Source of the DNA: Changchengzhania lutea
GTDB taxonomy: Bacteria > Bacteroidota > Bacteroidia > Flavobacteriales > Flavobacteriaceae
Length of the DNA stretch: 64,000 nucleotides
NCBI RefSeq assembly: GCF_006974145.1
Contig: NZ_CP039456.1
Coordinates: 2,604,499 to 2,668,498, forward strand
Reading direction: 5' to 3'
Below are positions 1 through 64,000 of the stretch, in pieces. The notes beneath the pieces were generated by a model. The model saw nothing but the letters and a program-made list of their open reading frames with translations. It searched no databases and was not told where the DNA came from. Both the position numbers and the translations under genes were made by a program. Numbering within the stretch: position 1 is the stretch's first letter; every line of letters begins with the position of its first letter.

Positions 1-522
1 AAAGAAAAAGGACATGTGGTGCGCTTAAAAGGCGGCGATCCTTTTATTTTTGGCAGAGGCGCTGAAGAAATTGATTATGTTAGACAATTCGGACTGGAAA
101 CGGCAGTGGTTCCTGGGATATCGTCGGCTATTGCAGTACCAGCATATCAAGGCATCCCTCTTACAAAACGTGGTGCTTCCGAAAGCTTTTGGGTGGTTAC
201 AGCAACCACAAAAGAGCACAAGCTATCAAAGGATATTGTCTTGGCAGCACAATCCACTGCTACTGTTGTTATTTTAATGGGGATGCATAAGTTGGGTGAA
301 ATCGTTCAGATTTTTTTAAAAGAAAATAAGCAAGATGAGCCTGTGGCCATTATTCAAAACGGAACGACACAGCATGAAAACGTGGGCATTGGTAACATAA
401 GTACTATTCAAAACATTGTAAAAGAGAAAAATTTATCATCACCTGCAATAATTGTAATTGGTGAGGTTGTAAAAGAACGTGTAACTTTGTCATCAATGTA
501 CCAAGAGCTCGCTAATAACTAA
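1..522 (+). CDS. cobA: Uroporphyrinogen-III C-methyltransferase, 5' truncated by window edge
   Basis: SAM-dependent methyltransferase that converts uroporphyrinogen III to precorrin-2, the first step towards siroheme. The reading frame is open from base 1, so the N-terminal third lies outside the window. The visible part starts just before the VRLKGGDPFIFGRGAEE motif, which is typical of the tetrapyrrole methylase family, followed by VVPGISSAIAVPAYQGIPLT and a C-terminal ATVVILMGMHKL segment. The stop overlaps the next start by one base (TAATG), implying an operon with the following siroheme gene. Function follows from motifs plus context. The usual family length is about 250 residues, so roughly 80 are missing. 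Confidence 0.93.
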   Translation, partial: KEKGHVVRLKGGDPFIFGRGAEEIDYVRQFGLETAVVPGISSAIAVPAYQGIPLTKRGASESFWVVTATTKEHKLSKDIVLAAQSTATVVILMGMHKLGEIVQIFLKENKQDEPVAIIQNGTTQHENVGIGNISTIQNIVKEKNLSSPAIIVIGEVVKERVTLSSMYQELANN

Positions 523-1172
523 TGAAAGTACAAGCTGTAAATATTAATGACTCGAAGAATGGTCACTCAACAATCGCATCTGTAAAGGAGCGAAATAATT
601 TATACCCCATTTTTCTAAAGGCAAAAAACTTAAATGTTCTAATTGTCGGCGGTGGTTTTGTGGCTGAAGAAAAATTGACCTTTCTTTTAAAGTCTAGTCC
701 AGATGCACACGTTACTATGGTGTCACCTATGTTTAGAGCAGATACCGTGGCATTAGCAAAAACAGGCTTTGTCACATTGGTTGAAGATGTTTATAAAAAA
801 GACTATTTAAAAGGAAAGCATATCGTGGTGGCAACGACAGATATTCCTAATGTCAATATAAAAGTGTACGAACATTGCCGAAAAAGAAGTATTTTAGTTA
901 ATGTTGCTGATAATCCGCCGTATTGCGATTTTTATATGGGTGGGATTGTTACCAAAGGGAATGTGAAAATAGCCATCTCAACAAATGGAAAATCACCAAC
1001 TACAGCAAAAAGGTTACGCCAATTTTTTGAAGAGGTGATTCCTGAAAATATAGACGATTTGGTTAAAAATTTGAATGTATTTAGAAAAACCATAAAAGGA
1101 GATTTCGAACAAAAAGTGGAAACACTTAACGAATTTACTAAGGGATTAATTGCAAAAAGAGAAGTTAAATGA
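522..1172 (+). CDS. Precorrin-2 dehydrogenase / sirohydrochlorin ferrochelatase-type siroheme protein
   Basis: This 216-residue protein resembles the N-terminal part of CysG (Met8-like). A glycine-rich NAD-binding motif (VLIVGGGFVAEEK, residues about 39-51) opens a Rossmann fold. The later VNVADNPPYCDFYMGGIV segment and the ISTNGKSPTTAKRLRQFFEEVIP stretch are family hallmarks. It should oxidise precorrin-2 to sirohydrochlorin and may insert iron. About 30 N-terminal residues precede the Rossmann motif and look poorly conserved. The gene overlaps both neighbours by a few bases (TAATG upstream, ATGA downstream), so it is translationally coupled with cobA and the reductase. The siroheme made would serve sulfite reductase, matching the cysteine genes downstream. 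Confidence 0.9.
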   Translation: MKVQAVNINDSKNGHSTIASVKERNNLYPIFLKAKNLNVLIVGGGFVAEEKLTFLLKSSPDAHVTMVSPMFRADTVALAKTGFVTLVEDVYKKDYLKGKHIVVATTDIPNVNIKVYEHCRKRSILVNVADNPPYCDFYMGGIVTKGNVKIAISTNGKSPTTAKRLRQFFEEVIPENIDDLVKNLNVFRKTIKGDFEQKVETLNEFTKGLIAKREVK

Positions 1173-2221
1173 TTAAAACAGATATACTTATAATTGGAGC
1201 GGGTCCAACAGGATTGTTCACCGTTTTTGAAGCAGGATTATTAAAATTGAAATGTCATTTAATTGATGCTTTGCCTCAACCAGGTGGACAATGCTCAGAA
1301 ATTTACCCTAAAAAGCCAATTTATGATATTCCAGGTTTTCCTGAAATATTAGCAGGAGATTTAACTAAAAATTTATTGGAACAAGGCAAGCAGTTCGAAC
1401 CTGGTTTTACGTTAGGCGAGCGCGCCGAAACCATAGAAAAGCAAGATGATGGATCTTTTATTGTAACAACGAATAAAGGCACAAAACATCAAGCACCTGT
1501 TGTTGCCATTGCAGGGGGATTAGGCTCTTTCGAGCCCAGAAAACCCGTCCTTGGAGGTATTGCTAATTATGAAGATAAGGGTGTCGAGTATTTTATTAAG
1601 GACCCAGAAGTCTACAGAAATAAAAAAGTAGTTATTTCTGGTGGAGGCGATTCTGCACTAGATTGGAGTATCTTTTTAGCCGATGTGGCTTCAGACGTCA
1701 CCCTCATCCACAGGAGGAATGAATTCAGAGGTGCTTTAGATTCTGTTGAGAAGGTGAGAGAACTCACATTGCTCAATAAAATAAACTTGATAACTCCAGC
1801 TGAGGTTACAGGACTGCATGGGAACGGTAAGATAGAATCGGTTACTATAACTAAAGATGGCGAAGAAACACCATTAGAAACCAATCATTTTATACCCTTA
1901 TTTGGCTTATCACCAAAATTAGGACCAATCGGAAATTGGGGTTTAGAGATTGTTAAAAATGCCATTAAAGTTGATAACACACAAAACTATCAAACCAATA
2001 TCCCCGGTATTTTTGCCATTGGTGATGTCAATACATATCCTGAAAAGCTAAAGCTCATTCTGTGTGGTTTTCATGAAGCGACTTTAATGTGTCAAGCAGC
2101 ATATCGCATAATAAACCCAGGTAAAAAGTATGTTTTAAAATATACCACGGTTAGTGGCGTTGATGGTTTTGACGGAACTCGAAAAGAAGCGCCTAAAGCT
2201 GTTGTTCAAGCTATAAATTAG
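1169..2221 (+). CDS. Ferredoxin--NADP(+) reductase, thioredoxin-reductase-like type
   Basis: A 350-residue FAD/NAD(P) pyridine nucleotide oxidoreductase. The N-terminal FAD motif GAGPTGL (about residues 11-17), the second dinucleotide motif VVISGGGDSALDW (about 154-166) and the FAIGDV motif (about 283-288) are all visible. No CxxC redox pair lies between them, which separates it from true thioredoxin reductase. This matches the FNR class known from Chlorobi, Bacilli and Bacteroidota. It overlaps the preceding gene by 4 bases. In this context it probably supplies reduced ferredoxin to sulfite reductase; that role is inferred. A bacillithiol-type disulfide reductase is the main alternative for this fold. 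Confidence 0.85.
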   Translation: MIKTDILIIGAGPTGLFTVFEAGLLKLKCHLIDALPQPGGQCSEIYPKKPIYDIPGFPEILAGDLTKNLLEQGKQFEPGFTLGERAETIEKQDDGSFIVTTNKGTKHQAPVVAIAGGLGSFEPRKPVLGGIANYEDKGVEYFIKDPEVYRNKKVVISGGGDSALDWSIFLADVASDVTLIHRRNEFRGALDSVEKVRELTLLNKINLITPAEVTGLHGNGKIESVTITKDGEETPLETNHFIPLFGLSPKLGPIGNWGLEIVKNAIKVDNTQNYQTNIPGIFAIGDVNTYPEKLKLILCGFHEATLMCQAAYRIINPGKKYVLKYTTVSGVDGFDGTRKEAPKAVVQAIN

Positions 2222-2232
2222 TTAAAATATAG

Positions 2233-2279
2233 AGATCTGCCAGTTTTTAATCCCGATAGCTATCGGGACTGGCAGGTCT
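2233..2279. repeat. Nested inverted repeat containing CCCGATAGCTATCGGG
   Basis: The outer arms AGATCTGCCAGT (2233-2244) and ACTGGCAGGTCT (2268-2279) pair with one wobble. Inside lies the perfect palindrome CCCGATAGCTATCGGG at 2252-2267. A diverged copy, CCCTATAGCTATTGGG, sits at 8220-8235, and both are followed by the bases ACT. It could act as a terminator after the reductase gene, but there is no U-tract, so a dispersed repeat is more likely. Confidence 0.7.
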
Positions 2280-2301
2280 GAAACCAAATAAATTTCACAA
2301 T

Positions 2302-2328
2302 CCTGCAAGGTTTTAAGCACCTTGTAGG
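2302..2328. repeat. Small hairpin repeat, copy 1 (CCTGCAAGGT...ACCTTGTAGG)
   Basis: The arms CCTGCAAGGT (2302-2311) and ACCTTGTAGG (2319-2328) pair with one G-U wobble. A second copy with the same arms occurs at 8476-8502. The hairpin ends 13 bases before the cysE start and is followed by TATTTTTG, so it might also have terminator or leader activity. Confidence 0.7.
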
Positions 2329-2341
2329 TATTTTTGTTTAA

Positions 2342-3088
2342 ATGATGAAAAGTTATAATGTTTGTTTAAAAGATACGGTTAAAACATTCACGAAGAGATT
2401 ATTCTATTCGCTGTTTGATTGCGAACAAGAAGTGGCTCAGCAAGACTATTTAGAGGATACATTTCTTAAAATAGTATCTAGCCTAGAAATAAAAGACGGC
2501 AATAGCATTTGGGAGTCATTTAAAAAAGAGCTACCTACAATAAGAAAGAAATTAGACTTAGATGCTAGAGCTTTTGAAAAGAATGATCCAGCATGTGAGT
2601 GTTTAGAAGAGGTGTATTTGGCTTATCCTGGATTTAACGCAATCTCTATTTATAGATTAAGCCATGAATTATATAAGTTAAAGGTGCGTATTCTTCCTAG
2701 AATGATGAGTGAGTGTATTCACGGCATTACTGGAATTGATATTCACCCAGGAGCCACCATTGGTGAATACTTTTATATCGATCATGGAACGGGAATTGTT
2801 ATTGGTGAAACATCAATTATTGGGAATAAAGTTAAAATTTATCAAGGTGTTACCTTAGGTGGCATTCAAATTTCTAAAGACCTGGCGTCCACGAAAAGAC
2901 ACCCAACTATAAATGATAATGTTACCATTTATGCCAACGCCACAATTTTAGGCGGTGATATCGTTATTGGCGAAAATAGTATTATAGGGGCAAACGTTTG
3001 GATTACACAATCGGTACCCGAAAATTCATTAGTAACCTATCAAACAGAAATTAAAATTAGACCAAAAAAGAATGGCATACGAGAATAG
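2342..3088 (+). CDS. cysE: Serine O-acetyltransferase
   Basis: Transfers acetyl from acetyl-CoA to serine, giving O-acetylserine for cysteine synthesis. It has an N-terminal helical region (residues 1-120) and a C-terminal left-handed beta-helix of hexapeptide repeats. Markers are GIDIHPGATIGEYFYIDHGTGIVIGE (about 136-161), with the conserved Asp-His-Gly, and later KRHPTI and GENSIIGANVWITQSVP. At 248 residues it fits the EpsC/SAT subfamily. Two ATG codons occur in tandem at the start; the first is used here. It overlaps cysM by 17 bases, in line with the two enzymes working in sequence. Confidence 0.93.
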   Translation: MMKSYNVCLKDTVKTFTKRLFYSLFDCEQEVAQQDYLEDTFLKIVSSLEIKDGNSIWESFKKELPTIRKKLDLDARAFEKNDPACECLEEVYLAYPGFNAISIYRLSHELYKLKVRILPRMMSECIHGITGIDIHPGATIGEYFYIDHGTGIVIGETSIIGNKVKIYQGVTLGGIQISKDLASTKRHPTINDNVTIYANATILGGDIVIGENSIIGANVWITQSVPENSLVTYQTEIKIRPKKNGIRE

Positions 3089-3962
3089 TATTATTGGTCA
3101 AATTGGCAATACACCTTTAGTTGAGGCAACACATCTTCTTTCAAAAAAAGGGGTGAGATTGTTCTTGAAATTAGAAGGTCATAACCCAGGAGGCAGTGTA
3201 AAAGACAGACCTGCTTTCAATATGATTAATGAAGCTTTAAAGCGTGGTGACATAAAAGAAGGAGGGACTTTAGTTGAAGCTACTAGCGGAAATACAGGTA
3301 TCGCATTGGCTTTTATTTCGAAGTTACTTGGACTGAATATGATACTAATAATGCCTGAAAACTCTACAGAAGAGCGTGTAAAAACAATGCGAGCATATGG
3401 TGCTGAAGTCATTTTGACACCTTCTGATATTGGTATTGAAGGATCTAGAGATTTAGCTTTTAAATTACGTGATGAAAAAGGGTATACCTTATTAAATCAG
3501 TTTGAAAATGATGATAATTGGAAAGCGCATTATAAAACCACGGGGCCAGAAATTTGGAGAGATACAAATGGTAAAATAACGCATTTTGTATCTGCCATGG
3601 GAACCACAGGAACTATAACAGGAGTTTCAACATATTTAAAAGAAAAGAACAAAGACATTATAATTGTTGGGGCACAACCTGCCGATGGCGAGCGTATTCC
3701 TGGAATTAGAAAATGGTCACCAGATTACGTGCCTAAATTCTTTGATAGAAGCAAAGTGGATCAAGTTGTTGAAGTTACCGAGGCTCAAGCTAAAGCTATG
3801 ACCCAGCGATTAGCTAAAGAAGAAGGTATTTTCGCAGGAATGAGCAGTGGTGGCTCCGTATTTAGCGCATTAAAAATAGCAGAAACTATTGATGAAGGCG
3901 TCATGGTGGCAATCATATGTGATAGAGGGGATCGGTATTTATCCTCGGCCTTATTTGAATAA
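3072..3962 (+). CDS. cysM: Cysteine synthase B (O-acetylserine sulfhydrylase)
   Basis: PLP enzyme that replaces the acetyl group of O-acetylserine with sulfide. The PLP lysine lies in NPGGSVKDRPAFN (about residues 39-51), the substrate loop in EATSGNTGIALA (about 68-79), and the phosphate-binding glycine loop in SAMGTTGTITGV (about 174-185). The length (296) and the SVKDRPA form fit the CysM subgroup better than CysK. The start lies within the 3' end of cysE in another frame. It is the last gene of the siroheme-cysteine run, and a promoter plus riboswitch for methionine genes follows it. Confidence 0.92.
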   Translation: MAYENSIIGQIGNTPLVEATHLLSKKGVRLFLKLEGHNPGGSVKDRPAFNMINEALKRGDIKEGGTLVEATSGNTGIALAFISKLLGLNMILIMPENSTEERVKTMRAYGAEVILTPSDIGIEGSRDLAFKLRDEKGYTLLNQFENDDNWKAHYKTTGPEIWRDTNGKITHFVSAMGTTGTITGVSTYLKEKNKDIIIVGAQPADGERIPGIRKWSPDYVPKFFDRSKVDQVVEVTEAQAKAMTQRLAKEEGIFAGMSSGGSVFSALKIAETIDEGVMVAIICDRGDRYLSSALFE

Positions 3963-3985
3963 TCAAGGCAATTTTTTGCAATATA

Positions 3986-4017
3986 TTGTGATATCAAATA
4001 TATAGTTACTATGTTTG
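3986..4017 (+). promoter_or_regulatory. Promoter for the SAM riboswitch transcript
   Basis: TTG at 3986-3988, a 21-base spacer and TATGTTTG at 4010-4017 match the Bacteroidota TTG / TAnnTTTG promoter pattern. Transcription would begin near 4023, about 45 bases before the riboswitch. The same 21-base spacing is seen before queA. Confidence 0.6.
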
Positions 4018-4068
4018 TGTCATAAATCACTGAGTAAGTGATATAAGTTCATAAACGTATTTACAGTG

Positions 4069-4172
4069 TTATCAAGAAAGGCAGAGGGATTAGACCCGTT
4101 GAAGCCTTGGCAACCCTTTATTTTTTAAAGAAGGTGCTACATTCTACTAATTATTCTTAATTAGAAAGATAA
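4069..4172 (+). ncRNA. SAM-I (S-box) riboswitch upstream of metH
   Basis: P1 is formed by TTATC (4069-4073) and GATAA (4168-4172). Between them lie the S-box core elements AGAGGGATTAGACCC and GAAGCCTTGGCAACC, then AAGGTGCTACATTCTA, in the order known for the SAM-I family. S-adenosylmethionine binding should turn down the methionine synthase genes that follow. The downstream hairpin GAAAAGT (4174-4180) / ACTTTTC (4191-4197) is a candidate expression platform. It lacks a U-tract, so whether control is at transcription or translation is unclear. Confidence 0.92.
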
Positions 4173-4228
4173 CGAAAAGTGTTTCTCCTTACTTTTCTTG
4201 ATGACATACAGATATAAATAATATCAAA

Positions 4229-5242
4229 ATGTCAAACATACATAAAGCTTTACAAGATCGAATTTTGGTTCTAGATGGTGCCATGGGCACAATGCTACAA
4301 GCGTATAAATTCAACGAAGCCGATTTTAGAGGCGAACGATTCAAAGATTACCCAACCTCATTACAGGGTAATAACGACCTCCTGTCTATTACCCAACCGC
4401 ATGCCATTAAAACCATTCACGCTAAGTATTTTGAAGCTGGAGCAGATATTGTGGAAACCAACACTTTTTCAGGAACTACCATTGCTATGGCCGATTATCA
4501 AATGCAAGATTTGGTATACGAGCTTAATTATCAATCTGCTAAAATCGCGAAAGAAGTAGCCAATGAATTCACAGCTAAAGAACCTCATAAACCCCGTTTT
4601 GTAGCAGGGTCTATTGGACCCACCAATCGGACAGCAAGTATGTCACCCGATGTGAACGATCCAGGTTTTCGAGCCGTAACCTTTAATGATTTGAGAGTCG
4701 CTTACAAACAACAAGTGGAGGCACTCATGGACGGCGGCGTAGACATATTGTTAGTAGAAACCGTTTTTGATACCTTAAATGCAAAAGCAGCTTTATTTGC
4801 TATAGAAGAAGTTAAAGAAGAACGACATATGGATATTCCCATCATGTTAAGCGGAACGATTACGGATGCTTCTGGCAGAACGCTATCAGGACAAACTGCT
4901 GAGGCTTTTTTAATTTCAGTATCACATATTCCTTTATTGTCTATTGGTTTTAATTGTGCCCTAGGCGCTAATTTGTTACAACCTCATTTAGAGGCTATTG
5001 CCTCAAAAACCGATTTTGCTATTTCGGCACATCCTAATGCGGGGTTACCAAATGCCTTTGGAGAATATGATGAAACCCCAGAAGAAATGGGTGAGCAAAT
5101 TGAAGAATATCTAAAAAGGGATTTAATAAATATTATAGGAGGGTGTTGTGGTACAAGCCCAGAGCATATTCGAATGATAGCAAATATTGCAAAAAAATAC
5201 AAACCACGTCGTCATTCTGAACTTGTTTCAGCATCGCATTAG
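4229..5242 (+). CDS. metH: Methionine synthase, homocysteine-binding part (split MetH, N-terminal piece)
   Basis: The 337-residue protein is the homocysteine S-methyltransferase module of cobalamin-dependent methionine synthase. It begins with ILVLDGAMGTMLQ. The three zinc-ligand cysteines are present: C243 in GFNCALGA and C306/C307 in GGCCGTSPEH, close to the C247/C310/C311 positions of the E. coli enzyme. Folate and cobalamin modules are encoded separately at 5530-8208, so both proteins must act together. The final nine residues, HSELVSASH, do not belong to the domain and derive from a dispersed repeat at 5210-5238. The gene is under the SAM riboswitch. Confidence 0.93.
   Translation: MSNIHKALQDRILVLDGAMGTMLQAYKFNEADFRGERFKDYPTSLQGNNDLLSITQPHAIKTIHAKYFEAGADIVETNTFSGTTIAMADYQMQDLVYELNYQSAKIAKEVANEFTAKEPHKPRFVAGSIGPTNRTASMSPDVNDPGFRAVTFNDLRVAYKQQVEALMDGGVDILLVETVFDTLNAKAALFAIEEVKEERHMDIPIMLSGTITDASGRTLSGQTAEAFLISVSHIPLLSIGFNCALGANLLQPHLEAIASKTDFAISAHPNAGLPNAFGEYDETPEEMGEQIEEYLKRDLINIIGGCCGTSPEHIRMIANIAKKYKPRRHSELVSASH
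5210..5238. repeat. Dispersed repeat translated as HSELVSAS at the 3' end of metH part 1
   Basis: The stretch CGTCATTCTGAAC / TTGTTTCAGCATCGCA contains the imperfect inverted repeat CTGAACTTGTTTCAG. From general knowledge of Flavobacteriia, CGTCATTCTGAACTTGTTTCAG-type sequence is a common dispersed repeat. It lies in frame, replaces the native C-terminus and supplies the stop codon. Confidence 0.6.
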
Positions 5243-5251
5243 GAAATAGTT

Positions 5252-5533
5252 ATGATTTTAGAAGTAGCCATATTAAATATAAAGAAAGGTCTTTCTGCAG
5301 AATTTGAAATCAATTTTCAAAAGGCAAAAAAGATCATTTCCTCTATGAAAGGCTATGTATCTCACGAATTAAAGAAATGTATCGAGCAAGACGATAAATA
5401 TATATTATTAGTGAATTGGGAAACGATTGAAGACCATGAAATTGGATTTCGTAGGTCAGAAGAATATCAAGAATGGAAAGCACTATTACATCATTTTTAC
5501 AACCCATTTCCAATAGTAGAACATTATAAATGA
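5252..5533 (+). CDS. Antibiotic biosynthesis monooxygenase (ABM)-like small protein
   Basis: A 93-residue protein with the dimeric alpha-beta barrel pattern of the ABM family: [13 protein letters not shown], then a helix, [49 protein letters not shown]. The [21 protein letters not shown] stretch is the family signature. Members include monooxygenases and heme-degrading enzymes, and many have no assigned substrate. It sits between the two methionine synthase pieces, 9 bases after the first and overlapping the second by 4 bases (ATGA), so it belongs to the SAM-riboswitch operon. No specific reaction can be named from sequence. Confidence 0.8.
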
Positions 5534-8208
5534 TGAAAGTAAAACAAACTAAATATATGCGTTTATCAGGATTAGAACCACTAATCCTAAACGAAAACAG
5601 CAATTTTATAAATGTTGGTGAACGAACTAATGTAGCGGGTTCTCGTAAGTTCTTACGATTAATCAAAGAGGGGAAATTTGATGAAGCTTTGGATATTGCA
5701 CGCCACCAAGTGGATGGTGGTGCACAAATAATTGACATTAATTTTGACGACGGACTTATCGAGGGTAAGGAAGCCATGGTGCGTTTTTTAAATTTGATAG
5801 CTGCCGAACCAGATATTTGTCGTGTGCCCATTATGATTGATAGTTCTAAATGGGAAATTATTGAGGCGGGACTGCAAGTGGTTCAAGGTAAGTGCGTGGT
5901 AAACTCTATTTCCCTTAAAGAAGGCGAAGAAAAATTTATATGGGAAGCTAAACAAATTAAGCGTTACGGTGCAGCTGTAATAGTTATGGCTTTTGATGAA
6001 GAAGGACAAGCAGATAATTATGAGCGCCGTTTAGAAATTGCGAAACGGTCATATGGTATATTGGTCGACATGGTAAACTTTCCTTCGGAAGATATCATTT
6101 TCGATTTAAACATATTTCCTGTAGCCACAGGAATGGACGAACATCGCAGAAATGCCATCGATTTTATTGAAGCCACACGTTGGGTTCGCCAAAATTTACC
6201 AAATGCCAGTGTAAGTGGAGGTGTTAGCAATGTGTCGTTTTCATTTAGAGGAAACGACGGTGTTCGGGAAGCCATGCACTCCGTTTTTTTATATCATGCC
6301 ATACAAGCGGGTATGAATATGGGAATAGTAAATCCAGCATTGTTGGAAGTGTATGACGATATTCCAAAGGATTTATTAGAACATGTAGAAGATGTTATTT
6401 TAGATAGAAGGGACGATGCCACTGAACGGTTATTGGATTTTGCTGAAACCGTAAAAGGCTCTAAGGTCGAAAAAGGATTGAATTTGTCGTGGCGTGAAAA
6501 TTCGTTACAAGATAGAATTACACATGCTCTAGTAAAAGGGATTGATGCTTTTATTATTGAAGATGTGGAGCAAGCCAGACAAGAGGCTGAAAAACCAATT
6601 GAGGTTATTGAAGGCCATTTAATGATCGGTATGAATGTGGTAGGCGATTTGTTTGGTGCCGGAAAAATGTTTTTGCCACAGGTGGTAAAATCGGCGCGCG
6701 TGATGAAAAAAGCGGTTGGGTATTTGAATCCGTTTATTGAAGCTGAAAAAGGCGATAAACAAGAACCCGTTGGTAAAATATTAATGGCAACGGTAAAGGG
6801 TGATGTGCATGATATCGGTAAAAATATTGTAAGCGTTGTTTTAGCATGTAACAATTACGAAATCATTGATTTGGGAGTCATGGTGGCACCAGAAAAAATT
6901 ATTGAAACCGCCATTAAAGAGCGTGTGGATGCTATTGGGTTATCCGGTTTAATTACGCCATCGCTTGATGAAATGGTGTATCTGGCAAAAGAAATGCAGC
7001 GTCAGAATTTTGAAGTGCCTTTGCTTATTGGCGGTGCCACAACATCCAAAGCGCATACAGCTGTAAAGATCGATACGCAATATAAAAATGCCGTGGTTCA
7101 TGTAAATGATGCGTCTAGAGCCGTTACCGTAGTAGGAGATTTATTGAATAAAAAGACCTCCCACGAGTATGTAGTGAATATGAAGAAAGATTATGATGAA
7201 TTTCGGACTAAGTTTTTAAAACGCGGCAAAGAGAAATCATATATTTCAATTAACGAAGCGCGGCAACGAAAATTTAAAATTGATTGGGAAACTTCTGAAA
7301 TTGTAAAACCAAAAGAATTTGGTGTACAGATTTTAAAGCAACTAAGACTAAAGGAACTTTTGCCATTTATAGATTGGAGTCCGTTTTTTAGAAGTTGGGA
7401 TTTACATGGAAAGTATCCGGATATTTTAAAGGATGATGTTGTTGGAGAGCAAGCACGTCAGTTATTTGAAGACGCGCAAGAGTTGATAAATCAAATTATT
7501 GCAAAACAACAATTAAAACCGAAAGGTGTTTTTGGATTATTTGAAGCGAATAGTGTAAACGAAGATGATATTTCAATTCAGAAAAAAGGAAAGGAAATAG
7601 CAGTTTTTAGAACGTTACGCCAACAATTGAAAAAGCGTGATGGGATTTCAAACATAGCACTTGCAGATTTTGTAGCTCCTAAAGAAAGAGCGAAAACTGA
7701 TTATATGGGCGCTTTTTGTACAGCCATTTTTGGGGCTCAAGAATTAGCCGATAGTTATAGAGCTAAAGAAGATGATTACAGTGCAATTATGGTGCAAGCC
7801 ATTGCCGATCGATTTGCCGAAGCTTTTGCAGAATATTTGCATAAGCAAGTAAGAATGAAACATTGGGGATATGCTGCAGATGAAGATTTAAGTAACGATG
7901 ATTTAATTAAAGAAAGTTATAAAGGGATTCGTCCAGCACCGGGTTATCCTGCATGTCCCGATCATTTAGAAAAGGAAACCATTTGGGAACTATTGGAGGT
8001 TGAAAAGTTAATTGGAGTCACATTAACAGAGAGTCTAGCCATGTGGCCAGCGGCGGCAGTATCAGGGTATTATTTTGGAAATCCAGAAGCAAAGTATTTT
8101 GGATTAGGTAAAATTACCGATGACCAAGTATCAGACTATGCCATTAGAAAGGGTATAACCAAAGCGAAAGCTCGAAAGTGGTTGCATCCCAATATTGCTG
8201 AACAATAA
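5530..8208 (+). CDS. metH: Methionine synthase, folate-, cobalamin- and SAM-binding parts (split MetH, C-terminal piece)
   Basis: The 892-residue protein carries the remaining MetH modules. A pterin-binding domain (about residues 20-290; [32 protein letters not shown]) comes first. A cap and cobalamin domain follow (about 310-540; DVHDIGKNI with cobalt-ligand His427, and [13 protein letters not shown]). Last is the reactivation domain (about 570-890; [15 protein letters not shown] near 805, [12 protein letters not shown]). It transfers methyl from methyltetrahydrofolate via cobalamin to homocysteine bound on the separate N-terminal protein. The start overlaps the ABM-like gene by 4 bases. metF, supplying methyltetrahydrofolate, follows after a repeat-rich spacer. 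Confidence 0.95.
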
Positions 8209-8312
8209 AAGCCCACTTTCCCTATAGCTATTGGGACTCCCGAAGAGGAGTGACAAATTGAGATAGGGAAAAATTGATAAAAAGAAATTAAAATTAAACA
8301 CATCCATTAAAG

Positions 8313-8340
8313 CCCCTCCTTTGGAGGGGTTGGGGAGGAT
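8313..8340. repeat. C-rich/G-rich dispersed hairpin repeat
   Basis: CCCCTCC (8313-8319), a TTT loop and GGAGGGG (8323-8329) form a perfect 7-bp hairpin, followed by TTGGGGAGG. Related but degenerate versions occur before tyrA (18904-18926) and dtd (22673-22695). This type is frequent in Flavobacteriia genomes. Confidence 0.65.
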
Positions 8341-8475
8341 TTACATAACAGTGGTGCGTTAGCGATTGTAGCAACATCCTTTTTTGAGATTATCGAAACC
8401 AAAATATTTTTTGGTTGAAGATATCGAAGTGAAGCTTTAAAAAAGATATAGCGGAAAGCGCGACCGTGAGCATTT

Positions 8476-8502
8476 CCTGCAAGGTTTTGGAAACCTTGTA
8501 GG
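8476..8502. repeat. Small hairpin repeat, copy 2 (CCTGCAAGGTTT...AAACCTTGTAGG)
   Basis: The arms CCTGCAAGGTTT (8476-8487) and AAACCTTGTAGG (8491-8502) match the hairpin at 2302-2328, including the wobble at the same position. Here the arms are two bases longer. Confidence 0.75.
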
Positions 8503-8621
8503 TATTAAGCAAAGGGTAACGCCAAAAGAAAAATATAAAAAGCTACTTTAAATCATTTGTGAATTCGTGGCTATAAAGGATAATATTAACCAATTAAAAG
8601 GCCCTTAGGGGGGGTAGGGGA

Positions 8622-9578
8622 ATGAAAGTAACAGAACATATTAAAAAAGCAGACAGGAAAACCTTGTTTTCCTTTGAAATTATACCGCCGCAAAAAGGCA
8701 GGAATATTCAAGAATTGTATGACAATATTGATCCGTTGATGGAGTTTAATCCGCCATTTATAGATGTAACAACGTCAAGGGAAGAGTATATTTATATTGA
8801 TAAAGGGGATGGGCTTTTAGATAGAAAAATAACGAGAATGCGTCCAGGAACGGTTGGTATTTGTGCTGCCATTAAACATAAATATAACGTAGATACGATT
8901 CCGCATGTGCTTTGCGGCGGTTTTACAAAGGAGGAAACGGAGTATTTGTTGGTAGATTGCCATTATTTGGGTATCGATAATGTGATGGCGTTGCGGGGCG
9001 ATGCCATGAATCATCAAAAATATTTTGAACCTTCTAAAGGCGGGCACTGTTATGCGACCGAACTGGTAGGGCAGATGAACGATTTGAATCACGGTAAATA
9101 CTTGCATGATGTGATTGAGTCTGATAATAAAACAGATTTTTGCGTGGGCGTTGCAGGCTATCCGGAGAAGCATTTGGAGGCACCATCCTTAAATAACGAC
9201 TTAAAACGACTTAAAGAAAAGGTAGATGCTGGTGCAGATTATATAGTGACCCAAATGTTTTTTAATAATGAAAAATATTTTGAGTTTGTGGAAAAAGCTA
9301 AGGAATTCGGGATTGATGTGCCCATTATTCCGGGTATTAAACCCATAGCTATAAAGCGCCATTTGCAATTATTACCACAGGTATTTAAGATTGATATTCC
9401 TGAAGCACTAATTCATGAAGTTGAAAAGTGCAAGGATAACAAACAAGTACGGCAGGTAGGAATAGATTGGGCTATACAGCAGTCTAAGGAATTGCAAACT
9501 TATGGGGTGCCCGTATTGCACTACTATTCTATGGGCAAAAGTGATAATATAAAAGCCATTGCTTCAAAATTATTTTAA
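8622..9578 (+). CDS. metF: Methylenetetrahydrofolate reductase
   Basis: FAD-dependent enzyme that reduces 5,10-methylene-tetrahydrofolate to 5-methyl-tetrahydrofolate, the methyl donor for MetH. The protein is 318 residues long and folds as a TIM barrel. It opens with KTLFSFEIIPPQKGRN (about residues 14-29), where the Glu matches the catalytic glutamate of the family. It continues with VALRGD-like VMALRGD (about 121-127), CVGVAGYPEKHLEAPS (about 174-189) and DYIVTQMFFNNEKYFEFVE (about 206-224). The ATG follows directly on a G-rich repeat tail, AGGGGA. It shares the direction and pathway of metH; co-transcription through the 413-base gap is possible but not shown. Confidence 0.93.
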   Translation: MKVTEHIKKADRKTLFSFEIIPPQKGRNIQELYDNIDPLMEFNPPFIDVTTSREEYIYIDKGDGLLDRKITRMRPGTVGICAAIKHKYNVDTIPHVLCGGFTKEETEYLLVDCHYLGIDNVMALRGDAMNHQKYFEPSKGGHCYATELVGQMNDLNHGKYLHDVIESDNKTDFCVGVAGYPEKHLEAPSLNNDLKRLKEKVDAGADYIVTQMFFNNEKYFEFVEKAKEFGIDVPIIPGIKPIAIKRHLQLLPQVFKIDIPEALIHEVEKCKDNKQVRQVGIDWAIQQSKELQTYGVPVLHYYSMGKSDNIKAIASKLF

Positions 9579-9587
9579 TTATTCTGT

Positions 9588-9595
9588 TACATTTG
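9588..9595 (+). promoter_or_regulatory. Candidate -7 box TACATTTG
   Basis: TACATTTG matches TAnnTTTG and lies 20 bases before the start at 9616. No TTG is present at the expected upstream distance. Confidence 0.4.
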
Positions 9596-9615
9596 CCACT
9601 TAAGCCAACTGGTTA

Positions 9616-10713
9616 ATGAGAATATTATTTTTTTGTATATTTTTCACATGCGTTTCTATTACTTTCTCTCAAGATAAAGAATCTTCGTCTTACATAGATG
9701 TCAATTATTTTAAAGGCAATATTGCCTTACATAATAACGATATTTTGCATTTAATTAAAGGGCATCCCGAAGGTGTTATTCTAAGCTGGAATAAAAAAAC
9801 CTACGGGTTTAACAAGTGGGAACAACGTTTTAATTATCCTGATTATGGTTTTTCCTTTGCTTATCAAAATTTAAAAAATGATGTACTAGGAAATAATTAC
9901 TCGCTTTACGCGCATTATAACTTTTATTTTTTAAAGCGCAATCTTATGATGCGCATTGGTCAAGGTCTAGCCTATACAACCAATCCTTACGATAAAATCG
10001 AGAACTTTAGAAACATTGCTTTTGGTTCGAGGATCATGAGCAGTACGTGCCTCATGTTAAATTATAAAAAGGAGCGCGTCATTGATAACTTTGGGTTGCA
10101 GGCGGGAGTTTCTTTAATTCATTATTCAAATGCCAATGTAAAAGCACCCAATACCAGTATTAATTCACTCACTTTTAATTTAGGCGTGACCTATAATTTA
10201 GATGAAGATGAACCTGAATTTCAGCAAACTTTAGATGAAAATGATCAAAAATTTACCCAACCAATTAGGTATAATTTTGCTTTTAGAACGGGTATTAATG
10301 AAAGTGATATTGTTGGCAGTGGTCAGTTTCCGTTTTACGTTTTTTCAGCCTATGCCGATAAACGTATTAATAGAAAAAGCGCTTTGCAATTGGGAACCGA
10401 TGTGTTTTTTTCAAACTTTTTAAAAGAATTAATTTATTACCAAAGTGTGTCGTTTCCTGAAGAAAATGTCACTGGCGATGAAGACTATAAACGTGTTGGT
10501 GTTTTTACTGGACATGAATTATTTATGAATAAGACCTCTTTAGAAACGCAGCTGGGGTATTATGTGTATTATCCTTTTGACTTTGAAGGGCGTATGTATT
10601 TTAGAATAGGCTTGAAACGGTACTTTGGAAAAAAGTGGTTTGGTGCTTTAACATTAAAATCCCATGGTGCAAAAGCCGAGGCTGTCGAATTTGGATTTGG
10701 AGTCAGGTTGTAA
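9616..10713 (+). CDS. Acyloxyacyl hydrolase / PagL-like outer-membrane beta-barrel protein
   Basis: The 365-residue protein has a Sec signal peptide (about residues 1-18, ending FSQ-D) and alternating aromatic beta strands. The motif IHYSNANVKAPNTSIN, with His169 and Ser171, matches the His-x-Ser-Asn active-site motif of lipid A 3-O-deacylase PagL. The C-terminus (KSHGAKAEAVEFGFGVRL) has the closing-strand pattern of Bacteroidota acyloxyacyl hydrolases and ends in an outer-membrane-type Leu. It probably trims acyl chains from lipid A at the outer membrane; this follows from family resemblance. It is about twice PagL length because of an additional barrel half. It follows metF by 37 bases with its own candidate -7 box. 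Confidence 0.75.
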   Translation: MRILFFCIFFTCVSITFSQDKESSSYIDVNYFKGNIALHNNDILHLIKGHPEGVILSWNKKTYGFNKWEQRFNYPDYGFSFAYQNLKNDVLGNNYSLYAHYNFYFLKRNLMMRIGQGLAYTTNPYDKIENFRNIAFGSRIMSSTCLMLNYKKERVIDNFGLQAGVSLIHYSNANVKAPNTSINSLTFNLGVTYNLDEDEPEFQQTLDENDQKFTQPIRYNFAFRTGINESDIVGSGQFPFYVFSAYADKRINRKSALQLGTDVFFSNFLKELIYYQSVSFPEENVTGDEDYKRVGVFTGHELFMNKTSLETQLGYYVYYPFDFEGRMYFRIGLKRYFGKKWFGALTLKSHGAKAEAVEFGFGVRL

Positions 10714-10723
10714 ATTACTAAAT

Positions 10724-11149
10724 ATGGAGCAAAGATTAACGATAATAACCCTTGGCGTAAACGACTTAACCAAGTCTTCGAAATTTTATGAAGAGACCTT
10801 TGGTTGGAAAAAGATGACATCAAGTAATGAATATATTAGCTTTTTTCAGTTAAATGGCATGTTGTTATCCCTTTATCCTAAAGAAAAACTAGCAGAAGAT
10901 GCTACGGTTGAAAGTCAAGGTAACGGATTTAAAGGGTTTACTTTAGCCTTTAATACCAGAACAAAAGAAGAGGTTGGTGAATTAATCCAAACACTTGAAG
11001 GTAAAGGTGTAAAAGTTGTTAAAAAACCAAAGGCTACGGATTGGGGCGGCTATAGTGGTTACGTTGCAGATGTAGATGATAATCTTTGGGAAATTGCCTA
11101 TAATCCATTTTTAGCTTTAGATGACAAAGGAAACACCATTCAATCGTAA
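10724..11149 (+). CDS. VOC family (glyoxalase/bleomycin-resistance fold) protein
   Basis: From the ATG at 10724 the protein is 141 residues with two beta-alpha-beta-beta-beta modules: ITLGVNDLTKSSKFYEETFGWKK (residues about 6-28), a central ISFFQLNGMLLSLYPKE, and GGYSGYVADVDDNLWEIAYNPF near the end. The last motif, with a Glu metal ligand, is typical of VOC enzymes. An ATG 60 bases upstream in frame lies inside the preceding gene and would add an unrelated 20-residue leader, so it was rejected. The substrate is unknown. Confidence 0.85.
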   Translation: MEQRLTIITLGVNDLTKSSKFYEETFGWKKMTSSNEYISFFQLNGMLLSLYPKEKLAEDATVESQGNGFKGFTLAFNTRTKEEVGELIQTLEGKGVKVVKKPKATDWGGYSGYVADVDDNLWEIAYNPFLALDDKGNTIQS

Positions 11150-11159
11150 AGCGTTTACT

Positions 11160-11906
11160 ATGAAAAAAATAATTTACATCCTGTCCTTTTTTCTGATTTT
11201 GGCTTGCGATAGCGAAAATGCAGGGGATTGTTTTCAAAAATCAGGAAGCATTATTCAGAAAGAGGTTGTCCTTGAAGGCTTCGATAAGATATTGGTTAAT
11301 CGGGATGTGGAATTGATAATTAAAGAAGGTGCAGTTCAAAAGGTTGTCATTGAAACTGGGAGTAATCTATTAAATGATGTAAAAGCCGAAGTTGTTGGCG
11401 GAAGATTAATTCTTACAGATGATAACGCTTGTAACTATGTGCGCAAATATGGGATTACTAAAGTGTTTGTAACCGCGCCAAAAATTTCTGAAATACGAAG
11501 TTCAACACAATATGATATTAGTTCTGATGGAGTTTTAACCTATCCAAATTTAACCGTTTTGTCAGAGGATTTCGGTGCACCAGATACCTTCACGGTTGGC
11601 AATTTCAATTTACAAATTGATAATGACACGTTTCGATTGGTTTTCAATAACTTATCCAATTGCTTTATCTCTGGAAAAACTGAAAATTTGAATATCACGT
11701 TTGCTGCCGGAACCTCACGGTTTGAAGGGCGGAACTTGATTGCTCAAAATGTTACTATTTGGAATAGAAGTTCTAACGATATGACTGTAAATCCGCAGCA
11801 ACAAATAACAGGAAAAATTTCAGGAACAGGTGATGTTATTTGTGTAACTCGTCCGCCAGTTATAGACGTGGAACAACAATATAAAGGGGAGCTAATTTTC
11901 GAATAA
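11160..11906 (+). CDS. GIN-domain (DUF2807) lipoprotein
   Basis: From ATG 11160 the protein has a lipoprotein signal (MKKIIYILSFFLILACDSE, lipobox Cys at residue 17). The rest is a repeating beta-strand domain of about 220 residues: GFDKILVNRDVELIIKEG, VVIETGSNLL, RLILTDDN, VFVTAPKISEIRSST, and ending GTGDVICVTRPPVIDVEQQYKGELIFE. This matches the head GIN/DUF2807 right-handed beta-helix common in Bacteroidota. It is likely anchored at the cell surface or periplasm with an unknown role. Its 3' end overlaps the convergent ackA by 15 bases. An in-frame ATG at 11121 within the VOC gene is not preferred. Confidence 0.85.
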   Translation: MKKIIYILSFFLILACDSENAGDCFQKSGSIIQKEVVLEGFDKILVNRDVELIIKEGAVQKVVIETGSNLLNDVKAEVVGGRLILTDDNACNYVRKYGITKVFVTAPKISEIRSSTQYDISSDGVLTYPNLTVLSEDFGAPDTFTVGNFNLQIDNDTFRLVFNNLSNCFISGKTENLNITFAAGTSRFEGRNLIAQNVTIWNRSSNDMTVNPQQQITGKISGTGDVICVTRPPVIDVEQQYKGELIFE

Positions 11907-13079
11907 TTTAACTGCTTGCTTCGCAATTTCCAACTCTTCATTTGTGGGGACGACCAAAATACTCACTTTAGAACCCTTTGTACTAATTGTCCGGATTGTT
12001 CTTGATGTATCATTATTTTTTTCCGAATCGAGATGTATCCCTAAAAAATCTAAATCTTTACAAACGAGTTCTCGCATTAATTTCGAATTTTCTCCAATTC
12101 CAGCTGTAAATACAATAGCGTCCAGTCCGTTCAAAATAGCGGTATAACTTCCTATATATTTTTTAATCCGGTATGCATTCATTTCCAAAGCTAATTGGCA
12201 AGCCTTATTTCCTTTTTCAGCTTCAGATTCAATTTCTCTTAAGTCACTAAAACCTGTTAAACCAAGCATGCCACTTTTCTTTTGAAAAAGGGTGTTGATT
12301 TCATCTAAACTATAATTGTATTTTTCAGCCAAATAAAAGATTATAGAAGGATCAATGTCCCCAGAACGGGTGCCCATTATTAAACCATTAACAGGTGAAA
12401 ACCCTAAGGAATGATCAATACTTTTACCGTCTTTTATGGCGGTCATGCTACAGCCATTACCTAAATGAATGGTTATTATTTTTGAATTTAACTTCCCTAA
12501 ATAAGCTATTGTTTTTTCCGAAACATATTTGTGACTTGTGCCATGAAATCCATAAACGCGAATATTGTGCTTTTCTGAAAATTCGTTAGGAATGGCATAC
12601 TTGTACGCATATTCAGGAATCGTTTGATGGAAAGCTGTGTCGAAAACAGCCACCTGTTTGGCATCTGGAAAAATAAATTCAGCGACCTCAATCCCCGCTA
12701 AATTAGGTGGGTTATGTAGAGGTGCTAAAGATGAAAGTGCTCTTATCTTTTCTTTAACCACTTCTGTGATTTCGGTAGTGTCGCTAAAATGCTTCCCACC
12801 ATGTACCACTCTGTGTCCGACAATATCAATATCGTCAGTAGATTTAATGATGCCTGTTTCCTTATCTAATAGTTGCTTAGCTAATACCTCTAAACCTACT
12901 TTATGATTTGGAATGGCAGTTACAATATCTATATTATTTTTGGCAGTTTTAAATTTAAATTTAGCATCTTCAAAACCAATACGTTCTATTATGCCAGAGC
13001 ATAATATACTTTCTTCGGGCATTGAAAATAGTTGGAATTTTAATGAAGAACTCCCAGAGTTTAAAACTAATACTTGCAT
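11892..13079 (-). CDS. ackA: Acetate kinase
   Basis: A 395-residue ASKHA-fold kinase that converts acetyl phosphate and ADP to acetate and ATP. Conserved parts seen: MQVLVLNSGSSSLKFQLF at the N-terminus, GHRVVHGG (about 88-95), FDTAFH (about 142-147), YGFHGTSHKYVS (about 171-182), ITIHLGNGCSMTAIKDGKSIDHSLGF (about 197-222), MGTRSGDIDP (about 229-238), and VFTAGIGENS (about 325-334). It lies 2 bases after pta on the same strand, forming the classic pta-ackA acetate operon, and overlaps the end of the convergent GIN lipoprotein gene. Confidence 0.96.
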   Translation of the reverse strand: MQVLVLNSGSSSLKFQLFSMPEESILCSGIIERIGFEDAKFKFKTAKNNIDIVTAIPNHKVGLEVLAKQLLDKETGIIKSTDDIDIVGHRVVHGGKHFSDTTEITEVVKEKIRALSSLAPLHNPPNLAGIEVAEFIFPDAKQVAVFDTAFHQTIPEYAYKYAIPNEFSEKHNIRVYGFHGTSHKYVSEKTIAYLGKLNSKIITIHLGNGCSMTAIKDGKSIDHSLGFSPVNGLIMGTRSGDIDPSIIFYLAEKYNYSLDEINTLFQKKSGMLGLTGFSDLREIESEAEKGNKACQLALEMNAYRIKKYIGSYTAILNGLDAIVFTAGIGENSKLMRELVCKDLDFLGIHLDSEKNNDTSRTIRTISTKGSKVSILVVPTNEELEIAKQAVKLFEN

Positions 13080-13081
13080 AT

Positions 13082-15172
13082 TTATTGTTCTTGAGCTTGA
13101 ATTGCAGTTATAATTACCGTGCTATAAATATCGTCGGCAGTACAGCCTCTACTAAGATCGTTTACCGGTTTGTTTAATCCTTGTAAAACAGGGCCAATGG
13201 CCAAAGCTCCAGTTTCTCTTTGTACGGCTTTGTAGGTGTTGTTACCCGTGTTTAAATCTGGGAAAATTAAAATACTGGCTTGTCCTGCAACCTCAGAATC
13301 GGGTAATTTACTTTTACCAATCCGCATATCTACCGCGGCATCATATTGAATAGGGCCTTCAATTTTTAGATTTGGATTTTGTGCTTTAACAATTTCTGTA
13401 GCTTCTCGTACCTTTTCTACATCGGCACCTTTTCCTGATGATCCTGAAGAGTATGAAAGCATCGCGATTTTTGGTTCAATGCCAAACTCTTTAGCGGTTT
13501 GAGCTGATGAAATAGCAATTTCGGCTAATTCTTTAGAGTTGGGGTTAGGATTAATGGCGCAGTCACCAAACACTGAAATACGATCTTCTAAACACATAAA
13601 GAAAACGGAGGACACCAAATTAACCCCAGGTTTTGTTTTTATAAACTGAAGCGCTGGTCTTAAGGTGTGCTGCGTAGTATGCACTGCCCCAGATACCATC
13701 CCATCGGCATGCCCTTTATAGATCATCATAGTGCCAAAATAGGATACATCAGGCATGGCGTCTCTAGCCATTTCAAGATTTACGTCCTTGTGTTTTCTGA
13801 GCTCATAAAAAGTATTGACATAATCCTCGAAGTGCGGCGATTTGGTTGGTGAAATAATGTTGATATCTTTTGTGTTTAGAGAAATGTCTAATTTTTCAAT
13901 ACGCTCTATTATTTTGTCTGCTTCACCAATAAGTGTGAGTTCCACAACTTGTGCCTTAATGAGTCGTGCCGCTGCTCGCAGAACGCGTTCGTCATAACCT
14001 TCGGGTAAAACAATATGTTTTTTATCACTTAATGCCCGTTGTAGTAGCTTATATTGAAACATTCTTGGCGTGAATATATCAGATTCAAAAGTTATGAGCT
14101 TGTCGGCTAATTTATCAGTATCTACATGCTTATCGAAAGCAGTAATGGCAGTTCTTATTTTGTCGGTGTTTTCAGCATATATTTTAGATTTAATACTACC
14201 GATACTATTGGTTACTTGGTAGGTGCCACCCTTTACGCTAATAATTGGGACGATGCTTGATAATCCTCTAATAAGTTTTAGTATGGATTCTTCAGGAACA
14301 AGACCTCCAGTTAGGATAATCCCAGCGATTTTCGGATAATTCTTCGAAATATTTGCTTGCAAGGCTCCTAGAATAATATCGGCTCTATCGCCTGGTGTTA
14401 TAACAAGCGAATTGTTTTTTAAATACGTTAAGTAATTACGCAATTGCATGGCACCAACGCTAAAATTTTCCGATAGATTATTCAGCATACCCTCTCCGAA
14501 AATCACTTTGCCATTTAGGGCTTTTACAATTTCCTTTACTGTTGGGCTTGCTAAATTTGGGATTTTAGGAATGATAGTTATATCTGTTCCGTTGTTTATG
14601 CGTGTTTTTAATAAGGATTTTAAAGATGAACGATCTTTAGGCTTGACCTTATTGGTCATAATTGAAAGCACATCAACTTCATGTTTAAAGGTGTCGTGTG
14701 CTAGCTGAACATTATCTGCAATTTCTTTTATTCCCTTTTTGTCACCTTGGGTAACAATGATAACTGGCAGGCTTAAATTTTTAGAAATGAGAATATTAAT
14801 GTCTAACTCTAAACTTGAATTTTCATGAGAAAAATCGGTGCCTTCCACTAAAACGAAATCAAAGCGCTCTTCAAGATATTTGAATTTTTTTATGATTTCA
14901 TCTATAACTTCTCCAGATTTTCCTTGATTGTATAAATCTAGGACCTCATTTCGCGTATAGGCAAATGTTTTTTTATAATTAATATCTAGTTCGAAATAAG
15001 ACATCACCGTATTAATATGATTGTCCATGTCTCCTTCCTCAAGATCTTCTATAATTGGCCTGAAATAACCAACTTTAGCCGTCTTGCCTAAAAGCATACG
15101 CATTAAACCAAGAACGACAACAGATTTACCGCTATTAGGCTCAATAGTTGCTACATATATTCCTTTACTCAT
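13082..15172 (-). CDS. pta: Phosphate acetyltransferase
   Basis: A 696-residue long-form enzyme interconverting acetyl-CoA and acetyl phosphate. The N-terminal part is a P-loop BioD-like domain (ATIEPNSGKSVVVLGLMRML, about residues 8-27), the middle is a DRTGG regulatory domain (GDRADIILGALQ, about 255-266), and the C-terminal catalytic domain spans about 375-690. The catalytic domain shows VLPEGYDERVLRAA, DGMVSGAVHTT, SYSSGSSGKGADVEKVREA and VNDLSRGCTADDIY. It is the first gene of pta-ackA and has a TATCTTTG -7 box 22-29 bases upstream. Confidence 0.95.
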   Translation of the reverse strand: MSKGIYVATIEPNSGKSVVVLGLMRMLLGKTAKVGYFRPIIEDLEEGDMDNHINTVMSYFELDINYKKTFAYTRNEVLDLYNQGKSGEVIDEIIKKFKYLEERFDFVLVEGTDFSHENSSLELDINILISKNLSLPVIIVTQGDKKGIKEIADNVQLAHDTFKHEVDVLSIMTNKVKPKDRSSLKSLLKTRINNGTDITIIPKIPNLASPTVKEIVKALNGKVIFGEGMLNNLSENFSVGAMQLRNYLTYLKNNSLVITPGDRADIILGALQANISKNYPKIAGIILTGGLVPEESILKLIRGLSSIVPIISVKGGTYQVTNSIGSIKSKIYAENTDKIRTAITAFDKHVDTDKLADKLITFESDIFTPRMFQYKLLQRALSDKKHIVLPEGYDERVLRAAARLIKAQVVELTLIGEADKIIERIEKLDISLNTKDINIISPTKSPHFEDYVNTFYELRKHKDVNLEMARDAMPDVSYFGTMMIYKGHADGMVSGAVHTTQHTLRPALQFIKTKPGVNLVSSVFFMCLEDRISVFGDCAINPNPNSKELAEIAISSAQTAKEFGIEPKIAMLSYSSGSSGKGADVEKVREATEIVKAQNPNLKIEGPIQYDAAVDMRIGKSKLPDSEVAGQASILIFPDLNTGNNTYKAVQRETGALAIGPVLQGLNKPVNDLSRGCTADDIYSTVIITAIQAQEQ

Positions 15173-15193
15173 TTTAGTGTTTTTGTAGTATTA

Positions 15194-15201
15194 CAAAGAT
15201 A
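15194..15201 (-). promoter_or_regulatory. pta: pta promoter -7 box TATCTTTG
   Basis: On the minus strand TATCTTTG lies 22 to 29 bases upstream of the pta start and matches TAnnTTTG. No TTG is found at the usual distance upstream. Confidence 0.45.
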
Positions 15202-15279
15202 GTTTATTCATTACTCATTTAATGAAACAGCTATGAATCGTAAATTATTTTGAATTGCAAAATTAGCATCTTGATATGT

Positions 15280-15300
15280 TGACAAAGATGATATTTGTCA
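15280..15300. promoter_or_regulatory. Inverted repeat TGACAAA-N7-TTTGTCA upstream of pta
   Basis: TGACAAA (15280-15286) and TTTGTCA (15294-15300) form a perfect 7-bp inverted repeat about 80-100 bases upstream of the pta -7 box. It may be a regulator site; no regulator can be named. It could also be a weak hairpin after gldA. Confidence 0.35.
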
Positions 15301-15374
15301 TGCTTTTCACTTAATTTTAAAATCTCATTATACTAACTTATCAAATAAAGGCTATCTAAATAAATGAGCTAAAA

Positions 15375-16271
15375 TTATTTTGAAGTTAGGTCTCTAAATA
15401 AACTTTCTAAACTCGCATTTTTCTGATTAAGCTGAAGTATTTTTAATTGATTGTCATGCGCAAAATCAAAAACGTAGGAGCGCATATCTTTCTTAGTGTT
15501 AAATGTGATTTCATAAATAAAATCATGGGTGTTTCTAACCTTTTTAACGTTTGGTAGCTTTAATAAAAAAGCATCTTCAACACGGTAATCAAATTCCACA
15601 ATAACAATCTGTGCTTCACCTTCCCGCAATTCTTTTAAGTTTTTATCGGCTACAATTTCACCTTTATTAATAATAATAACACGATCGCACATGGCTTCAA
15701 CCTCTTGCATAATATGTGTGGAAAGAAAAACGGTTTTCGTTGTGCCTATTTGTTTAATAAGATTCCTAATATCAATTAACTGGTTGGGGTCTAATCCTGT
15801 AGTCGGCTCGTCCAAAATCAAGACCTCAGGGTCGTGCAACAGCGCATTTGCCAACCCTACGCGCTGTCTGTAGCCTTTAGAAAGTTGTCCTATTTTTTTG
15901 TCTACTTCTGGGCTAAGTCCAGTGAGTTGAATGACATCCTCTATGCGAGATTTAGAAACCTTATAAATACTCGCATTAAAGTTTAAATATTCCCGAACAT
16001 ACATATCTAAATACAAGGGATTGTGCTCTGGTAAATAGCCCACACTTTGTTGTACGTTTTGAGTGTCTTCGCAAATGTCAAAACCATTAACCTTGGCATT
16101 ACCTTCACTCGTAGCGATATAGGTCGCCAAAATTTTTATCATTGTTGATTTTCCTGCCCCATTAGGCCCAAGAAAACCAACAATTTCTGGCTTTTTAATT
16201 TTGAAAGACACTTGGTTAAGAGCCTTTTGGGTGCCATAAAATTTCGAAATGTTTTCTACTTCTATCGACAT
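15375..16271 (-). CDS. gldA: Gliding motility-associated ABC transporter ATP-binding protein
   Basis: The 298-residue ATPase has Walker A GPNGAGKS (about residues 35-42), the signature region LSKGYRQRVGLANALLHDPEVLILDEPTTGLDP (about 129-161) with Walker B, and the H-loop STHIMQE (about 184-190). Length, the N-terminal MSIEVENISKFYGTQKAL and the C-terminal SLESLFRDLTS match GldA, which works with membrane subunits GldF and GldG in Flavobacteriia gliding. Those partners are not in this window. Any CcmA/Nod-type ABC ATPase would look similar, but the gldBC genes at 40038-41335 support a gliding organism. Confidence 0.85.
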   Translation of the reverse strand: MSIEVENISKFYGTQKALNQVSFKIKKPEIVGFLGPNGAGKSTMIKILATYIATSEGNAKVNGFDICEDTQNVQQSVGYLPEHNPLYLDMYVREYLNFNASIYKVSKSRIEDVIQLTGLSPEVDKKIGQLSKGYRQRVGLANALLHDPEVLILDEPTTGLDPNQLIDIRNLIKQIGTTKTVFLSTHIMQEVEAMCDRVIIINKGEIVADKNLKELREGEAQIVIVEFDYRVEDAFLLKLPNVKKVRNTHDFIYEITFNTKKDMRSYVFDFAHDNQLKILQLNQKNASLESLFRDLTSK

Positions 16272-16288
16272 ATTGTATAATATTTAAT

Positions 16289-16296
16289 CAAAAATA
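16289..16296 (-). promoter_or_regulatory. gldA: gldA promoter -7 box TATTTTTG
   Basis: On the minus strand TATTTTTG matches TAnnTTTG 18-25 bases upstream of gldA. The TTG element is not obvious. Confidence 0.4.
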
Positions 16297-16323
16297 ATGA
16301 TTCTTTAAAACTAAGTGTTAAAG

Positions 16324-16484
16324 AAAGTGGTTTAAACTTTTTTCAATTGGCTGCAAAAGGCTCCTTTTCACCCCTTTTTCGCCTTTTTATTACTTCGTAG
16401 CCCTGCAATGAAGTGCAAAAAAGTCTTTAAAATGAATAAAAAATAGCTATTTTTCGCTTCAATCAAAAAAGTTTAAACCACTTC
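16324..16484. repeat. Structured dispersed repeat, copy A
   Basis: The left arm AAGTGGTTTAAACTTTTTT (starting 16325) and the right arm AAAAAAGTTTAAACCACTT (16465-16483) are perfectly complementary over 19 bases. They are extended inward by CAATTG / CAATC. The interior (16337-16471, 135 bases) aligns almost without gaps to 50837-50970 (copy B), sharing CTTTTTTCAATTG, a CGTAGC centre, and TTTTCGCT-nA-CAATCAAAAAAG. The outer arms differ in sequence between copies but pair within each. It carries no ORF. Confidence 0.75.
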
Positions 16485-16658
16485 AAAATGTAGTCTTGAA
16501 AGTGAAAACGAGAATGAAATGAAAGGTTTTGGTTCCAAGCCATTTTAAGATGTCATAGAATAATTGATGCTTAGTTTGGGATAATATAATGTAAAGGTAG
16601 TTTTGCTGTAAAATCTTTAAATTTTTTCTGAAATGCGTAAAAAAGCAAGAGCACAATT
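16485..16658. other. AT-rich spacer without recognised feature
   Basis: Nothing convincing is seen between repeat copy A and the promoter of the aromatic leader. Confidence 0.5.
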
Positions 16659-16687
16659 TTGATTTGAAGAAATATTAATTACTTTAG
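16659..16687 (+). promoter_or_regulatory. Promoter of the aromatic amino acid operon leader
   Basis: TTG (16659-16661), an 18-base spacer and TACTTTAG (16680-16687) resemble the TTG / TAnnTTTG pattern with one mismatch. Transcription would start close to 16694, just before the leader peptide ATG at 16698. Confidence 0.45.
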
Positions 16688-16697
16688 CCACCTAATT

Positions 16698-16781
16698 ATG
16701 ACAACAACAGGAACTTATACATATTTTAACAATTGGTTTTATTTCTTTTTTAATAAAAGGAACGAGGCGTTGTATGTATAA
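16698..16781 (+). CDS. Aromatic-rich leader peptide controlling the pheA operon
   Basis: A 27-codon reading frame starts at ATG 16698 and stops at 16779-16781. Its product begins MTTTGTYTYFNNWFYFFF, so 9 of residues 7-18 are Tyr, Phe or Trp (TAT, TTT, TTC, TGG codons). It ends NKRNEALYV. A run of codons for the end products of the downstream operon, followed by a terminator just before pheA, is the hallmark of ribosome-mediated transcription attenuation. Shortage of charged Phe or Tyr tRNA would stall the ribosome in 16716-16751. The peptide is too short for ordinary gene calling. No function for the peptide itself is expected. Confidence 0.85.
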   Translation: MTTTGTYTYFNNWFYFFFNKRNEALYV

Positions 16782-16812
16782 TTTATAAACATAAATTAAA
16801 ACATGAGTCTCG
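16763..16812 (+). promoter_or_regulatory. Candidate antiterminator pairing of the pheA attenuator
   Basis: CGAGGC (16763-16768) can pair with GTCTCG (16807-16812) with one wobble, and ATGT (16774-16777) with ACAT (16801-16804). The first pairing would consume the 5' arm of the terminator at 16806-16827. It begins about 12 bases downstream of the last codon of the aromatic run, where a stalled ribosome would leave it free. Confidence 0.55.
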
Positions 16813-16833
16813 ATGAAAATCGGGACTTTTTTT
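16806..16833 (+). terminator. Attenuator terminator before pheA
   Basis: The stem AGTCTCGAT (16806-16814) / ATCGGGACT (16819-16827) has nine pairs including one G-U, a GAAA loop and a run of seven T bases from 16827. The pheA ATG begins only five bases later, so termination here silences the operon. Confidence 0.85.
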
Positions 16834-16837
16834 ATAT

Positions 16838-17665
16838 ATGATAACAACGGTAGCTATACAAGGCGTCAAAGGATCATTTCACCATATTGTGTCACAACAA
16901 TATTTTGATGACTCTGTAAAACTTGTTGAATGTTTAACATTCGATAGGGTAGTGGACGCTTTAATTACTAAAGAAAGTGATGCTGCTATTATGGCTTTAG
17001 AAAACTCTATTGCTGGTTCTATTATTCCCAATTATGCCTTAATTGATAAATACGATTTACACGTTGTAGGAGAGCATTATTTGGATATTCAACACAATTT
17101 GATGGCGCTGCCAAATCAAGATATCGAATCTATTAAAGAGGTGTTTTCGCACCCTATGGCCTTATTACAATGTAAAGAATTTTTTAAGAATCACCCGCAT
17201 ATAAAACTGGTTGAGGATAAAGATACAGCGGAGGTCGCAGAGCGTATTCAAAAGCATAAGCTTAAAGGAGTTGGTGCCATAGCCAGTGTTATGGCTGCTG
17301 AGGTTTTTGATTTGGATATAATGGCAAAAAGTATTCAAACCATTAAGCATAATGAAACACGTTTTGCTATTGTGAAACGAACCAATTCTGAGATTCCAGA
17401 AAGCGAGATGACTAAGGCATCCATTAAATTTGAAACCGACCATAAGCGTGGAAGTTTAGCGGCTATTTTAAATGTGATGAGCGATTGTAAGCTAAACTTA
17501 ACAAAAATTCAATCATTACCTATCATAGAAACCCCGTGGAAGTACGCTTTTTTTGTGGATGTAACTTTTGAAAATTATACAGATTTTAAGAAGGCAAAAT
17601 CGATCATGAGTATTATGGGGGAAAGTTTTAAAGTATTGGGTGAATATAAAAATGCCAAGATATGA
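16838..17665 (+). CDS. pheA: Prephenate dehydratase
   Basis: Converts prephenate to phenylpyruvate. This 275-residue monofunctional enzyme has a periplasmic-binding-protein-like catalytic part (about residues 1-180: VAIQGVKGSFHHIVS, ALENSIAGSIIPNYALI, THxxA-like region AEVAERI, KHNETRFAIVKR). A C-terminal ACT domain (about 195-270) follows, with RGSLAAILNVMSDCKLNLTKIQSLPI for allosteric phenylalanine sensing. The usual ESRP motif reads QSLP here. The start codon lies directly after the attenuator U-tract with no Shine-Dalgarno sequence. It heads an operon with the aminotransferase, tyrA and DAHP synthase. Confidence 0.93.
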   Translation: MITTVAIQGVKGSFHHIVSQQYFDDSVKLVECLTFDRVVDALITKESDAAIMALENSIAGSIIPNYALIDKYDLHVVGEHYLDIQHNLMALPNQDIESIKEVFSHPMALLQCKEFFKNHPHIKLVEDKDTAEVAERIQKHKLKGVGAIASVMAAEVFDLDIMAKSIQTIKHNETRFAIVKRTNSEIPESEMTKASIKFETDHKRGSLAAILNVMSDCKLNLTKIQSLPIIETPWKYAFFVDVTFENYTDFKKAKSIMSIMGESFKVLGEYKNAKI

Positions 17666-18807
17666 TTGAGGTTGCTAATCGATTACATACCGTTGAAGAA
17701 TACTACTTTTCTAAAAAATTAAGAGAGGTTAATTTGCTTATTGCTAGTGGTAAACCTATTATAAATTTAGGCATTGGCAGTCCAGATTTGCAACCACCGC
17801 AAAAAGTGGTAGATGCTTTAGTGGAAGGTTTGTTAAGTCCTGTTGCCCATAAATACCAGAGTTATCAAGGTATTCCAGCATTGCGAGAAGCTATCACTGG
17901 TTTTTATAAAGAACATTACGCCGTTAATTTAAGCCCAAATACAGAAGTGCTGCCGTTAATGGGGAGTAAGGAAGGGATTATGCATATTTCTATGGCCTAT
18001 TTAAATGAGGGCGATGAAGTTTTAATTCCTAACCCTGGTTATCCAACTTACGAATCGGTTACAAAATTGGTGGGTGCTAAACCGGTATTTTACGAGCTGG
18101 ACGCAAAAAATAATTGGTTGCCAGATTTGAAAGTATTGGCACAGTTGGATTTAAGTCAAGTAAAGTTGATGTGGGTAAATTATCCGCATATGCCAACTGG
18201 AGCTAAGGCAACAGATAAGTTGTTTAAAGAATTGGTTGCATTCGCTAAAAAGCATCATATTTTAGTTGTCAATGACAACCCATATAGTTTTATTCTTAAC
18301 GAACCTCCAAAAAGCATTTTGAGTGTTGAAGGAGCTAAAGACGTTTGCTTAGAACTTAATTCGCTAAGTAAAACATTTAATATGGCGGGATGGCGCGTTG
18401 GTATGGTCGTAGGCAGTAGCGAGCATATTAGTAATATATTGAAAGTAAAAAGCAATATGGATTCAGGTATGTTTTATGGCATCCAAAAAGGTGCTGTTGA
18501 AGCATTAAAATGTTCTAAAATGTGGTTTGTAACTTTGAATAGTGTATATCAGCAACGTCGGAATTTGGTATGGCAGCTGGCTGATGCCTTAAATTGTACA
18601 TACGATAAGAAGGCTTCGGGGTTGTTTGTTTGGGCTAAATTACCAGCGTATCTAAAATCGGAAGAGTTTATAGATTTGGTGCTAAAGGAAAACCATATTT
18701 TCATAACACCGGGTACTATTTTTGGGAGCAAAGGAGAAGGCTATATTCGGTTTTCGTTATGTGCACAGACAGAAGATTTAGAAGAAGCGATAGCTAGGGT
18801 GAAATGA
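17662..18807 (+). CDS. PLP-dependent class I/II aminotransferase (aromatic operon)
   Basis: The 381-residue fold-type I aminotransferase shows GIGSPDLQPP (about residues 38-47), the phosphate-binding region LMGSKEGIM, NPGYPTYES, WVNYPHMPTGA, and the PLP lysine in SLSKTFNMAGWRVGM. It overlaps pheA by 4 bases (ATGA), so it is translationally coupled. In this operon the likely reaction is transamination of phenylpyruvate and 4-hydroxyphenylpyruvate to Phe and Tyr. That substrate choice is inferred from context, because the sequence family also includes aspartate and LL-diaminopimelate aminotransferases. Confidence 0.85.
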   Translation: MIEVANRLHTVEEYYFSKKLREVNLLIASGKPIINLGIGSPDLQPPQKVVDALVEGLLSPVAHKYQSYQGIPALREAITGFYKEHYAVNLSPNTEVLPLMGSKEGIMHISMAYLNEGDEVLIPNPGYPTYESVTKLVGAKPVFYELDAKNNWLPDLKVLAQLDLSQVKLMWVNYPHMPTGAKATDKLFKELVAFAKKHHILVVNDNPYSFILNEPPKSILSVEGAKDVCLELNSLSKTFNMAGWRVGMVVGSSEHISNILKVKSNMDSGMFYGIQKGAVEALKCSKMWFVTLNSVYQQRRNLVWQLADALNCTYDKKASGLFVWAKLPAYLKSEEFIDLVLKENHIFITPGTIFGSKGEGYIRFSLCAQTEDLEEAIARVK

Positions 18808-18826
18808 TTAGACAGTTGGCAGTAGA

Positions 18827-18843
18827 CAGTTTTCAGTCGCAGT
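18827..18843. repeat. Dispersed repeat CAGTTTTCAGTCGCAGT, copy 1
   Basis: The 17 bases are identical to 22609-22625. Flanking bases (ACAGTTGGCAGTAGACAGT) continue the CAGT-type repetition. It begins about 20 bases after the aminotransferase stop. The same type of repeat follows rsgA. Confidence 0.75.
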
Positions 18844-18903
18844 TGCAGTGAGTACAGAAAGCAAATAAATAATAAACATAAGTATTCCCCATAATAGTTT
18901 TAT

Positions 18904-18926
18904 CTCCTTTGGAGAAGGCTAGGGAG
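18904..18926. repeat. Degenerate CTCCTTTGGAG...AGGGAG repeat before tyrA
   Basis: CTCC-TTT-GGAG followed by AAGGCTAGGGAG resembles the fuller repeat at 8313-8340. Its purine-rich end (AGGGAGAGAGAGAA) runs into the tyrA ATG at 18935 and may act as a ribosome-binding sequence. Confidence 0.55.
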
Positions 18927-18934
18927 AGAGAGAA

Positions 18935-19786
18935 ATGAAAAATATATATGTCATAGGAGTTGGATTAATTGGCGGGAGTCTGGCGTTGGACTTTAAAAAG
19001 CTGGACAAGGACATCTGTGTTTATGGAATAGACCATAACAACACGCATTTAGATGAGGCAATCACTCTAAACGTTATAGATAAGAAGGCGGAATTAGAGG
19101 ATATTAAAAATGCAGATTTGGTCATTTTGTCAATTCCTGTAGATGCTTCAGTAACTATGATTACAGATGTGTTAGACCAAATTTCGGATAATACTTTGGT
19201 TATAGATGTGGGCTCTACAAAGAGGGATATATGCAAAGCGACAGAAAATCATCCAAACAGGCGTAATTTTTTAGCGATGCATCCCATTGCAGGAACCGAG
19301 TTTTCTGGACCAAAAGCGGCTATTCATGGCCTATTTCAAAATAAAACGAACATCATTTGTGAGGTCGAAGAAACAGCGTTTACATTGCAAGAAACCGCAT
19401 TAAAAATGTTTTCTCAAATAGGAATGCGTATTCGGTATATGAACCCTAAAGCACACGATAAGCATATTGCCTATGTGTCACATTTATCTCACATTAGTTC
19501 ATTTATGTTAGGTAAAACGGTGATTGAAAAGGAGAAAAACGAACGTGATATATTCGATATGGCGGGGAGTGGATTTGCTTCTACCGTGCGTTTAGCAAAA
19601 AGTTCCCCAGAGATGTGGACACCCATTTTTAAACAGAATAAAGAGAACGTTATTGAAACTTTGGAAGAGTATATTGTGAATCTGACGCATTTTAAAGAGT
19701 TGATGAAAGCGGACAATTTTGAAGCCATTTTTAACGACATGAAAAACACCAATCATATAAAAGATATTTTAAAAGGAATTGCTTAA
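18935..19786 (+). CDS. tyrA: Prephenate dehydrogenase
   Basis: The 283-residue NAD-dependent enzyme oxidatively decarboxylates prephenate to 4-hydroxyphenylpyruvate, the tyrosine branch. A Rossmann motif, IGVGLIGGSLALDF, lies at residues 7-20. The catalytic region contains DVGSTKRDI and FLAMHPIAGTEFSGPKAA (about 112-129) with the conserved His. HIAYVSHLSHISSFML and SGFASTVRLAKSSPEMW follow. No ACT or chorismate mutase domain is attached; the mutase activity is fused to the next gene. A 127-base repeat-containing gap separates it from the aminotransferase, yet direction and pathway place it in the same operon. Confidence 0.92.
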   Translation: MKNIYVIGVGLIGGSLALDFKKLDKDICVYGIDHNNTHLDEAITLNVIDKKAELEDIKNADLVILSIPVDASVTMITDVLDQISDNTLVIDVGSTKRDICKATENHPNRRNFLAMHPIAGTEFSGPKAAIHGLFQNKTNIICEVEETAFTLQETALKMFSQIGMRIRYMNPKAHDKHIAYVSHLSHISSFMLGKTVIEKEKNERDIFDMAGSGFASTVRLAKSSPEMWTPIFKQNKENVIETLEEYIVNLTHFKELMKADNFEAIFNDMKNTNHIKDILKGIA

Positions 19787-19797
19787 GTAGTAAAATT

Positions 19798-20880
19798 ATG
19801 GAGAACAAGAAAGAATTAGGAAATTGGTTAAATGATTTAAAATTAAATCATCCTTTGGTTATTGCAGGACCATGCAGTGCCGAAACAGAAGAACAAGTGT
19901 TAAAAATAGCCCATGCGCTAAAAGATACCGATGTGAGTTACTTTAGGGCAGGTATTTGGAAACCTAGAACCCGCCCAGGCATGTTTGAAGGTGTTGGTGC
20001 TTTAGGCCTAAAATGGTTGCAAAAAGTTAAGTCAGAAACAGGCATGAAAACGGCAACAGAAGTCGCTAATGCTGCGCATGTTAAATTGGCTTTAGAGCAT
20101 GATATTGATTTATTATGGATTGGAGCACGATCTACAGTGAGCCCGTTTATTGTTCAAGAAATAGCAGATGCTTTAAAGGGCACTGACAAAGTGGTTTTAG
20201 TGAAAAATCCAGTTAATCCAGATTTACCATTGTGGTTAGGTGCCATAGAACGTTTGGCTACTGCGGATATTAATAAATTGGGTGTGATTCACAGAGGTTT
20301 TTCTACCTACGAAAAAACAAAATACAGAAATAATCCAGAGTGGCAAATAGCGATTGAGTTGCAGACAAAATTTCCAGATTTGCCTATTATCAACGATCCA
20401 TCACATATTACAGGTAAAAGGGATATGATTTTAGATGTGTCGCAAACCGCATTGGATTTGAATTTTGATGGCTTAATGATCGAGACCCATTATGATCCAG
20501 AAAATGCATGGAGTGATGCTGCACAACAAGTGACACCAGATAGTTTAATTCAAATTATGAAAGATTTAAGAATTAGAAAAGAAACCGATTCTGAAGCAGA
20601 ATATAACAATGCACTGAATAATTTAAGAGCCCAAATAGACGTGGTCGATAATCAGATTATTGATTTGTTAGGGAAACGAATGAAAGCTGCCGACGGTATT
20701 GGCGTCCTTAAAAAACAAAAAAACGTAGCGGTACTTCAAAGCAAACGTTGGAATGAAATATTAGGGAATATGGTTTTAGAAGGCAATCATAGAGGTCTTA
20801 GTGAAGAATTTATATTACGAATGTTTAAAGCCATTCATCAAGAATCCATCAATCATCAAGAAAAGATTATAAATGGATAA
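19798..20880 (+). CDS. Bifunctional DAHP synthase / chorismate mutase (type II)
   Basis: The 360-residue protein joins a 3-deoxy-7-phosphoheptulonate synthase (about residues 1-255: VIAGPCSAETEEQ, RAGIWKPRTRPG, DLLWIGARSTVSPF, VLVKNPVNPD, GVIHRGFSTYEKTKYRN, PIINDPSHITGKRD, GLMIETHYDPENAWSDA) to a C-terminal AroQ-type chorismate mutase (about 270-355: LRAQIDVVDNQIIDLLGKRMKAADGIG, and SEEFILRMFKAIHQESI). It therefore covers the entry of the shikimate pathway and the committed Phe/Tyr step. It starts 11 bases after tyrA and closes the operon before a strong terminator. Fusion of this kind is common in Bacteroidota. Confidence 0.94.
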   Translation: MENKKELGNWLNDLKLNHPLVIAGPCSAETEEQVLKIAHALKDTDVSYFRAGIWKPRTRPGMFEGVGALGLKWLQKVKSETGMKTATEVANAAHVKLALEHDIDLLWIGARSTVSPFIVQEIADALKGTDKVVLVKNPVNPDLPLWLGAIERLATADINKLGVIHRGFSTYEKTKYRNNPEWQIAIELQTKFPDLPIINDPSHITGKRDMILDVSQTALDLNFDGLMIETHYDPENAWSDAAQQVTPDSLIQIMKDLRIRKETDSEAEYNNALNNLRAQIDVVDNQIIDLLGKRMKAADGIGVLKKQKNVAVLQSKRWNEILGNMVLEGNHRGLSEEFILRMFKAIHQESINHQEKIING

Positions 20881-20881
20881 C

Positions 20882-20911
20882 AAAAAAGGCTCGCAATTGC
20901 GAGCCTTTTTT
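20882..20911. terminator. Bidirectional terminator between the aromatic operon and a convergent gene
   Basis: A perfect palindrome with arms GGCTCGCAA / TTGCGAGCC (20888-20905) is flanked by six A and six T bases. It can end transcription from both sides. Confidence 0.9.
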
Positions 20912-20929
20912 GTTATCCATTAAGGGTAT

Positions 20930-21571
20930 TTATTTTGTGTAAGGTATGCGTCGTGAAACCTTTCGCATTAAAACATTGATTAGATCTTGAGCATCCGTCC
21001 CTATGGATCCTTTTATCTTTTTTAAATAATTAACAACTAATTCATCATCAGTAGTGCTGGTAAAGTCCATGTTCATTGTTGCCGTATTCGTCGCAAACAT
21101 ACCTCCGGTTAGCACAGCAAGTCCGATAGCGGCACCGTTAGACATCGGCTTACTGGTCTCATAACTACCGGTAATTATAGTTTCGACACCAAGTATTTCA
21201 CCCAATTCACTAGGTAGATATTCGTCATAAGAATGAATATCAATGCCGTTCTTTTTCAATAAAGCATTTGTTCTAGAAGGGTTTTGTATATCCACTAATA
21301 AAGTGCCTCTTTTTTTTCTAGTCAAGAACCAAGAGTGCATGCCTTTTTGAATGTCTAAAGCTTCATTTTTGCCCATTTCAACAATTTGTTCGGGAGTAAA
21401 ACCTTTCAGTTCTTTCGGTCTTAATTTTACCTGAACTTTCATAGGTAAGATGGCAATGGTCTTCGTATTTGCAACATAATTATCGGCATCAGGATGAACG
21501 TATAATTTCGTTTGTGCACTCAGGCTAAACATAATTGAAAATAGGAAAACAAACGGTAGTAATCTTTTCAT
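20930..21571 (-). CDS. Exported protein of unknown function, possible CsgG/LpoB-like fold
   Basis: The 213-residue protein has a signal peptide (MKRLLPFVFLFSIMFSLSAQ). A mixed alpha-beta body follows with TKTIAILPMKVQVKLRPKE (about residues 36-54), a central TNALLKKNGIDIHSYDEYLPSELGEILGVETIITGSYETSKP (about 102-143), a Gly/Ala-rich stretch (NGAAIGLAVLTGG), and a basic C-terminus. The pattern of a beta strand AILP, a helix, then GVETIITGSYE recalls periplasmic CsgG/LpoB/TolB-N-like domains. This is only a weak resemblance. It is convergent with the aromatic operon and diverges from rsgA. No enzymatic motif is visible. Confidence 0.6.
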   Translation of the reverse strand: MKRLLPFVFLFSIMFSLSAQTKLYVHPDADNYVANTKTIAILPMKVQVKLRPKELKGFTPEQIVEMGKNEALDIQKGMHSWFLTRKKRGTLLVDIQNPSRTNALLKKNGIDIHSYDEYLPSELGEILGVETIITGSYETSKPMSNGAAIGLAVLTGGMFATNTATMNMDFTSTTDDELVVNYLKKIKGSIGTDAQDLINVLMRKVSRRIPYTK

Positions 21572-21640
21572 GTGTTTGGGTTTTTAAAATTAAGGAGCTA
21601 ATATAAACTTATTCTTACATATTTAATTCTTTTTTTACTT

Positions 21641-21648
21641 TACTTTTG
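21641..21648 (+). promoter_or_regulatory. rsgA: rsgA promoter -7 box TACTTTTG
   Basis: TACTTTTG matches TAnnTTTG and lies 9 bases before the rsgA ATG, implying an almost leaderless transcript. Confidence 0.5.
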
Positions 21649-21656
21649 AAAAAATT

Positions 21657-22607
21657 ATGACAGGACACGTTTATAAATCTACAGGAAGCTGGTACACAGT
21701 TAAAACCGAATTGGGGACAACTTACGAATGTCGAATAAAAGGCAAGTTTCGCCTTAAAGGCATTAAAAGCACGAACCCCATAGCGGTTGGCGATATTGTG
21801 GATTTTGAATTGGAAACCGATAATAATCAAGAATCTGGTGTTATTCATCATATTCATGATCGTCGAAATTATATTGTTAGAAAGTCGGTGAATCTTTCCA
21901 AACAAACCCATATCATTTCAGCCAATATAGATCAGGTGTTTTTGATGATTACTATTAATAACCCGCCCACTTTAACCAGTTTTATCGATCGGTTTTTAGT
22001 CACTGCTAATGCATATGCCATAAAAACGGTTTTGCTGTTTAATAAGATTGATACCTATGATGAGAACACGCTTAATGAGGTAAAATATCTGGCTCATATG
22101 TATCGTAAAATTGGTTATGAATGCATTGGCGTTTCTGCACAAACAGGTAAAAATGTAGATAAAGTGAAAGCTTTAATGAAAGATACTGTTAGTATGTTTG
22201 CTGGTCATTCTGGTGTTGGTAAATCGACGCTTGTTAATGCCATAGAACCTGGGTTAAATATCAAGACAAAGGAAATTTCTACACAACATATGCAAGGGCA
22301 ACATACCACTACTTTTGCTGAAATGTTCGATTTGGGATTTGGGGCAAAAATTATTGATACCCCTGGAATTAAAGGTTTTGGGGTGGTTGATATGGAAAAA
22401 GAAGAAGTAGGCGATTATTTTCCAGAATTCTTTGCTTTAAAGCAAGACTGCAAATTTAATAATTGCATGCATGTTCAAGAACCAAGCTGTGCCGTAAAGG
22501 AAGCATTGGATAATGATGAGATTGCATTTTCTAGATACAGAAGTTACCTTCAGATTATTGAAGGTGAAGATGAGCACTTTCGGACTGATATTTGGGAAAA
22601 GGAGTAA
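21657..22607 (+). CDS. rsgA: Ribosome small subunit-dependent GTPase A
   Basis: The 316-residue circularly permuted GTPase assists late 30S subunit maturation. An N-terminal OB domain (TGHVYKSTGSWYTVKTELGTTYECRIKGKFR, residues 2-32) precedes a GTPase domain with motif order G4 (LFNKIDTY, about 128-135), G1 (GHSGVGKSTLVNAI, about 183-196), G2/G3 (HTTTFAEMF and IDTPGIKGFG, about 219-244). The C-terminal zinc-binding module is CKFNNCMHVQEPSCAVKEAL (about 263-282). All expected elements are intact. The gene is followed after a 90-base repeat-bearing spacer by dtd. Confidence 0.95.
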   Translation: MTGHVYKSTGSWYTVKTELGTTYECRIKGKFRLKGIKSTNPIAVGDIVDFELETDNNQESGVIHHIHDRRNYIVRKSVNLSKQTHIISANIDQVFLMITINNPPTLTSFIDRFLVTANAYAIKTVLLFNKIDTYDENTLNEVKYLAHMYRKIGYECIGVSAQTGKNVDKVKALMKDTVSMFAGHSGVGKSTLVNAIEPGLNIKTKEISTQHMQGQHTTTFAEMFDLGFGAKIIDTPGIKGFGVVDMEKEEVGDYFPEFFALKQDCKFNNCMHVQEPSCAVKEALDNDEIAFSRYRSYLQIIEGEDEHFRTDIWEKE

Positions 22608-22608
22608 C

Positions 22609-22625
22609 CAGTTTTCAGTCGCAGT
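22609..22625. repeat. Dispersed repeat CAGTTTTCAGTCGCAGT, copy 2
   Basis: Identical over 17 bases to 18827-18843. It lies directly after the rsgA stop and before a second, G-rich repeat that reaches the dtd start. Confidence 0.75.
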
Positions 22626-22672
22626 ATTCAGTCTTTAAACTTTTTCGAAATTTGAAGTTAATAAAAATTAAT

Positions 22673-22695
22673 GTCCCCTTCGGGGATTTAGGGGG
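22673..22695. repeat. TCCCC-TTC-GGGGA repeat with G-rich tail before dtd
   Basis: TCCCC/GGGGA hairpin arms are followed by TTTAGGGGGA, abutting the dtd ATG at 22697. It is similar in design to the repeats at 8313-8340 and 18904-18926. Confidence 0.6.
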
Positions 22696-22696
22696 A

Positions 22697-23149
22697 ATGA
22701 AAGTTGTTATTCAAAGGGTGTCTAGCGCAAGTGTTATAATTGAAGGGGTAAAGGTCGCTTCAATTTCAAAGGGGCTATTAATTTTGTTAGGAATTGTTGA
22801 TGAGGATGCCCAAGAAGACATTAATTGGCTATCTAATAAAATAGTGAATCTTCGCGTTGTTGGAGATGAAAATGGTGTGATGAACGCATCAATAAAAGAC
22901 ATGGATGGTGATATTATAGTAGTCAGCCAGTTTACGTTGCATGCTTCCACAAAAAAGGGAAATAGACCGAGCTACATTAAGGCTGCAAAACCAGATATAG
23001 CCGTTCCGCTCTATAATAATTTTATTTCAACATTAGAGTCAGATTTAGGGAAAGCTATCAAAACGGGTAAATTTGGCGCAGATATGAAAGTAGATTTAAT
23101 TAATGATGGGCCAGTTACTATTATTATAGATTCAAAAAATAAAGTATAG
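22697..23149 (+). CDS. dtd: D-aminoacyl-tRNA deacylase
   Basis: The 150-residue enzyme cleaves D-amino acids from mischarged tRNA. It begins MKVVIQRVSSASV, has the active-site motif VVSQFTLHASTKKGNRPSYIKAA (about residues 75-97), and ends in FGADMKVDLINDGPVTIIID, all diagnostic of Dtd. The ATG at 22697 fits the family start. An in-frame ATG at 22592 would add 35 unrelated residues read through the repeat spacer, so it is rejected. The stop overlaps the GTG start of the next gene. Confidence 0.95.
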   Translation: MKVVIQRVSSASVIIEGVKVASISKGLLILLGIVDEDAQEDINWLSNKIVNLRVVGDENGVMNASIKDMDGDIIVVSQFTLHASTKKGNRPSYIKAAKPDIAVPLYNNFISTLESDLGKAIKTGKFGADMKVDLINDGPVTIIIDSKNKV

Positions 23150-23694
23150 TGGCATCTATATTTGGTCATAGTGTTGTTGGATTTACATTAACAAAAATTA
23201 TCGATTCAAAGAACACAAAATGGTTATTACTCGCCGCCATTTTTTCAACCGTTCTCCCAGATTTTGATGTTATAGCGTTTAATTTCGGAATCCCTTATGA
23301 ACATCCTTTGGGGCATCGCGGATTTTCGCATGCCATACTCTTCGCATTATTATGGGCATTACTCCTAATGTTTACCATCGGGAGAAAAAGCAAATTCATG
23401 TGGTTTTGGGTTATCTTTTTATCTACTATATCACACGGCGTATTAGATGCTATGACCACAGGCGGCATGGGCGTTGGCTTTTTTGTTCCGTTTATTAATG
23501 ATAGGTTTTTCTTTCCGTTTAGAGATATTGTAGTTTCACCAATTGGGTTAAGGGAATTCTTTTCGACCTGGGGTTTAAGGGTGCTTTTAAGTGAACTTAA
23601 ATATATCGTTTTGCCATGCGTTCTGATTTTAGTACTTTGGCAATTCAAAAAAAAATTATATGAACATTCAAAACGCACAACAGGCAGTAGATGA
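23149..23694 (+). CDS. Membrane-bound metal-dependent hydrolase, YdjM/DUF457-like
   Basis: The 181-residue protein starts at a GTG that shares its first base with the dtd stop (TAGTG). It shows HSVVGFTL, a metal-binding DFDVIAF, HRGFSHAILFAL and SHGVLDAMTTGG, motifs of the inner-membrane YdjM-type putative hydrolases. Several hydrophobic segments lie at about residues 24-42, 62-78, 83-98 and 150-165. The acting substrate is unknown. It sits in a tight run dtd / this gene / mazG-like with short overlaps. Confidence 0.8.
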   Translation: MASIFGHSVVGFTLTKIIDSKNTKWLLLAAIFSTVLPDFDVIAFNFGIPYEHPLGHRGFSHAILFALLWALLLMFTIGRKSKFMWFWVIFLSTISHGVLDAMTTGGMGVGFFVPFINDRFFFPFRDIVVSPIGLREFFSTWGLRVLLSELKYIVLPCVLILVLWQFKKKLYEHSKRTTGSR

Positions 23695-23986
23695 TTGGAT
23701 TAAGGAACACGGGGTTCGGTATTTCAATGAACTCACTAACATGGCGCAACTTACAGAGGAAGTGGGTGAAGTAGCACGTATTATTGCTAGACGCTATGGG
23801 GAGCAGAGCGAAAAAGAAAGTGATAAGGATAAAGACCTTGGTGAAGAATTGGCCGATGTACTTTTTGTGGTGTTGTGTTTAGCAAATCAAACCGGTGTAG
23901 ATTTACAAGCCGCATTTGATAAGAGAATGGACAAGAAGGCAAAACGGGACCATGATAGACATCATAATAACGAAAAATTAAAGTAA
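23660..23986 (+). CDS. MazG-like nucleotide pyrophosphohydrolase
   Basis: The 108-residue all-helical protein contains LTEEVGEVARIIARRYGE (residues about 31-48) and DLGEELADVLFVVLCLANQTGVDL (about 60-83). These are the E-E-x-x-E and E-x-x-D metal sites of the MazG/dUTPase superfamily. It probably hydrolyses non-canonical or excess NTPs. It overlaps the membrane hydrolase by 35 bases. Single-domain length suggests the short MazG type rather than the duplicated E. coli form. Confidence 0.85.
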   Translation: MNIQNAQQAVDDWIKEHGVRYFNELTNMAQLTEEVGEVARIIARRYGEQSEKESDKDKDLGEELADVLFVVLCLANQTGVDLQAAFDKRMDKKAKRDHDRHHNNEKLK

Positions 23987-23991
23987 ATTTG
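23984..23991 (+). promoter_or_regulatory. aroA: Candidate aroA -7 box TAAATTTG
   Basis: TAAATTTG overlaps the mazG-like stop codon and lies 28 bases before the aroA start. Confidence 0.35.
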
Positions 23992-24019
23992 CAAGCTTTA
24001 GAAAGCAAGATACTTTACC

Positions 24020-25246
24020 ATGGATATTACTCTTCACAAATCACAAATCGCAAATCGTAAGTCTAAAATAACTATTACAGGATCTAAGAGTGAGTCCAAC
24101 AGGTTATTGTTGTTACAAGCTCTGTATCCTGAAACTCAACTTAAAAATATTTCAAATTCAGATGATAGCAATCTCATGATGGCCGCCCTAAAATCTGAAT
24201 CTAAGCTTGTAGATATCCACCACGCAGGAACCGCAATGCGATTTTTAACCGCCTATTTTGCTGTCAAAGATGGAAGGGAAACGGTATTAACCGGTTCTAA
24301 ACGCATGAAGGAACGCCCTATAAAAATTTTGGTTGATGCGTTACACCATTTGGGTGCTGAAATATCATATCTAGAGAATGAAGGATTCCCGCCGATAAAA
24401 ATCAAAGGTAAAAAATTGATTGAGCATCGCGTAGCACTTAATGCTAACGTGAGTAGTCAGTACATTTCGGCCTTGTTGCTCATCGCATCAAAACTAGAAA
24501 ATGGTTTAGAATTAACACTTAATGGGGATATCACGTCGATGCCCTACATAAAAATGACATTAAGCTTATTAGATGAATTAGGGATTGAATCTTCTTTTAA
24601 AAACCAAGTCATTACAGTGAAACCAAATACCAATCCTATAACTCCAAAAACGGTAGTAGTGGAGTCCGATTGGTCTTCAGCCTCATATTATTACAGCATT
24701 GCAGCACTCAGTAAGTTAGGTACAGAAATTACGTTGTCATCCTATAAACCAACCTCTTTACAAGGCGATTCGGCTTTAGCTGATATTTACAAACACTTTG
24801 GAGTAAGCTCAACATTTAATAACAATTCAGTCACTTTAAGGAAAGAATCTACAAACATGCAACCCTTAAATTTAGATTTGAAACATGCGCCAGATATTGC
24901 TCAAACCATAGCGGTAACTTGTTTCGGATTGGGCATAGCATGTCATTTGACAGGATTACACACCTTAAAAATTAAAGAAACGGATAGACTAGTCGCTTTA
25001 AAGACCGAAATAGAAAAATTAGGAGGACAAGTTCAAATTACAGATAAATCATTACAGCTGGAACCATCAAAAAAAATCCACCCAAATGTATCCATTGCAA
25101 CCTATAATGATCATAGGATGGCTATGGCCTTTGCACCTTTGTCACTTCGGGTGCCATTAATTATTGAAGATGCTGAGGTGGTATCAAAATCATATCCAAG
25201 CTTTTGGAACGATTTAAAATCTATAGGATTTAAAATAACTGAATAA
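24020..25246 (+). CDS. aroA: 3-phosphoshikimate 1-carboxyvinyltransferase (EPSP synthase)
   Basis: The 408-residue enzyme adds the enolpyruvyl group to shikimate-3-phosphate, feeding chorismate to the operon at 16838-20880. It shows GSKSESNRLLLLQAL (about residues 21-35), DIHHAGTAMRFLTAYFA (about 68-84), a KERPIKILVDAL segment (about 99-110), SSQYISALLLIAS (about 147-159), and the C-terminal LKIKETDRLVALK and TYNDHRMAMAFAPLSL. The first domain is shorter than in E. coli AroA, as is usual in Flavobacteriia. Residues 5-14 are encoded by a tandem TCACAAA-like heptamer at 24034-24061. Confidence 0.93.
   Translation: MDITLHKSQIANRKSKITITGSKSESNRLLLLQALYPETQLKNISNSDDSNLMMAALKSESKLVDIHHAGTAMRFLTAYFAVKDGRETVLTGSKRMKERPIKILVDALHHLGAEISYLENEGFPPIKIKGKKLIEHRVALNANVSSQYISALLLIASKLENGLELTLNGDITSMPYIKMTLSLLDELGIESSFKNQVITVKPNTNPITPKTVVVESDWSSASYYYSIAALSKLGTEITLSSYKPTSLQGDSALADIYKHFGVSSTFNNNSVTLRKESTNMQPLNLDLKHAPDIAQTIAVTCFGLGIACHLTGLHTLKIKETDRLVALKTEIEKLGGQVQITDKSLQLEPSKKIHPNVSIATYNDHRMAMAFAPLSLRVPLIIEDAEVVSKSYPSFWNDLKSIGFKITE
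24034..24061. repeat. Tandem heptamer inside the aroA 5' end
   Basis: TCACAAA, TCACAAA, TCGCAAA, TCGTAAG follow one another without gaps. Three heptamers make 21 bases, so gain or loss of three keeps the frame. Confidence 0.6.
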
Positions 25247-25261
25247 TAATTACCTAAATAC

Positions 25262-25293
25262 TTGACAACCCCTATCTTCAGATTGTATATTTG
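25262..25293 (+). promoter_or_regulatory. queA: queA promoter TTGACA-TATATTTG
   Basis: TTG (25262-25264, within TTGACA), a 21-base spacer and TATATTTG (25286-25293) give the best promoter match in the window. A 5' leader of about 120 bases follows before queA. Confidence 0.65.
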
Positions 25294-25341
25294 CAACTTT
25301 CCAATACCAATCAAGCAACAAATATCGCGAATAAAATAGAT

Positions 25342-25404
25342 ATGACTAACAATTTTGGTCAAACTACTAATGGTTGTTTGGGTGTTACAAATCACAATAA
25401 ATAA
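25342..25404 (+). CDS. Possible 20-codon upstream ORF in the queA leader
   Basis: Between the promoter and queA there is an ATG-started frame encoding MTNNFGQTTNGCLGVTNHNK and a TAA stop, 15 bases before queA. Five of its 20 codons are Asn and one is His. Codons of the NAC/NAT type are read by tRNAs that carry queuosine, the modification made with QueA. No terminator or clear alternative hairpin is seen, so translation and any role are speculative. Confidence 0.3.
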   Translation: MTNNFGQTTNGCLGVTNHNK

Positions 25405-25419
25405 AATAAAAACTAGCAA

Positions 25420-26469
25420 ATGAAATTATCACATTTTGGCTTCGAATTACCTGAAGAATTATTAGCAGAATACCCATCAGAACACAGAGATGAGGCACGT
25501 TTAATGGTTTTAAACAGAAAAGAGCAAACGATTGAGCATAAGTATTTTAAGGATATTATTGACTATTTTGATGAAGATGATGTTATGGTACTTAATGATA
25601 CCAAGGTGTTTCCTGCTAGATTGTACGGTAATAAAGAAAAAACAGGAGCGAGAATAGAAGTATTTTTGTTACGTGAGCTTAATGAAGAACAACGTCTTTG
25701 GGATGTTTTAGTAGATCCAGCACGTAAAATAAGAATAGGGAACAAACTTTATTTTGGTGAAGACGAAAATTTGGTAGCCGAAGTAATTGATAACACAACA
25801 TCTAGAGGGCGTACCTTACGTTTCTTATATGACGGCTCATATAAAGAGTTTCGTATTAAGCTCAATGAATTGGGTGAAACGCCACTTCCAAAATATATAA
25901 AAAGAGATGTAGAGCCAGAAGATGAGGGTCGTTACCAAACCATATTTGCAAAAAATGAAGGTGCTGTTGCAGCACCAACTGCGGGCCTGCACTTTTCAAA
26001 ACATTTACTAAAGCGTTTAGAAATCAAAGGTGTGAACTTTGCAGAAGTGACACTTCACGTGGGCTTAGGGACCTTTAATCCTGTTGAGGTTGAGGATCTT
26101 TCAAAACATAAAATGGACAGTGAAGAGCTTAAAATTAATGAACTTGCTGTCGATATTGTAAACACTGGATTGAAAAACAAAAAACGCATATGTGCAGTTG
26201 GTACAACAGCTATGCGTGCCGTAGAAAGTGCCGTTTCGTCTAATGGGAAACTTAATGAATTTGATGGATGGACTAATAAATTCATCTTTCCACCATATGA
26301 GTTTAGCATTGCGAATTGTATGATAACCAACTTTCATACACCTAAATCGACCTTATTAATGATGGCTTCAGCCTTTGCTGGTCATGACTTTATTAAAAAG
26401 GCTTATGATGAGGCTATAAAAGAGAAATATAAATTCTACAGTTATGGTGATGCCATGTTAATTATCTAA
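25420..26469 (+). CDS. queA: S-adenosylmethionine:tRNA ribosyltransferase-isomerase
   Basis: Builds epoxyqueuosine on tRNA by transferring the ribosyl part of SAM. The 349-residue protein begins [19 protein letters not shown], with [13 protein letters not shown] (about residues 21-33), [12 protein letters not shown] (about 56-67), [18 protein letters not shown] (about 179-196), [14 protein letters not shown] (about 208-221) and [18 protein letters not shown] (about 304-321), all QueA hallmarks. It stands alone with its own promoter and terminator. Confidence 0.96.
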
Positions 26470-26475
26470 AATTTA

Positions 26476-26501
26476 GAGCCTTGTTTTTACAAGGCTTTTT
26501 T
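26476..26501 (+). terminator. queA terminator
   Basis: GCCTTGT (26478-26484), a TTTT loop and ACAAGGC (26489-26495), then six T bases. Confidence 0.88.
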
Positions 26502-26599
26502 ATTCGCTTTATTTTAATGTGCAGCAAAATGCTCTCCTAAATAATAAATTGAAATTCATATCCTCGTATTAATTAAAGTATAATCAAAAAACCTTTCAC

Positions 26600-26607
26600 T
26601 ATTTTTG
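26600..26607 (+). promoter_or_regulatory. rlmN: rlmN promoter -7 box TATTTTTG
   Basis: Matches TAnnTTTG eight bases before the rlmN ATG, implying a very short leader. Confidence 0.45.
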
Positions 26608-26615
26608 CACCACTT

Positions 26616-27656
26616 ATGGCAGATACTAAAAAGGATATTCGCGCTTTAACCAAAGAGCAACTTAGAGATTTCTTCGAAAAAGAAGGTGATAAGGCCTTTA
26701 GAGGAAATCAAGTTTATGAGTGGCTTTGGCAAAAGTCTGCACATAGTTTTGAAGCCATGACCAACGTTTCGAAAGAAACCCGTCAAATGCTTGAAGCTAA
26801 TTTTGTTATCAATCATATAGAGGTCGATCAGATGCAACGTAGTAATGATGGTACCGTTAAAAACGCGGTTCGATTGCATGATGGACTCATTGTAGAATCT
26901 GTATTAATACCAACAAAAACGAGAACAACTGCATGTGTGTCGAGTCAGGTAGGTTGTAGTTTAGATTGTAAATTTTGTGCCACAGCACGCTTAAAGCGTA
27001 TGCGAAATTTAAATCCAGATGAAATTTACGATCAGGTGGTTGCTATTGACAAGGAGAGTAGGCATTATTATAACAGACCTTTGAGCAATATTGTATTTAT
27101 GGGTATGGGCGAACCGTTGATGAATTATAATAACGTTATTAAAGCCATAGATAAAATTACGTCACCAGAAGGGTTGGGGATGTCGCCAAAGCGCATTACG
27201 GTATCAACTTCGGGCGTTCCTAAAATGATTAAAAAAATGGCAGATGATGCCGTGAAGTTTAACTTAGCCGTATCGTTACATTCTGCTATAGATGAAGTAA
27301 GAACATCCATCATGCCATTTAATGAAACCTTCCCATTAAAAGATTTAAAAGAAGCTTTAGAATATTGGTATGCTAAAACAGGCCGTACAATAAGTTATGA
27401 ATACGTGGTTTGGAAGGGTATTAATGATACTCAAAAAGATATTGATGCTTTCGTGAAATTTTGTAAATATGTACCTAGTAAAGTAAACATCATCGAATAT
27501 AATCCTATTGATGATGAAGATTTTCAACAAGCCTCTAATGAGGCCTTAGAGAACTATATTTATCATCTAGAAAAAAATAGAATTGTTGTCAATGTAAGAC
27601 GAAGCAGGGGCAAAGATATTGATGCAGCTTGCGGACAATTAGCTAATAAGTCTTAA
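26616..27656 (+). CDS. rlmN: Dual-specificity 23S rRNA/tRNA adenine-C2 methyltransferase
   Basis: Radical-SAM enzyme methylating A2503 of 23S rRNA and A37 of some tRNAs. The 346-residue protein has an N-terminal helical region (LRDFFEKEGDKAFRGNQVYEWLWQK), the cluster motif CSLDCKFCATARL (about residues 113-125), GMGEPLMNYNNV (about 165-176), SVSLHSAIDE (about 208-217) and the C-terminal resolving cysteine in DIDAACGQLA. All catalytic cysteines are present. It is monocistronic by position, 46 bases before the prenyl synthase. Confidence 0.96.
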   Translation: MADTKKDIRALTKEQLRDFFEKEGDKAFRGNQVYEWLWQKSAHSFEAMTNVSKETRQMLEANFVINHIEVDQMQRSNDGTVKNAVRLHDGLIVESVLIPTKTRTTACVSSQVGCSLDCKFCATARLKRMRNLNPDEIYDQVVAIDKESRHYYNRPLSNIVFMGMGEPLMNYNNVIKAIDKITSPEGLGMSPKRITVSTSGVPKMIKKMADDAVKFNLAVSLHSAIDEVRTSIMPFNETFPLKDLKEALEYWYAKTGRTISYEYVVWKGINDTQKDIDAFVKFCKYVPSKVNIIEYNPIDDEDFQQASNEALENYIYHLEKNRIVVNVRRSRGKDIDAACGQLANKS

Positions 27657-27686
27657 GTTACGTTTTATGAAATTCATCTATAATAG

Positions 27687-27694
27687 TATCTTTG
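27687..27694 (+). promoter_or_regulatory. Prenyl synthase promoter -7 box TATCTTTG
   Basis: TATCTTTG lies 8 bases before the ATG at 27703 and matches TAnnTTTG. Confidence 0.45.
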
Positions 27695-27702
27695 AGTATT
27701 AA

Positions 27703-28680
27703 ATGAAAATAGTAGAGCAAATAAAACTACCCATCGCTTACGAAATGGATCTCTTTGAGCAAAAGTTCCAGCTCTCTATGGCAAGTAAAGTAGCGTTACT
27801 TAACCGAATTACCCATTATATAGTCAATAGAAAAGGTAAACAAATGCGACCTATGTTCGTGTTTTTAGTTTCTAAAATGGTATCCAATGGTGAGGTGGGA
27901 GAACGTACCTATAGAGGCGCTTCGGTAATTGAGCTTATCCATACGGCCACTTTAGTACACGATGATGTGGTAGATGATAGCAATAGACGCCGCGGATTCT
28001 TTTCAGTGAACGCCCTGTGGAAAAACAAAATAGCCGTTTTAATTGGAGATTACTTATTATCCAAAGGCTTGTTATTATCTATTGATAATAATGATTTTGA
28101 TTTACTTAAAATTATTTCTATCGCCGTTCGTGAAATGAGTGAAGGCGAATTGCTTCAAATTGAAAAGGCTCGAAAATTAGATATTACTGAAGACGTTTAT
28201 TATGAAATTATCCGTCAAAAAACGGCAACACTCATTGCGGCATGTTGTAGTTTGGGCGCGGCTTCTGTAAAACCAGAATCGGTTCACGTAGAATCGATGC
28301 GCAAATTTGGTGAACTTATAGGAATGGCATTTCAAATTAAAGATGACTTGTTTGATTATGGCAATACGCAAATAGGAAAGCCGACCGGCATTGATATTAA
28401 AGAGCAGAAAATGACCTTGCCTTTAATTCATGTGCTCAACAATGTATCCAAGAGTGATAAAAATTGGCTCATTAATTCGATTAAAAATCATAATAAAGAC
28501 TCGAAACGTGTTAAGGAAGTGATTAGTTTTGTAAAGGATAATGGTGGACTTGATTATGCCGTTGAAAAAATGAAATACTTTCAAGCGGAAGCCCTTATTA
28601 TTCTTAAAACCTACCCAGAATCAGCATATAAAAATTCACTTGAACTTATGGTGAATTATGTGATTGATAGGAAAAAATAA
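27703..28680 (+). CDS. Polyprenyl synthetase (octaprenyl/solanesyl-type)
   Basis: The 325-residue all-alpha isoprenyl diphosphate synthase adds isopentenyl units to an allylic primer. The first aspartate-rich motif is LVHDDVVDDSNRRRG (about residues 85-99), preceded by GKQMRPMFVFLVSKM (about 45-59). The second is IKDDLFDYGN (about 211-220). Basic residues after the second motif (GKPTGIDIKEQKMTLPLIH) fit long-chain synthases that make the quinone side chain. Chain length cannot be read from sequence with confidence. Confidence 0.88.
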   Translation: MKIVEQIKLPIAYEMDLFEQKFQLSMASKVALLNRITHYIVNRKGKQMRPMFVFLVSKMVSNGEVGERTYRGASVIELIHTATLVHDDVVDDSNRRRGFFSVNALWKNKIAVLIGDYLLSKGLLLSIDNNDFDLLKIISIAVREMSEGELLQIEKARKLDITEDVYYEIIRQKTATLIAACCSLGAASVKPESVHVESMRKFGELIGMAFQIKDDLFDYGNTQIGKPTGIDIKEQKMTLPLIHVLNNVSKSDKNWLINSIKNHNKDSKRVKEVISFVKDNGGLDYAVEKMKYFQAEALIILKTYPESAYKNSLELMVNYVIDRKK

Positions 28681-28991
28681 GGGATCCTTCTCAAATATAC
28701 GATTTGTAATTTGTTGCTTTTGCTCATCTTCGTTCCTGAATGATATTCATCCTCTTGTTGTTTTAATCAAAATTCCCACAACCAATTAGACTTTTTTAAA
28801 ATGTCAATTTGACATATTTGTAATGCTAAATCTGTCAAATTGTTCGTTTTTAAGCGCTAAAATTTATAGTTTTTGTGTGCTTGGATACGATTTCTATTTT
28901 CATTCCATTTTGGCATTTTGTTTGTTTATTTAGTGTTGAAATCAACAAGGTTTCAAATTTGAAATAATGTTTAATTTAAAATTTTGTAATT
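28681..28991. other. Regulatory gap before hsp20
   Basis: The 311-base AT-rich gap contains no gene. It holds a TGTCAA/TTGACA palindrome at 28801-28815, a further TGTCAA at 28833, and TTTTGGCATTTTGTTTGTTTA about 60-80 bases before hsp20, a weak resemblance to a sigma-54 site. Confidence 0.5.
28801..28842. promoter_or_regulatory. TGTCAA operator-like sites upstream of hsp20
   Basis: ATGTCAA-T-TTGACAT (28801-28815) is a perfect 15-base palindrome. TGTCAAATTG follows at 28833-28842. Repeated half-sites upstream of a small heat-shock gene suggest a regulator site. The regulator is not identified. Confidence 0.4.
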
Positions 28992-29468
28992 ATGAGCAAT
29001 TTAGTAAATGTTCCTAAAAGCGGAAGTTTAGCAAACACTAATTCGAATGCAAACTCCCCACACTTGTCTACTTGGTTAGATGATATTTTCAATAGAGATC
29101 TCCCATCAATATTTACATCCAATTTTAATACAGGGATTACCTTACCAAAGGTTAATATTGAGGAAACTGCGGATGACTTTAAAGTATATGTGGCCGTACC
29201 AGGCCTTAAAAAATCAGATTTCCAAATAGATCTTGATAATCAATTACTGTCTGTCTCGACACAAAATCAGGAAGAAAATGAACACAATGAAAGAAACTAT
29301 ACTCGTAGAGAGTTTGGTTACTCCTCGTTTAAAAGAACCTTCAATTTACCTGAAATTGTGAACAGTGATGAGATTGATGCCAAGTATGAAGATGGTATTT
29401 TAAGTATTCACTTACCAAAAAAAGAAGAGGCAAAGCAAAAACCTGCTAGAAGCATCAAAATTTCATAA
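28992..29468 (+). CDS. Small heat-shock protein, Hsp20/alpha-crystallin family
   Basis: The 158-residue ATP-independent holdase has a Ser/Asn-rich N-terminal arm (1-50). An alpha-crystallin domain spans about 52-145: LPKVNIEETADDFKVYVAVPGLKKSDFQIDLDNQLLSVSTQ, RREFGYSSFKRTFNLPE, and IDAKYEDGILSIHLPKKEEA. It ends in a short basic tail with the IxI-like SIKIS anchor. It is expected to be heat- or stress-induced, and the repeated TGTCAA elements upstream support a dedicated control. A terminator follows. Confidence 0.94.
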   Translation: MSNLVNVPKSGSLANTNSNANSPHLSTWLDDIFNRDLPSIFTSNFNTGITLPKVNIEETADDFKVYVAVPGLKKSDFQIDLDNQLLSVSTQNQEENEHNERNYTRREFGYSSFKRTFNLPEIVNSDEIDAKYEDGILSIHLPKKEEAKQKPARSIKIS

Positions 29469-29508
29469 TTGGTTTCCTTGGATTTTTAAAAATAATTTGA
29501 GATAGGGA

Positions 29509-29535
29509 AGGGGTTGCATTGCAGCCCCTCTTTAT
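29509..29535 (+). terminator. hsp20 terminator-like hairpin
   Basis: AGGGGTTGC (29509-29517) / GCAGCCCCT (29521-29529) with one wobble, followed by CTTTATC, a weak U-tract. Confidence 0.6.
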
Positions 29536-29590
29536 CATCGACTCTTTATTACTTAAAGAAGGTAATGTATAACCAAAATATATTAAACCG

Positions 29591-30076
29591 ATGAAAACAC
29601 ATGTCTTATTATTTTTGATGGTTGCTTTATTGGGTAACAGTTGTAACGGTCAAAAAAATGATTATAAAAAAAATGAAAACAAAAAACAACAAGAAGTTGT
29701 TGTTGAAGTACCAAAAGGGACTTGGAGGGTAGATAAGGAATTTGATGAAAGCGGAAATTTAATCAGATATGATAGTATCTATTCGTGGTCATCAGATGAT
29801 AAATTACAGAATTTTTCATCTTTTGATAGAGATAGTCTATTACAATCCTTCAAATCTAAATTCTTTTCAGAATTTTCAGATTTTGAAAGCCAAGGATTTG
29901 AAGATGTTTTTGCTGAAGATTCACTGTTTAGTAAACAGTTCTTTAACGATGATTTTTTTGGAAGCGATTTTGGCAAGGAATTTATGGATCTTGACAAAAT
30001 AAGACAGCAAATGATGGAAAGACAGAAGCGGTTTTTAGAAAAATATCAAACTGAATTTATTAAGCCAGAAGAATAA
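29591..30076 (+). CDS. Acidic lipoprotein of unknown function
   Basis: The 161-residue protein has a lipoprotein signal (MKTHVLLFLMVALLGNSCNG, lipobox Cys at residue 18). A Lys/Asn-rich linker (KKNENKKQQE) follows, then a body rich in Phe, Asp and Ser (FKSKFFSEFSDFESQGFEDVF, SKQFFNDDFFGSDFGKEFMDLDK), and a C-terminal helix of charged residues (RQQMMERQKRFLEKYQTEF). No family is recognised. It lies after hsp20 on the same strand and ends 5 bases before the convergent transglutaminase gene. Confidence 0.7.
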   Translation: MKTHVLLFLMVALLGNSCNGQKNDYKKNENKKQQEVVVEVPKGTWRVDKEFDESGNLIRYDSIYSWSSDDKLQNFSSFDRDSLLQSFKSKFFSEFSDFESQGFEDVFAEDSLFSKQFFNDDFFGSDFGKEFMDLDKIRQQMMERQKRFLEKYQTEFIKPEE

Positions 30077-30081
30077 GGGAA

Positions 30082-31032
30082 CTACTGCTGTTGTTGTTGT
30101 TGTTGTACCAGTTCTAAATTAAGGCGGTAGCTATTGTCAATCGATTTTTCGGTACTTACCGGAAAAACAAGACCATCATTACTGTTTTTCTTTGTACTTA
30201 CTTTTACCATAACAAAAAGCTCATCATCCACGTCTCCTTTAAAGACACCTTTAACTGGTGCACAATCGGCATAATGTCGTCCTACAGCTAATTTGACATG
30301 ATGGTCACTGGCAATAGCATTATTTGTAGGGTCAATACCTATCCACCCGTAAAAAGGGATATAAGCTTCAATCCATGCATGGGTTGCACCTTCACCACGT
30401 GTATTGGCATCGTTTGGGCAAATATAGCCACTTACATACCGCGCTGGAATACCCAGCATTCTCACCATTTGAAGCAGAATATTAGCAAAATCCTGACAGA
30501 CGCCCGCTTTTAATTTCCAAACATCATCCAGTTTAGAATCCACCGTGGTGATGCCTTGGCTGTACGTGAATTTTTTATATATGTACTCGCAAAATTCGAG
30601 CACTATTTTAAAGGGTGTTAAACGGGTTAAATCATGGTTGGCTATAAATTCAAAAATGGCCTCGGTACCATCAAAAGATTTGTATTTTAAAAAATTAATA
30701 AATTCAATATTATTTTTTAAGGTTTTTAAAGCCTCCCACTGCTCATCAACAGCAACGGTGTCTTGAGGGAACAATTTTTCAGTAGTTAAAACTTCAATTT
30801 CAGATGTAATGGATAAATGATTATGAGGTTCAATATTCATAAAAGACCCTACAGTATTTCCATAAAAATCTGTGTAAGTTTCGATTTTAGGATTATTGCT
30901 AACTGTAATTTTTTGATTAATGACCTTTTGATGATCATCAACTATAGGGTACAACATAATTTGATTAGCGCCATCAATAACGAAGTTACTATAGCTGTAT
31001 TTTGTTAAGTGCTTTATATAATATGTTGGCAT
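30082..31032 (-). CDS. Transglutaminase-like cysteine protease/peptidase family protein
   Basis: The 316-residue protein has an N-terminal beta domain (about residues 1-90, YYIKHLTKYSYSNFVIDGANQIMLYP) and a transglutaminase core with a complete triad: Cys179 in KAGVCQDFANILL, His218 in THAWIEAYI, and Asp234 in GWIGIDPTNN. It ends in seven glutamines encoded by a (CAA)5(CAG)2 run. It follows the alpha-E gene by 8 bases. The set circularly permuted ATP-grasp, alpha-E and transglutaminase recurs in many bacteria and is proposed to form or cleave peptide-like bonds; the substrate is unknown. Confidence 0.88.
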   Translation of the reverse strand: MPTYYIKHLTKYSYSNFVIDGANQIMLYPIVDDHQKVINQKITVSNNPKIETYTDFYGNTVGSFMNIEPHNHLSITSEIEVLTTEKLFPQDTVAVDEQWEALKTLKNNIEFINFLKYKSFDGTEAIFEFIANHDLTRLTPFKIVLEFCEYIYKKFTYSQGITTVDSKLDDVWKLKAGVCQDFANILLQMVRMLGIPARYVSGYICPNDANTRGEGATHAWIEAYIPFYGWIGIDPTNNAIASDHHVKLAVGRHYADCAPVKGVFKGDVDDELFVMVKVSTKKNSNDGLVFPVSTEKSIDNSYRLNLELVQQQQQQQ

Positions 31033-31040
31033 TTTGAATC

Positions 31041-31967
31041 TTAATTAGCGTGTGAAAAGTAAACCGTATTGATACTTAAAGAAATACTTTTTATGTCTTC
31101 TTTAATCTCTTTAATAAAATTGTCAAGACCTTGTTGGTTGATACTGTCAATAGTAGTGTATTTTATAGTGCTTTCTAGCTTTCCAAGTAAAAATTCTAGA
31201 TTATTTTTTTCAAGTTCATCATTTTCTATTAATAAATTTATGTGCCTATTGAGCTTATTCACACAGTAATAAATGGATCTTGGAAACAACTTATCTTGAA
31301 ACACCATAGTAATGACATGATCTTCTTGAAAGGTGGATTTATGTTTTTTTAAATATAGTTGATACCCGCCAATTGATAATAAGAGGTTTTTCCAATAGAA
31401 ACTTTGTTCTAAACTATCTGAAGTCTTTGAGATCTCGGTAAGTTTTAAGGCTGTGAAATCTGTAATTTGTATAACACGTTCTAAGTATTTTCCAACATTC
31501 ATAAAATAATAAGACGCCCCGCGTTCTTGGGTGATATCCATATTACCATAATACAATAAATGAAACGACTTAAGGCGATCTAAAAAGACAATAGGGTCTT
31601 CTTCTTTTAAGTTTTTGGACAACTCTTTATCGGTTAAAAAGAGAAAATAATTATTTATGCATAACCATAATTCTCGCGAAATATGTTCTTGTACACTTCG
31701 GGCATTTTCTCTTGCCTTAGTCACAATATTTAATATGGAATTAGAATTATCTGGATTGAATACCATATAGTCAATACATTCGATAGGATCTTCCGTTGTA
31801 AATGTACTTTCTTTAGTGGTATAGTTTTTAATAATTGGCGTCCAAGAAAACAGCTCAGGAGAATCTTGGTTGGCAGAGAAATTCACCTTAAGCAAGCTTA
31901 CTATACCATTTCCGCGTTCCATATATCTATTCAACCAAATAAGATTATTTGCGACTCTACTTAACAT
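31041..31967 (-). CDS. Alpha-E domain-containing protein
   Basis: The 308-residue, mostly helical protein begins MLSRVANNLIWLNRYMERGNG, the signature of the alpha-E family. Later family stretches are ARENARSVQEHISRELWLCINNYF (about residues 86-109) and RGASYYFMNVGKYLERVIQITDFTALKL (about 144-171). It is always found with circularly permuted ATP-grasp proteins and has no known catalytic residues; it may be a structural or substrate-binding partner. It lies 11 bases downstream of the ATP-grasp gene. Confidence 0.88.
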   Translation of the reverse strand: MLSRVANNLIWLNRYMERGNGIVSLLKVNFSANQDSPELFSWTPIIKNYTTKESTFTTEDPIECIDYMVFNPDNSNSILNIVTKARENARSVQEHISRELWLCINNYFLFLTDKELSKNLKEEDPIVFLDRLKSFHLLYYGNMDITQERGASYYFMNVGKYLERVIQITDFTALKLTEISKTSDSLEQSFYWKNLLLSIGGYQLYLKKHKSTFQEDHVITMVFQDKLFPRSIYYCVNKLNRHINLLIENDELEKNNLEFLLGKLESTIKYTTIDSINQQGLDNFIKEIKEDIKSISLSINTVYFSHAN

Positions 31968-31978
31968 ATTTTATTTTT

Positions 31979-33421
31979 TTATTGGATTACCCAAGTGTCT
32001 TTACTACCGCCACCTTGAGAACTATTTACAACTAACGATCCCTTTTTAAGTGCAACTCTTGTTAGGCCACCTGGTGTAATATCAATGCCATCACTTCCAG
32101 AGAGAGCAAAAGGTCTTAAATCGATACACCTTGGCGATAACTGCCCGTCTATGCAACACGGGGCCGTAGATAATTTTAAAATAGGCTGTGCTATAAAAGA
32201 ATTCGGGTTTTTATTAACGGTGTTCATGTAGTCCACAATCTCGTCATCTGTGGCTTGATGTCCCATTAACATACCATAGCCGCCACTACCATCAACTTTT
32301 TTAAGAACCATGGTTCTAATATTTTTTTCGACATAATTATATTCATCAGGTTGACCCATTTGGTAGGTTTCAATATTTTTCAAGATGGGTTCTTCATTTA
32401 AATAATATTTAATCATATCGGGCACATAGATATAAATAGCTTTATCATCAGCAATTCCTGTACCTGGTGCATTTACTATATTTACATTACCTTTTCGGTA
32501 GGCTGTCATAATACCAGCAACACCAAGCGTGCTTTCAGCTTTAAATTCCAACGGATCCAAATATTCGTCATCCACACGTCTGTAAATAATATCCACACGT
32601 TTTAACCCATTCGTTGTTTTCATATATACTATATGATCCTTAACCACTAAATCCCGTCCTTCAACCAACTCGATACCCATAAGTCTTGCCAATGTGGTAT
32701 GCTCATAATAAGCCGAATTATAGATGCCTGGAGTGAGCAACACAATGTTGGGATGGCTTACATCCGAAAGTTCTTGAAGCTTTTTATAAAGTAGATTTGG
32801 ATAATTTGATACCGAACGAATATTATTTTTAGGCAAAATACCTGGAAATATGCGCTTTGAAATTTCTCTATTTTCAAGCATATAACTCACCCCAGATGGC
32901 GTTCTTAAATTATCTTCAAGAACATAAAACTCACCATCATTATTCCTAATTAAATCAACGCCAGCAATGTGTACATAAATATCGTGGGGTACTTGTACGC
33001 CTTTCATTTCACGTAGAAAATTGGGACATGAATAAATTAAATCGGCAGAAATAATGCCATCTTTAATAATAAATTGGTCATGATAAATATCCTTAATAAA
33101 CAGATTAAGAACTTTTATACGTTGTTTAATACCGCGGTCGATTTTATCCCATTCCAAAGCCGTAATAATTCTAGGAACGATATCAAAAGGGAATATTTTC
33201 TCAATACCCTCATTATCATTGTAGACCGTAAATGTCACGCCCTGACTCATAAACAATTGTTTTGAGAGTTCTTCTTTTTTAAATATTACTTCAGAAGACG
33301 TATTTCTTAAGTAGTTGTTGATTAATTCATATTGAGAGCGTAATTTTGTTTGATTGCTATACATTTCATCCCAAGTATCTGGAAGTCTATCGTAGCTAGA
33401 AAACAGATAGTCATTATTCAT
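31979..33421 (-). CDS. Circularly permuted type 2 ATP-grasp protein
   Basis: From ATG 33421 the protein is 480 residues. Family markers are FDIVPRIITALEWDKIDRGIKQR (about residues 77-99), CPNFLREMKGVQVPHDIYVHIAGVDLIRNNDGEFYVLEDNLRTPSGVSYMLENR (about 131-184), and GYGMLMG plus RCIDLRPFALSG near the C-terminus. It is the presumed ATP-dependent ligase of a three-gene set with alpha-E and transglutaminase proteins. A TTG nine codons upstream (33448) extends the frame; ATG is preferred. Substrate and product are unknown. Confidence 0.88.
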   Translation of the reverse strand: MNNDYLFSSYDRLPDTWDEMYSNQTKLRSQYELINNYLRNTSSEVIFKKEELSKQLFMSQGVTFTVYNDNEGIEKIFPFDIVPRIITALEWDKIDRGIKQRIKVLNLFIKDIYHDQFIIKDGIISADLIYSCPNFLREMKGVQVPHDIYVHIAGVDLIRNNDGEFYVLEDNLRTPSGVSYMLENREISKRIFPGILPKNNIRSVSNYPNLLYKKLQELSDVSHPNIVLLTPGIYNSAYYEHTTLARLMGIELVEGRDLVVKDHIVYMKTTNGLKRVDIIYRRVDDEYLDPLEFKAESTLGVAGIMTAYRKGNVNIVNAPGTGIADDKAIYIYVPDMIKYYLNEEPILKNIETYQMGQPDEYNYVEKNIRTMVLKKVDGSGGYGMLMGHQATDDEIVDYMNTVNKNPNSFIAQPILKLSTAPCCIDGQLSPRCIDLRPFALSGSDGIDITPGGLTRVALKKGSLVVNSSQGGGSKDTWVIQ

Positions 33422-33807
33422 AGAAACGGCTTTCTCTAAATATACCAAGATTTTAAAAATTATTCAATGAAATTGATTTTTATTTAATTATTATTTTAGA
33501 TTTTAAGGATATATTTAAAAATAATTTCTAATATGAATCGAAATAATAAATTAAATTATTATGTGTTTGAAATTTTTATTAAATAAATTTTTAGTCTCAG
33601 GCAACCATTTGTACAAAATTCACGTCTTTATAAATAGAAGCACACCAAGTAATGTTTAATATCATGAAAAGTGATGTTTAATTATTTTTTAATTTGTAAA
33701 GGCAGAAAATCAAAGCATAGCCATAGTTATGGTTTTATTTTTAAACGCGTAGAAATTAAAAAAGAAAAAATTGAACTCATAATATTAAATTTTACTTGGT
33801 GTTAAAA
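33422..33807. other. AT-rich divergent gap between the ATP-grasp operon and the ECF sigma gene
   Basis: The 386-base region has no gene longer than a few codons. Its only clear element is the ECF-type promoter at 33600-33627. Confidence 0.6.
33600..33627 (+). promoter_or_regulatory. ECF-type promoter of the sigma factor gene
   Basis: GGCAACC (-35, AACC at 33603-33606), a 16-base spacer and CGTCT (-10, from 33623) match the AAC / CGTC pattern recognised by many ECF sigma factors and differ from the TAnnTTTG boxes elsewhere. It lies about 180 bases upstream of the sigma gene, which suggests autoregulation. Confidence 0.6.
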
Positions 33808-34386
33808 ATGAAGCCACTTTTGAAAGTCATTCAACTCCATAAAAACGAAGCGACGCTAATTAAGCGAGCGATTAGAAATAATCGAGAGGCACAGCATGTA
33901 TTATTTGAAATACATGCACCCAAAATGTTGAGTGTTTGTAGGTTTTACATTAAGGATTTGCAAAAAGCAGAGGAAGCCATGTTGAATGGGTTTTTTAAAG
34001 TTTTTTCAAATTTAAAACAATTCAAGAATGCTGGTAGTTTTGAAGGTTGGATACGGCGTATTATGGTACGGGAATCCATTTCATATTTAAGACAATTAAA
34101 GCCTATTGAGTTTATTGAAGATGAAAATATGTCTCAAAATGATTATTCCAATGGTATAGGAGACGATATTGGTGTTGACGACATTCAGCAACTTATAGAT
34201 AAGCTACCAGAAGGGTATAGAATGGTTTTTATAATGTATGCCGTTGAAGGCTATAAACATCATGAAATTGCGACGATGCTTGAAATATCCGAAGGTACTT
34301 CAAAATCACAGTTATATAAGGCCCGTCAAGTATTACAAAAACAAGTAAAAGAACTAAATAAAACAGCAAGTTATGGCACCCATTAA
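33808..34386 (+). CDS. ECF RNA polymerase sigma factor
   Basis: From ATG 33808 the protein is 192 residues with sigma region 2 (LFEIHAPKMLSVCRFYIKDLQKAEEAMLNGFFKVFSNLKQF, about residues 32-72, then GWIRRIMVRESISYLR). An acidic linker and region 4 follow (IQQLIDKLPEGYRMVFIMYAVEGYKHHEIATMLEISEGTSKSQLYKARQVLQ, about 130-181). It directs polymerase to stress or envelope genes. The next gene starts inside its 3' end (14-base overlap), as for a membrane partner. A TTG four codons upstream is a less likely start. Confidence 0.9.
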   Translation: MKPLLKVIQLHKNEATLIKRAIRNNREAQHVLFEIHAPKMLSVCRFYIKDLQKAEEAMLNGFFKVFSNLKQFKNAGSFEGWIRRIMVRESISYLRQLKPIEFIEDENMSQNDYSNGIGDDIGVDDIQQLIDKLPEGYRMVFIMYAVEGYKHHEIATMLEISEGTSKSQLYKARQVLQKQVKELNKTASYGTH

Positions 34387-35116
34387 ATTTGAAGAACATA
34401 TTAAAGACCAGCTTGAAAAACGCAGTTTGCAACCAACAACCGACGCTTGGGACAAATTATCTGAACGCTTGGAGCATCAAGAAAAGACCCAAAATAAAAA
34501 GCCATATTGGTGGCTGGGTTTAGCGGCGAGTGTAGTAGGCGCTCTGTTCGTGGTGTCACAATTTATTAACCAAAAGGAAGCACAAGAAGATACACCAAAA
34601 GTAGTGGTCAGCCCTCAAATTATTTCTTCAGATGTTGTTGCTGAAAATGAGAAAGAAACGGTTGATAAAACTTTAAATGAATCAAAAGCATCTCAACCCA
34701 ATGATAAAATATTAAAAAATTCGATTTCAGAAAAGACAACACCGCTAGCCAAAGTGGAGGTTGTGAACGAAACAAATAGAAGGGCAGAGACGTCTATTAA
34801 TAAATCACTGGACTTGTTGCCAAAGCCGTTAAATCTGGAATCACAGAAAATCAAGGGTCTTGTAGCTCAAGTACAAATTTTGGAAACAAATAATATTGCG
34901 GTGACAGATGAAGCCATTGAAGCACTACTGCGGGAAGCTGAGGCCGATATAAAACGGAATAGGCTATTAACTAAATCTGAAAGTATTGTGGACGCCAATG
35001 CGTTATTGCAGGATGTCGAAGACGATTTGGAACGATCATTTAGAAGTAAAGTTTTTGAAGCCATAAAGGCTAGTTATAAATCGGTAAAAACAGCAGTGGC
35101 ACAACGGAACGATTAG
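34373..35116 (+). CDS. Single-pass membrane protein, probable anti-sigma factor
   Basis: The 247-residue protein has a charged N-terminal cytoplasmic part with KFEEHIKDQLEKRSLQPTTDAWDKLSERL (residues about 4-32). One membrane helix follows (WWLGLAASVVGALFVVSQFI, about 46-65), then a long low-complexity periplasmic region and a C-terminal helical segment. The Trp-Asp-x-Leu motif before a single membrane segment is common in proteins encoded after Bacteroidota ECF genes. Coupling to the sigma gene supports an anti-sigma role, which is inferred, as no zinc-binding motif is present. Confidence 0.65.
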   Translation: MAPIKFEEHIKDQLEKRSLQPTTDAWDKLSERLEHQEKTQNKKPYWWLGLAASVVGALFVVSQFINQKEAQEDTPKVVVSPQIISSDVVAENEKETVDKTLNESKASQPNDKILKNSISEKTTPLAKVEVVNETNRRAETSINKSLDLLPKPLNLESQKIKGLVAQVQILETNNIAVTDEAIEALLREAEADIKRNRLLTKSESIVDANALLQDVEDDLERSFRSKVFEAIKASYKSVKTAVAQRND

Positions 35117-35196
35117 TTGTTATTCATACAAAAACAGAAATCTCATCATCAATAATCATTAACAAATGCCCATTATGGGACAAAAAACGAACAGTT

Positions 35197-36279
35197 ATGC
35201 AAACAATTACTAAGTATGTGGCTCTTGTAGCGCTCTTATTCCATGTGCAGCTCATCAGTGCGCAAGACTCTATTCCAACGGGTAATAACCAGGAAAAAAT
35301 AGAAAATTTAAAGAAGTTAAAAGATGACATAAAAGCACAAGAGCGTGACTTTTTAAAAATTGAAGTTGAAGCCATTAATCTAAGGTTAGATACCGGAGAA
35401 ATTACAAATGACCAAGCTGATGCTTTAAAGAAGCAATTGGCAGAAAAGCGCGTGCTTAATATTGAAAACAGACTAACTATTATTGATAACAAAATTTCAC
35501 TTTTAGAACGTAATGAAGAAGGTTATAGAGCGAATGATGACGAAGATATTTCGCAATTAGGCTTTAGCATTGGTGGGGAAGAAGGCGATAATTTTGCAGG
35601 GATACGCATAAAGTCCAAAAATGAACCCAGAAAGTATGACCGAAGAACCTCAAGCGATTTGGTACTCGCTTTTGGTTTGAATAATGCGATAATTGAAGGT
35701 GAAAACTTAGATGATTCACCGTATAAGTTTGGCGGATCTCGGTTTTTTGAAATAGGTTGGGCATGGAAAACACGCGTATTTAAAAACTCCAATTTTCTTC
35801 GATTTAAATACGGCTACTCGCTCCAAATAAACGGATTAAAGCCTACTGATAATAGTTATTTTGTCCAACAGGGAGACCAAACGGTATTAGAGGAATTCCC
35901 AGTAAATCTTAAAAAGTCCAAATTGTCTATAACAAATTTAGTGTTTCCCGTACATTTTGAATTTGGACCTTCTAAAAAAATAGAAAAAGACACGTATTTC
36001 AGGTATTCTACCCACAACAAATTTAAATTTGGTATTGGGGGCTATGGCGGTTTTAACATTGGAACACGCCAAAAATTAAAATATGAATTAGATGGTGAGC
36101 GTGTTAAGGATAAACAAAAACGTGGTTTTAACACCACAAATTTAGTTTACGGATTAAGTACTTATTTAGCTTTTGGTGACACAGCACTATACGTAAAGTA
36201 TGATTTATCCCCTATTTTTAAAGATCAGTTAGTAGACCAGAATAATATTTCGGTTGGCGTACGTTTTGATTTAGATTAA
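35197..36279 (+). CDS. Outer-membrane beta-barrel protein of the ECF cluster
   Basis: The 360-residue protein has a signal peptide (about residues 1-22, LISAQ). A charged coiled-coil section follows (EKIENLKKLKDDIKAQERDFLKIEVEAINLRLDTGEITNDQADALKKQLAEK, about 32-83, with more helix to about 110). The rest consists of amphipathic beta strands (LVLAFGLNNAIIEG, GSRFFEIGWAWKTRVF, FLRFKYGYSLQING, GIGGYGGFNIG, LVYGLSTYLAFGD). The last strand, ISVGVRFDLD, is typical of small Bacteroidota porin-like barrels. Its position after the sigma and membrane partner suggests it belongs to the same envelope module. The function is not known. Confidence 0.7.
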   Translation: MQTITKYVALVALLFHVQLISAQDSIPTGNNQEKIENLKKLKDDIKAQERDFLKIEVEAINLRLDTGEITNDQADALKKQLAEKRVLNIENRLTIIDNKISLLERNEEGYRANDDEDISQLGFSIGGEEGDNFAGIRIKSKNEPRKYDRRTSSDLVLAFGLNNAIIEGENLDDSPYKFGGSRFFEIGWAWKTRVFKNSNFLRFKYGYSLQINGLKPTDNSYFVQQGDQTVLEEFPVNLKKSKLSITNLVFPVHFEFGPSKKIEKDTYFRYSTHNKFKFGIGGYGGFNIGTRQKLKYELDGERVKDKQKRGFNTTNLVYGLSTYLAFGDTALYVKYDLSPIFKDQLVDQNNISVGVRFDLD

Positions 36280-36295
36280 TTTCCATCAAAATTAA

Positions 36296-36328
36296 AGCAG
36301 ACCTCTATATTAGGGGGCTTTTCTTTTT
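36296..36328 (+). terminator. Probable terminator of the ECF cluster
   Basis: AGC-(AGA bulge)-CCTCT (36296-36306) pairs with AGGGGGCT (36312-36319) with one wobble, followed by TTTTCTTTTT. Confidence 0.5.
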
Positions 36329-36470
36329 ACAAAGAATTTAAATGAGTTCCATTTTTAATATGAATTGTTTATAGTATTTTTACCTAGCATTTTTAGTAAA
36401 GGCAGAAACCTGTTTTTGCAAAATTATTCCAATTTAAAAAAGTTCAACGCAGGCTAAAACAATCACCAAT

Positions 36471-38429
36471 TTGATAGCACCATCATCTATAGATCAAGTA
36501 TTTGAAACCGCCCGTGTAGAGGAGGTTATTGGCGATTTTGTTCAGTTGAAAAAAGCTGGCAGCAATTTTAAGGGGCTGAGTCCGTTTAGCGACGAGCGTT
36601 CCCCTAGTTTTATGGTCTCGCCCGTAAAACAAATATGGAAAGATTTTAGTAGTGGTAAAGGCGGTAATGTGGTGGCCTTTTTAATGGAACACGAACATTT
36701 TACATATCCGGAAGCCATTAAGTATTTGGCAAAAAAGTACAATATAGAAATTGAAGAAACAGAGCAGTCCAACGAGCAAAAGGAGCAGGCCAATGAACGT
36801 GAAAGTTTATATTTGGTTAGCGAATTTGCCAACAGCTATTTTAAGAAGATTTTACATAAAACAGATCAAGGAAAATCTATCGGATTAAGCTATTTTAAAG
36901 AACGTGGGTTTACTGAAGAAATCATTAAGCAATTCGATTTAGGCTATTCACTAAACGATTGGCAAGCTTTTACAGATGAAGCCTTAAAAAAGGGATATAA
37001 TATTGATTACCTCCAAAAAACAGGACTCACCATAGTTAAGGAAGATAAACGTTTTGATCGTTTTAAAGGACGTGTTATGTTCCCTATTAAAAGTATGAGT
37101 GGTCGCGTGTTAGGTTTTGGTGGCAGGATTTTAATCAATGATAAAAAAGCCGCTAAATATGTCAATTCTCCTGAAAGCGATATTTATCATAAAAGCAAAG
37201 TGTTGTATGGTATTTACCACGCAAAACAAAGTATTGCCAAAGAAGATAATTGCTATTTAGTAGAAGGCTACACCGATGTGATTCAGTTTCACCAAACGGG
37301 GATAAAAAATGTGGTATCCTCTTCTGGAACCGCGTTAACTTCTGAACAAATTAGGCTAATAAATAGATTAACAAAAAATATCACCGTACTTTTTGACGGT
37401 GATGCCGCAGGGATGCGGGCCTCGTTACGCGGTATCGATTTGATTTTGGAACAAGGCATGAATGTAAAGGTTTGTAGCTTTCCAGAAGGCGAAGACCCAG
37501 ATAGTTTTGCAAAACAAAACACCCTTGAGGAGTTAGCATTGTATTTAGATGAGAATGCCAAGGATTTTATACAATTTAAGGCCTCTGTTTTGTTTGAAGA
37601 TTCTAAAAACGATCCTATAAGAAAGGCAGAAACGGTCCGTGATATTGTCAACAGTATCGCCAAGATCCCCGATCAAATAAAGAAGGAAATCTATATTCAG
37701 GAATGTTCAAAAATAATGGACATTAGTGAAGAAGTCTTATTTAGTACCTTGGCTCAAATCAATAAAAAAGAGTTTCAAGAAGAGAATAAAACCTATCAAA
37801 AGGAAAAAAAGGCCTTTGATGTGATTAGGCACGAACAGCCTGTTGCAAAGGTGGATGTTCAATATGTATTAGAGCGAAAAATTATTGAGATCTTATTACT
37901 TTATGGTAATAAAACAGAGGATTTTGAAGATTTAATGATGAAGGAAAATGACAAGGGTGAACTCGTTTTAGAACCAGTTATTCATAGTTCAAAAGTATTC
38001 GAAAAGGTCTTCTTGGATTTGCAAGATGACGAAATGCAGTTTTCTAATGATCATTTCAAAACCTTATATTATGCCATTATTGAAGCTTTAAACCAAAATC
38101 CAGATTTTGAGTTAAAGACATTCATAAATACAGTAGATTCAGAAATGGGTTCTGAAATAACCACCATATTAATGGAAGATGAACGCTATAATCTTGACGA
38201 TTGGGAGCGCATGAACATTTTTCCTAAAGCAAAAAACAGTAGTATTGCCCAACTAGTTAGCGAAACCGTTTTGAGTTTGAGATGCTATTTAATAGACCAA
38301 AAAGTCAAAGAATTTCAGCAAGAGACATTACAAAACATAAGTGACACGAATAGAAATGTACTTGAAGAAGTAAAAGACTATTCGGGTCTAAAAATGCTTT
38401 TATCTAGAAAACTTAACCGCGTGTTATGA
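36471..38429 (+). CDS. dnaG: DNA primase (zinc ligands replaced), TTG start
   Basis: The 652-residue primase makes replication primers. The N-terminal CHC2-type region is recognisable (GSNFKGLSPFSDERSPSF, then KQIWKDFSSGKGGN). However, all four ligand positions are changed: Ser37, Ser40, Asp58 and Ser61 stand where E. coli has C40, H43, C61 and C64. The RNA polymerase/TOPRIM core is intact (FPIKSMSGRVLGFGGRIL, LVEGYTDVIQFHQTGIKNVVSSSGTALT, VLFDGDAAGMRASLRGID). A DnaB-binding helical C-terminus follows. No in-frame ATG precedes this point; TTG 36471 gives the family-like MIxxSSIDQVFETARVEEVIG start. It overlaps the convergent regulator by 6 bases. Confidence 0.93.
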   Translation: MIAPSSIDQVFETARVEEVIGDFVQLKKAGSNFKGLSPFSDERSPSFMVSPVKQIWKDFSSGKGGNVVAFLMEHEHFTYPEAIKYLAKKYNIEIEETEQSNEQKEQANERESLYLVSEFANSYFKKILHKTDQGKSIGLSYFKERGFTEEIIKQFDLGYSLNDWQAFTDEALKKGYNIDYLQKTGLTIVKEDKRFDRFKGRVMFPIKSMSGRVLGFGGRILINDKKAAKYVNSPESDIYHKSKVLYGIYHAKQSIAKEDNCYLVEGYTDVIQFHQTGIKNVVSSSGTALTSEQIRLINRLTKNITVLFDGDAAGMRASLRGIDLILEQGMNVKVCSFPEGEDPDSFAKQNTLEELALYLDENAKDFIQFKASVLFEDSKNDPIRKAETVRDIVNSIAKIPDQIKKEIYIQECSKIMDISEEVLFSTLAQINKKEFQEENKTYQKEKKAFDVIRHEQPVAKVDVQYVLERKIIEILLLYGNKTEDFEDLMMKENDKGELVLEPVIHSSKVFEKVFLDLQDDEMQFSNDHFKTLYYAIIEALNQNPDFELKTFINTVDSEMGSEITTILMEDERYNLDDWERMNIFPKAKNSSIAQLVSETVLSLRCYLIDQKVKEFQQETLQNISDTNRNVLEEVKDYSGLKMLLSRKLNRVL

Positions 38430-39053
38430 TGATTCGTTAAGCTTAGCTTGATTGACCAAATCAATCAAATTGCTAACTTTTAGTTTTCGCATCAAACGCG
38501 CTTTGTATGTACTAACCGTTTTCTCGTTGATATTTAGTTCTTTAGAGATTTCTTTATTCTTTCTTCCAATAGTTAGAAGTTTTAAAACCTCAGATTCACG
38601 AGTCGACAGTTTTTTGTAAAACGATCCAGACTTATTTGTTCTGGTACCAAACGCAACCTGTTGAGTAAGTTCGTTACTCAAATAAATACCACCATCTGCC
38701 ACTCTTAAGATAGCTTCTGTAATGGTAATAATATTTACAGATTTTGATAAGTATCCTGATGCACCCGCCTTAATGGTATTAATAGCGTAAACCTCTTCGG
38801 GTTGTGCGCTAAAAATAAGCGATTTAATGTCTGGGTAATCGGACTTCAAATAACGTAAAACGGTAAGCCCATTAAGTTTGGGAAAATCGGTTTCCATTAG
38901 AATGACATCCACAGAATTTTTCTTAATGAATTCTAAGATGGCTTCGCCATCATCTACACTTCCAACTACTTCAATATCAGAAGTTGCTGAAAAAAGAACT
39001 TCAAGTCCTTTTCTGACAATCGGATGATTATCTGCTATTAATAATTTTATCAT
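38424..39053 (-). CDS. NarL/FixJ-type response regulator with altered phosphorylation site
   Basis: The 209-residue protein joins a receiver domain (about residues 1-120) and a LuxR-type helix-turn-helix (about 145-205: LSTRESEVLKLLTIGRKNKEISKELNINEKTVSTYKARLMRKLKV). The phosphoacceptor aspartate expected after DVILM is Glu54 (ILMETDFP), and the acidic pair near the N-terminus is Asp8-Asn9. Lys104 (GYLSKS) is kept. It may therefore act without phosphorylation. No histidine kinase is next to it. It is convergent with dnaG and about 100 bases from nadE on the same strand. Confidence 0.88.
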   Translation of the reverse strand: MIKLLIADNHPIVRKGLEVLFSATSDIEVVGSVDDGEAILEFIKKNSVDVILMETDFPKLNGLTVLRYLKSDYPDIKSLIFSAQPEEVYAINTIKAGASGYLSKSVNIITITEAILRVADGGIYLSNELTQQVAFGTRTNKSGSFYKKLSTRESEVLKLLTIGRKNKEISKELNINEKTVSTYKARLMRKLKVSNLIDLVNQAKLNESS

Positions 39054-39157
39054 AATCGTTATTAGCCGTTTTATTTATAACCGATTTAGAAGTGGTTATA
39101 TTAGAGAGATTTAGCTATTGGTGTAAATGTAATAATTAAATCATTATTCTGCAAAAC

Positions 39158-39946
39158 TTATAACAAGTTATTAGGAATATCACAAATGGGGATAGGTAGC
39201 ATTTTATGCTTATTTGTAGTATTAAAGCGTTTGTATATTTTAAAAACATCAGCATTCCTCCCTGAAAAAGAATCTATTGTTTTTCCATCCTCATCCATTT
39301 TCATGGCCCATTCCAACTCTGGATATGAGGCTCCAATTTGGTCTTCATCACTTCTAGTATCTCCAAAAAGCCCATCACTAGGGGCTGCTTCCATAATAGA
39401 TTCAGGAACCTCCAGGAACTTTCCCAATTCATAAACTTCAGATTTTAGTAAATCGGCAATAGGACTTAAATCTACGCCACCATCACCGTATTTGGTGTAA
39501 AAACCAACACCAAAATCTTCAACTTTATTTCCTGTGCCAGCGACTAATAACTTATAAAGTCCAGCATAGTAATATAGTGTTGTCATACGTAAGCGGGCTC
39601 GGGTATTAGCCAATGCCATATCTACAGTGGCTTGATCACCATCAAAAAACACCTCATTCTTAAAAGTCTCAAAAACGGGTGTTAAGTCGGTTCTGGTATC
39701 ACTAACATTAGGGAAACGCAGCAGCAATTGCGCAATATGCTCATGTGCTCTGGTAACATGACTTTCTGCTTGATGTATAGGCATTTCAATACATAAAACA
39801 TCCAAACCTGTTCTGGCACATAATGTTGAGGTTACTGCAGAATCTATACCTCCTGAGACACCGACCACAAAGCCATTAACTCCCGCATTCAAAGCATAAT
39901 CTTTTAACCAGTTAACAATATAATCTACCACTTTTTCTGTTTGCAT
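39158..39946 (-). CDS. nadE: NAD+ synthase, NH3-dependent
   Basis: The 262-residue adenine-nucleotide alpha hydrolase makes NAD from deamido-NAD. The P-loop VVGVSGGIDSAV lies at about residues 27-38. The ANTRARLRMTTLYYYA stretch (about 118-133), GTGNKVEDFGVGFYTKYGDGGVDLSPIADLLKSEVYELGKFL (about 142-183) and APSDGLFGDTRSDEDQIGASYPELE (about 195-219) follow. No glutaminase domain is attached, so ammonia is the direct nitrogen source. It sits divergently from gldB, a common arrangement near gliding genes in Flavobacteriia. Confidence 0.95.
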   Translation of the reverse strand: MQTEKVVDYIVNWLKDYALNAGVNGFVVGVSGGIDSAVTSTLCARTGLDVLCIEMPIHQAESHVTRAHEHIAQLLLRFPNVSDTRTDLTPVFETFKNEVFFDGDQATVDMALANTRARLRMTTLYYYAGLYKLLVAGTGNKVEDFGVGFYTKYGDGGVDLSPIADLLKSEVYELGKFLEVPESIMEAAPSDGLFGDTRSDEDQIGASYPELEWAMKMDEDGKTIDSFSGRNADVFKIYKRFNTTNKHKMLPIPICDIPNNLL

Positions 39947-39973
39947 ATACGATGAATTTTAAAGTAAGAATAG

Positions 39974-39981
39974 TACCTTTG
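39974..39981 (+). promoter_or_regulatory. gldB: gldB promoter -7 box TACCTTTG
   Basis: TACCTTTG matches TAnnTTTG 56 bases before gldB in the gap between divergent nadE and gldB. Confidence 0.45.
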
Positions 39982-40037
39982 CAAACAAAAATAAAGGAAA
40001 CACCCAATTAATAAAAATTTATGTCGTTTAAGTTTAT

Positions 40038-41000
40038 ATGAAAAATTTAATATTGTTTTTGGCTATCATTCTAATGACCATGTCCTGCAAAGATGAAGGG
40101 CAATTGGAAGCCGATATTGCCGGCATTAATACAAATATTGAGGTAGAGCGATTCGATGTATTATTCGGAAAAGCAACCCCAAACGATTTACCAAAGTTGA
40201 AACAAGCCTATCCGTTTATGTTTTCTGAAAAATATACAGATTCATTTTGGGTTGGTAAAATGAAGGATACTTTACAGGTTCAGCTTCATGAAGCAGTGAG
40301 CAAAACGTTTCCTTCTTTTGATACTACCGAGGCTGAAATAGAATCCTTATTTAATCATCTTAAATATTATTTTCCTGAGTTTAGAACGCCACGAGTTATA
40401 ACGGCAACATCATCTGTTGATTATAGGAATAAGATAATAGTAACAGATACAATTGTGTTGATTTCTATTGATACCTATTTGGGAAGTGAGCACGAATTTT
40501 ATGAAGGTATTCAGAAATTCATAAGAGCTACTATGAACAAAGAACAGATTGTTGTGGATTTAGCTTCAGAATATGCAAAGAAGTACATTTATCAAAAGCA
40601 AAATAAAACCTTACTTGACGAAATGATATATTTCGGAAAAGAGCTTTATTTTAAAGACTTGATGCTTCCTTTTAAAACCGAAGCAGAACGGATAGGTTAT
40701 ACAGCAGACGAGTTAATTTGGGCACTGTCTAACGAAAGTTATATTTGGAGTTATTTTGTTGAACGTGAAATGCTATTCAGTACAGACTCAAAATTACCAG
40801 AACGATTTATAAACCCAGCACCGTTTACTAAATTTTATTTAGAAGATATCGATAGTGATTCTCCCGGGCGCCTTGGTCAATATATAGGATGGCAAATAGT
40901 TAGGGCGTATATGAATCAGAATGACGTGTTGTTAAAAGAGATGCTCATAAAAAGTCCCAAAGAAATATTTAATAATTCAAAGTTTAAACCACGTAAATAA
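40038..41000 (+). CDS. gldB: Gliding motility lipoprotein GldB
   Basis: The 320-residue lipoprotein has signal MKNLILFLAIILMTMSCKD with its lipobox Cys at residue 17. The body has GldB features: NIEVERFDVLFGKATPNDLPKLKQAYPFMF, HLKYYFPEFRTPRVITATSS, and a C-terminal IGYTADELIWALSNESYIWSYFVEREMLFSTD followed by PGRLGQYIGWQIVRAYM. GldB is one of the lipoproteins required for gliding and for stability of the type IX secretion motor in Flavobacterium. It overlaps gldC by one base (TAATG). Confidence 0.92.
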   Translation: MKNLILFLAIILMTMSCKDEGQLEADIAGINTNIEVERFDVLFGKATPNDLPKLKQAYPFMFSEKYTDSFWVGKMKDTLQVQLHEAVSKTFPSFDTTEAEIESLFNHLKYYFPEFRTPRVITATSSVDYRNKIIVTDTIVLISIDTYLGSEHEFYEGIQKFIRATMNKEQIVVDLASEYAKKYIYQKQNKTLLDEMIYFGKELYFKDLMLPFKTEAERIGYTADELIWALSNESYIWSYFVEREMLFSTDSKLPERFINPAPFTKFYLEDIDSDSPGRLGQYIGWQIVRAYMNQNDVLLKEMLIKSPKEIFNNSKFKPRK

Positions 41001-41335
41001 TGTCAAATCCACATACATCAAAAATAGAGCTTACAGTTGAATTGGATGATAACAAGGTGCCAGAAACATTACATTGGACCGCACAAGATGGCGGTATCAC
41101 AAATGAAGAAGCTAAAGCCATGATGCTTTCTGTTTGGGATGCAAAATCGCAAGAAACCCTGCGCATTGATTTGTGGACAAAAGATATGCCAGTTGATGAA
41201 ATGAAAGTCTTTTTTCATCAAACTTTGGTGGCTATGAGCGATACATTTAATCGCGCTACACAAGACGAAAAAATGACCGCAACCATGAAAGATTTTTGTG
41301 ATTATTTCGCAGATAAATTAGAGTTGAAAAAGTAG
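41000..41335 (+). CDS. gldC: Gliding motility protein GldC
   Basis: The 111-residue soluble protein has MSNPHTSKIELTVELDDNKVPETLHWTAQDGGITNEEAKAMMLSVWDAKSQETLRIDLWTKDMPVDEMKVFFHQTL, the compact form conserved in Flavobacteriia. It enhances gliding and is always found after gldB. It is translationally coupled to gldB by TAATG. The gene ends 5 bases before the convergent rodA stop. Confidence 0.93.
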   Translation: MSNPHTSKIELTVELDDNKVPETLHWTAQDGGITNEEAKAMMLSVWDAKSQETLRIDLWTKDMPVDEMKVFFHQTLVAMSDTFNRATQDEKMTATMKDFCDYFADKLELKK

Positions 41336-41340
41336 AAAAG

Positions 41341-42618
41341 CTACCACTCATTAATTTTGTTCGAATCTAACTTTACAAAAATAAAGAGTAAAATAGTAAA
41401 TCCCCATAGTCCTGAACCGCCATAACTAAAGAATGGAAGCGGGATGCCTACTGTTGGAATGAGTCCCATGACCATACCAATATTGATTAGGAAATGCAAG
41501 AATAAAATGGACGCTACGGAATAGCCGTAAACGCGACTGAATTGTGATTTTTGCGATTCTGCCAGATGCAGTACACGAATTAAAAGCAAAACAAAAACGA
41601 TGACCACAACTGCGCTACCTAGAAATCCCCATTCTTCTCCAACCGTACTAAATATATAATCGGTGTGCTGCTCAGGTACAAATTTACCTGTAGTACGGGT
41701 TCCTTCCATAAAACCTTTGCCAGTGATGCCACCGGAACCGATTGCCTTTTCAGATTCATTTAAATTATAGGCCGTAGTTTTCTTTATAAATTCTAGTTTT
41801 TCAGGATCTTTCTCTAATCGTAACCATAAACTAATACGGTCTTTCTGATGGGGTTGTAAAACACTTTCATAAAAGAATTTTATACCAAAGGCAATAGCAA
41901 TAGCAGCCATAAATACAACTACAGACCGAAGTAAAGGTGCTTTTTTTTTATTAAAAAACCGATAACCAAAAATAAGTAGAAAAGCTACAATTACAGAAAT
42001 CATAACATCATACTTTAAAGCGCTCACGGCTATAATTATCAGTAAGATGACTGTGTTTAAATAACTTTGCGGAAGCCCTTCCCTGTACAGTACAAAAAAG
42101 AAGGATGCATAAACGATAGTGCTCCCGGCATCGTTTTGCAAAAGAATTAAAATTGCAGGTATGATAATTATAATAAATGTTTTTATCTGATCTTTAAAGT
42201 TCTTAATGTTGGTATTTAAATCGCTTATGTATTTCGCTACTGCAAGTGCTGTGGCAGCCTTGGCAAACTCACTTGGTTGGAATGTCATACCGCCAATGGC
42301 GTACCATGACGTGGCGCCATTTACATTTTTACCAAATATAAATAACCCAACTAAGGACAGCATAGAGATTATATAAATGACGCTTGAAAACCGTTCATAA
42401 AACTTAGTGTCAATGGATAGTATAACGACGATTAGCCCAAAGGTTAACAATATAAAAATGAGTTGCTTGCCGTAAGGTTCAGAGAGATTAAAATAGTTGA
42501 TATCTCCGCCAGAATAGGATGCCGACATGATATTTAGCCAACCAAAGCCAACTAATAATAAAAAAAGAAAAATGGTAATCCAGTCGAATTTAAAATGTTT
42601 GTCAGTTTCTCTTAGCAT
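41341..42618 (-). CDS. rodA: Rod shape-determining protein RodA (SEDS glycosyltransferase)
   Basis: The 425-residue integral membrane protein has about ten hydrophobic segments and polymerises peptidoglycan from lipid II together with PBP2. The SEDS markers seen are FQPSEFAKAATALAVAKYIS (about residues 111-130), LLQNDAGSTIVYASFFFVL (about 158-176), KGFMEGTRTTGKFVPEQHTDYIFSTVGEEWGFLGS (about 300-334), and the C-terminal GIPLPFFSYGGSGLW. The start abuts the PBP2 stop with a one-base overlap. It is the last gene of the cell-shape operon. Confidence 0.95.
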   Translation of the reverse strand: MLRETDKHFKFDWITIFLFLLLVGFGWLNIMSASYSGGDINYFNLSEPYGKQLIFILLTFGLIVVILSIDTKFYERFSSVIYIISMLSLVGLFIFGKNVNGATSWYAIGGMTFQPSEFAKAATALAVAKYISDLNTNIKNFKDQIKTFIIIIIPAILILLQNDAGSTIVYASFFFVLYREGLPQSYLNTVILLIIIAVSALKYDVMISVIVAFLLIFGYRFFNKKKAPLLRSVVVFMAAIAIAFGIKFFYESVLQPHQKDRISLWLRLEKDPEKLEFIKKTTAYNLNESEKAIGSGGITGKGFMEGTRTTGKFVPEQHTDYIFSTVGEEWGFLGSAVVVIVFVLLLIRVLHLAESQKSQFSRVYGYSVASILFLHFLINIGMVMGLIPTVGIPLPFFSYGGSGLWGFTILLFIFVKLDSNKINEW

Positions 42619-44477
42619 TAATAATTGATTCTAAAAGGTTCTCCAGAATAAGGTTTTGCGTATTCTTCTTCCAAACTTTTCTCCATAACTAACTTTTCCA
42701 TATACTTTAAGGATACCTCTCCTTTAATGTATTTTTCAATCATCAAACTGGTAATCCTACCTGCCCAACGTGCACCATAATACCCGTTTTCAACAAAAAC
42801 GGCAATGGCTATCTTAGGATTGTCCTTTGGAGCAAAAGCTATAAATATAGAATGATCTGTAAGTTGCGTTCTCACACTGTCAATTTTAGTAAAATTTTCA
42901 GCCGTACCAGTTTTTCCACAAATTTCTATTCCAGGAACTTGTAAAAAATGAGCCGTTCCTTTGTTATAAACATCATAAAGGCCTTGGACTACTGGTTCAA
43001 AATGTTGTTTGTCTATGCTGGTATATTTAGGTGTTGTATATTTTAAATCTAGTTTTTGGTTTTCAATAGTTTTAATAATATGGGGTGTATAGTAATGTCC
43101 TCGATTTGCGATAGCCGCGGTCATATTTGCCAATTGAATTGGGGTCACAAGAACTTCACCTTGGCCAATAGCATTGGAGATTATGGTGGTTGCCCCCCAT
43201 CTAAAATCTGGATACCATTTGTTATAATAATCGCCATCTGGGATATTGCCTTTTTTTCCAATAGGCAAATCATAACCTAAAAAATCACCTAGACCGAAAC
43301 TTTTAATATGATCGCTCCATGTATTCATGGCGGTATAGGCGTCTCCATCTTTATCAATAGTTTTCCTAAAGGCGTTTGCAAAATAGGAGTTACATGATTT
43401 TGCAATCCCCAAGTTTAAATTACGCTTTCCGCCACCGCAGTGGCAACCCATCGGTTTTCTTCCTCCATAATGATAGGCTCCTGTACAAAAAACGGTTGTG
43501 TTAGGTGTAATGGCATTTTCTTGAAGGGCTGTTAAAGCAATTAAGGCTTTAAAAGGTGACCCAGGTTCATGCATTCTCAAAAGACCTCTATCAATAAGTG
43601 GTGTGCTAATGGTGTCAGTATAAAGTTTTGTATAGTTTTTAGATCGCTTTCTGCCCACCAGTAAATTAGGATTGTATGTGGGTGCGGATACTAATGTTAA
43701 AATTTCACCCGTAGCTGGTTCTATGGCAACAATTCCACCGCGTTTATTTTGCATTAAAAGTTCACCATAGGCCTGTAATTCTGCATCAATGGTAATAGTA
43801 ATATCTTTTCCTTGAACTGGAATGGTATCAAACTTTCCGTCTTTATAGGGCCCAATATTTCTATTGAATCTATCTTTTTGTATAAATTTAATGCCTTTAG
43901 TGCCTCTCAATTCCTTTTCGTAAGAGAGTTCTACCCCTTGTTTTCCGATAAGATCTCCTCTTTTATAATAGGCATTTTTATCAACCGTGGCTTGATTAAC
44001 TTCGGCAATAAAACCTAAAACATTTGCACCAATTGAAGTTTGGTATTCCCTTAAAGAACGTTTCTGGATATAAAACCCTTCGAACTTCCGCATTTTTTCC
44101 TGAAGCACAGCATAATCTTCCTTAGAAAGATGCGATACAAAAACGGAGGGTAATCGCGGAGAATAATGTCTGGCTTTATTATATTGTTTTAAGAACTGTT
44201 CTTTGTCAATATGCAACAGGGAGCAAAACTCTAAAGTGTCTAGGGCTTTGACTTCACGAGGAATGACCATGACATCATAGGAAGGTTGGTTTGCTACTAG
44301 AAGCTCACCATTTCTGTCATAAACAAAGCCGCGCTTCGGGTAATCATATACTTTTCTAATAGCATTGTCTTCAAACAAACTCTGGGTGTTTGGAGAATAG
44401 ACTTGCAAGTAAAATAGTCTTGATAAAAACAAAAGACCAACAAGAATAATAGTTATGAAAAGTAAAAATTGTCTCAT
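42618..44477 (-). CDS. mrdA: Penicillin-binding protein 2 (transpeptidase)
   Basis: The 619-residue protein has an N-terminal membrane anchor (about residues 4-24), a dimerisation region (RKVYDYPKRGFVYDRNGELLVANQPSYDV) and a transpeptidase domain. Active-site motifs are Ser307-x-x-Lys310 (EPGSPFKAL), SCN (AKSCNSYF, about 365) and KTGT (CGKTGTAE, about 520). It crosslinks peptidoglycan for cell elongation in the periplasm and partners with RodA. It overlaps rodA by 1 base and mreD by 4 bases. Confidence 0.95.
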   Translation of the reverse strand: MRQFLLFITIILVGLLFLSRLFYLQVYSPNTQSLFEDNAIRKVYDYPKRGFVYDRNGELLVANQPSYDVMVIPREVKALDTLEFCSLLHIDKEQFLKQYNKARHYSPRLPSVFVSHLSKEDYAVLQEKMRKFEGFYIQKRSLREYQTSIGANVLGFIAEVNQATVDKNAYYKRGDLIGKQGVELSYEKELRGTKGIKFIQKDRFNRNIGPYKDGKFDTIPVQGKDITITIDAELQAYGELLMQNKRGGIVAIEPATGEILTLVSAPTYNPNLLVGRKRSKNYTKLYTDTISTPLIDRGLLRMHEPGSPFKALIALTALQENAITPNTTVFCTGAYHYGGRKPMGCHCGGGKRNLNLGIAKSCNSYFANAFRKTIDKDGDAYTAMNTWSDHIKSFGLGDFLGYDLPIGKKGNIPDGDYYNKWYPDFRWGATTIISNAIGQGEVLVTPIQLANMTAAIANRGHYYTPHIIKTIENQKLDLKYTTPKYTSIDKQHFEPVVQGLYDVYNKGTAHFLQVPGIEICGKTGTAENFTKIDSVRTQLTDHSIFIAFAPKDNPKIAIAVFVENGYYGARWAGRITSLMIEKYIKGEVSLKYMEKLVMEKSLEEEYAKPYSGEPFRINY

Positions 44478-44980
44478 CGTTTTTTCTTACTAAAAATAGT
44501 AGTTAGTAGTATACAAAGTAAAATAGTGAATATACCTGAAAATAACGTTTTTTGTAACACTAAAATTATCCTAGACATATTAAAAATTTCTAAAGAAAAT
44601 AGGACAAGATGATGCAATAGGGTTAATATGGTGAAATAGGTCAGTTTAGATCCGAATTCTAAATTATGGAACTTTACGGTCTGGTTTTCATATTGAACTC
44701 CAAATGCAAATCTAAGAATAACAGGTCTTGCGTAAGCTATACTAACGGATGCGGCGGCGTGCATCCCTCCAGAATCCTGAAACATATCAATAGCTAATCC
44801 TAATAAAAAACTCAAGATCAGAAACGTTGAACGGTCATTCTTGATGGGAAAAAGAATGATAAAAAGGATGTAAATATATGGGTTGATATAACCCAAAAAG
44901 TTAATATGGTTGAATATGAGTACTTGAAAAAGCAGTAGAAAAAAAAATCGAATGGTATGTATAGAGATAATGTTATTCAT
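44474..44980 (-). CDS. mreD: Rod shape-determining protein MreD
   Basis: The 168-residue, five-to-six-helix membrane protein has MreD-like pattern PYIYILFIILFPIKNDRSTFLILSFLLGLAIDMFQDSGGMHAAAS. It is poorly conserved in sequence, so position matters: it overlaps mreC by 8 bases and mrdA by 4, the standard order. It is a scaffold part of the elongation machine. Confidence 0.9.
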   Translation of the reverse strand: MNNIISIHTIRFFFLLLFQVLIFNHINFLGYINPYIYILFIILFPIKNDRSTFLILSFLLGLAIDMFQDSGGMHAAASVSIAYARPVILRFAFGVQYENQTVKFHNLEFGSKLTYFTILTLLHHLVLFSLEIFNMSRIILVLQKTLFSGIFTILLCILLTTIFSKKKR

Positions 44981-45785
44981 TCAATAAAGTATTTATCTCT
45001 GGACTATTTTTGTTTTCAATAATTTGAATGTGCTCCAAATTAGTCATATCATTAAAAAGCTTTAAATTAATGGTGTAGTAATTTTCGGCTTCACCTAAAT
45101 TAAAATTAGCCACAGTACCTACTGGAATACCTTTAGGAAATATGGAAGATCGGCCAGAAGTAACAATAGTATCTCCAGTTTTTAGGGGTGCTATTTTAGG
45201 AATATCTGTTAATTGTGCATATGCCGTACTGTTGCCATCCCATGTGAGCGTACCAAAATGGTTTGTTTTTTGTAACTGTGCACTAATCTTACTGGTTGTA
45301 TTTAAAACAGAAATTACCGTTGCGTAATTATTACTTACGTTATTGATAATACCAACAATGCCTTTGCTGGTAATAACACCAAAATCTTCATTTATACTAT
45401 CATGACGCCCTTTGTTTATAAGTAAAATATTGGCTGAGGCACTGTAACTATTCCTAATAATTTTAGCAGTGCTAAACTGATAATTTTCGCCATAGGAAGC
45501 TGTATCGATATAAGTAGAATCTTGGTCACGTCCAGAATTATATACGATGGCCTTTAAGCGCTTGTTTTCTTCGGAAAGCATCTCGTTTTGAGATTTTAAA
45601 CTAAAATATGATGTAAAACCATTTAAGGAATTGTAAATGCCACCACTTAAAAAATTAGCCGAATTGATAAATTTACTTTTATGGTAGGAATGCGACTGAA
45701 TGGTAAAAAAAACACCCAAAGAAAATAGCAACAAGAACAACAAAAAAGATTTGTTTCTTATTATGAAATTAATAATCTGTTGCAT
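44973..45785 (-). CDS. mreC: Rod shape-determining protein MreC
   Basis: The 270-residue protein has one N-terminal membrane helix (about residues 10-28), a periplasmic coiled coil (LKSQNEMLSEENKRLKAIVYN, about 63-83) and a two-domain beta fold with ANILLINKGRHDSINEDFGVITSKGIVGIINNVSNNYATVISVL. The DTIVTSGRSSIFPKGIPVGTV stretch (about 203-223) is conserved. It links MreB to the periplasmic synthesis enzymes and lies between mreB and mreD. Confidence 0.93.
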   Translation of the reverse strand: MQQIINFIIRNKSFLLFLLLFSLGVFFTIQSHSYHKSKFINSANFLSGGIYNSLNGFTSYFSLKSQNEMLSEENKRLKAIVYNSGRDQDSTYIDTASYGENYQFSTAKIIRNSYSASANILLINKGRHDSINEDFGVITSKGIVGIINNVSNNYATVISVLNTTSKISAQLQKTNHFGTLTWDGNSTAYAQLTDIPKIAPLKTGDTIVTSGRSSIFPKGIPVGTVANFNLGEAENYYTINLKLFNDMTNLEHIQIIENKNSPEINTLLNE

Positions 45786-45810
45786 GAGTTATGGGACTGT
45801 TTAGTCTTTG

Positions 45811-46839
45811 TTACTTAATCAATACACTCTTGTATTTAGGTAGGTTTTTAAGTGTAATTCCTGTACCTCTAACAACGGCTCTTAATGGGTCTTCTGCAAT
45901 ATAAACCGGCAAGTCTGTTTTTTGGGATAATCGTTTATCCAGTCCGCGTAACATAGACCCACCACCTGCTAAATAAATACCGGTATTATAGATATCGGCA
46001 GCTAATTCTGGAGGCGTTTGTGAAAGCGTTTCCATAACCGCATCTTCAATACGAAGAATCGATTTATCTAATGCCTTTGCTATTTCTCTATATGAGATTT
46101 GAACTTGTTTTGGTTTTCCTGTTAGTAAATCACGCCCTTGAACACTCATGTCTTCTGGAGGTAATTCTAAATCTTCAGTAGCAGCACCAATTTGGATTTT
46201 TATCTTTTCAGCAGTACGTTCACCAACATATAAATTGTGTTGGGTACGCATGTAATAAACAATATCGTTAGTAAATACGTCTCCCGCAATTTTAACAGAT
46301 TTATCACAGACAATGCCACCAAGCGCAATGACTGCAATTTCAGTTGTACCACCACCTATATCCACGACCATGTTTCCTTTGGGTTGCATAATATCTACAC
46401 CAATACCAATGGCCGCAGCCATAGGTTCATGTATTAAGTACACTTCTTTACCATTAACACGTTCTGCACTTTCCTTAACAGCACGCATCTCCACCTCTGT
46501 AATCCCTGAAGGAATACAAATGACCATGCGTAAAGCTGGTGTAAAAAACTTCTTTTTTAATGCGGGAATGTTTCTAATGAACATACTTATCATCTGCTCT
46601 GAAGCATCGAAATCTGCAATAACACCGTCCTTTAACGGGCGAATGGTTTTGATGTTCTCATGGGTTTTTCCTTGCATTAAACTGGCTTCTTGACCAACGG
46701 CAATAATTTTGCCAGAGACCCTATCTCTAGCAACTATAGAAGGCGCATCAACAACGACCTTGTCATTGTGAATAATAAGCGTATTGGCAGTACCTAAATC
46801 TATTGCAATATCTTCTGTCAGGAAGTCAAAAAATCCCAT
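45811..46839 (-). CDS. mreB: Rod shape-determining protein MreB (bacterial actin)
   Basis: The 342-residue actin-like ATPase forms membrane-bound filaments that steer wall elongation. It has IAIDLGTANTLIIH (about residues 11-24), the phosphate 2 motif NMVVDIGGGTTEIAVIALGG (about 155-174), the adenosine region TGIYLAGGGSMLRGLD (about 287-302), and EPMAAAIGIG (about 137-146). The N-terminal amphipathic segment MGFFDFLTED is suited to membrane binding. It is the first gene of mreB-mreC-mreD-mrdA-rodA and follows purH by 125 bases. Confidence 0.96.
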   Translation of the reverse strand: MGFFDFLTEDIAIDLGTANTLIIHNDKVVVDAPSIVARDRVSGKIIAVGQEASLMQGKTHENIKTIRPLKDGVIADFDASEQMISMFIRNIPALKKKFFTPALRMVICIPSGITEVEMRAVKESAERVNGKEVYLIHEPMAAAIGIGVDIMQPKGNMVVDIGGGTTEIAVIALGGIVCDKSVKIAGDVFTNDIVYYMRTQHNLYVGERTAEKIKIQIGAATEDLELPPEDMSVQGRDLLTGKPKQVQISYREIAKALDKSILRIEDAVMETLSQTPPELAADIYNTGIYLAGGGSMLRGLDKRLSQKTDLPVYIAEDPLRAVVRGTGITLKNLPKYKSVLIK

Positions 46840-46964
46840 ATGTAATTTGTGGTTTTATAGGTTCAAAAAAAGTAATCTTGTAAATGTAATAAAAGTTGAT
46901 AAATATCTATGTCCTTTGGTCGAAATTCGGATAAATTCTGAATTGATCTAAGGTCAATAATCGT

Positions 46965-48497
46965 TTAATGTTTAAAATGACGTGTTCCAGTCATAACCAT
47001 GCTCAAGTTATTGGCATTGCAAAAATCAATACTAAGCTGATCTTTAATAGAGCCACCCGGTTGAATGACTGCCGAAATTCCTGCATTTTTTGCAATTTCA
47101 ACACAGTCTGGGAACGGAAAAAAAGCATCACTTGCCATAACTGCTCCTTCTAAATCAAATGTAAAGGATTGTGCTTTATGGATGGCTTGATTTAAAGCAT
47201 CAACACGACTGGTTTGTCCTGTTCCGCTAGCGCATAATTGTTTGTTTTTTGCTAAAACGATGGTGTTCGATTTGGTGTGCTTGCAAATTTTTGAAGCAAA
47301 GATTAAGTCATCTAACTCATTTTGTGTTGGTTTATTGTTTGTTACATGTTTTAAACCTTTAGCCGTATCTGTAATAGTATTTCTGTCTTGTACTAAAACA
47401 CCATTTAAACAACTTCTTATATTGGTTTTAGGCATTTCAACGTCATGAATTTCAAGTAAAATTCTGTTCTTTTTGCCTTTTAAAACTTCTAAAGCTTCGG
47501 CAGCAAATGAAGGTGCAATAACCACTTCACAGAATAATTTATGAATCTCTTCAGCGGTATCTAAATCAATTTCTTTGTTGCTAATTAAAACCCCGCCAAA
47601 AGCTGAAACAGGGTCGCCTGCTAGGGCATCAACATAGGCTTGATGAAGCGAGTCACGTTGTGCTAAACCACAGGCGTTATTATGTTTTAAAATAGCAAAA
47701 GTAGGCGCGTCATTTTTAAATTCTAACATGAGGTTTACCGCAGCATCAACATCTAAAAGGTTATTGTAACTTAATTCCTTTCCATGAAGTTTTGTAAAGA
47801 GTTTATCGAAATTTCCGAAGAAAAATCCTTTTTGGTGAGGGTTTTCGCCATACCGTAAAACCTTTCCATTAGTCTCGCTAATCTTTAATACAGCTTCATC
47901 ATGATTTTGATTAAAGTAATTAAAAATAGCTGTGTCATAATGTGAAGATACGTTAAAAGCTTTTCCAGCAAAACGTTTTCTGTCTTCTTCAGAAATACTT
48001 CCGTTGTTTTCAGAAATAAGCTCTAAAAATTCAGCGTAATCATCAACTGAGGACACACAAATCACATCAGCATAATTTTTAGCAGCAGCACGAATTAACG
48101 ATATACCACCAATATCTATTTTTTCAATAATATCTTGTTCACTAGCACCAGAAGCTACCGTTTTTTCAAAGGGGTATAAATCTACAATAACCACGTCAAT
48201 TTGTGGAATGTCATAAGATTCTAACTCGGCTACATCACCAGCATGATTTTGTCTATTTAAAATGCCACCAAATACTTTAGGGTGCAGTGTTTTTACACGG
48301 CCACCTAAAATAGACGGATAGGAGGTCACATCTTCAACAGGGACAACATTGATACCTAAATCATTAATGAATTTTTGAGTTCCGCCTGTAGAATAAATGG
48401 TCACTCCTTGTTCATTTAATTTTTGTACAATAGGTTCTAAACCGTTTTTGCTAAAAACCGAAATTAAAGCCGATTTAATTGTTTTTTGGTTGCTCAT
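46965..48497 (-). CDS. purH: Bifunctional AICAR formyltransferase / IMP cyclohydrolase
   Basis: The 510-residue enzyme performs the last two steps of IMP synthesis. An N-terminal cyclohydrolase (about residues 1-150) shows ALISVFSKNGLEPIVQKLNEQGVTIYSTGGTQKFI and SYPSILGGRVKTLHPKVFGGILNR. The AICAR transformylase (about 200-510) shows LRYGENPHQKG, ILKHNNACGLA, GDPVSAFGGVLISNKEID and ASDAFFPFPDCVEIAKNAGISAVIQPGGSIKD. It is encoded just upstream of mreB, a usual neighbour in Flavobacteriia, and has a TACTTTTG box upstream. Confidence 0.96.
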   Translation of the reverse strand: MSNQKTIKSALISVFSKNGLEPIVQKLNEQGVTIYSTGGTQKFINDLGINVVPVEDVTSYPSILGGRVKTLHPKVFGGILNRQNHAGDVAELESYDIPQIDVVIVDLYPFEKTVASGASEQDIIEKIDIGGISLIRAAAKNYADVICVSSVDDYAEFLELISENNGSISEEDRKRFAGKAFNVSSHYDTAIFNYFNQNHDEAVLKISETNGKVLRYGENPHQKGFFFGNFDKLFTKLHGKELSYNNLLDVDAAVNLMLEFKNDAPTFAILKHNNACGLAQRDSLHQAYVDALAGDPVSAFGGVLISNKEIDLDTAEEIHKLFCEVVIAPSFAAEALEVLKGKKNRILLEIHDVEMPKTNIRSCLNGVLVQDRNTITDTAKGLKHVTNNKPTQNELDDLIFASKICKHTKSNTIVLAKNKQLCASGTGQTSRVDALNQAIHKAQSFTFDLEGAVMASDAFFPFPDCVEIAKNAGISAVIQPGGSIKDQLSIDFCNANNLSMVMTGTRHFKH

Positions 48498-48567
48498 GTT
48501 GTCGTGTTGTTTGTTTAATTTTTAAAAGCCTGAATACTGATTCTAATACAAGGTGGTTTTATGAGTG

Positions 48568-48575
48568 CAAAAGTA
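48568..48575 (-). promoter_or_regulatory. purH: purH promoter -7 box TACTTTTG
   Basis: On the minus strand TACTTTTG matches TAnnTTTG about 71-78 bases upstream of purH. Confidence 0.4.
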
Positions 48576-48654
48576 ATTATTTAATGCAAAAGGAGTTATA
48601 GGGATACTGGAAAAAAAGACTCTTTTTTCAACTAAAAAGGGAAGTTGTTAACAA

Positions 48655-49107
48655 CTATAAAATTTCGGCAACTTTCTGACAAACAAACTCTAAAAACCGT
48701 TCGTCTTTTTCTGAGAAAGGGTGAGGCGTATTGGAGTCGATATCTATTTGACCTATGTTTTCTCCGTCAATAAAAATTGGAATTACAATTTCTGCTTTTA
48801 CGGTAATACTACAGGCAATATAATTATCTTGAGCAGAAACATCTGGCACCACAAAATTCTCATTACTTAGTGCGACTTGCCCACAAATGCCTTTTCCAAA
48901 AGGAATGATGGTATGATCTGTAGGTTCCCCAACGTAAGGCCCTAATTTGAGTTCATTTTTATCGCCATTTTTAAAATAAAAACCTACCCAGTTGTAATAG
49001 GGGATATTTGATTCGAGTAATTCACAAATTTCTAACAAACGCGCATCTACAGATTTACTATTTTTCATAATGCTGTTTACTTGAGTTCTTAGGGGTTCAA
49101 AAGTCAT
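48655..49107 (-). CDS. GAF domain protein related to free methionine-(R)-sulfoxide reductase
   Basis: The 150-residue single GAF domain has YYNWVGFYFKNGDKNELKLGPYVGEPT, IPFGKGICGQVAL, NFVVPDVSAQDNYIACSITVKAEIVIPIF and IGQIDIDSNTPHPFSEKD. This is the layout of fRMsr (YebR type). Two of the three functional cysteines are present (Cys75, Cys99), but the first is replaced by His65. The spacing (10 and 24 residues) otherwise matches the yeast enzyme. It may reduce methionine sulfoxide by a modified mechanism or only bind a ligand. It stands alone. Confidence 0.82.
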   Translation of the reverse strand: MTFEPLRTQVNSIMKNSKSVDARLLEICELLESNIPYYNWVGFYFKNGDKNELKLGPYVGEPTDHTIIPFGKGICGQVALSNENFVVPDVSAQDNYIACSITVKAEIVIPIFIDGENIGQIDIDSNTPHPFSEKDERFLEFVCQKVAEIL

Positions 49108-49124
49108 AACTTAAAAAGTTTTGG

Positions 49125-49132
49125 CAAAAGTA
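49125..49132 (-). promoter_or_regulatory. GAF gene promoter -7 box TACTTTTG
   Basis: TACTTTTG on the minus strand lies 18-25 bases upstream of the GAF gene start. Confidence 0.4.
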
Positions 49133-49198
49133 TTTAAAAAGGTGTAATTTCGATATTCAGTTTTATAAAATTTAACTTAATAAGTTTAGAGCTTACTG

Positions 49199-49750
49199 TT
49201 GAAAACACTTTTATTAAAATATAAGTCTGTTATAAAGTTTATTCTTACTTTTTTGTTGGTGTATATGGTGTTGACCATTCTATACAATCTGTATTTAGAT
49301 GCATCAGACGGGTCGATATACTATCCAGACTATTTTACGCATTTGGTGGCTATTCAAACGGAGTCCTTGTTGAATTCCTTTGGATACCATGCCGTACTCA
49401 TTCCGCATCCAGATGAGCCCTCAATGAAGCTTATTTTAAACGGCACCTATCTGGCGCGAATTATTGAAGGTTGCAATGGCGTGAGCATCATCATTCTATT
49501 TCTATCTTTTATAGTGGCATTTTCAGGGGCATTTAAAACAACCTTGTTTTACATCCTTTCCGGAAGTGTGTTAATTTATGCTGTTAATTTGTTGCGAATT
49601 GTAATTTTAACCATAGGTTTATATCATTATCCAGAACATGCCAACCTGTTACACAATGTTATTTTTCCTGGGATTATTTATGGAATGGTGTTTTTGTTAT
49701 GGATATTTTGGGTCAATCGTTTTTCTAAATTGAATAAAAAGAATGCATAA
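49199..49750 (+). CDS. xrtF: Exosortase family protein XrtF, TTG start
   Basis: The 183-residue multi-helix membrane transpeptidase-like protein has the exosortase triad Cys92 (RIIEGCNGVSI), Arg133 (VNLLRIVIL) and His152 (LLHNVIFPG). Short length and sequence style fit exosortase F of Flavobacteriia. Exosortases process surface proteins with PEP-CTERM-like tails; the substrates of XrtF are not in this window. The frame starts at TTG 49199, which gives a plausible lysine-rich N-terminus before the first helix; a later ATG would cut this helix. It overlaps the next gene by 8 bases. Confidence 0.85.
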   Translation: MKTLLLKYKSVIKFILTFLLVYMVLTILYNLYLDASDGSIYYPDYFTHLVAIQTESLLNSFGYHAVLIPHPDEPSMKLILNGTYLARIIEGCNGVSIIILFLSFIVAFSGAFKTTLFYILSGSVLIYAVNLLRIVILTIGLYHYPEHANLLHNVIFPGIIYGMVFLLWIFWVNRFSKLNKKNA

Positions 49751-50171
49751 AACCACCACATACATAGGCGTCTTTTTGTTGTTCATTTTGCTGATCCTTA
49801 TTCGGTTTTTCGAAAATGAGTTATTCTACGATCCGTATTTGATATTCTTCCAAAATGACTATCTATATATAGATAGTCCACGACGGGAAGTTTTTAAGGT
49901 CACTGCGTTTACTACGCTTCGGTATGCGATGAACACCATTATTTCATTGGGTATATTATATCTATTCTTTAAGGATAAAAGTGTTATCAAATTTTCAGCA
50001 ATCATCTATAGTGTTGCTTTTGCTGTGTTAATTTTACTGTATCTGTATTTTGTAAGCAACCCCAAACAAGAACAATATTATTTGTTTTTTAATATGAGGC
50101 GTTTTCTCATTCAGCCTATTATTTTAATACTTTTATTACCCGCATTTTATTATCATAAACTTAAAAACTAG
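49743..50171 (+). CDS. Exosortase F system-associated membrane protein
   Basis: The 142-residue protein has four predicted membrane helices (about residues 6-22, 55-75, 81-104 and 118-137). Conserved parts include IRFFENELFYDPYLIFFQNDYLYIDSP and FNMRRFLIQPIILILLLPAFYY, the pattern of the small protein that always follows xrtF. Its start lies within xrtF, implying coupled translation. The biochemical role is not known; it may be a chaperone or partner of the sorting enzyme. Confidence 0.82.
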   Translation: MHKTTTYIGVFLLFILLILIRFFENELFYDPYLIFFQNDYLYIDSPRREVFKVTAFTTLRYAMNTIISLGILYLFFKDKSVIKFSAIIYSVAFAVLILLYLYFVSNPKQEQYYLFFNMRRFLIQPIILILLLPAFYYHKLKN

Positions 50172-50297
50172 GTGTTAATCACTTAATAAAAGAGGAATTG
50201 ACCAATCAAGTTGATTAACTTAATGTTACTTAAAAAATGGAATTTAGAGTCTTAATCATTATTTATATTGGACTTTTTGTAATGCGCTATAATATTT

Positions 50298-50798
50298 ATG
50301 ATTGATAACAGCTACTTCAAGAACTTCCCAGAGCTAGAAAGTGAACGACTTCTTCTTAGACAGTTCGTATTGTCTGATGCTTCAGAGGTGCAATTAATTC
50401 GTTCTAATGAAAAAGTTATGTCTTATATGGACACGGATAGACATATGACCGTTCAGGATTCTGAAAAATTTATAGGTGACTTTGCATTTTTTAAAATAGA
50501 TAATAAAAATTCAAGAGCAGAAATAGGTTATACTTTAATGCCAGAATTTTGGGGAAAGGGATTAATGAGAGAAGCCATGAATCTAATATTCAATTTTGGA
50601 TTTAATCGTTTAAACCTCCATAGTTTAGAAGCTAATATAAACCCTGAAAATGAAAGTTCTAGAAGCATATTGAAGAAATTCGGATTTGTAAAGGAAGCTT
50701 ATTTTAGAGAAAATTATTTTTATAATGGTGTGTACTTAGACAGTGAAATCTACTCTTTACTTAAAACGGATTTCAATACCAATAATATTAAAGAGTAA
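50298..50798 (+). CDS. GNAT family N-acetyltransferase (RimJ/RimL type)
   Basis: The 166-residue protein has ESERLLLRQFVLSDASEVQLIRSNEKVM (residues about 14-41), the acetyl-CoA-binding strand and loop AEIGYTLMPEFWGKGLMREAMNLIFNFGFNRLNLHSLEANINPENESSRSILKKFGFVKEAYFRENYFYNGVYLDSEIYSLL. It is a classic RimL/RimJ-like acetyltransferase with an unknown target (possibly an N-terminal amine of a protein). It lies alone between xrtF genes and a structured repeat. Confidence 0.9.
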   Translation: MIDNSYFKNFPELESERLLLRQFVLSDASEVQLIRSNEKVMSYMDTDRHMTVQDSEKFIGDFAFFKIDNKNSRAEIGYTLMPEFWGKGLMREAMNLIFNFGFNRLNLHSLEANINPENESSRSILKKFGFVKEAYFRENYFYNGVYLDSEIYSLLKTDFNTNNIKE

Positions 50799-50821
50799 AG
50801 CATTTTAGTTTGAACTTATTT

Positions 50822-50984
50822 TTGAACTCATCATGGCTTTTTTCAATTGACTAAAAAATTGCTCTTTTGAACCTGTTTTTGTCTTTTTTTCCTTCCGTAG
50901 CTCAGCTATGTAACTCAAAAAAGCCTTCAAACTAATTCAAAATAACTAATTTTCGCTACAATCAAAAAAGTCAAGATGAGTTCT
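50822..50984. repeat. Structured dispersed repeat, copy B
   Basis: The left arm TTGAACTCATCATGGCTTTTTTC (from 50822) pairs with AAAAAAGTCAAGATGAGTTC (50964-50983) with few mismatches. The 134-base interior (50837-50970) aligns to copy A at 16337-16471. The outer stem sequence is unlike that of copy A. It lies between the GNAT gene and the groEL terminator. Confidence 0.75.
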
Positions 50985-50987
50985 TTA

Positions 50988-51022
50988 TAAAAAAACGCCT
51001 CAATGTAAATTGAAGCGTTTTT
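50988..51022 (-). terminator. groEL terminator
   Basis: On the minus strand, AAAAACGCTTCAAT and ATTGAGGCGTTTTT form a stem with one mismatch and a T-run, 28 bases after the groEL stop. Confidence 0.85.
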
Positions 51023-51049
51023 AAATATTTATCAATGGTGGATTCGACA

Positions 51050-52789
<1,740 letters not shown>

Positions 52790-52799
52790 ATTACCCTAT

Positions 52800-53075
52800 T
52801 TATATAATAGCTAGTATGTCGCTTTCACGCATGATTAAATAATCCTTACCTTCTAGTTTAAGCTCTGTACCTGCATATTTTCCGTATAAAACAGAATCAC
52901 CTACTTTAACAGTAATAGGTTCGTCTTTCGTGCCTTTTCCAGCAGCTACAACTTTTCCTTTTTGTGGTTTTTCTTTAGCGTTGTCTGGAATGATAATTCC
53001 TGAAGCTGTCTTGGTTTCGGCAGCAGAAGGTTCAATCACAACTCTATCCGATAATGGTTTAATGTTTAAGCTCAT
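52800..53075 (-). CDS. groS: 10 kDa co-chaperonin GroES
   Basis: The 91-residue heptameric lid has [86 protein letters not shown]. The mobile loop ([12 protein letters not shown], about residues 20-31) and the roof loop are normal. It precedes groEL on the same strand. Upstream on the minus strand there is TGTAAGTTTGTCAGTTAATCGC followed by TTGGCACAC, sharing TGTCA with the hsp20 upstream region. Confidence 0.97.
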
Positions 53076-53172
53076 TTTCTATTTTATTTTTAAATTAATT
53101 AAGTTAAATGTAACGCCTATGGAGTGTTCTAAAAGTGTGCCAATAGCGATTAACTGACAAACTTACAGAAAC

Positions 53173-53203
53173 AAAAAATGCCGACGGTTAAGTTGGCATT
53201 TTT
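53173..53203 (-). terminator. Terminator after secG
   Basis: Minus-strand AAAAATGCCAAC and GTCGGCATTTTTT pair across an 8-base gap and end in T bases. It separates the secG operon from groES. Confidence 0.75.
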
Positions 53204-53226
53204 AATATATTTTAAAATGTGTGATT

Positions 53227-53592
53227 TTAGTTTCCTAAAGAGTCATTTGGTGTAGCAGTCCCTGCATCCTTTGTGGCCGGAGCGGTAGGAACAACTGGTA
53301 ATGGTTGCGTTGTTGTTGCATCTGGATCTAAAGCTTTAGAATCTGCATTCTCTCCGCCTCTGTTAATGGTTAGATTAGAAGCCAAAATTAACACCAATAA
53401 TACGGTTGCTAATGTCCACGTGCTTTTATCTAAAAAATCGGTCGTTTTTTTAACGCCACCTAATTGCTGGGTACCACCACCACCGAAAGAAGAAGACAAT
53501 CCGCCTCCCTTAGGGTTTTGTACCATAACTACTACTATTAATAGAAATGCTACGACAACGATTAGTGCTAAAAATATTGTAAACGTACTCAT
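53227..53592 (-). CDS. secG: Preprotein translocase subunit SecG
   Basis: The 121-residue protein has two membrane helices (about residues 3-22 and 56-74) flanking the SecG loop VVVMVQNPKGGGLSSSFGGGGTQQLGGVKKTTDFLDKSTW. It stimulates SecYEG-mediated export. The C-terminus is extended by a low-complexity Thr/Pro/Ala tail. The start shares one base with the stop of the preceding TPR gene. It is the last gene of the miaB-secG operon. Confidence 0.93.
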   Translation of the reverse strand: MSTFTIFLALIVVVAFLLIVVVMVQNPKGGGLSSSFGGGGTQQLGGVKKTTDFLDKSTWTLATVLLVLILASNLTINRGGENADSKALDPDATTTQPLPVVPTAPATKDAGTATPNDSLGN

Positions 53593-54545
53593 TATTCTTT
53601 ATTATTTTGTTCTTGTAATTGTTCTACTGCCTTAATTTGGTTTGCAAAGAAACTACTTTTTTCTGGATATTTCAAACTTAAAACCTTATAAGATTGAATG
53701 GCCTTTTTGTAGTTTTTCTGTTCCACATAAATACGCGCCAAAGTTTCTGTCATGAGAGACTCTGGTTGTATCATTTGTGCTTTGGCAAGATTGCCTTTTG
53801 TTATTGGTGCTTTTCTTGGTTCTATTTTTGGGTTTTTTGCAATAAAGTCTTCAATCAACTGGAATTTTTTTGCTTTATCTGAACGCTCCGAGATATGTTC
53901 TTCTGAAGGTTTAACGATTTTTTCTGTAGGGCGTTCTATCGGTTTAAAGCGTGTTAATTTGAGCCATTCGTTAAAAGAGTGTACTTCTCTTTTGTCAAAT
54001 TGAAGCGGTTTTCCCAATTGGAGGACATCTGCTTCTGAAGGTTCTTGTGTTTTGGTATCTTTAGTTACCGTCTCAATAATTTCAGATGGGTCTAGACTAA
54101 AAGGAGTCAATTTGTTAGGGCGTTCTTCTTTGGGTTGAAATAAAGCAGGATCTAAAATACCGCTAGTGTCATTTATATGTTGCCTTAGCGCATCATCTAT
54201 AGTCACGCTTTTATTAACAGAAATATCTTCAATAGCAACATCAAAATCTTTCAGATGTTCGGTGTTTTGCTTTATGAATTTTGAAATTTCATTTTGAACG
54301 AACGCATCCGACGTGATGAAGTCAAATAAAATACTACGGTCTGAAGTATAGGATGCGGTTATTTTTAATTCGTTGTTATAATTTAGGCTGCCTTGATTTT
54401 TAAGACCTTTAAGATATAGCGCCCGTGCCGATTGAAAATATGGAAAGTCATCAATAACCGATTTTATAGCATTCGTTTGCGCATCTGTGATAGTCTGCGG
54501 ATTTTGAAGAATGTGTATAAAATCAGTTTGGTTCATAGTTACCAT
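53592..54545 (-). CDS. TPR-like helical protein of unknown function in the lptE-secG operon
   Basis: The 317-residue, mostly helical protein begins NQTDFIHILQNPQTITDAQTNAIKSVIDDFPYFQSARALYLKGLKNQGSLNYNNELKITASYTSDRSILFDFI. It has a charged middle and a C-terminal TPR-type hairpin (TETLARIYVEQKNYKKAIQSYKVLSLKYPEKSSFFANQIKAVEQL, about residues 265-309). No signal peptide is seen, so it is likely cytoplasmic or peripheral. It overlaps lptE by 7 bases and abuts secG. Conservation of this order in Flavobacteriia is from general knowledge; the function is unknown. Confidence 0.8.
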   Translation of the reverse strand: MVTMNQTDFIHILQNPQTITDAQTNAIKSVIDDFPYFQSARALYLKGLKNQGSLNYNNELKITASYTSDRSILFDFITSDAFVQNEISKFIKQNTEHLKDFDVAIEDISVNKSVTIDDALRQHINDTSGILDPALFQPKEERPNKLTPFSLDPSEIIETVTKDTKTQEPSEADVLQLGKPLQFDKREVHSFNEWLKLTRFKPIERPTEKIVKPSEEHISERSDKAKKFQLIEDFIAKNPKIEPRKAPITKGNLAKAQMIQPESLMTETLARIYVEQKNYKKAIQSYKVLSLKYPEKSSFFANQIKAVEQLQEQNNKE

Positions 54546-55045
54546 TTAGCTAATGTCGCGTTGAAGATGTCTTGTGTGATACGTTCAAAAATCTCTTCGT
54601 GTGCGGTGTCTTTTTGTCCGCCAATTAATTGAGCGCTTCCAGGATAGTCATAAAAAAAGGAGAAGGATTGATCTAGATCATCTTCTACATTTGTTCTATT
54701 AAAAAACCTCACTTTCACACCAATGGTTAGCCTATTCTGTGCCGCTGTGTTTTGAGACGTTGCGGTGGTTGGTGAAATTCTATATTCGGTAATCTCACCT
54801 TCGTAAACCAAGTCGCCATTAGAAGTGACCAGTGTTAAATTGGTTTGATTTTGAAGTAGATCTTCAAGGGCTAATTTAAAATCACGTTCTAAACCAGGTT
54901 CTACCAACAGTGCGTTATTTTCAAACCGATTCACTTGAAACGTTTCGGTGCCAGCAGGAATGGAAGCTCCAGTAAAAGAATAGGCCCCACATCCTAATAT
55001 GGTAATTAGGGTTGATGTTATAATTAGGTATTTATATATCTTCAT
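54539..55045 (-). CDS. lptE: LptE family lipoprotein
   Basis: The 168-residue lipoprotein has a signal ending in ILGCGAYSF (lipobox Cys at 19). The LptE/DUF-type fold follows: ASIPAGTETFQVNRFENNALLVEPGLERDFKLALEDLLQNQTNLTLVTSNGDLVYEGEITEYRISPTTATSQNTAAQNRLTIGVKVRFFN. It should plug the LptD barrel that inserts LPS in the outer membrane. LptD is not in this window. It lies after the enhancer-binding protein gene by 32 bases. Confidence 0.85.
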   Translation of the reverse strand: MKIYKYLIITSTLITILGCGAYSFTGASIPAGTETFQVNRFENNALLVEPGLERDFKLALEDLLQNQTNLTLVTSNGDLVYEGEITEYRISPTTATSQNTAAQNRLTIGVKVRFFNRTNVEDDLDQSFSFFYDYPGSAQLIGGQKDTAHEEIFERITQDIFNATLAKW

Positions 55046-55077
55046 TTTATGACAATTCGTATTAACAAAACTTAAAA

Positions 55078-56352
55078 TTACAAATCATATTGTTTAATCT
55101 TTCTGTACAATGTGCGTTCACTAATACCAAGTTCTGCTGCTGCTAATTTACGTTTTCCGCTATGACGCTCAAGCGATTTTTTTATTAATTCTAATTCTTT
55201 GTCGTGTAATGACAAAGTTTCTTCCTCCTCAATTTCTTCAGCAAAATGATATTTATCTTGAATATTATTAGTGCCATTGTCTTTACTATAATCATGATCT
55301 GAAAGTGCTAAAAATTCAGCTTCAGAATCTACGGCCTCTTCAAATTCAGTATCATCAGTGTCATTAGTGCCGTATATTTTTTCAATAAGCCCTTCGTGTT
55401 CTTTTTCAACCTCTCCCAAATCACCTTTTTTCATGAGTTCCATGGTGAGTTTTTTGAGATCGTTCAAATCACTTTTCATATCAAAAAGTACTTTATACAA
55501 TATCTCACGCTCACTGCTAAAATCACTTTCAGATTTAGAGTCTTTTATTACCGCAGGCAAATTGGTGCCTGATGTTGGTAAATAGCCTTTTAAAGTTTCT
55601 GCCGAAATTATTCGATTTTGCTCTAATACCGATACTTGTTCTGCGATATTTCTTAACTGACGTATATTACCGCTCCAACGATGACGTAATAGAACCTGAA
55701 TAGCGGGCTCTGTTAATTTTACGGTTGGCATTTTATATTTTAGTGCAAAATCACTGGCAAACTTTCTAAACAATAAATGAATATCTTCTTGCCGTTCTCT
55801 TAAGGGTGGCAGATGGATATCTACGGTACTCAACCTGTAATACAAATCTTCTCTAAAGCGTTCTTTCTTTATAGATTCGTACATATTGGCATTGGTAGCC
55901 GCTACAATACGCACATCTGTTTTTTGAACTTTACTTGAGCCTACTTTGATGAATTCGCCATTTTCTAATACGCGCAATAAACGTACTTGTGTAGTTAAGG
56001 GCAATTCTCCAACTTCATCTAAAAAAATAGTACCACCGTCCGCTACCTCAAAATACCCTTGTCTGGTTTGGGTAGCACCGGTAAATGCTCCTTTTTCATG
56101 ACCAAAAAGCTCACTGTCTATAGTGCCTTCTGGGATGGCGCCACAGTTTACAGCAATATACTTATTGTGTTTTCTATGTGATAATTGATGGATTATCTTC
56201 GGAATGCTTTCCTTCCCCACGCCACTTTCGCCAGTAACCAAAACCGAAATATCTGTTGGTGCCACTTGAATGGCTTTTTCTATGGCTCGGTTTAGTGTTG
56301 GCGTGTTACCAATAATTCCAAAGCGTTGTTTTATATGTTGAACGGATTCCAT
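55078..56352 (-). CDS. Sigma-54-dependent enhancer-binding protein without receiver domain
   Basis: The 424-residue protein starts directly with the AAA+ domain (about residues 10-245). It has Walker A GESGVGKES (41-49), the sigma-54 contact loop GAFTGA (88-93), Walker B GGTIFLDEVGE (about 106-116), and RxxR-type REDLYYRLS. A long acidic, Glu/Asp-rich linker (about 280-375) precedes a Fis-type helix-turn-helix (about 385-424, KRKLAAAELGISERTLYRKIKQYDL). It lacks an input domain, so it may be controlled by level or partner. It lies between miaB and lptE on one transcript. Confidence 0.93.
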   Translation of the reverse strand: MESVQHIKQRFGIIGNTPTLNRAIEKAIQVAPTDISVLVTGESGVGKESIPKIIHQLSHRKHNKYIAVNCGAIPEGTIDSELFGHEKGAFTGATQTRQGYFEVADGGTIFLDEVGELPLTTQVRLLRVLENGEFIKVGSSKVQKTDVRIVAATNANMYESIKKERFREDLYYRLSTVDIHLPPLRERQEDIHLLFRKFASDFALKYKMPTVKLTEPAIQVLLRHRWSGNIRQLRNIAEQVSVLEQNRIISAETLKGYLPTSGTNLPAVIKDSKSESDFSSEREILYKVLFDMKSDLNDLKKLTMELMKKGDLGEVEKEHEGLIEKIYGTNDTDDTEFEEAVDSEAEFLALSDHDYSKDNGTNNIQDKYHFAEEIEEEETLSLHDKELELIKKSLERHSGKRKLAAAELGISERTLYRKIKQYDL

Positions 56353-56361
56353 GTTGTGTTA

Positions 56362-57810
56362 TTAATTATTTTCAGATAGACTAATTGCTTCACCTATTAG
56401 GGTGGCGCTTGTGCAATTTGTTACACGTACTTGAACAAATTCTCCGATGTTATAATCTTCTTTAGGAAAAACAGCCACAATATTTTGGGCGGTTCTACCA
56501 GACCATTGTGCATCAGATTTTTTTGATTCTTTTTCAATCAGCACTTCTACGATGGTGTCTAAATATTCTTTGGTTCTAATTTCGCTGTGTATTCGTTGTA
56601 AATCGACTATCTCCTGTAATCTTCTTTTTTTAACTTCTTCAGAAACATCATCGTTCATATTGCGGCCTGCCATGGTTCCTGGGCGTTCTGAATAAGTAAA
56701 CATATATCCAAAATTATACTTCACATATTCCATCAGGGACATGGTGTCATGGTGATCTGCTTCAGTTTCAGTTGGAAACCCAACAATCATATCTTGACTA
56801 ATAGCACAATTGGGAATGATACGGCGGATGTTATCTATCAATGCCATGTATTCTTCACGTGTGTGCAATCTATTCATTTCTTTTAGAATTCGATTGCTGC
56901 CACTTTGCACGGGTAAATGAATATGATTGCAAATGTTATTAAACTTAGCCATGGTTTCAATAACGTCTAAGGTTAAATCCTGCGGATTAGAGGTTGAAAA
57001 CCGAATGCGCATTTTGGGCTGTGCTTTGGCGCACATGGCCAGCAAATTAGAAAAATTAACTGATGTGGCTTTTTGTATGTTACTTGCTTTAACAAAGTCT
57101 TTTTTAAGACCACCACCGTACCACAAGTAGCTGTCAACATTCTGGCCCAAAAGTGTAATTTCTTTAAACCCGCGATTCCACAAATCATTTACTTCCTCAA
57201 TAATACTTTGAGGGTCTCTACTGCGTTCGCGCCCTCGTGTAAACGGCACCACGCAAAAGGTGCACATATTATCGCAACCCCGCGTAATGGAAACAAATGC
57301 CGTGACGCCATTGGTGTTTAAGCGCACAGGAGCAATGTCACCGTAAGTTTCGTCCTTTGAAAGCATGACATTAATAGCGTCTCTGCCTTCATCAACTTCA
57401 GCTAGTAAATTGGGCAAATCTTTATAGGCATCAGGACCAACGACTAGATCTACAATTTTTTCTTCTTCTAGAAATTTTGTTTTTAGGCGCTCTGCCATAC
57501 AGCCTAAAACACCAACCTTCATTTTTGGGTTGCTATCGCGCTTAACAGCATTGTATTTTTCCAAGCGTTTTCTAACCGTTTGTTCTGCCTTATCCCGAAT
57601 AGAGCAGGTGTTTACCAAAACCAAATCGGCATCTTCTAAGTTTTTAGTGGTGTTATAACCTTCATTGGCCAATATGGATGCGACTATTTCGCTGTCGCTA
57701 AAATTCATAGCACAACCATAGCTTTCTATAAAAAGCTTCCTGTTATTGTCTTTTTTATTTTCGAGAGTAAGTGTTTCTCCTTGCTTGTTTTCGTCTATAA
57801 TTTTCTCCAT
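56362..57810 (-). CDS. miaB: tRNA-2-methylthio-N6-dimethylallyladenosine synthase
   Basis: The 482-residue radical-SAM methylthiotransferase modifies A37 of tRNAs. The MTTase N-domain has YGCAMNFSDSEIVASIL and GCMAERLK. The radical-SAM motif is GCDNMCTFCVVPFTRGRERSR (about residues 178-198). The C-terminal TRAM domain includes VQVRVTNCTSATLIGEAI. The second auxiliary cluster cysteines are present. It leads the operon to secG and has TATCTTTG upstream. Confidence 0.96.
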   Translation of the reverse strand: MEKIIDENKQGETLTLENKKDNNRKLFIESYGCAMNFSDSEIVASILANEGYNTTKNLEDADLVLVNTCSIRDKAEQTVRKRLEKYNAVKRDSNPKMKVGVLGCMAERLKTKFLEEEKIVDLVVGPDAYKDLPNLLAEVDEGRDAINVMLSKDETYGDIAPVRLNTNGVTAFVSITRGCDNMCTFCVVPFTRGRERSRDPQSIIEEVNDLWNRGFKEITLLGQNVDSYLWYGGGLKKDFVKASNIQKATSVNFSNLLAMCAKAQPKMRIRFSTSNPQDLTLDVIETMAKFNNICNHIHLPVQSGSNRILKEMNRLHTREEYMALIDNIRRIIPNCAISQDMIVGFPTETEADHHDTMSLMEYVKYNFGYMFTYSERPGTMAGRNMNDDVSEEVKKRRLQEIVDLQRIHSEIRTKEYLDTIVEVLIEKESKKSDAQWSGRTAQNIVAVFPKEDYNIGEFVQVRVTNCTSATLIGEAISLSENN

Positions 57811-57866
57811 ATCTACTCATAATTGATGGTAACTAAAAATTCTATCTACCCATCAATAAGCAAGTG

Positions 57867-57899
57867 CAAAGATACAATTAATTTGTGTTTTTGTGACAA
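57867..57899 (-). promoter_or_regulatory. miaB: miaB operon promoter
   Basis: On the minus strand TTG (57897-57899), a 22-base spacer and TATCTTTG (57867-57874) match the TTG / TAnnTTTG pattern 57 bases upstream of miaB. Confidence 0.55.
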
Positions 57900-57979
57900 A
57901 GTGGCAGTTAAATTTAATGCTTAATATGCGCAACCAAAATGCGTTTTAAGTATCTAATAATAAACTAAGATTTTAAAAG

Positions 57980-58684
57980 ATGAAGCCAATTAAAAAATTT
58001 TTCTTCGTAGTTTCTGTATTATTTTGCTTTATGAATATGCAGTGTGAGGATGATGATATAAATATAGATTCAAATAATTTATTAATAGGCAATTGGATAG
58101 ACCCAATCTATGATGGTGAACAAACTAGCTTTAGGAGAGCAACAACACTTCCTGATGAAGATTACGGAATTTTATTCAAGGAAAACAGAGATTTTGTCGA
58201 GCGTTCTTCAGGCTGGTGTGGAACGCCGCCCTTAATTTTTTCTGATTATAATGGAAAATGGCAGTTAGATAATACACTTATAACACTATCTAAAGAGCAA
58301 TTTCCTAGTAACTATGCTTGGCGTATCGTCTCACTTACCGAAAACGAATTAGTTGTAAAAAGGGAGTTAACGGAACAGGAACAGGATCATCGAGAATTAA
58401 TGATTTTGTTTAATGAATTTCAAGAGCTTGCAAGTCGTTTTTCTTGCACCAACGCTAGTGACTGGGCTTTTACTGCTTATGGCTCTAAAGCTTGTGGAGG
58501 CCCGCAAGGATATATTGCGTATTCAACACATATAGATACAGCAATTTTTTTACAAAAAGTTGATGCGTATACTCAAGCAGAAAATGAATATAATGTTAAA
58601 TGGGGAATTGTTTCTACGTGTGACATTCAAAATCCACCCAAAAGCATTGCATGTCAAAATGGATTTCCGATTCTAAAGTACTAA
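57980..58684 (+). CDS. Cysteine-containing lipoprotein of unknown function
   Basis: The 234-residue protein has a lipoprotein-like signal (MKPIKKFFFVVSVLFCFMNMQCEDDD, lipobox Cys at residue 22). A beta-rich part follows (LLIGNWIDPIYD, WQLDNTLITLSKEQFP, WRIVSLTENELVVKREL) resembling a lipocalin-type strand pattern, then a second part with several Cys and Gly (FSCTNASDWAFTAYGSKACGGPQGYIAYSTHIDTAIFL). Paired cysteines suggest disulfides outside the cytoplasm. No family is confidently recognised. It precedes the LVIVD lipoprotein by 59 bases. Confidence 0.7.
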   Translation: MKPIKKFFFVVSVLFCFMNMQCEDDDINIDSNNLLIGNWIDPIYDGEQTSFRRATTLPDEDYGILFKENRDFVERSSGWCGTPPLIFSDYNGKWQLDNTLITLSKEQFPSNYAWRIVSLTENELVVKRELTEQEQDHRELMILFNEFQELASRFSCTNASDWAFTAYGSKACGGPQGYIAYSTHIDTAIFLQKVDAYTQAENEYNVKWGIVSTCDIQNPPKSIACQNGFPILKY

Positions 58685-58743
58685 TTTTAAAGGTGACTTA
58701 TAAAGTAACTACATATAACCTCTAACTAAAACATTTTTTACAT

Positions 58744-59970
58744 ATGAAATTTAAATATCTTTTTTTGTCCTTAGTTTTTATAATGGCTTTGTCTTGTGAT
58801 AAAAATGACGATTCCAATTATGAATTTGTTCAAGTGGCCGTCCCACAATTGATGAGTAAAACGACTTTTAGGAATTCAGTAGAGGTTACAGTACCCACAA
58901 ACATTGAAAAAGCCGGCAAAATATACGCTTATAAAAATTATATTTTTGTAAGTGATGTCAATAAGGGTGTGCATATTATTGATAACACGAATCCTAAATT
59001 ACCAAATGCTATTAAGTTCATTAAGATTCCCGGTAATGAAGACATTTCTATTAAAGACAATTTTTTATATGCAGATAGTGCTACAGATTTGTTGGTTTTT
59101 GATATTTCGGATATCAATTCGGTGTCTTTAGTACAGCGGTTAGAAGATGTGTTTAATATTTATAATTTCAATATCCCTATTGAAGCAGAATATGTTGATT
59201 ATGATAAAATTAATTTTGAAACCGATATTGTTTTAGGTTGGACGCTAACTACAGAAAGACGTGAAAAAATGGATGAACGTTTCATGGATATTGCTTTAAA
59301 CAATTCAAATGAGTCTGCTATGGGAATTGGGGGCTCTTTGGCGCGTTTTCAAATAGTAGACAACTATTTGTATACCGTAGGAAACTATCAAATGGGGATA
59401 TTTAATATTCAGAATTTAGCTGAACCCCTACTTGAAAACACGCAATATGCGGGTTGGAATATAGAAACGATGTTTCAGGCAGATGATTATTTATATCTAG
59501 GAAGTACCAATGGTATGTATATTTATGATTTGGTCAATCCATCGTTGCCAGAATATGTTTCAGAATTTACCCACTGGGAAGGCTGTGACCCTGTAGTTGT
59601 AGATGGAAATTATGCGTATGTCACTTTGCGTGGTGGTAATGCTTGCGGACAATTAGAAAGCGTACTTGAAATTATAGATATTACCGATAAAACAAATCCA
59701 ACATTAGCAAAAAGATACAATCTTGATAATCCTTATGGATTAGGTGTTAAAGATAATATGCTTTTTATTTGTGATGGTACTTCTGGTTTAAAAATCTTTG
59801 ATAGAATGACTCCATTTGACTTAAAACTTATGCAACAATTTAAAAACATACAAGCAAAAGATGTGATTCCGTTAGAAAATACTTTGCTCATGATAGGGGA
59901 AAACACTTTATATCAATACAGTTATGTGAATAATGGAATAGCTCTTATAAGTACTTATTTATTGAAATAA
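58744..59970 (+). CDS. LVIVD-repeat beta-propeller lipoprotein
   Basis: The 408-residue lipoprotein has a signal ending MALSCDKND (Cys at 18). It carries repeated LVIVD-type blades: GVHIIDNTNPKLP, LLVFDISDINS, MGIFNIQNLAEPLLE, MYIYDLVNPSLPE, LEIIDITDKTNP and LKIFDRMTPFD. Each blade has a hydrophobic-x-hydrophobic-Asp core. The repeats should form a surface-exposed propeller for binding; the ligand is unknown. It is probably co-transcribed with the preceding lipoprotein, and a strong terminator follows. Confidence 0.82.
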   Translation: MKFKYLFLSLVFIMALSCDKNDDSNYEFVQVAVPQLMSKTTFRNSVEVTVPTNIEKAGKIYAYKNYIFVSDVNKGVHIIDNTNPKLPNAIKFIKIPGNEDISIKDNFLYADSATDLLVFDISDINSVSLVQRLEDVFNIYNFNIPIEAEYVDYDKINFETDIVLGWTLTTERREKMDERFMDIALNNSNESAMGIGGSLARFQIVDNYLYTVGNYQMGIFNIQNLAEPLLENTQYAGWNIETMFQADDYLYLGSTNGMYIYDLVNPSLPEYVSEFTHWEGCDPVVVDGNYAYVTLRGGNACGQLESVLEIIDITDKTNPTLAKRYNLDNPYGLGVKDNMLFICDGTSGLKIFDRMTPFDLKLMQQFKNIQAKDVIPLENTLLMIGENTLYQYSYVNNGIALISTYLLK

Positions 59971-59989
59971 TATAGCAAAACTGTATAAC

Positions 59990-60019
59990 AAAAAATCCTG
60001 CATTTATGCAGGATTTTTT
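59990..60019 (+). terminator. Terminator after the LVIVD lipoprotein
   Basis: TCCTGCA (59996-60002), loop TTTA, TGCAGGA (60007-60013), flanked by six A and six T bases. Confidence 0.9.
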
Positions 60020-60040
60020 GTTTAACCCGTTTTATGTATT

Positions 60041-60182
60041 AGAACGTCATGATGAATCTTCCAGATACAATAAAATATAACATTTTCTAAGTTTTAGCAT
60101 AGTACCGCGGCATAAAAAAATAACAAAATATGGGCGAATTTCAGCCATTTTTTAGGAAATAGAAAAAGTTAAGATGAGCTCT
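60041..60182. repeat. Possible degenerate copy C of the structured repeat
   Basis: The right end AGAAAAAGTTAAGATGAGCTC (60161-60181) resembles the right arm of copy B (CAAAAAAGTCAAGATGAGTTC) with four differences. A candidate left arm (GAACGTCATGATG, from 60042) pairs only partly, and the overall size is similar. The interior is diverged. Confidence 0.35.
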
Positions 60183-60244
60183 TAATTAAAAAAAATTATC
60201 TTTAATCTCTTTAATATTACAATTAACAACCAAACCATCGCAAA

Positions 60245-61027
60245 ATGAATACCATAAACAGACTGTTAGAAAAGATTGAAAGTGCCAAAGATTTAGATTT
60301 TGGAACCATTTTAAATGAGTGTATAGAGTTATTTAAAAAAACATGGCTACAAGGTTTTCTCTTGCAAGTGTTCACGGTAATAGTGATGTTGCCCTTAATC
60401 ATTGTGGTTTATATTCCTTTTGTAGGGCTTATTATTGCACAACAAGAGAGTGGTTACGGAAATACAGAGGCGTTTGATAATTTTTTTGCAGGAATGTCCG
60501 TGCTTTATATCTTGCTTGTTATTGTAGGCGTTTTTGTATTAGGCTCTATATCATTGGCCTTGCATGCTGGCTTTTATAGAATTATGAAAAAGGTTGATTT
60601 TAATGAAGACGTGACGACTAACGATTTTTTCTATTTTATAAAAGGTCAATATTTAAGCAAGGCTTTACTCTTGTTATTGGTTACTATCTTAATTTCCATC
60701 CCCGCCGTATTATTATGTTATGTTCCTGTGCTTTATGTCATGGTGCCTTTTTCTTATTTTACAGTGATTTTTGCATTTAACCCAGAATTAAGTGTCGGTG
60801 AAATTGTGAAGGCAGGTTTTAAAATAGGAAATAAAAAATGGTTAATTTCATTTGGGTTAATCATTTTAACATCTTTAATGGCACAAATTGTTGGCTTCCT
60901 GCTTTGTGGTATAGGCATGTTACTTACTGCTGCCTTTGTTTACCATCCCACCTATTTAATTTATAAACATGTGGTTGGTTTTAAAGAGAATAGTAATGAT
61001 TACATTGTTGAAGCGCCAATAGAATAA
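60245..61027 (+). CDS. Multi-pass membrane protein of unknown function
   Basis: The 260-residue protein has about five to six hydrophobic helices (about residues 37-57, 76-104, 132-150, 155-172, 194-216 and 218-236). It has an N-terminal amphipathic segment (MNTINRLLEKIESAKDLDFGTILNECIELFKKTW) and FNPELSVGEIVKAGFKIGNKKWLISFGLIILTSLMAQIVGFLLCGIGMLLTAAF, a pattern like DUF975-type integral membrane proteins. No catalytic motif is visible. It stands alone between a repeat remnant and a terminator, upstream of topA. Confidence 0.75.
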   Translation: MNTINRLLEKIESAKDLDFGTILNECIELFKKTWLQGFLLQVFTVIVMLPLIIVVYIPFVGLIIAQQESGYGNTEAFDNFFAGMSVLYILLVIVGVFVLGSISLALHAGFYRIMKKVDFNEDVTTNDFFYFIKGQYLSKALLLLLVTILISIPAVLLCYVPVLYVMVPFSYFTVIFAFNPELSVGEIVKAGFKIGNKKWLISFGLIILTSLMAQIVGFLLCGIGMLLTAAFVYHPTYLIYKHVVGFKENSNDYIVEAPIE

Positions 61028-61050
61028 ATTGCTTAATTTGATTTATAAGA

Positions 61051-61083
61051 ACCCGCATGTTTTTATTAATATGCGGGTTTTAT
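61051..61083 (+). terminator. Terminator after the membrane protein
   Basis: ACCCGCAT (61051-61058) / ATGCGGGT (61071-61078), then TTTTATT. Confidence 0.82.
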
Positions 61084-61139
61084 TAGGCATCAATATAACA
61101 GATAATCTGTAAAATTAGGCAGATAAACTTTTTTTCATA

Positions 61140-61147
61140 TACATTTG
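61140..61147 (+). promoter_or_regulatory. topA: topA promoter -7 box TACATTTG
   Basis: TACATTTG matches TAnnTTTG 19 bases before the topA start. Confidence 0.45.
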
Positions 61148-61166
61148 TAGCTTCAAAAAATCAAGT

Positions 61167-63671
61167 ATGGCAAAGAATTTAGTGATTGTTGAGTCACCTG
61201 CAAAAGCGAAAACTATTGAAAAGTTTTTAGGAAAGGATTTTAAAGTAGAATCTAGTTTTGGACATATCTCAGATTTACCTTCAAAGGAATTAGGGGTAGA
61301 TGTAGAAGGTGATTTTCAGCCAACCTATGAAGTTTCAAAAGATAAAAAAGCAGTTGTAAAAAAGCTTAAGGATCTGGCTAAAAAGGCAGACTGGGTTTGG
61401 TTAGCAAGTGATGAAGATAGAGAAGGAGAGGCTATTGCGTGGCATTTGGCTGAGACTTTAAAACTTGATAAGGACAAAACAAAACGTATTGTTTTTCACG
61501 AAATCACAAAAACGGCCATTCAAAAAGCGATTGATAATCCAAGAGGGATTGATTACGACCTGGTAGATGCACAACAGGCACGTCGTGTCCTGGATAGAAT
61601 TGTGGGTTACGAGTTGTCCCCAGTACTTTGGCGAAAAGTGAAAGGTGGTCTATCGGCAGGAAGAGTGCAATCGGTTTCTGTAAGGTTGATTGTTGAAAAG
61701 GAAAGAGATATTCAAGAGTTTACCCCTGTGGCGTCCTATAGAATAGATGCTGAGTTTTCCAACGAAGATGGGCAAACATTTAAAGCGAAACTTCCAAAGA
61801 ATTTTTCAACTAAGGAAGAGGCCAAAAAATTCTTAGAAAAGAATGCTCCAGCAGATTTCAAGGTTTCAGATTTACAAAAGAAACCAGCTAAAAAATCACC
61901 TGCAGCGCCCTTTACAACATCCACATTACAACAAGAAGCATCCCGAAAGTTATATTTTTCAGTAAGTAAAACCATGAATATGGCGCAGCGCCTATACGAA
62001 GCTGGTTTAATAACTTATATGAGAACAGATAGTGTCAATTTATCTGATGAGGCCAGAAAAGGTGCAGAGGCAGAAATTAAAGATGCTTTCGGATCGAAAT
62101 ATAGTAAACCAAGAAATTACAAAGGGAAATCTAAAGGCGCACAAGAAGCGCATGAGGCCATCCGTCCTACAAATTTTACGACCCATTCTGTAAATATAGA
62201 TCGAGATCAAGCGCGTTTGTATGATTTAATTTGGAAACGGTCGATTGCCTCCCAAATGAGTGAAGCGGAGTTGGAACGTACCAATGTTAAAATTGAGGCG
62301 TCAACACATAAGGAAACATTTACTGCCAACGGGGAAGTCATCACTTTTGATGGGTTTTTAAAAGTGTATTTAGAAGGTACGGATGATGAAGATGTTGAGC
62401 AAGAAGGGATGTTGCCAGCAATGAGAACTAACGAAGTTCTTCTTAATAATTACATCACCGCGACTGAGCGTTACACGAGACCGCCAGCGCGCTACACGGA
62501 AGCATCTCTCGTTAAAAAGTTGGAAGAATTAGGTATTGGACGTCCTTCTACTTACGCGCCAACTATTTCTACTATACAAAATAGAAATTATGTAGAAAAA
62601 GGCACTGTTGATGGGGTTGAGCGTGACTATGCACAACTCACTTTGAAAAACGGGAAGGTGAATGATAAAATGTTATCTGAAAAAGTAGGTTCAGATAAGG
62701 GAAAATTGGTGCCCACTGATATTGGGATGATTGTTACAGACTTTTTAGTCAATCATTTTGAAACCATTTTAGATTATAATTTTACAGCGAAAGTAGAGGC
62801 TGATTTTGATGAGATAGCAGAAGGAAAGGAAGATTGGAGAAAAATGATGAAATCGTTTTATAAAGACTTTCATCCAATCGTTGAAGACGTAAAGGAAAAT
62901 GCCGATAGAGAATCTGGAGAGCGCATTTTAGGAAAAGATCCAAAAACGGGAAAACAAGTCAGTGTCCGTTTAGGTAAATTTGGTCCCATGGTGCAAATTG
63001 GTACTGTGGATGATGAGGAAAAACCTCAATTTGCTAGCTTGAGTCCAGATCAGCAATTAAATACCATTACGTACGATGAAGCCATGGATCTGTTTCAACT
63101 TCCGAAAAATTTAGGAACTTTTGAAGATAAAGACGTAGAGGTGAACAATGGTCGTTTTGGACCTTACGTTAAATTTGGCGATGCTTTTGTATCATTACCA
63201 AGAGGCACCGATCCTTTAAGTGTGGAGTTGGACGATGCGATTGTTTTAATTAAAGAGAAACAAAAAGCAGATGCCCCAATATATATGTATCAAGATTTAC
63301 CAGTCCAAAAAGGTAAGGGCCGTTTTGGGCCATTTATTAAATGGAACAATATGTTCATTAACGTGAACAAAAAATATGACTGGGATAACTTATCTGATGA
63401 AGATATTGTTGAATTGATTGAGACCAAGATCCAAAAGGAAATAGACAAGGTGATCCATAACTGGGAAAATGAAGGTATTCGGGTTGAAAAAGCCCGTTGG
63501 GGCAGACATAATGTGCTTAAAGGAAAGATAAAAGTAGAATTGCCCAAAACAGTTGATGTTTCCGATATGACTTTAGAAGAGGCCAAAGCTTTAATTGAAG
63601 CTAAAGCACCAAAGAAAAAAGCCGCCAAGAAAAAGGTTACCAAAAAGAAAGCGACCACAAAAAAGAAGTAA
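61167..63671 (+). CDS. topA: DNA topoisomerase I (type IA)
   Basis: The 834-residue enzyme relaxes negative supercoils. A TOPRIM domain (NLVIVESPAKAKTIEKFLG, then SDEDREGEAIAWHL, about residues 4-100) precedes the core. The core has VGYELSPVLWRKVKGGLSAGRVQSVSVRLIVEKERDI (about 148-184) and the catalytic Tyr in GLITYMRTDSVNLSD (about 286-300). LGIGRPSTYAPTISTIQNRNYV follows. C-terminal repeats resembling zinc-ribbon remnants (LGKFGPMVQIG, NGRFGPYVKFGDAFVSLP, KGRFGPFIKWNNMFINV) lack cysteines. The tail is a lysine-rich segment (KKKAAKKKVTKKKATTKKK). The predicted role is standard. Confidence 0.96.
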   Translation: MAKNLVIVESPAKAKTIEKFLGKDFKVESSFGHISDLPSKELGVDVEGDFQPTYEVSKDKKAVVKKLKDLAKKADWVWLASDEDREGEAIAWHLAETLKLDKDKTKRIVFHEITKTAIQKAIDNPRGIDYDLVDAQQARRVLDRIVGYELSPVLWRKVKGGLSAGRVQSVSVRLIVEKERDIQEFTPVASYRIDAEFSNEDGQTFKAKLPKNFSTKEEAKKFLEKNAPADFKVSDLQKKPAKKSPAAPFTTSTLQQEASRKLYFSVSKTMNMAQRLYEAGLITYMRTDSVNLSDEARKGAEAEIKDAFGSKYSKPRNYKGKSKGAQEAHEAIRPTNFTTHSVNIDRDQARLYDLIWKRSIASQMSEAELERTNVKIEASTHKETFTANGEVITFDGFLKVYLEGTDDEDVEQEGMLPAMRTNEVLLNNYITATERYTRPPARYTEASLVKKLEELGIGRPSTYAPTISTIQNRNYVEKGTVDGVERDYAQLTLKNGKVNDKMLSEKVGSDKGKLVPTDIGMIVTDFLVNHFETILDYNFTAKVEADFDEIAEGKEDWRKMMKSFYKDFHPIVEDVKENADRESGERILGKDPKTGKQVSVRLGKFGPMVQIGTVDDEEKPQFASLSPDQQLNTITYDEAMDLFQLPKNLGTFEDKDVEVNNGRFGPYVKFGDAFVSLPRGTDPLSVELDDAIVLIKEKQKADAPIYMYQDLPVQKGKGRFGPFIKWNNMFINVNKKYDWDNLSDEDIVELIETKIQKEIDKVIHNWENEGIRVEKARWGRHNVLKGKIKVELPKTVDVSDMTLEEAKALIEAKAPKKKAAKKKVTKKKATTKKK

Positions 63672-63839
63672 CCTGAATAACAATAAGTTAACGATTTCGT
63701 GAAATAGAAATAGTCAAATTATTAATATGATTACGATACGTCATAATTTTTATGTTAACCTTATATAAAATTTCATTTATTCTATTGATATTTGCGTAAA
63801 ATATAAAACCAAGAAAATAGAAAAATAAGCATTCCCTCA

Positions 63840-64000
63840 ATGAACTTTAATTTTCTTTCACCAGTTTCAGATTTGATATTGGCTCATAATCAATTACTTC
63901 CATTGCAAGCACTGGGGAGAAAACTCCGCATTCATTCTGCGCAAAACGGAATTCCAGATTTAGATGATGTTCAGGTGGCCATTCTTGGGGTAATAGAAAA
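63840..64000 (+). CDS. Arginase/formimidoylglutamase-family protein, 3' truncated by window edge
   Basis: A frame opens at ATG 63840 and runs off the window. The visible 53 residues (MNFNFLSPVSDLILAHNQLL, KALGRKL-like QALGRKLRIHS, IPDLDDVQVAILGVIE) match the N-terminus of arginase-family proteins often annotated as formimidoylglutamase in Flavobacteriia. The metal-binding motifs would lie further downstream, so the assignment rests on the N-terminal pattern and on position after topA. It starts 169 bases after topA. Confidence 0.65.
   Translation, partial: MNFNFLSPVSDLILAHNQLLPLQALGRKLRIHSAQNGIPDLDDVQVAILGVIE

Follow-up and report, generated by a model that had tools for sequence, protein, structure and literature searches.

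In the plan represented by Phe_leader, pheA is preceded by a leader peptide with end-product codons, a terminator and an alternative pairing, and the element analysed here is alike. The pheL leader of E. coli carries Phe codons only, the Tyr genes being under TyrR, and the ilvGMEDA and thr leaders are examples of one leader reading several amino acids, through branched-chain or Thr/Ile codons. Attenuation of pheA is named in PMC1183508, together with the ilvGMEDA and thr attenuators of enterobacteria, and Bacteroid-trp was listed by Weinberg et al. 2010 (PMC2864571). For Flavobacterium psychrophilum, strong clues for leader-peptide attenuation before amino-acid operons were described by Guerin et al. 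2021 (PMC9723704), along with a structured element 5′ of pheA without an Rfam match; the pheA and hisG 5′ elements were present in other Flavobacteriaceae genera, also with no Rfam hits. The text on pheA in that paper contains no leader sequence, antiterminator, covariation or distribution outside the family, and its element is presumably the same as the one found here. To that text, the present analysis adds the anatomy, the covariation, a codon-by-codon prediction and the class-wide distribution. Literature searches returned no title describing the pheA leader, and the survey of Lopatovskaya et al. 2010 (cited in PMC4833913) may contain Bacteroidetes cases.

The window, the whole 64-kb stretch of Changchengzhania lutea DNA that was analysed, carries four plus-strand genes in series. 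The first is pheA, for prephenate dehydratase (16838–17665; PF00800, E 1.5e-55), whose best NCBIfam match was also prephenate dehydratase, below its cut-off. It is followed by a class I/II aminotransferase gene, aat (17662–18807; PF00155, E 5.5e-60), by tyrA, for prephenate dehydrogenase (18935–19786; NF006307, 390.9 bits, cut-off 295), and by aroG/CM, for a DAHP synthase fused to chorismate mutase (19798–20880; PF00793 and PF01817). These domain matches agree with the claim of the earlier note that the operon makes Phe and Tyr. On the other side of the spacer, gldA (GldA by NCBIfam) starts on the minus strand with its ATG at 16271. The order pheA-aat-tyrA-aroG/CM was kept in 78 of 80 relatives, the remaining 2 being short contigs with part of the series; 75 of the 80 had gldA on the minus strand followed by the four genes on the plus strand, and 3 more had that order in a stretch that does not include gldA. 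In the window, aat and tyrA are separated by 127 nt in which no plus-strand terminator-like site was flagged. Co-regulation of the DAHP synthase with pheA is suggested by gene order, which is its basis.

Three features lie in the spacer between gldA and pheA: a promoter of the Flavobacteria type, an ORF of 27 codons and an intrinsic terminator. The predicted sigma-A promoter consists, on the plus strand, of a −33 element, TTTG (16658–16661), and, 18 nt away, a −7 box, TACTTTAG (16680–16687), close to the Flavobacteria consensus TAnnTTTG. A −7-type box was present in 143 of 147 family loci, and in 106 of the 147 a TTTG was located at most 27 nt from it, with the 18-nt spacing in 85 of those 106. 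The box occupies −12 to −5 in F. psychrophilum (PMC9723704), and by this rule transcription would start around 16692, placing the leader ATG about 6 nt into the RNA. The arrangement, just 5′ of that ATG, fits the close overlap of promoter and leader start that had been proposed. For translation initiation, this group reportedly relies on signals distinct from Shine-Dalgarno (PMC9723704). The same spacer contains a 19-nt perfect inverted repeat (16325–16343/16465–16483) with its arms 121 nt apart, possibly a small mobile element, and elsewhere in the window Rfam matched a SAM riboswitch (4066–4175, 91 bits) and a Flavo-1 RNA (8343–8469, 43.5 bits).

The leader ORF, MTTTGTYTYFNNWFYFFFNKRNEALYV, has 27 codons plus TAA and extends on the plus strand from the ATG at 16698 to 16781 (stop at 16779–16781); nine of its codons 7–18 (16716–16751, plus strand) are for Tyr, Phe or Trp, the same coordinates and count that had been read from the sequence before. 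It is thus a short ORF rich in end-product codons (9/12 F/Y/W) in front of a Phe/Tyr operon, and, among ATG-started ORFs of 12–60 codons on both strands of the 64 kb, the single one with at least 8 aromatic residues in 12. Chance was rejected as its origin: in 30 imitations of the entire window from a second-order Markov model, 17 ORFs reached 8/12 and none 9/12. The 149-nt RNA folded at −29.9 kcal/mol, compared to −17.0 ± 3.1 in 200 shuffles (z −4.1). In the rows of 80 close relatives, the eight aromatic columns contain 23 departures from the commonest residue, 18 of them to another aromatic one, a count made by hand over events that are not independent.

Downstream of the ORF, the intrinsic terminator occupies 16805–16833 of the plus strand, with a stem of 10 pairs and a loop of 4 (16805–16828) and a T-run at 16827–16833, in which six T columns were invariant in 53 aligned loci. 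Its presence before pheA had been claimed at 16806–16833 with a gap of five bases; the terminator is there, and the gap to the pheA ATG (16838) is four bases, not five. The core of its 5′ arm, region 3 (16807–16812, plus strand), reads GTCTCG. Complementary to it with one G-U pair is the antiterminator strand CGAGGC (16763–16768, plus strand), within the codons Asn22-Glu23-Ala24, as had been proposed for the alternative pairing.

A further hairpin could sequester this strand. In the MFE fold, region 1 (16715–16749, plus strand, including TATACATA and UUUCUUUU) forms the 5′ strand of a protector hairpin, and region 2 (16755–16782, plus strand), which extends over the leader's final codons and stop, forms the 3′ strand; the inverted repeat of this hairpin is 16712–16723/16773–16784. 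A pattern search matched the outer region 1:2 stem, TATACATA/TATGTATA, in 76 of 90 close relatives, with full pairing in all 76 and a TAC/GTG double change in six, and did not find it in the other 14. This stem would explain the near-invariance of the Thr codon between two Tyr codons (ACA in 78 of 80 close-relative rows). Across 164 loci, region 2 was paired upstream at 0.66–0.76 by group versus 0.43–0.56 in codon shuffles, and the fold, this contrast and the 76 of 90 close relatives together point to a region 1:2 protector hairpin. The nascent-RNA fold adds a helix nested inside the antiterminator (16773–16805, plus strand; 16773–16777/16801–16805 and 16779–16786/16791–16798). In 5 of 165 leaders (L015, L032, L047, L050 and L055) a stop codon lies just 5′ of region 2, making them a few codons shorter, so that region 2 is not inside every leader ORF.

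The upstream regions that were compared came from the best 80 loci, 30 loci from a second search, and 100 and then 40 further stretches among the matches listed; the second pheA search matched 268 of 299 genomes, and the loci used were those among the matches listed. Plus-strand genes were preferred in picking the 100. After 15 of 110 loci with identical last 200 bases were dropped, the 95 and the 100 together gave 189 sequences and finally 185 distinct ones, once the shifted copies L045, L084, L099 and L106 had been removed (L045 is from another species and identical over the compared stretch). The leaders in the final tallies went from 169 to 165 by leaving out these four copies, which are still included in the tail-shuffle, window-ORF chance, 22-locus exchange and codon-shuffle, aromatic-column and ribosome-position analyses. 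The 164 loci of the ribosome-position and region 2 upstream-pairing analyses are the 169 less 5 without region 2 in the searched tail.

Among the matches listed, 151 of 153 distinct same-family sequences have, ahead of pheA, a leader with at least 7 aromatic residues in 12 and then a terminator; for close relatives the count is 89 of 90, and for the wider family 62 of 63. An alignment of pheA upstream regions had been named in the earlier note as the way to check the idea, and the aromatic codon run and the terminator in these 151 of 153, with strands that covary, bear it out. The two misses are cut stretches: in L079 only the leader start is missing, where the contig begins, and in L127 the fetched stretch began at the element, cutting off the leader start. 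A loss of the element in L127 was rejected, as a covariance model found it at G013:C21:149150–149233, 515 nt before the pheA match. That locus also carries, between attenuator and pheA, a repeat starting at positions 192, 302 and 412 of the stretch, with a spacing of 110 nt, together with a GC-rich hairpin.

Of 12 sequences from the order's other families, 3 have leader plus terminator and 9 lack the element by the same criteria; two of the 12, L179 and L180, have a weaker leader with 5 aromatic residues, then a terminator. Other orders of the class had both features in 22 of 40, a leader by its criterion taken alone in 26 of 40, and no such two-feature element in 18 of 40. These 40 combine two sets of 20, with both features in 11 of 20 in the one and, in the other, both in 11 of 20 and the leader in 13 of 20; the scan that covered the second set and the phylum places also gave a leader without a hairpin by the criterion in L240 and L246, and a hairpin with 6 aromatic residues in L254. 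Elsewhere in the phylum, the element was found at 2 of 20 places and missing by the criteria at 18, an absence that is weak since about half of the 20 places are in longer open frames, so that part of the upstream stretch is coding; when all 600 nt were rescanned at the phylum places, the maximum was 6 aromatic residues per 12. Between distant genera, leaders agree in plan but not in sequence (MTKQYFWNGFYFYFFFKRGTGLL, MATNRFYFSNNFYFFFSRSQDCAMVI and MKLFNTYYFGYFYYFSKSRG, for example). A search of the C. lutea genome for a second copy, with a covariance model from 53 family loci, gave 8 hits at E up to 1, with the pheA copy at 3.6e-10 and the next match at 0.058.

The pairing between regions 2 and 3 was then followed in the 53 family loci, in which 98.4% of 317 cells pair in this register compared to at most 44.7% in slid registers. 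The family pairs are the antiterminator CGAGRC with the arm GTCTCG and CGGGAC with GTCCCG. The 24 double-changed cells all fall in one column and may reflect few events, and a measure of pairs with a change on both sides was not above shuffles for region 2:3 in the family (384 of 500 reach the observed value). In the terminator stem of the same 53 loci, 317 of 317 cells pair (100%), with three doubly changed positions.

Beyond these loci, further genera have the antiterminator/arm combinations CAGGATT/AATCCTG, GAGGCTTT/AAAGCCTC, AGAGCGGTC/GACCGCTTT, GCCGGGACT/AGTCCCGGC and others. Region 2 scored 10.68 against its own terminator arm. In comparison, 200 exchanges of arms among 146 distinct types gave 8.90 ± 0.13 and never more than 9.22, and shuffling of the tails gave 6.59 ± 0.16; the exchange is the fair control because region 2 was chosen as the best match in a short tail. 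For 22 loci grouped as order plus class, 8 of which are same-family sequences, all positive and counted with the family in the final tally, the score was 11.9 versus 8.6 ± 0.4 after exchange (0 of 500 reach it). A later set of 14 loci, made up of 11 class loci with both features, L254 and 2 phylum loci, gave 11.5 versus 9.8 ± 0.6 (0 of 1000). The alternative antiterminator is exclusive with the terminator and covaries with its arm. RNAalifold run on the family alignment A1 returned the terminator alone, as expected for mutually exclusive folds.

To place the ribosome on the leader, its edge was set 15 nt beyond the first P-site base, an E. coli-like assumption, and the free part of the RNA up to the terminator 5′ arm was folded. 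The predicted probability of the antiterminator was 0.97–0.99 with codons 4–18 in the A site and 0.83 with codon 19; with codon 20 it fell to 0.00 and stayed there up to the stop. Codon 18, the last of the aromatic run, is therefore right where the switch would cease to respond. Over the 164 loci, the mean at the last aromatic codon was 0.96 for the close relatives, 0.95 for the family and 0.87 for order plus class (8 of 22 same-family), and with the ribosome at the stop codon it was 0.00 in every group. Under the assumed footprint, a ribosome at the stop is thus predicted to mask region 2, and one at the control codons to leave it free. Folding of the full-length RNA favours the terminator over the antiterminator, even when the ribosome is stalled, so that antitermination must be kinetic.

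We propose that RNA polymerase starts at about 16692 and that a ribosome would load almost at the 5′ end of the RNA to translate the leader. With ample charged tRNA-Phe and tRNA-Tyr, this ribosome would reach the stop codon and cover region 2 (16763–16768), leaving region 3 (16807–16812) to pair with region 4, and transcription would end at about 16833. When Phe or Tyr is short (here perhaps Trp too), the ribosome would stall in codons 7–18; region 2 would then be free to pair with region 3 around the nested helix before region 4 is made, and transcription would continue into pheA-aat-tyrA-aroG/CM. With no ribosome on the leader, pairing of regions 1 and 2 would lead to the terminator by default. 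Sequence and prediction together indicate that the element is very probably a ribosome-mediated, leader-peptide transcription attenuator of the Phe/Tyr operon, and conservation, covariation and kept gene order support the attenuation mechanism that the earlier note had put forward for this Flavobacteriaceae operon as very probably right.

Regarding the amino acids that are read, codons for Phe and Tyr were present in 165 of 165 leaders, and Trp codons in 95 of 165, being absent from 70. A switch that reads all three aromatic amino acids equally seems unlikely on these numbers, Trp being missing from so many leaders and Phe and Tyr from none; in its favour, release of the switch is predicted for a ribosome stalled at codon 13, the single Trp codon in this genome, and against it, trpE of this genome is preceded by a WWW leader of its own. 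Joint control by the three aromatics, as claimed at the outset, is accordingly possible in this genome through codon 13, but is not what has been conserved: the core signal, as read from the codons, is Phe plus Tyr, with three-way control optional.

Other amino-acid operons of the same genome were inspected in the same manner. Upstream of hisG (L211), a His-rich leader, MNFIQIHHHFHICPQAK, from about 169 to 115 nt before the match, precedes a strong terminator, likely a his attenuator. At trpE (L212), the WWW leader MHTILNHTWWWSFRNLRS is followed by a terminator, and Rfam RF01692, Bacteroid-trp, matches at 1277–1401 with 63.6 bits (cut-off 49); a leader RNA of the same kind is thus already catalogued for Trp in the phylum. 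Leader codons therefore match the pathway in three operons of one genome, with Phe/Tyr at pheA, His at hisG and Trp at trpE. Upstream of ilvD, neither leader nor terminator was found. The ilvD stretch (L214) has a SAM-II riboswitch at 1033–1117 on the minus strand (54.9 bits), the strand opposite ilvD.

Other mechanisms might use a similar arrangement. In a nascent-peptide arrest switch, for which TnaC is the model, the peptide would stall the ribosome on free Phe or Tyr and not on tRNA charging, and the strikingly uniform close-family peptide, including its non-aromatic tail SKRNEALYV, would be expected from it. Region 2 and its covariation with the terminator arm nevertheless account for the tail, the near-fixation of many third codon positions points to the RNA over the peptide, and the leaders of other orders keep the aromatic run and little else (MKLFNTYYFGYFYYFSKSRG and MNTFATYFFFFFYYFYFSNEVKREFVYVR, for example); arrest by the peptide is therefore highly improbable. 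Hardly credible is direct sensing of the amino acid or tRNA by a ligand-binding riboswitch or T-box, with the ORF a mere coincidence. Such an RNA could account for the conserved structured pheA 5′ element without Rfam match in F. psychrophilum (PMC9723704), but no Rfam family reached threshold on the element, the leader is the richest in aromatic codons per 12 among the short ORFs of the window, and its codon run ends where a ribosome would begin to cover region 2.

That the hairpin at 16805–16828 acts on translation, hiding the pheA start while the T-run is incidental, draws on the 9 nt that separate the end of the hairpin from the pheA ATG in the window. In many relatives, however, the pheA match lies tens of nt further 3′ with hairpin and T-run kept, and six T columns are invariant in the 53 aligned loci, which leaves translational attenuation very unlikely. 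In L004, L007, L010, L014, L021, L031 and others, the pheA match starts at a TTG about 60 nt past the terminator, and in several genera a second inverted repeat, of the type CCTCAATGAAGATTGAGG, is located between the terminator and that TTG.

The reading of the element as a transcription attenuator makes the pheA leader a well-preserved case of a classical bacterial switch, very probably a sensor of Phe/Tyr shortage, and provides a complete and testable model of how Phe and Tyr production is regulated in a large group of bacteria from sea and soil. Provided that the predicted start site is correct, leader translation would begin about 6 nt into the RNA, and classical attenuation would be seen to work under that condition, in a group with reportedly non-Shine-Dalgarno initiation. 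Because the codon run mixes Phe and Tyr, either-or sensing by a single leader can be put to a direct test. On balance, we favour a broader view in which one attenuator, an either-or sensor of Phe and Tyr and sometimes Trp, has controlled a shared Phe/Tyr/DAHP operon throughout the Bacteroidia from a time before the orders of this class diverged, in bacteria whose translation reportedly starts without the usual Shine-Dalgarno signal, with a leader loaded almost at the 5′ end of the RNA, and with peptide and antiterminator repeatedly rewritten while the plan was kept.

Compared to the catalogued families, no entry of Rfam (release 15) reached its cut-off at the pheA element, either at the curated threshold or at higher E-values, and the element offers material for an RNA family lacking in that release, beside Bacteroid-trp. 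With Phe_leader (RF01859) it scored 16.3 bits (E 2.2, cut-off 55), and the best of 7 relatives 34.3 bits; RF01692 gave no match at the pheA leader (cut-off 49 bits). By sequence and predicted folding it has the features of a classical attenuator, without being a member of Rfam Phe_leader or Bacteroid-trp. Bacteroid-trp is likewise a Bacteroidetes leader RNA with a codon-rich peptide, but its codons are for Trp and its operon is trp. The reading of several amino acids would be common to the pheA leader and those of ilvGMEDA and thr, the codons being aromatic in pheA. In contrast to Phe_leader, the pheA element has mixed Phe and Tyr codons, often with Trp, and precedes an operon for Phe, Tyr and DAHP synthase.
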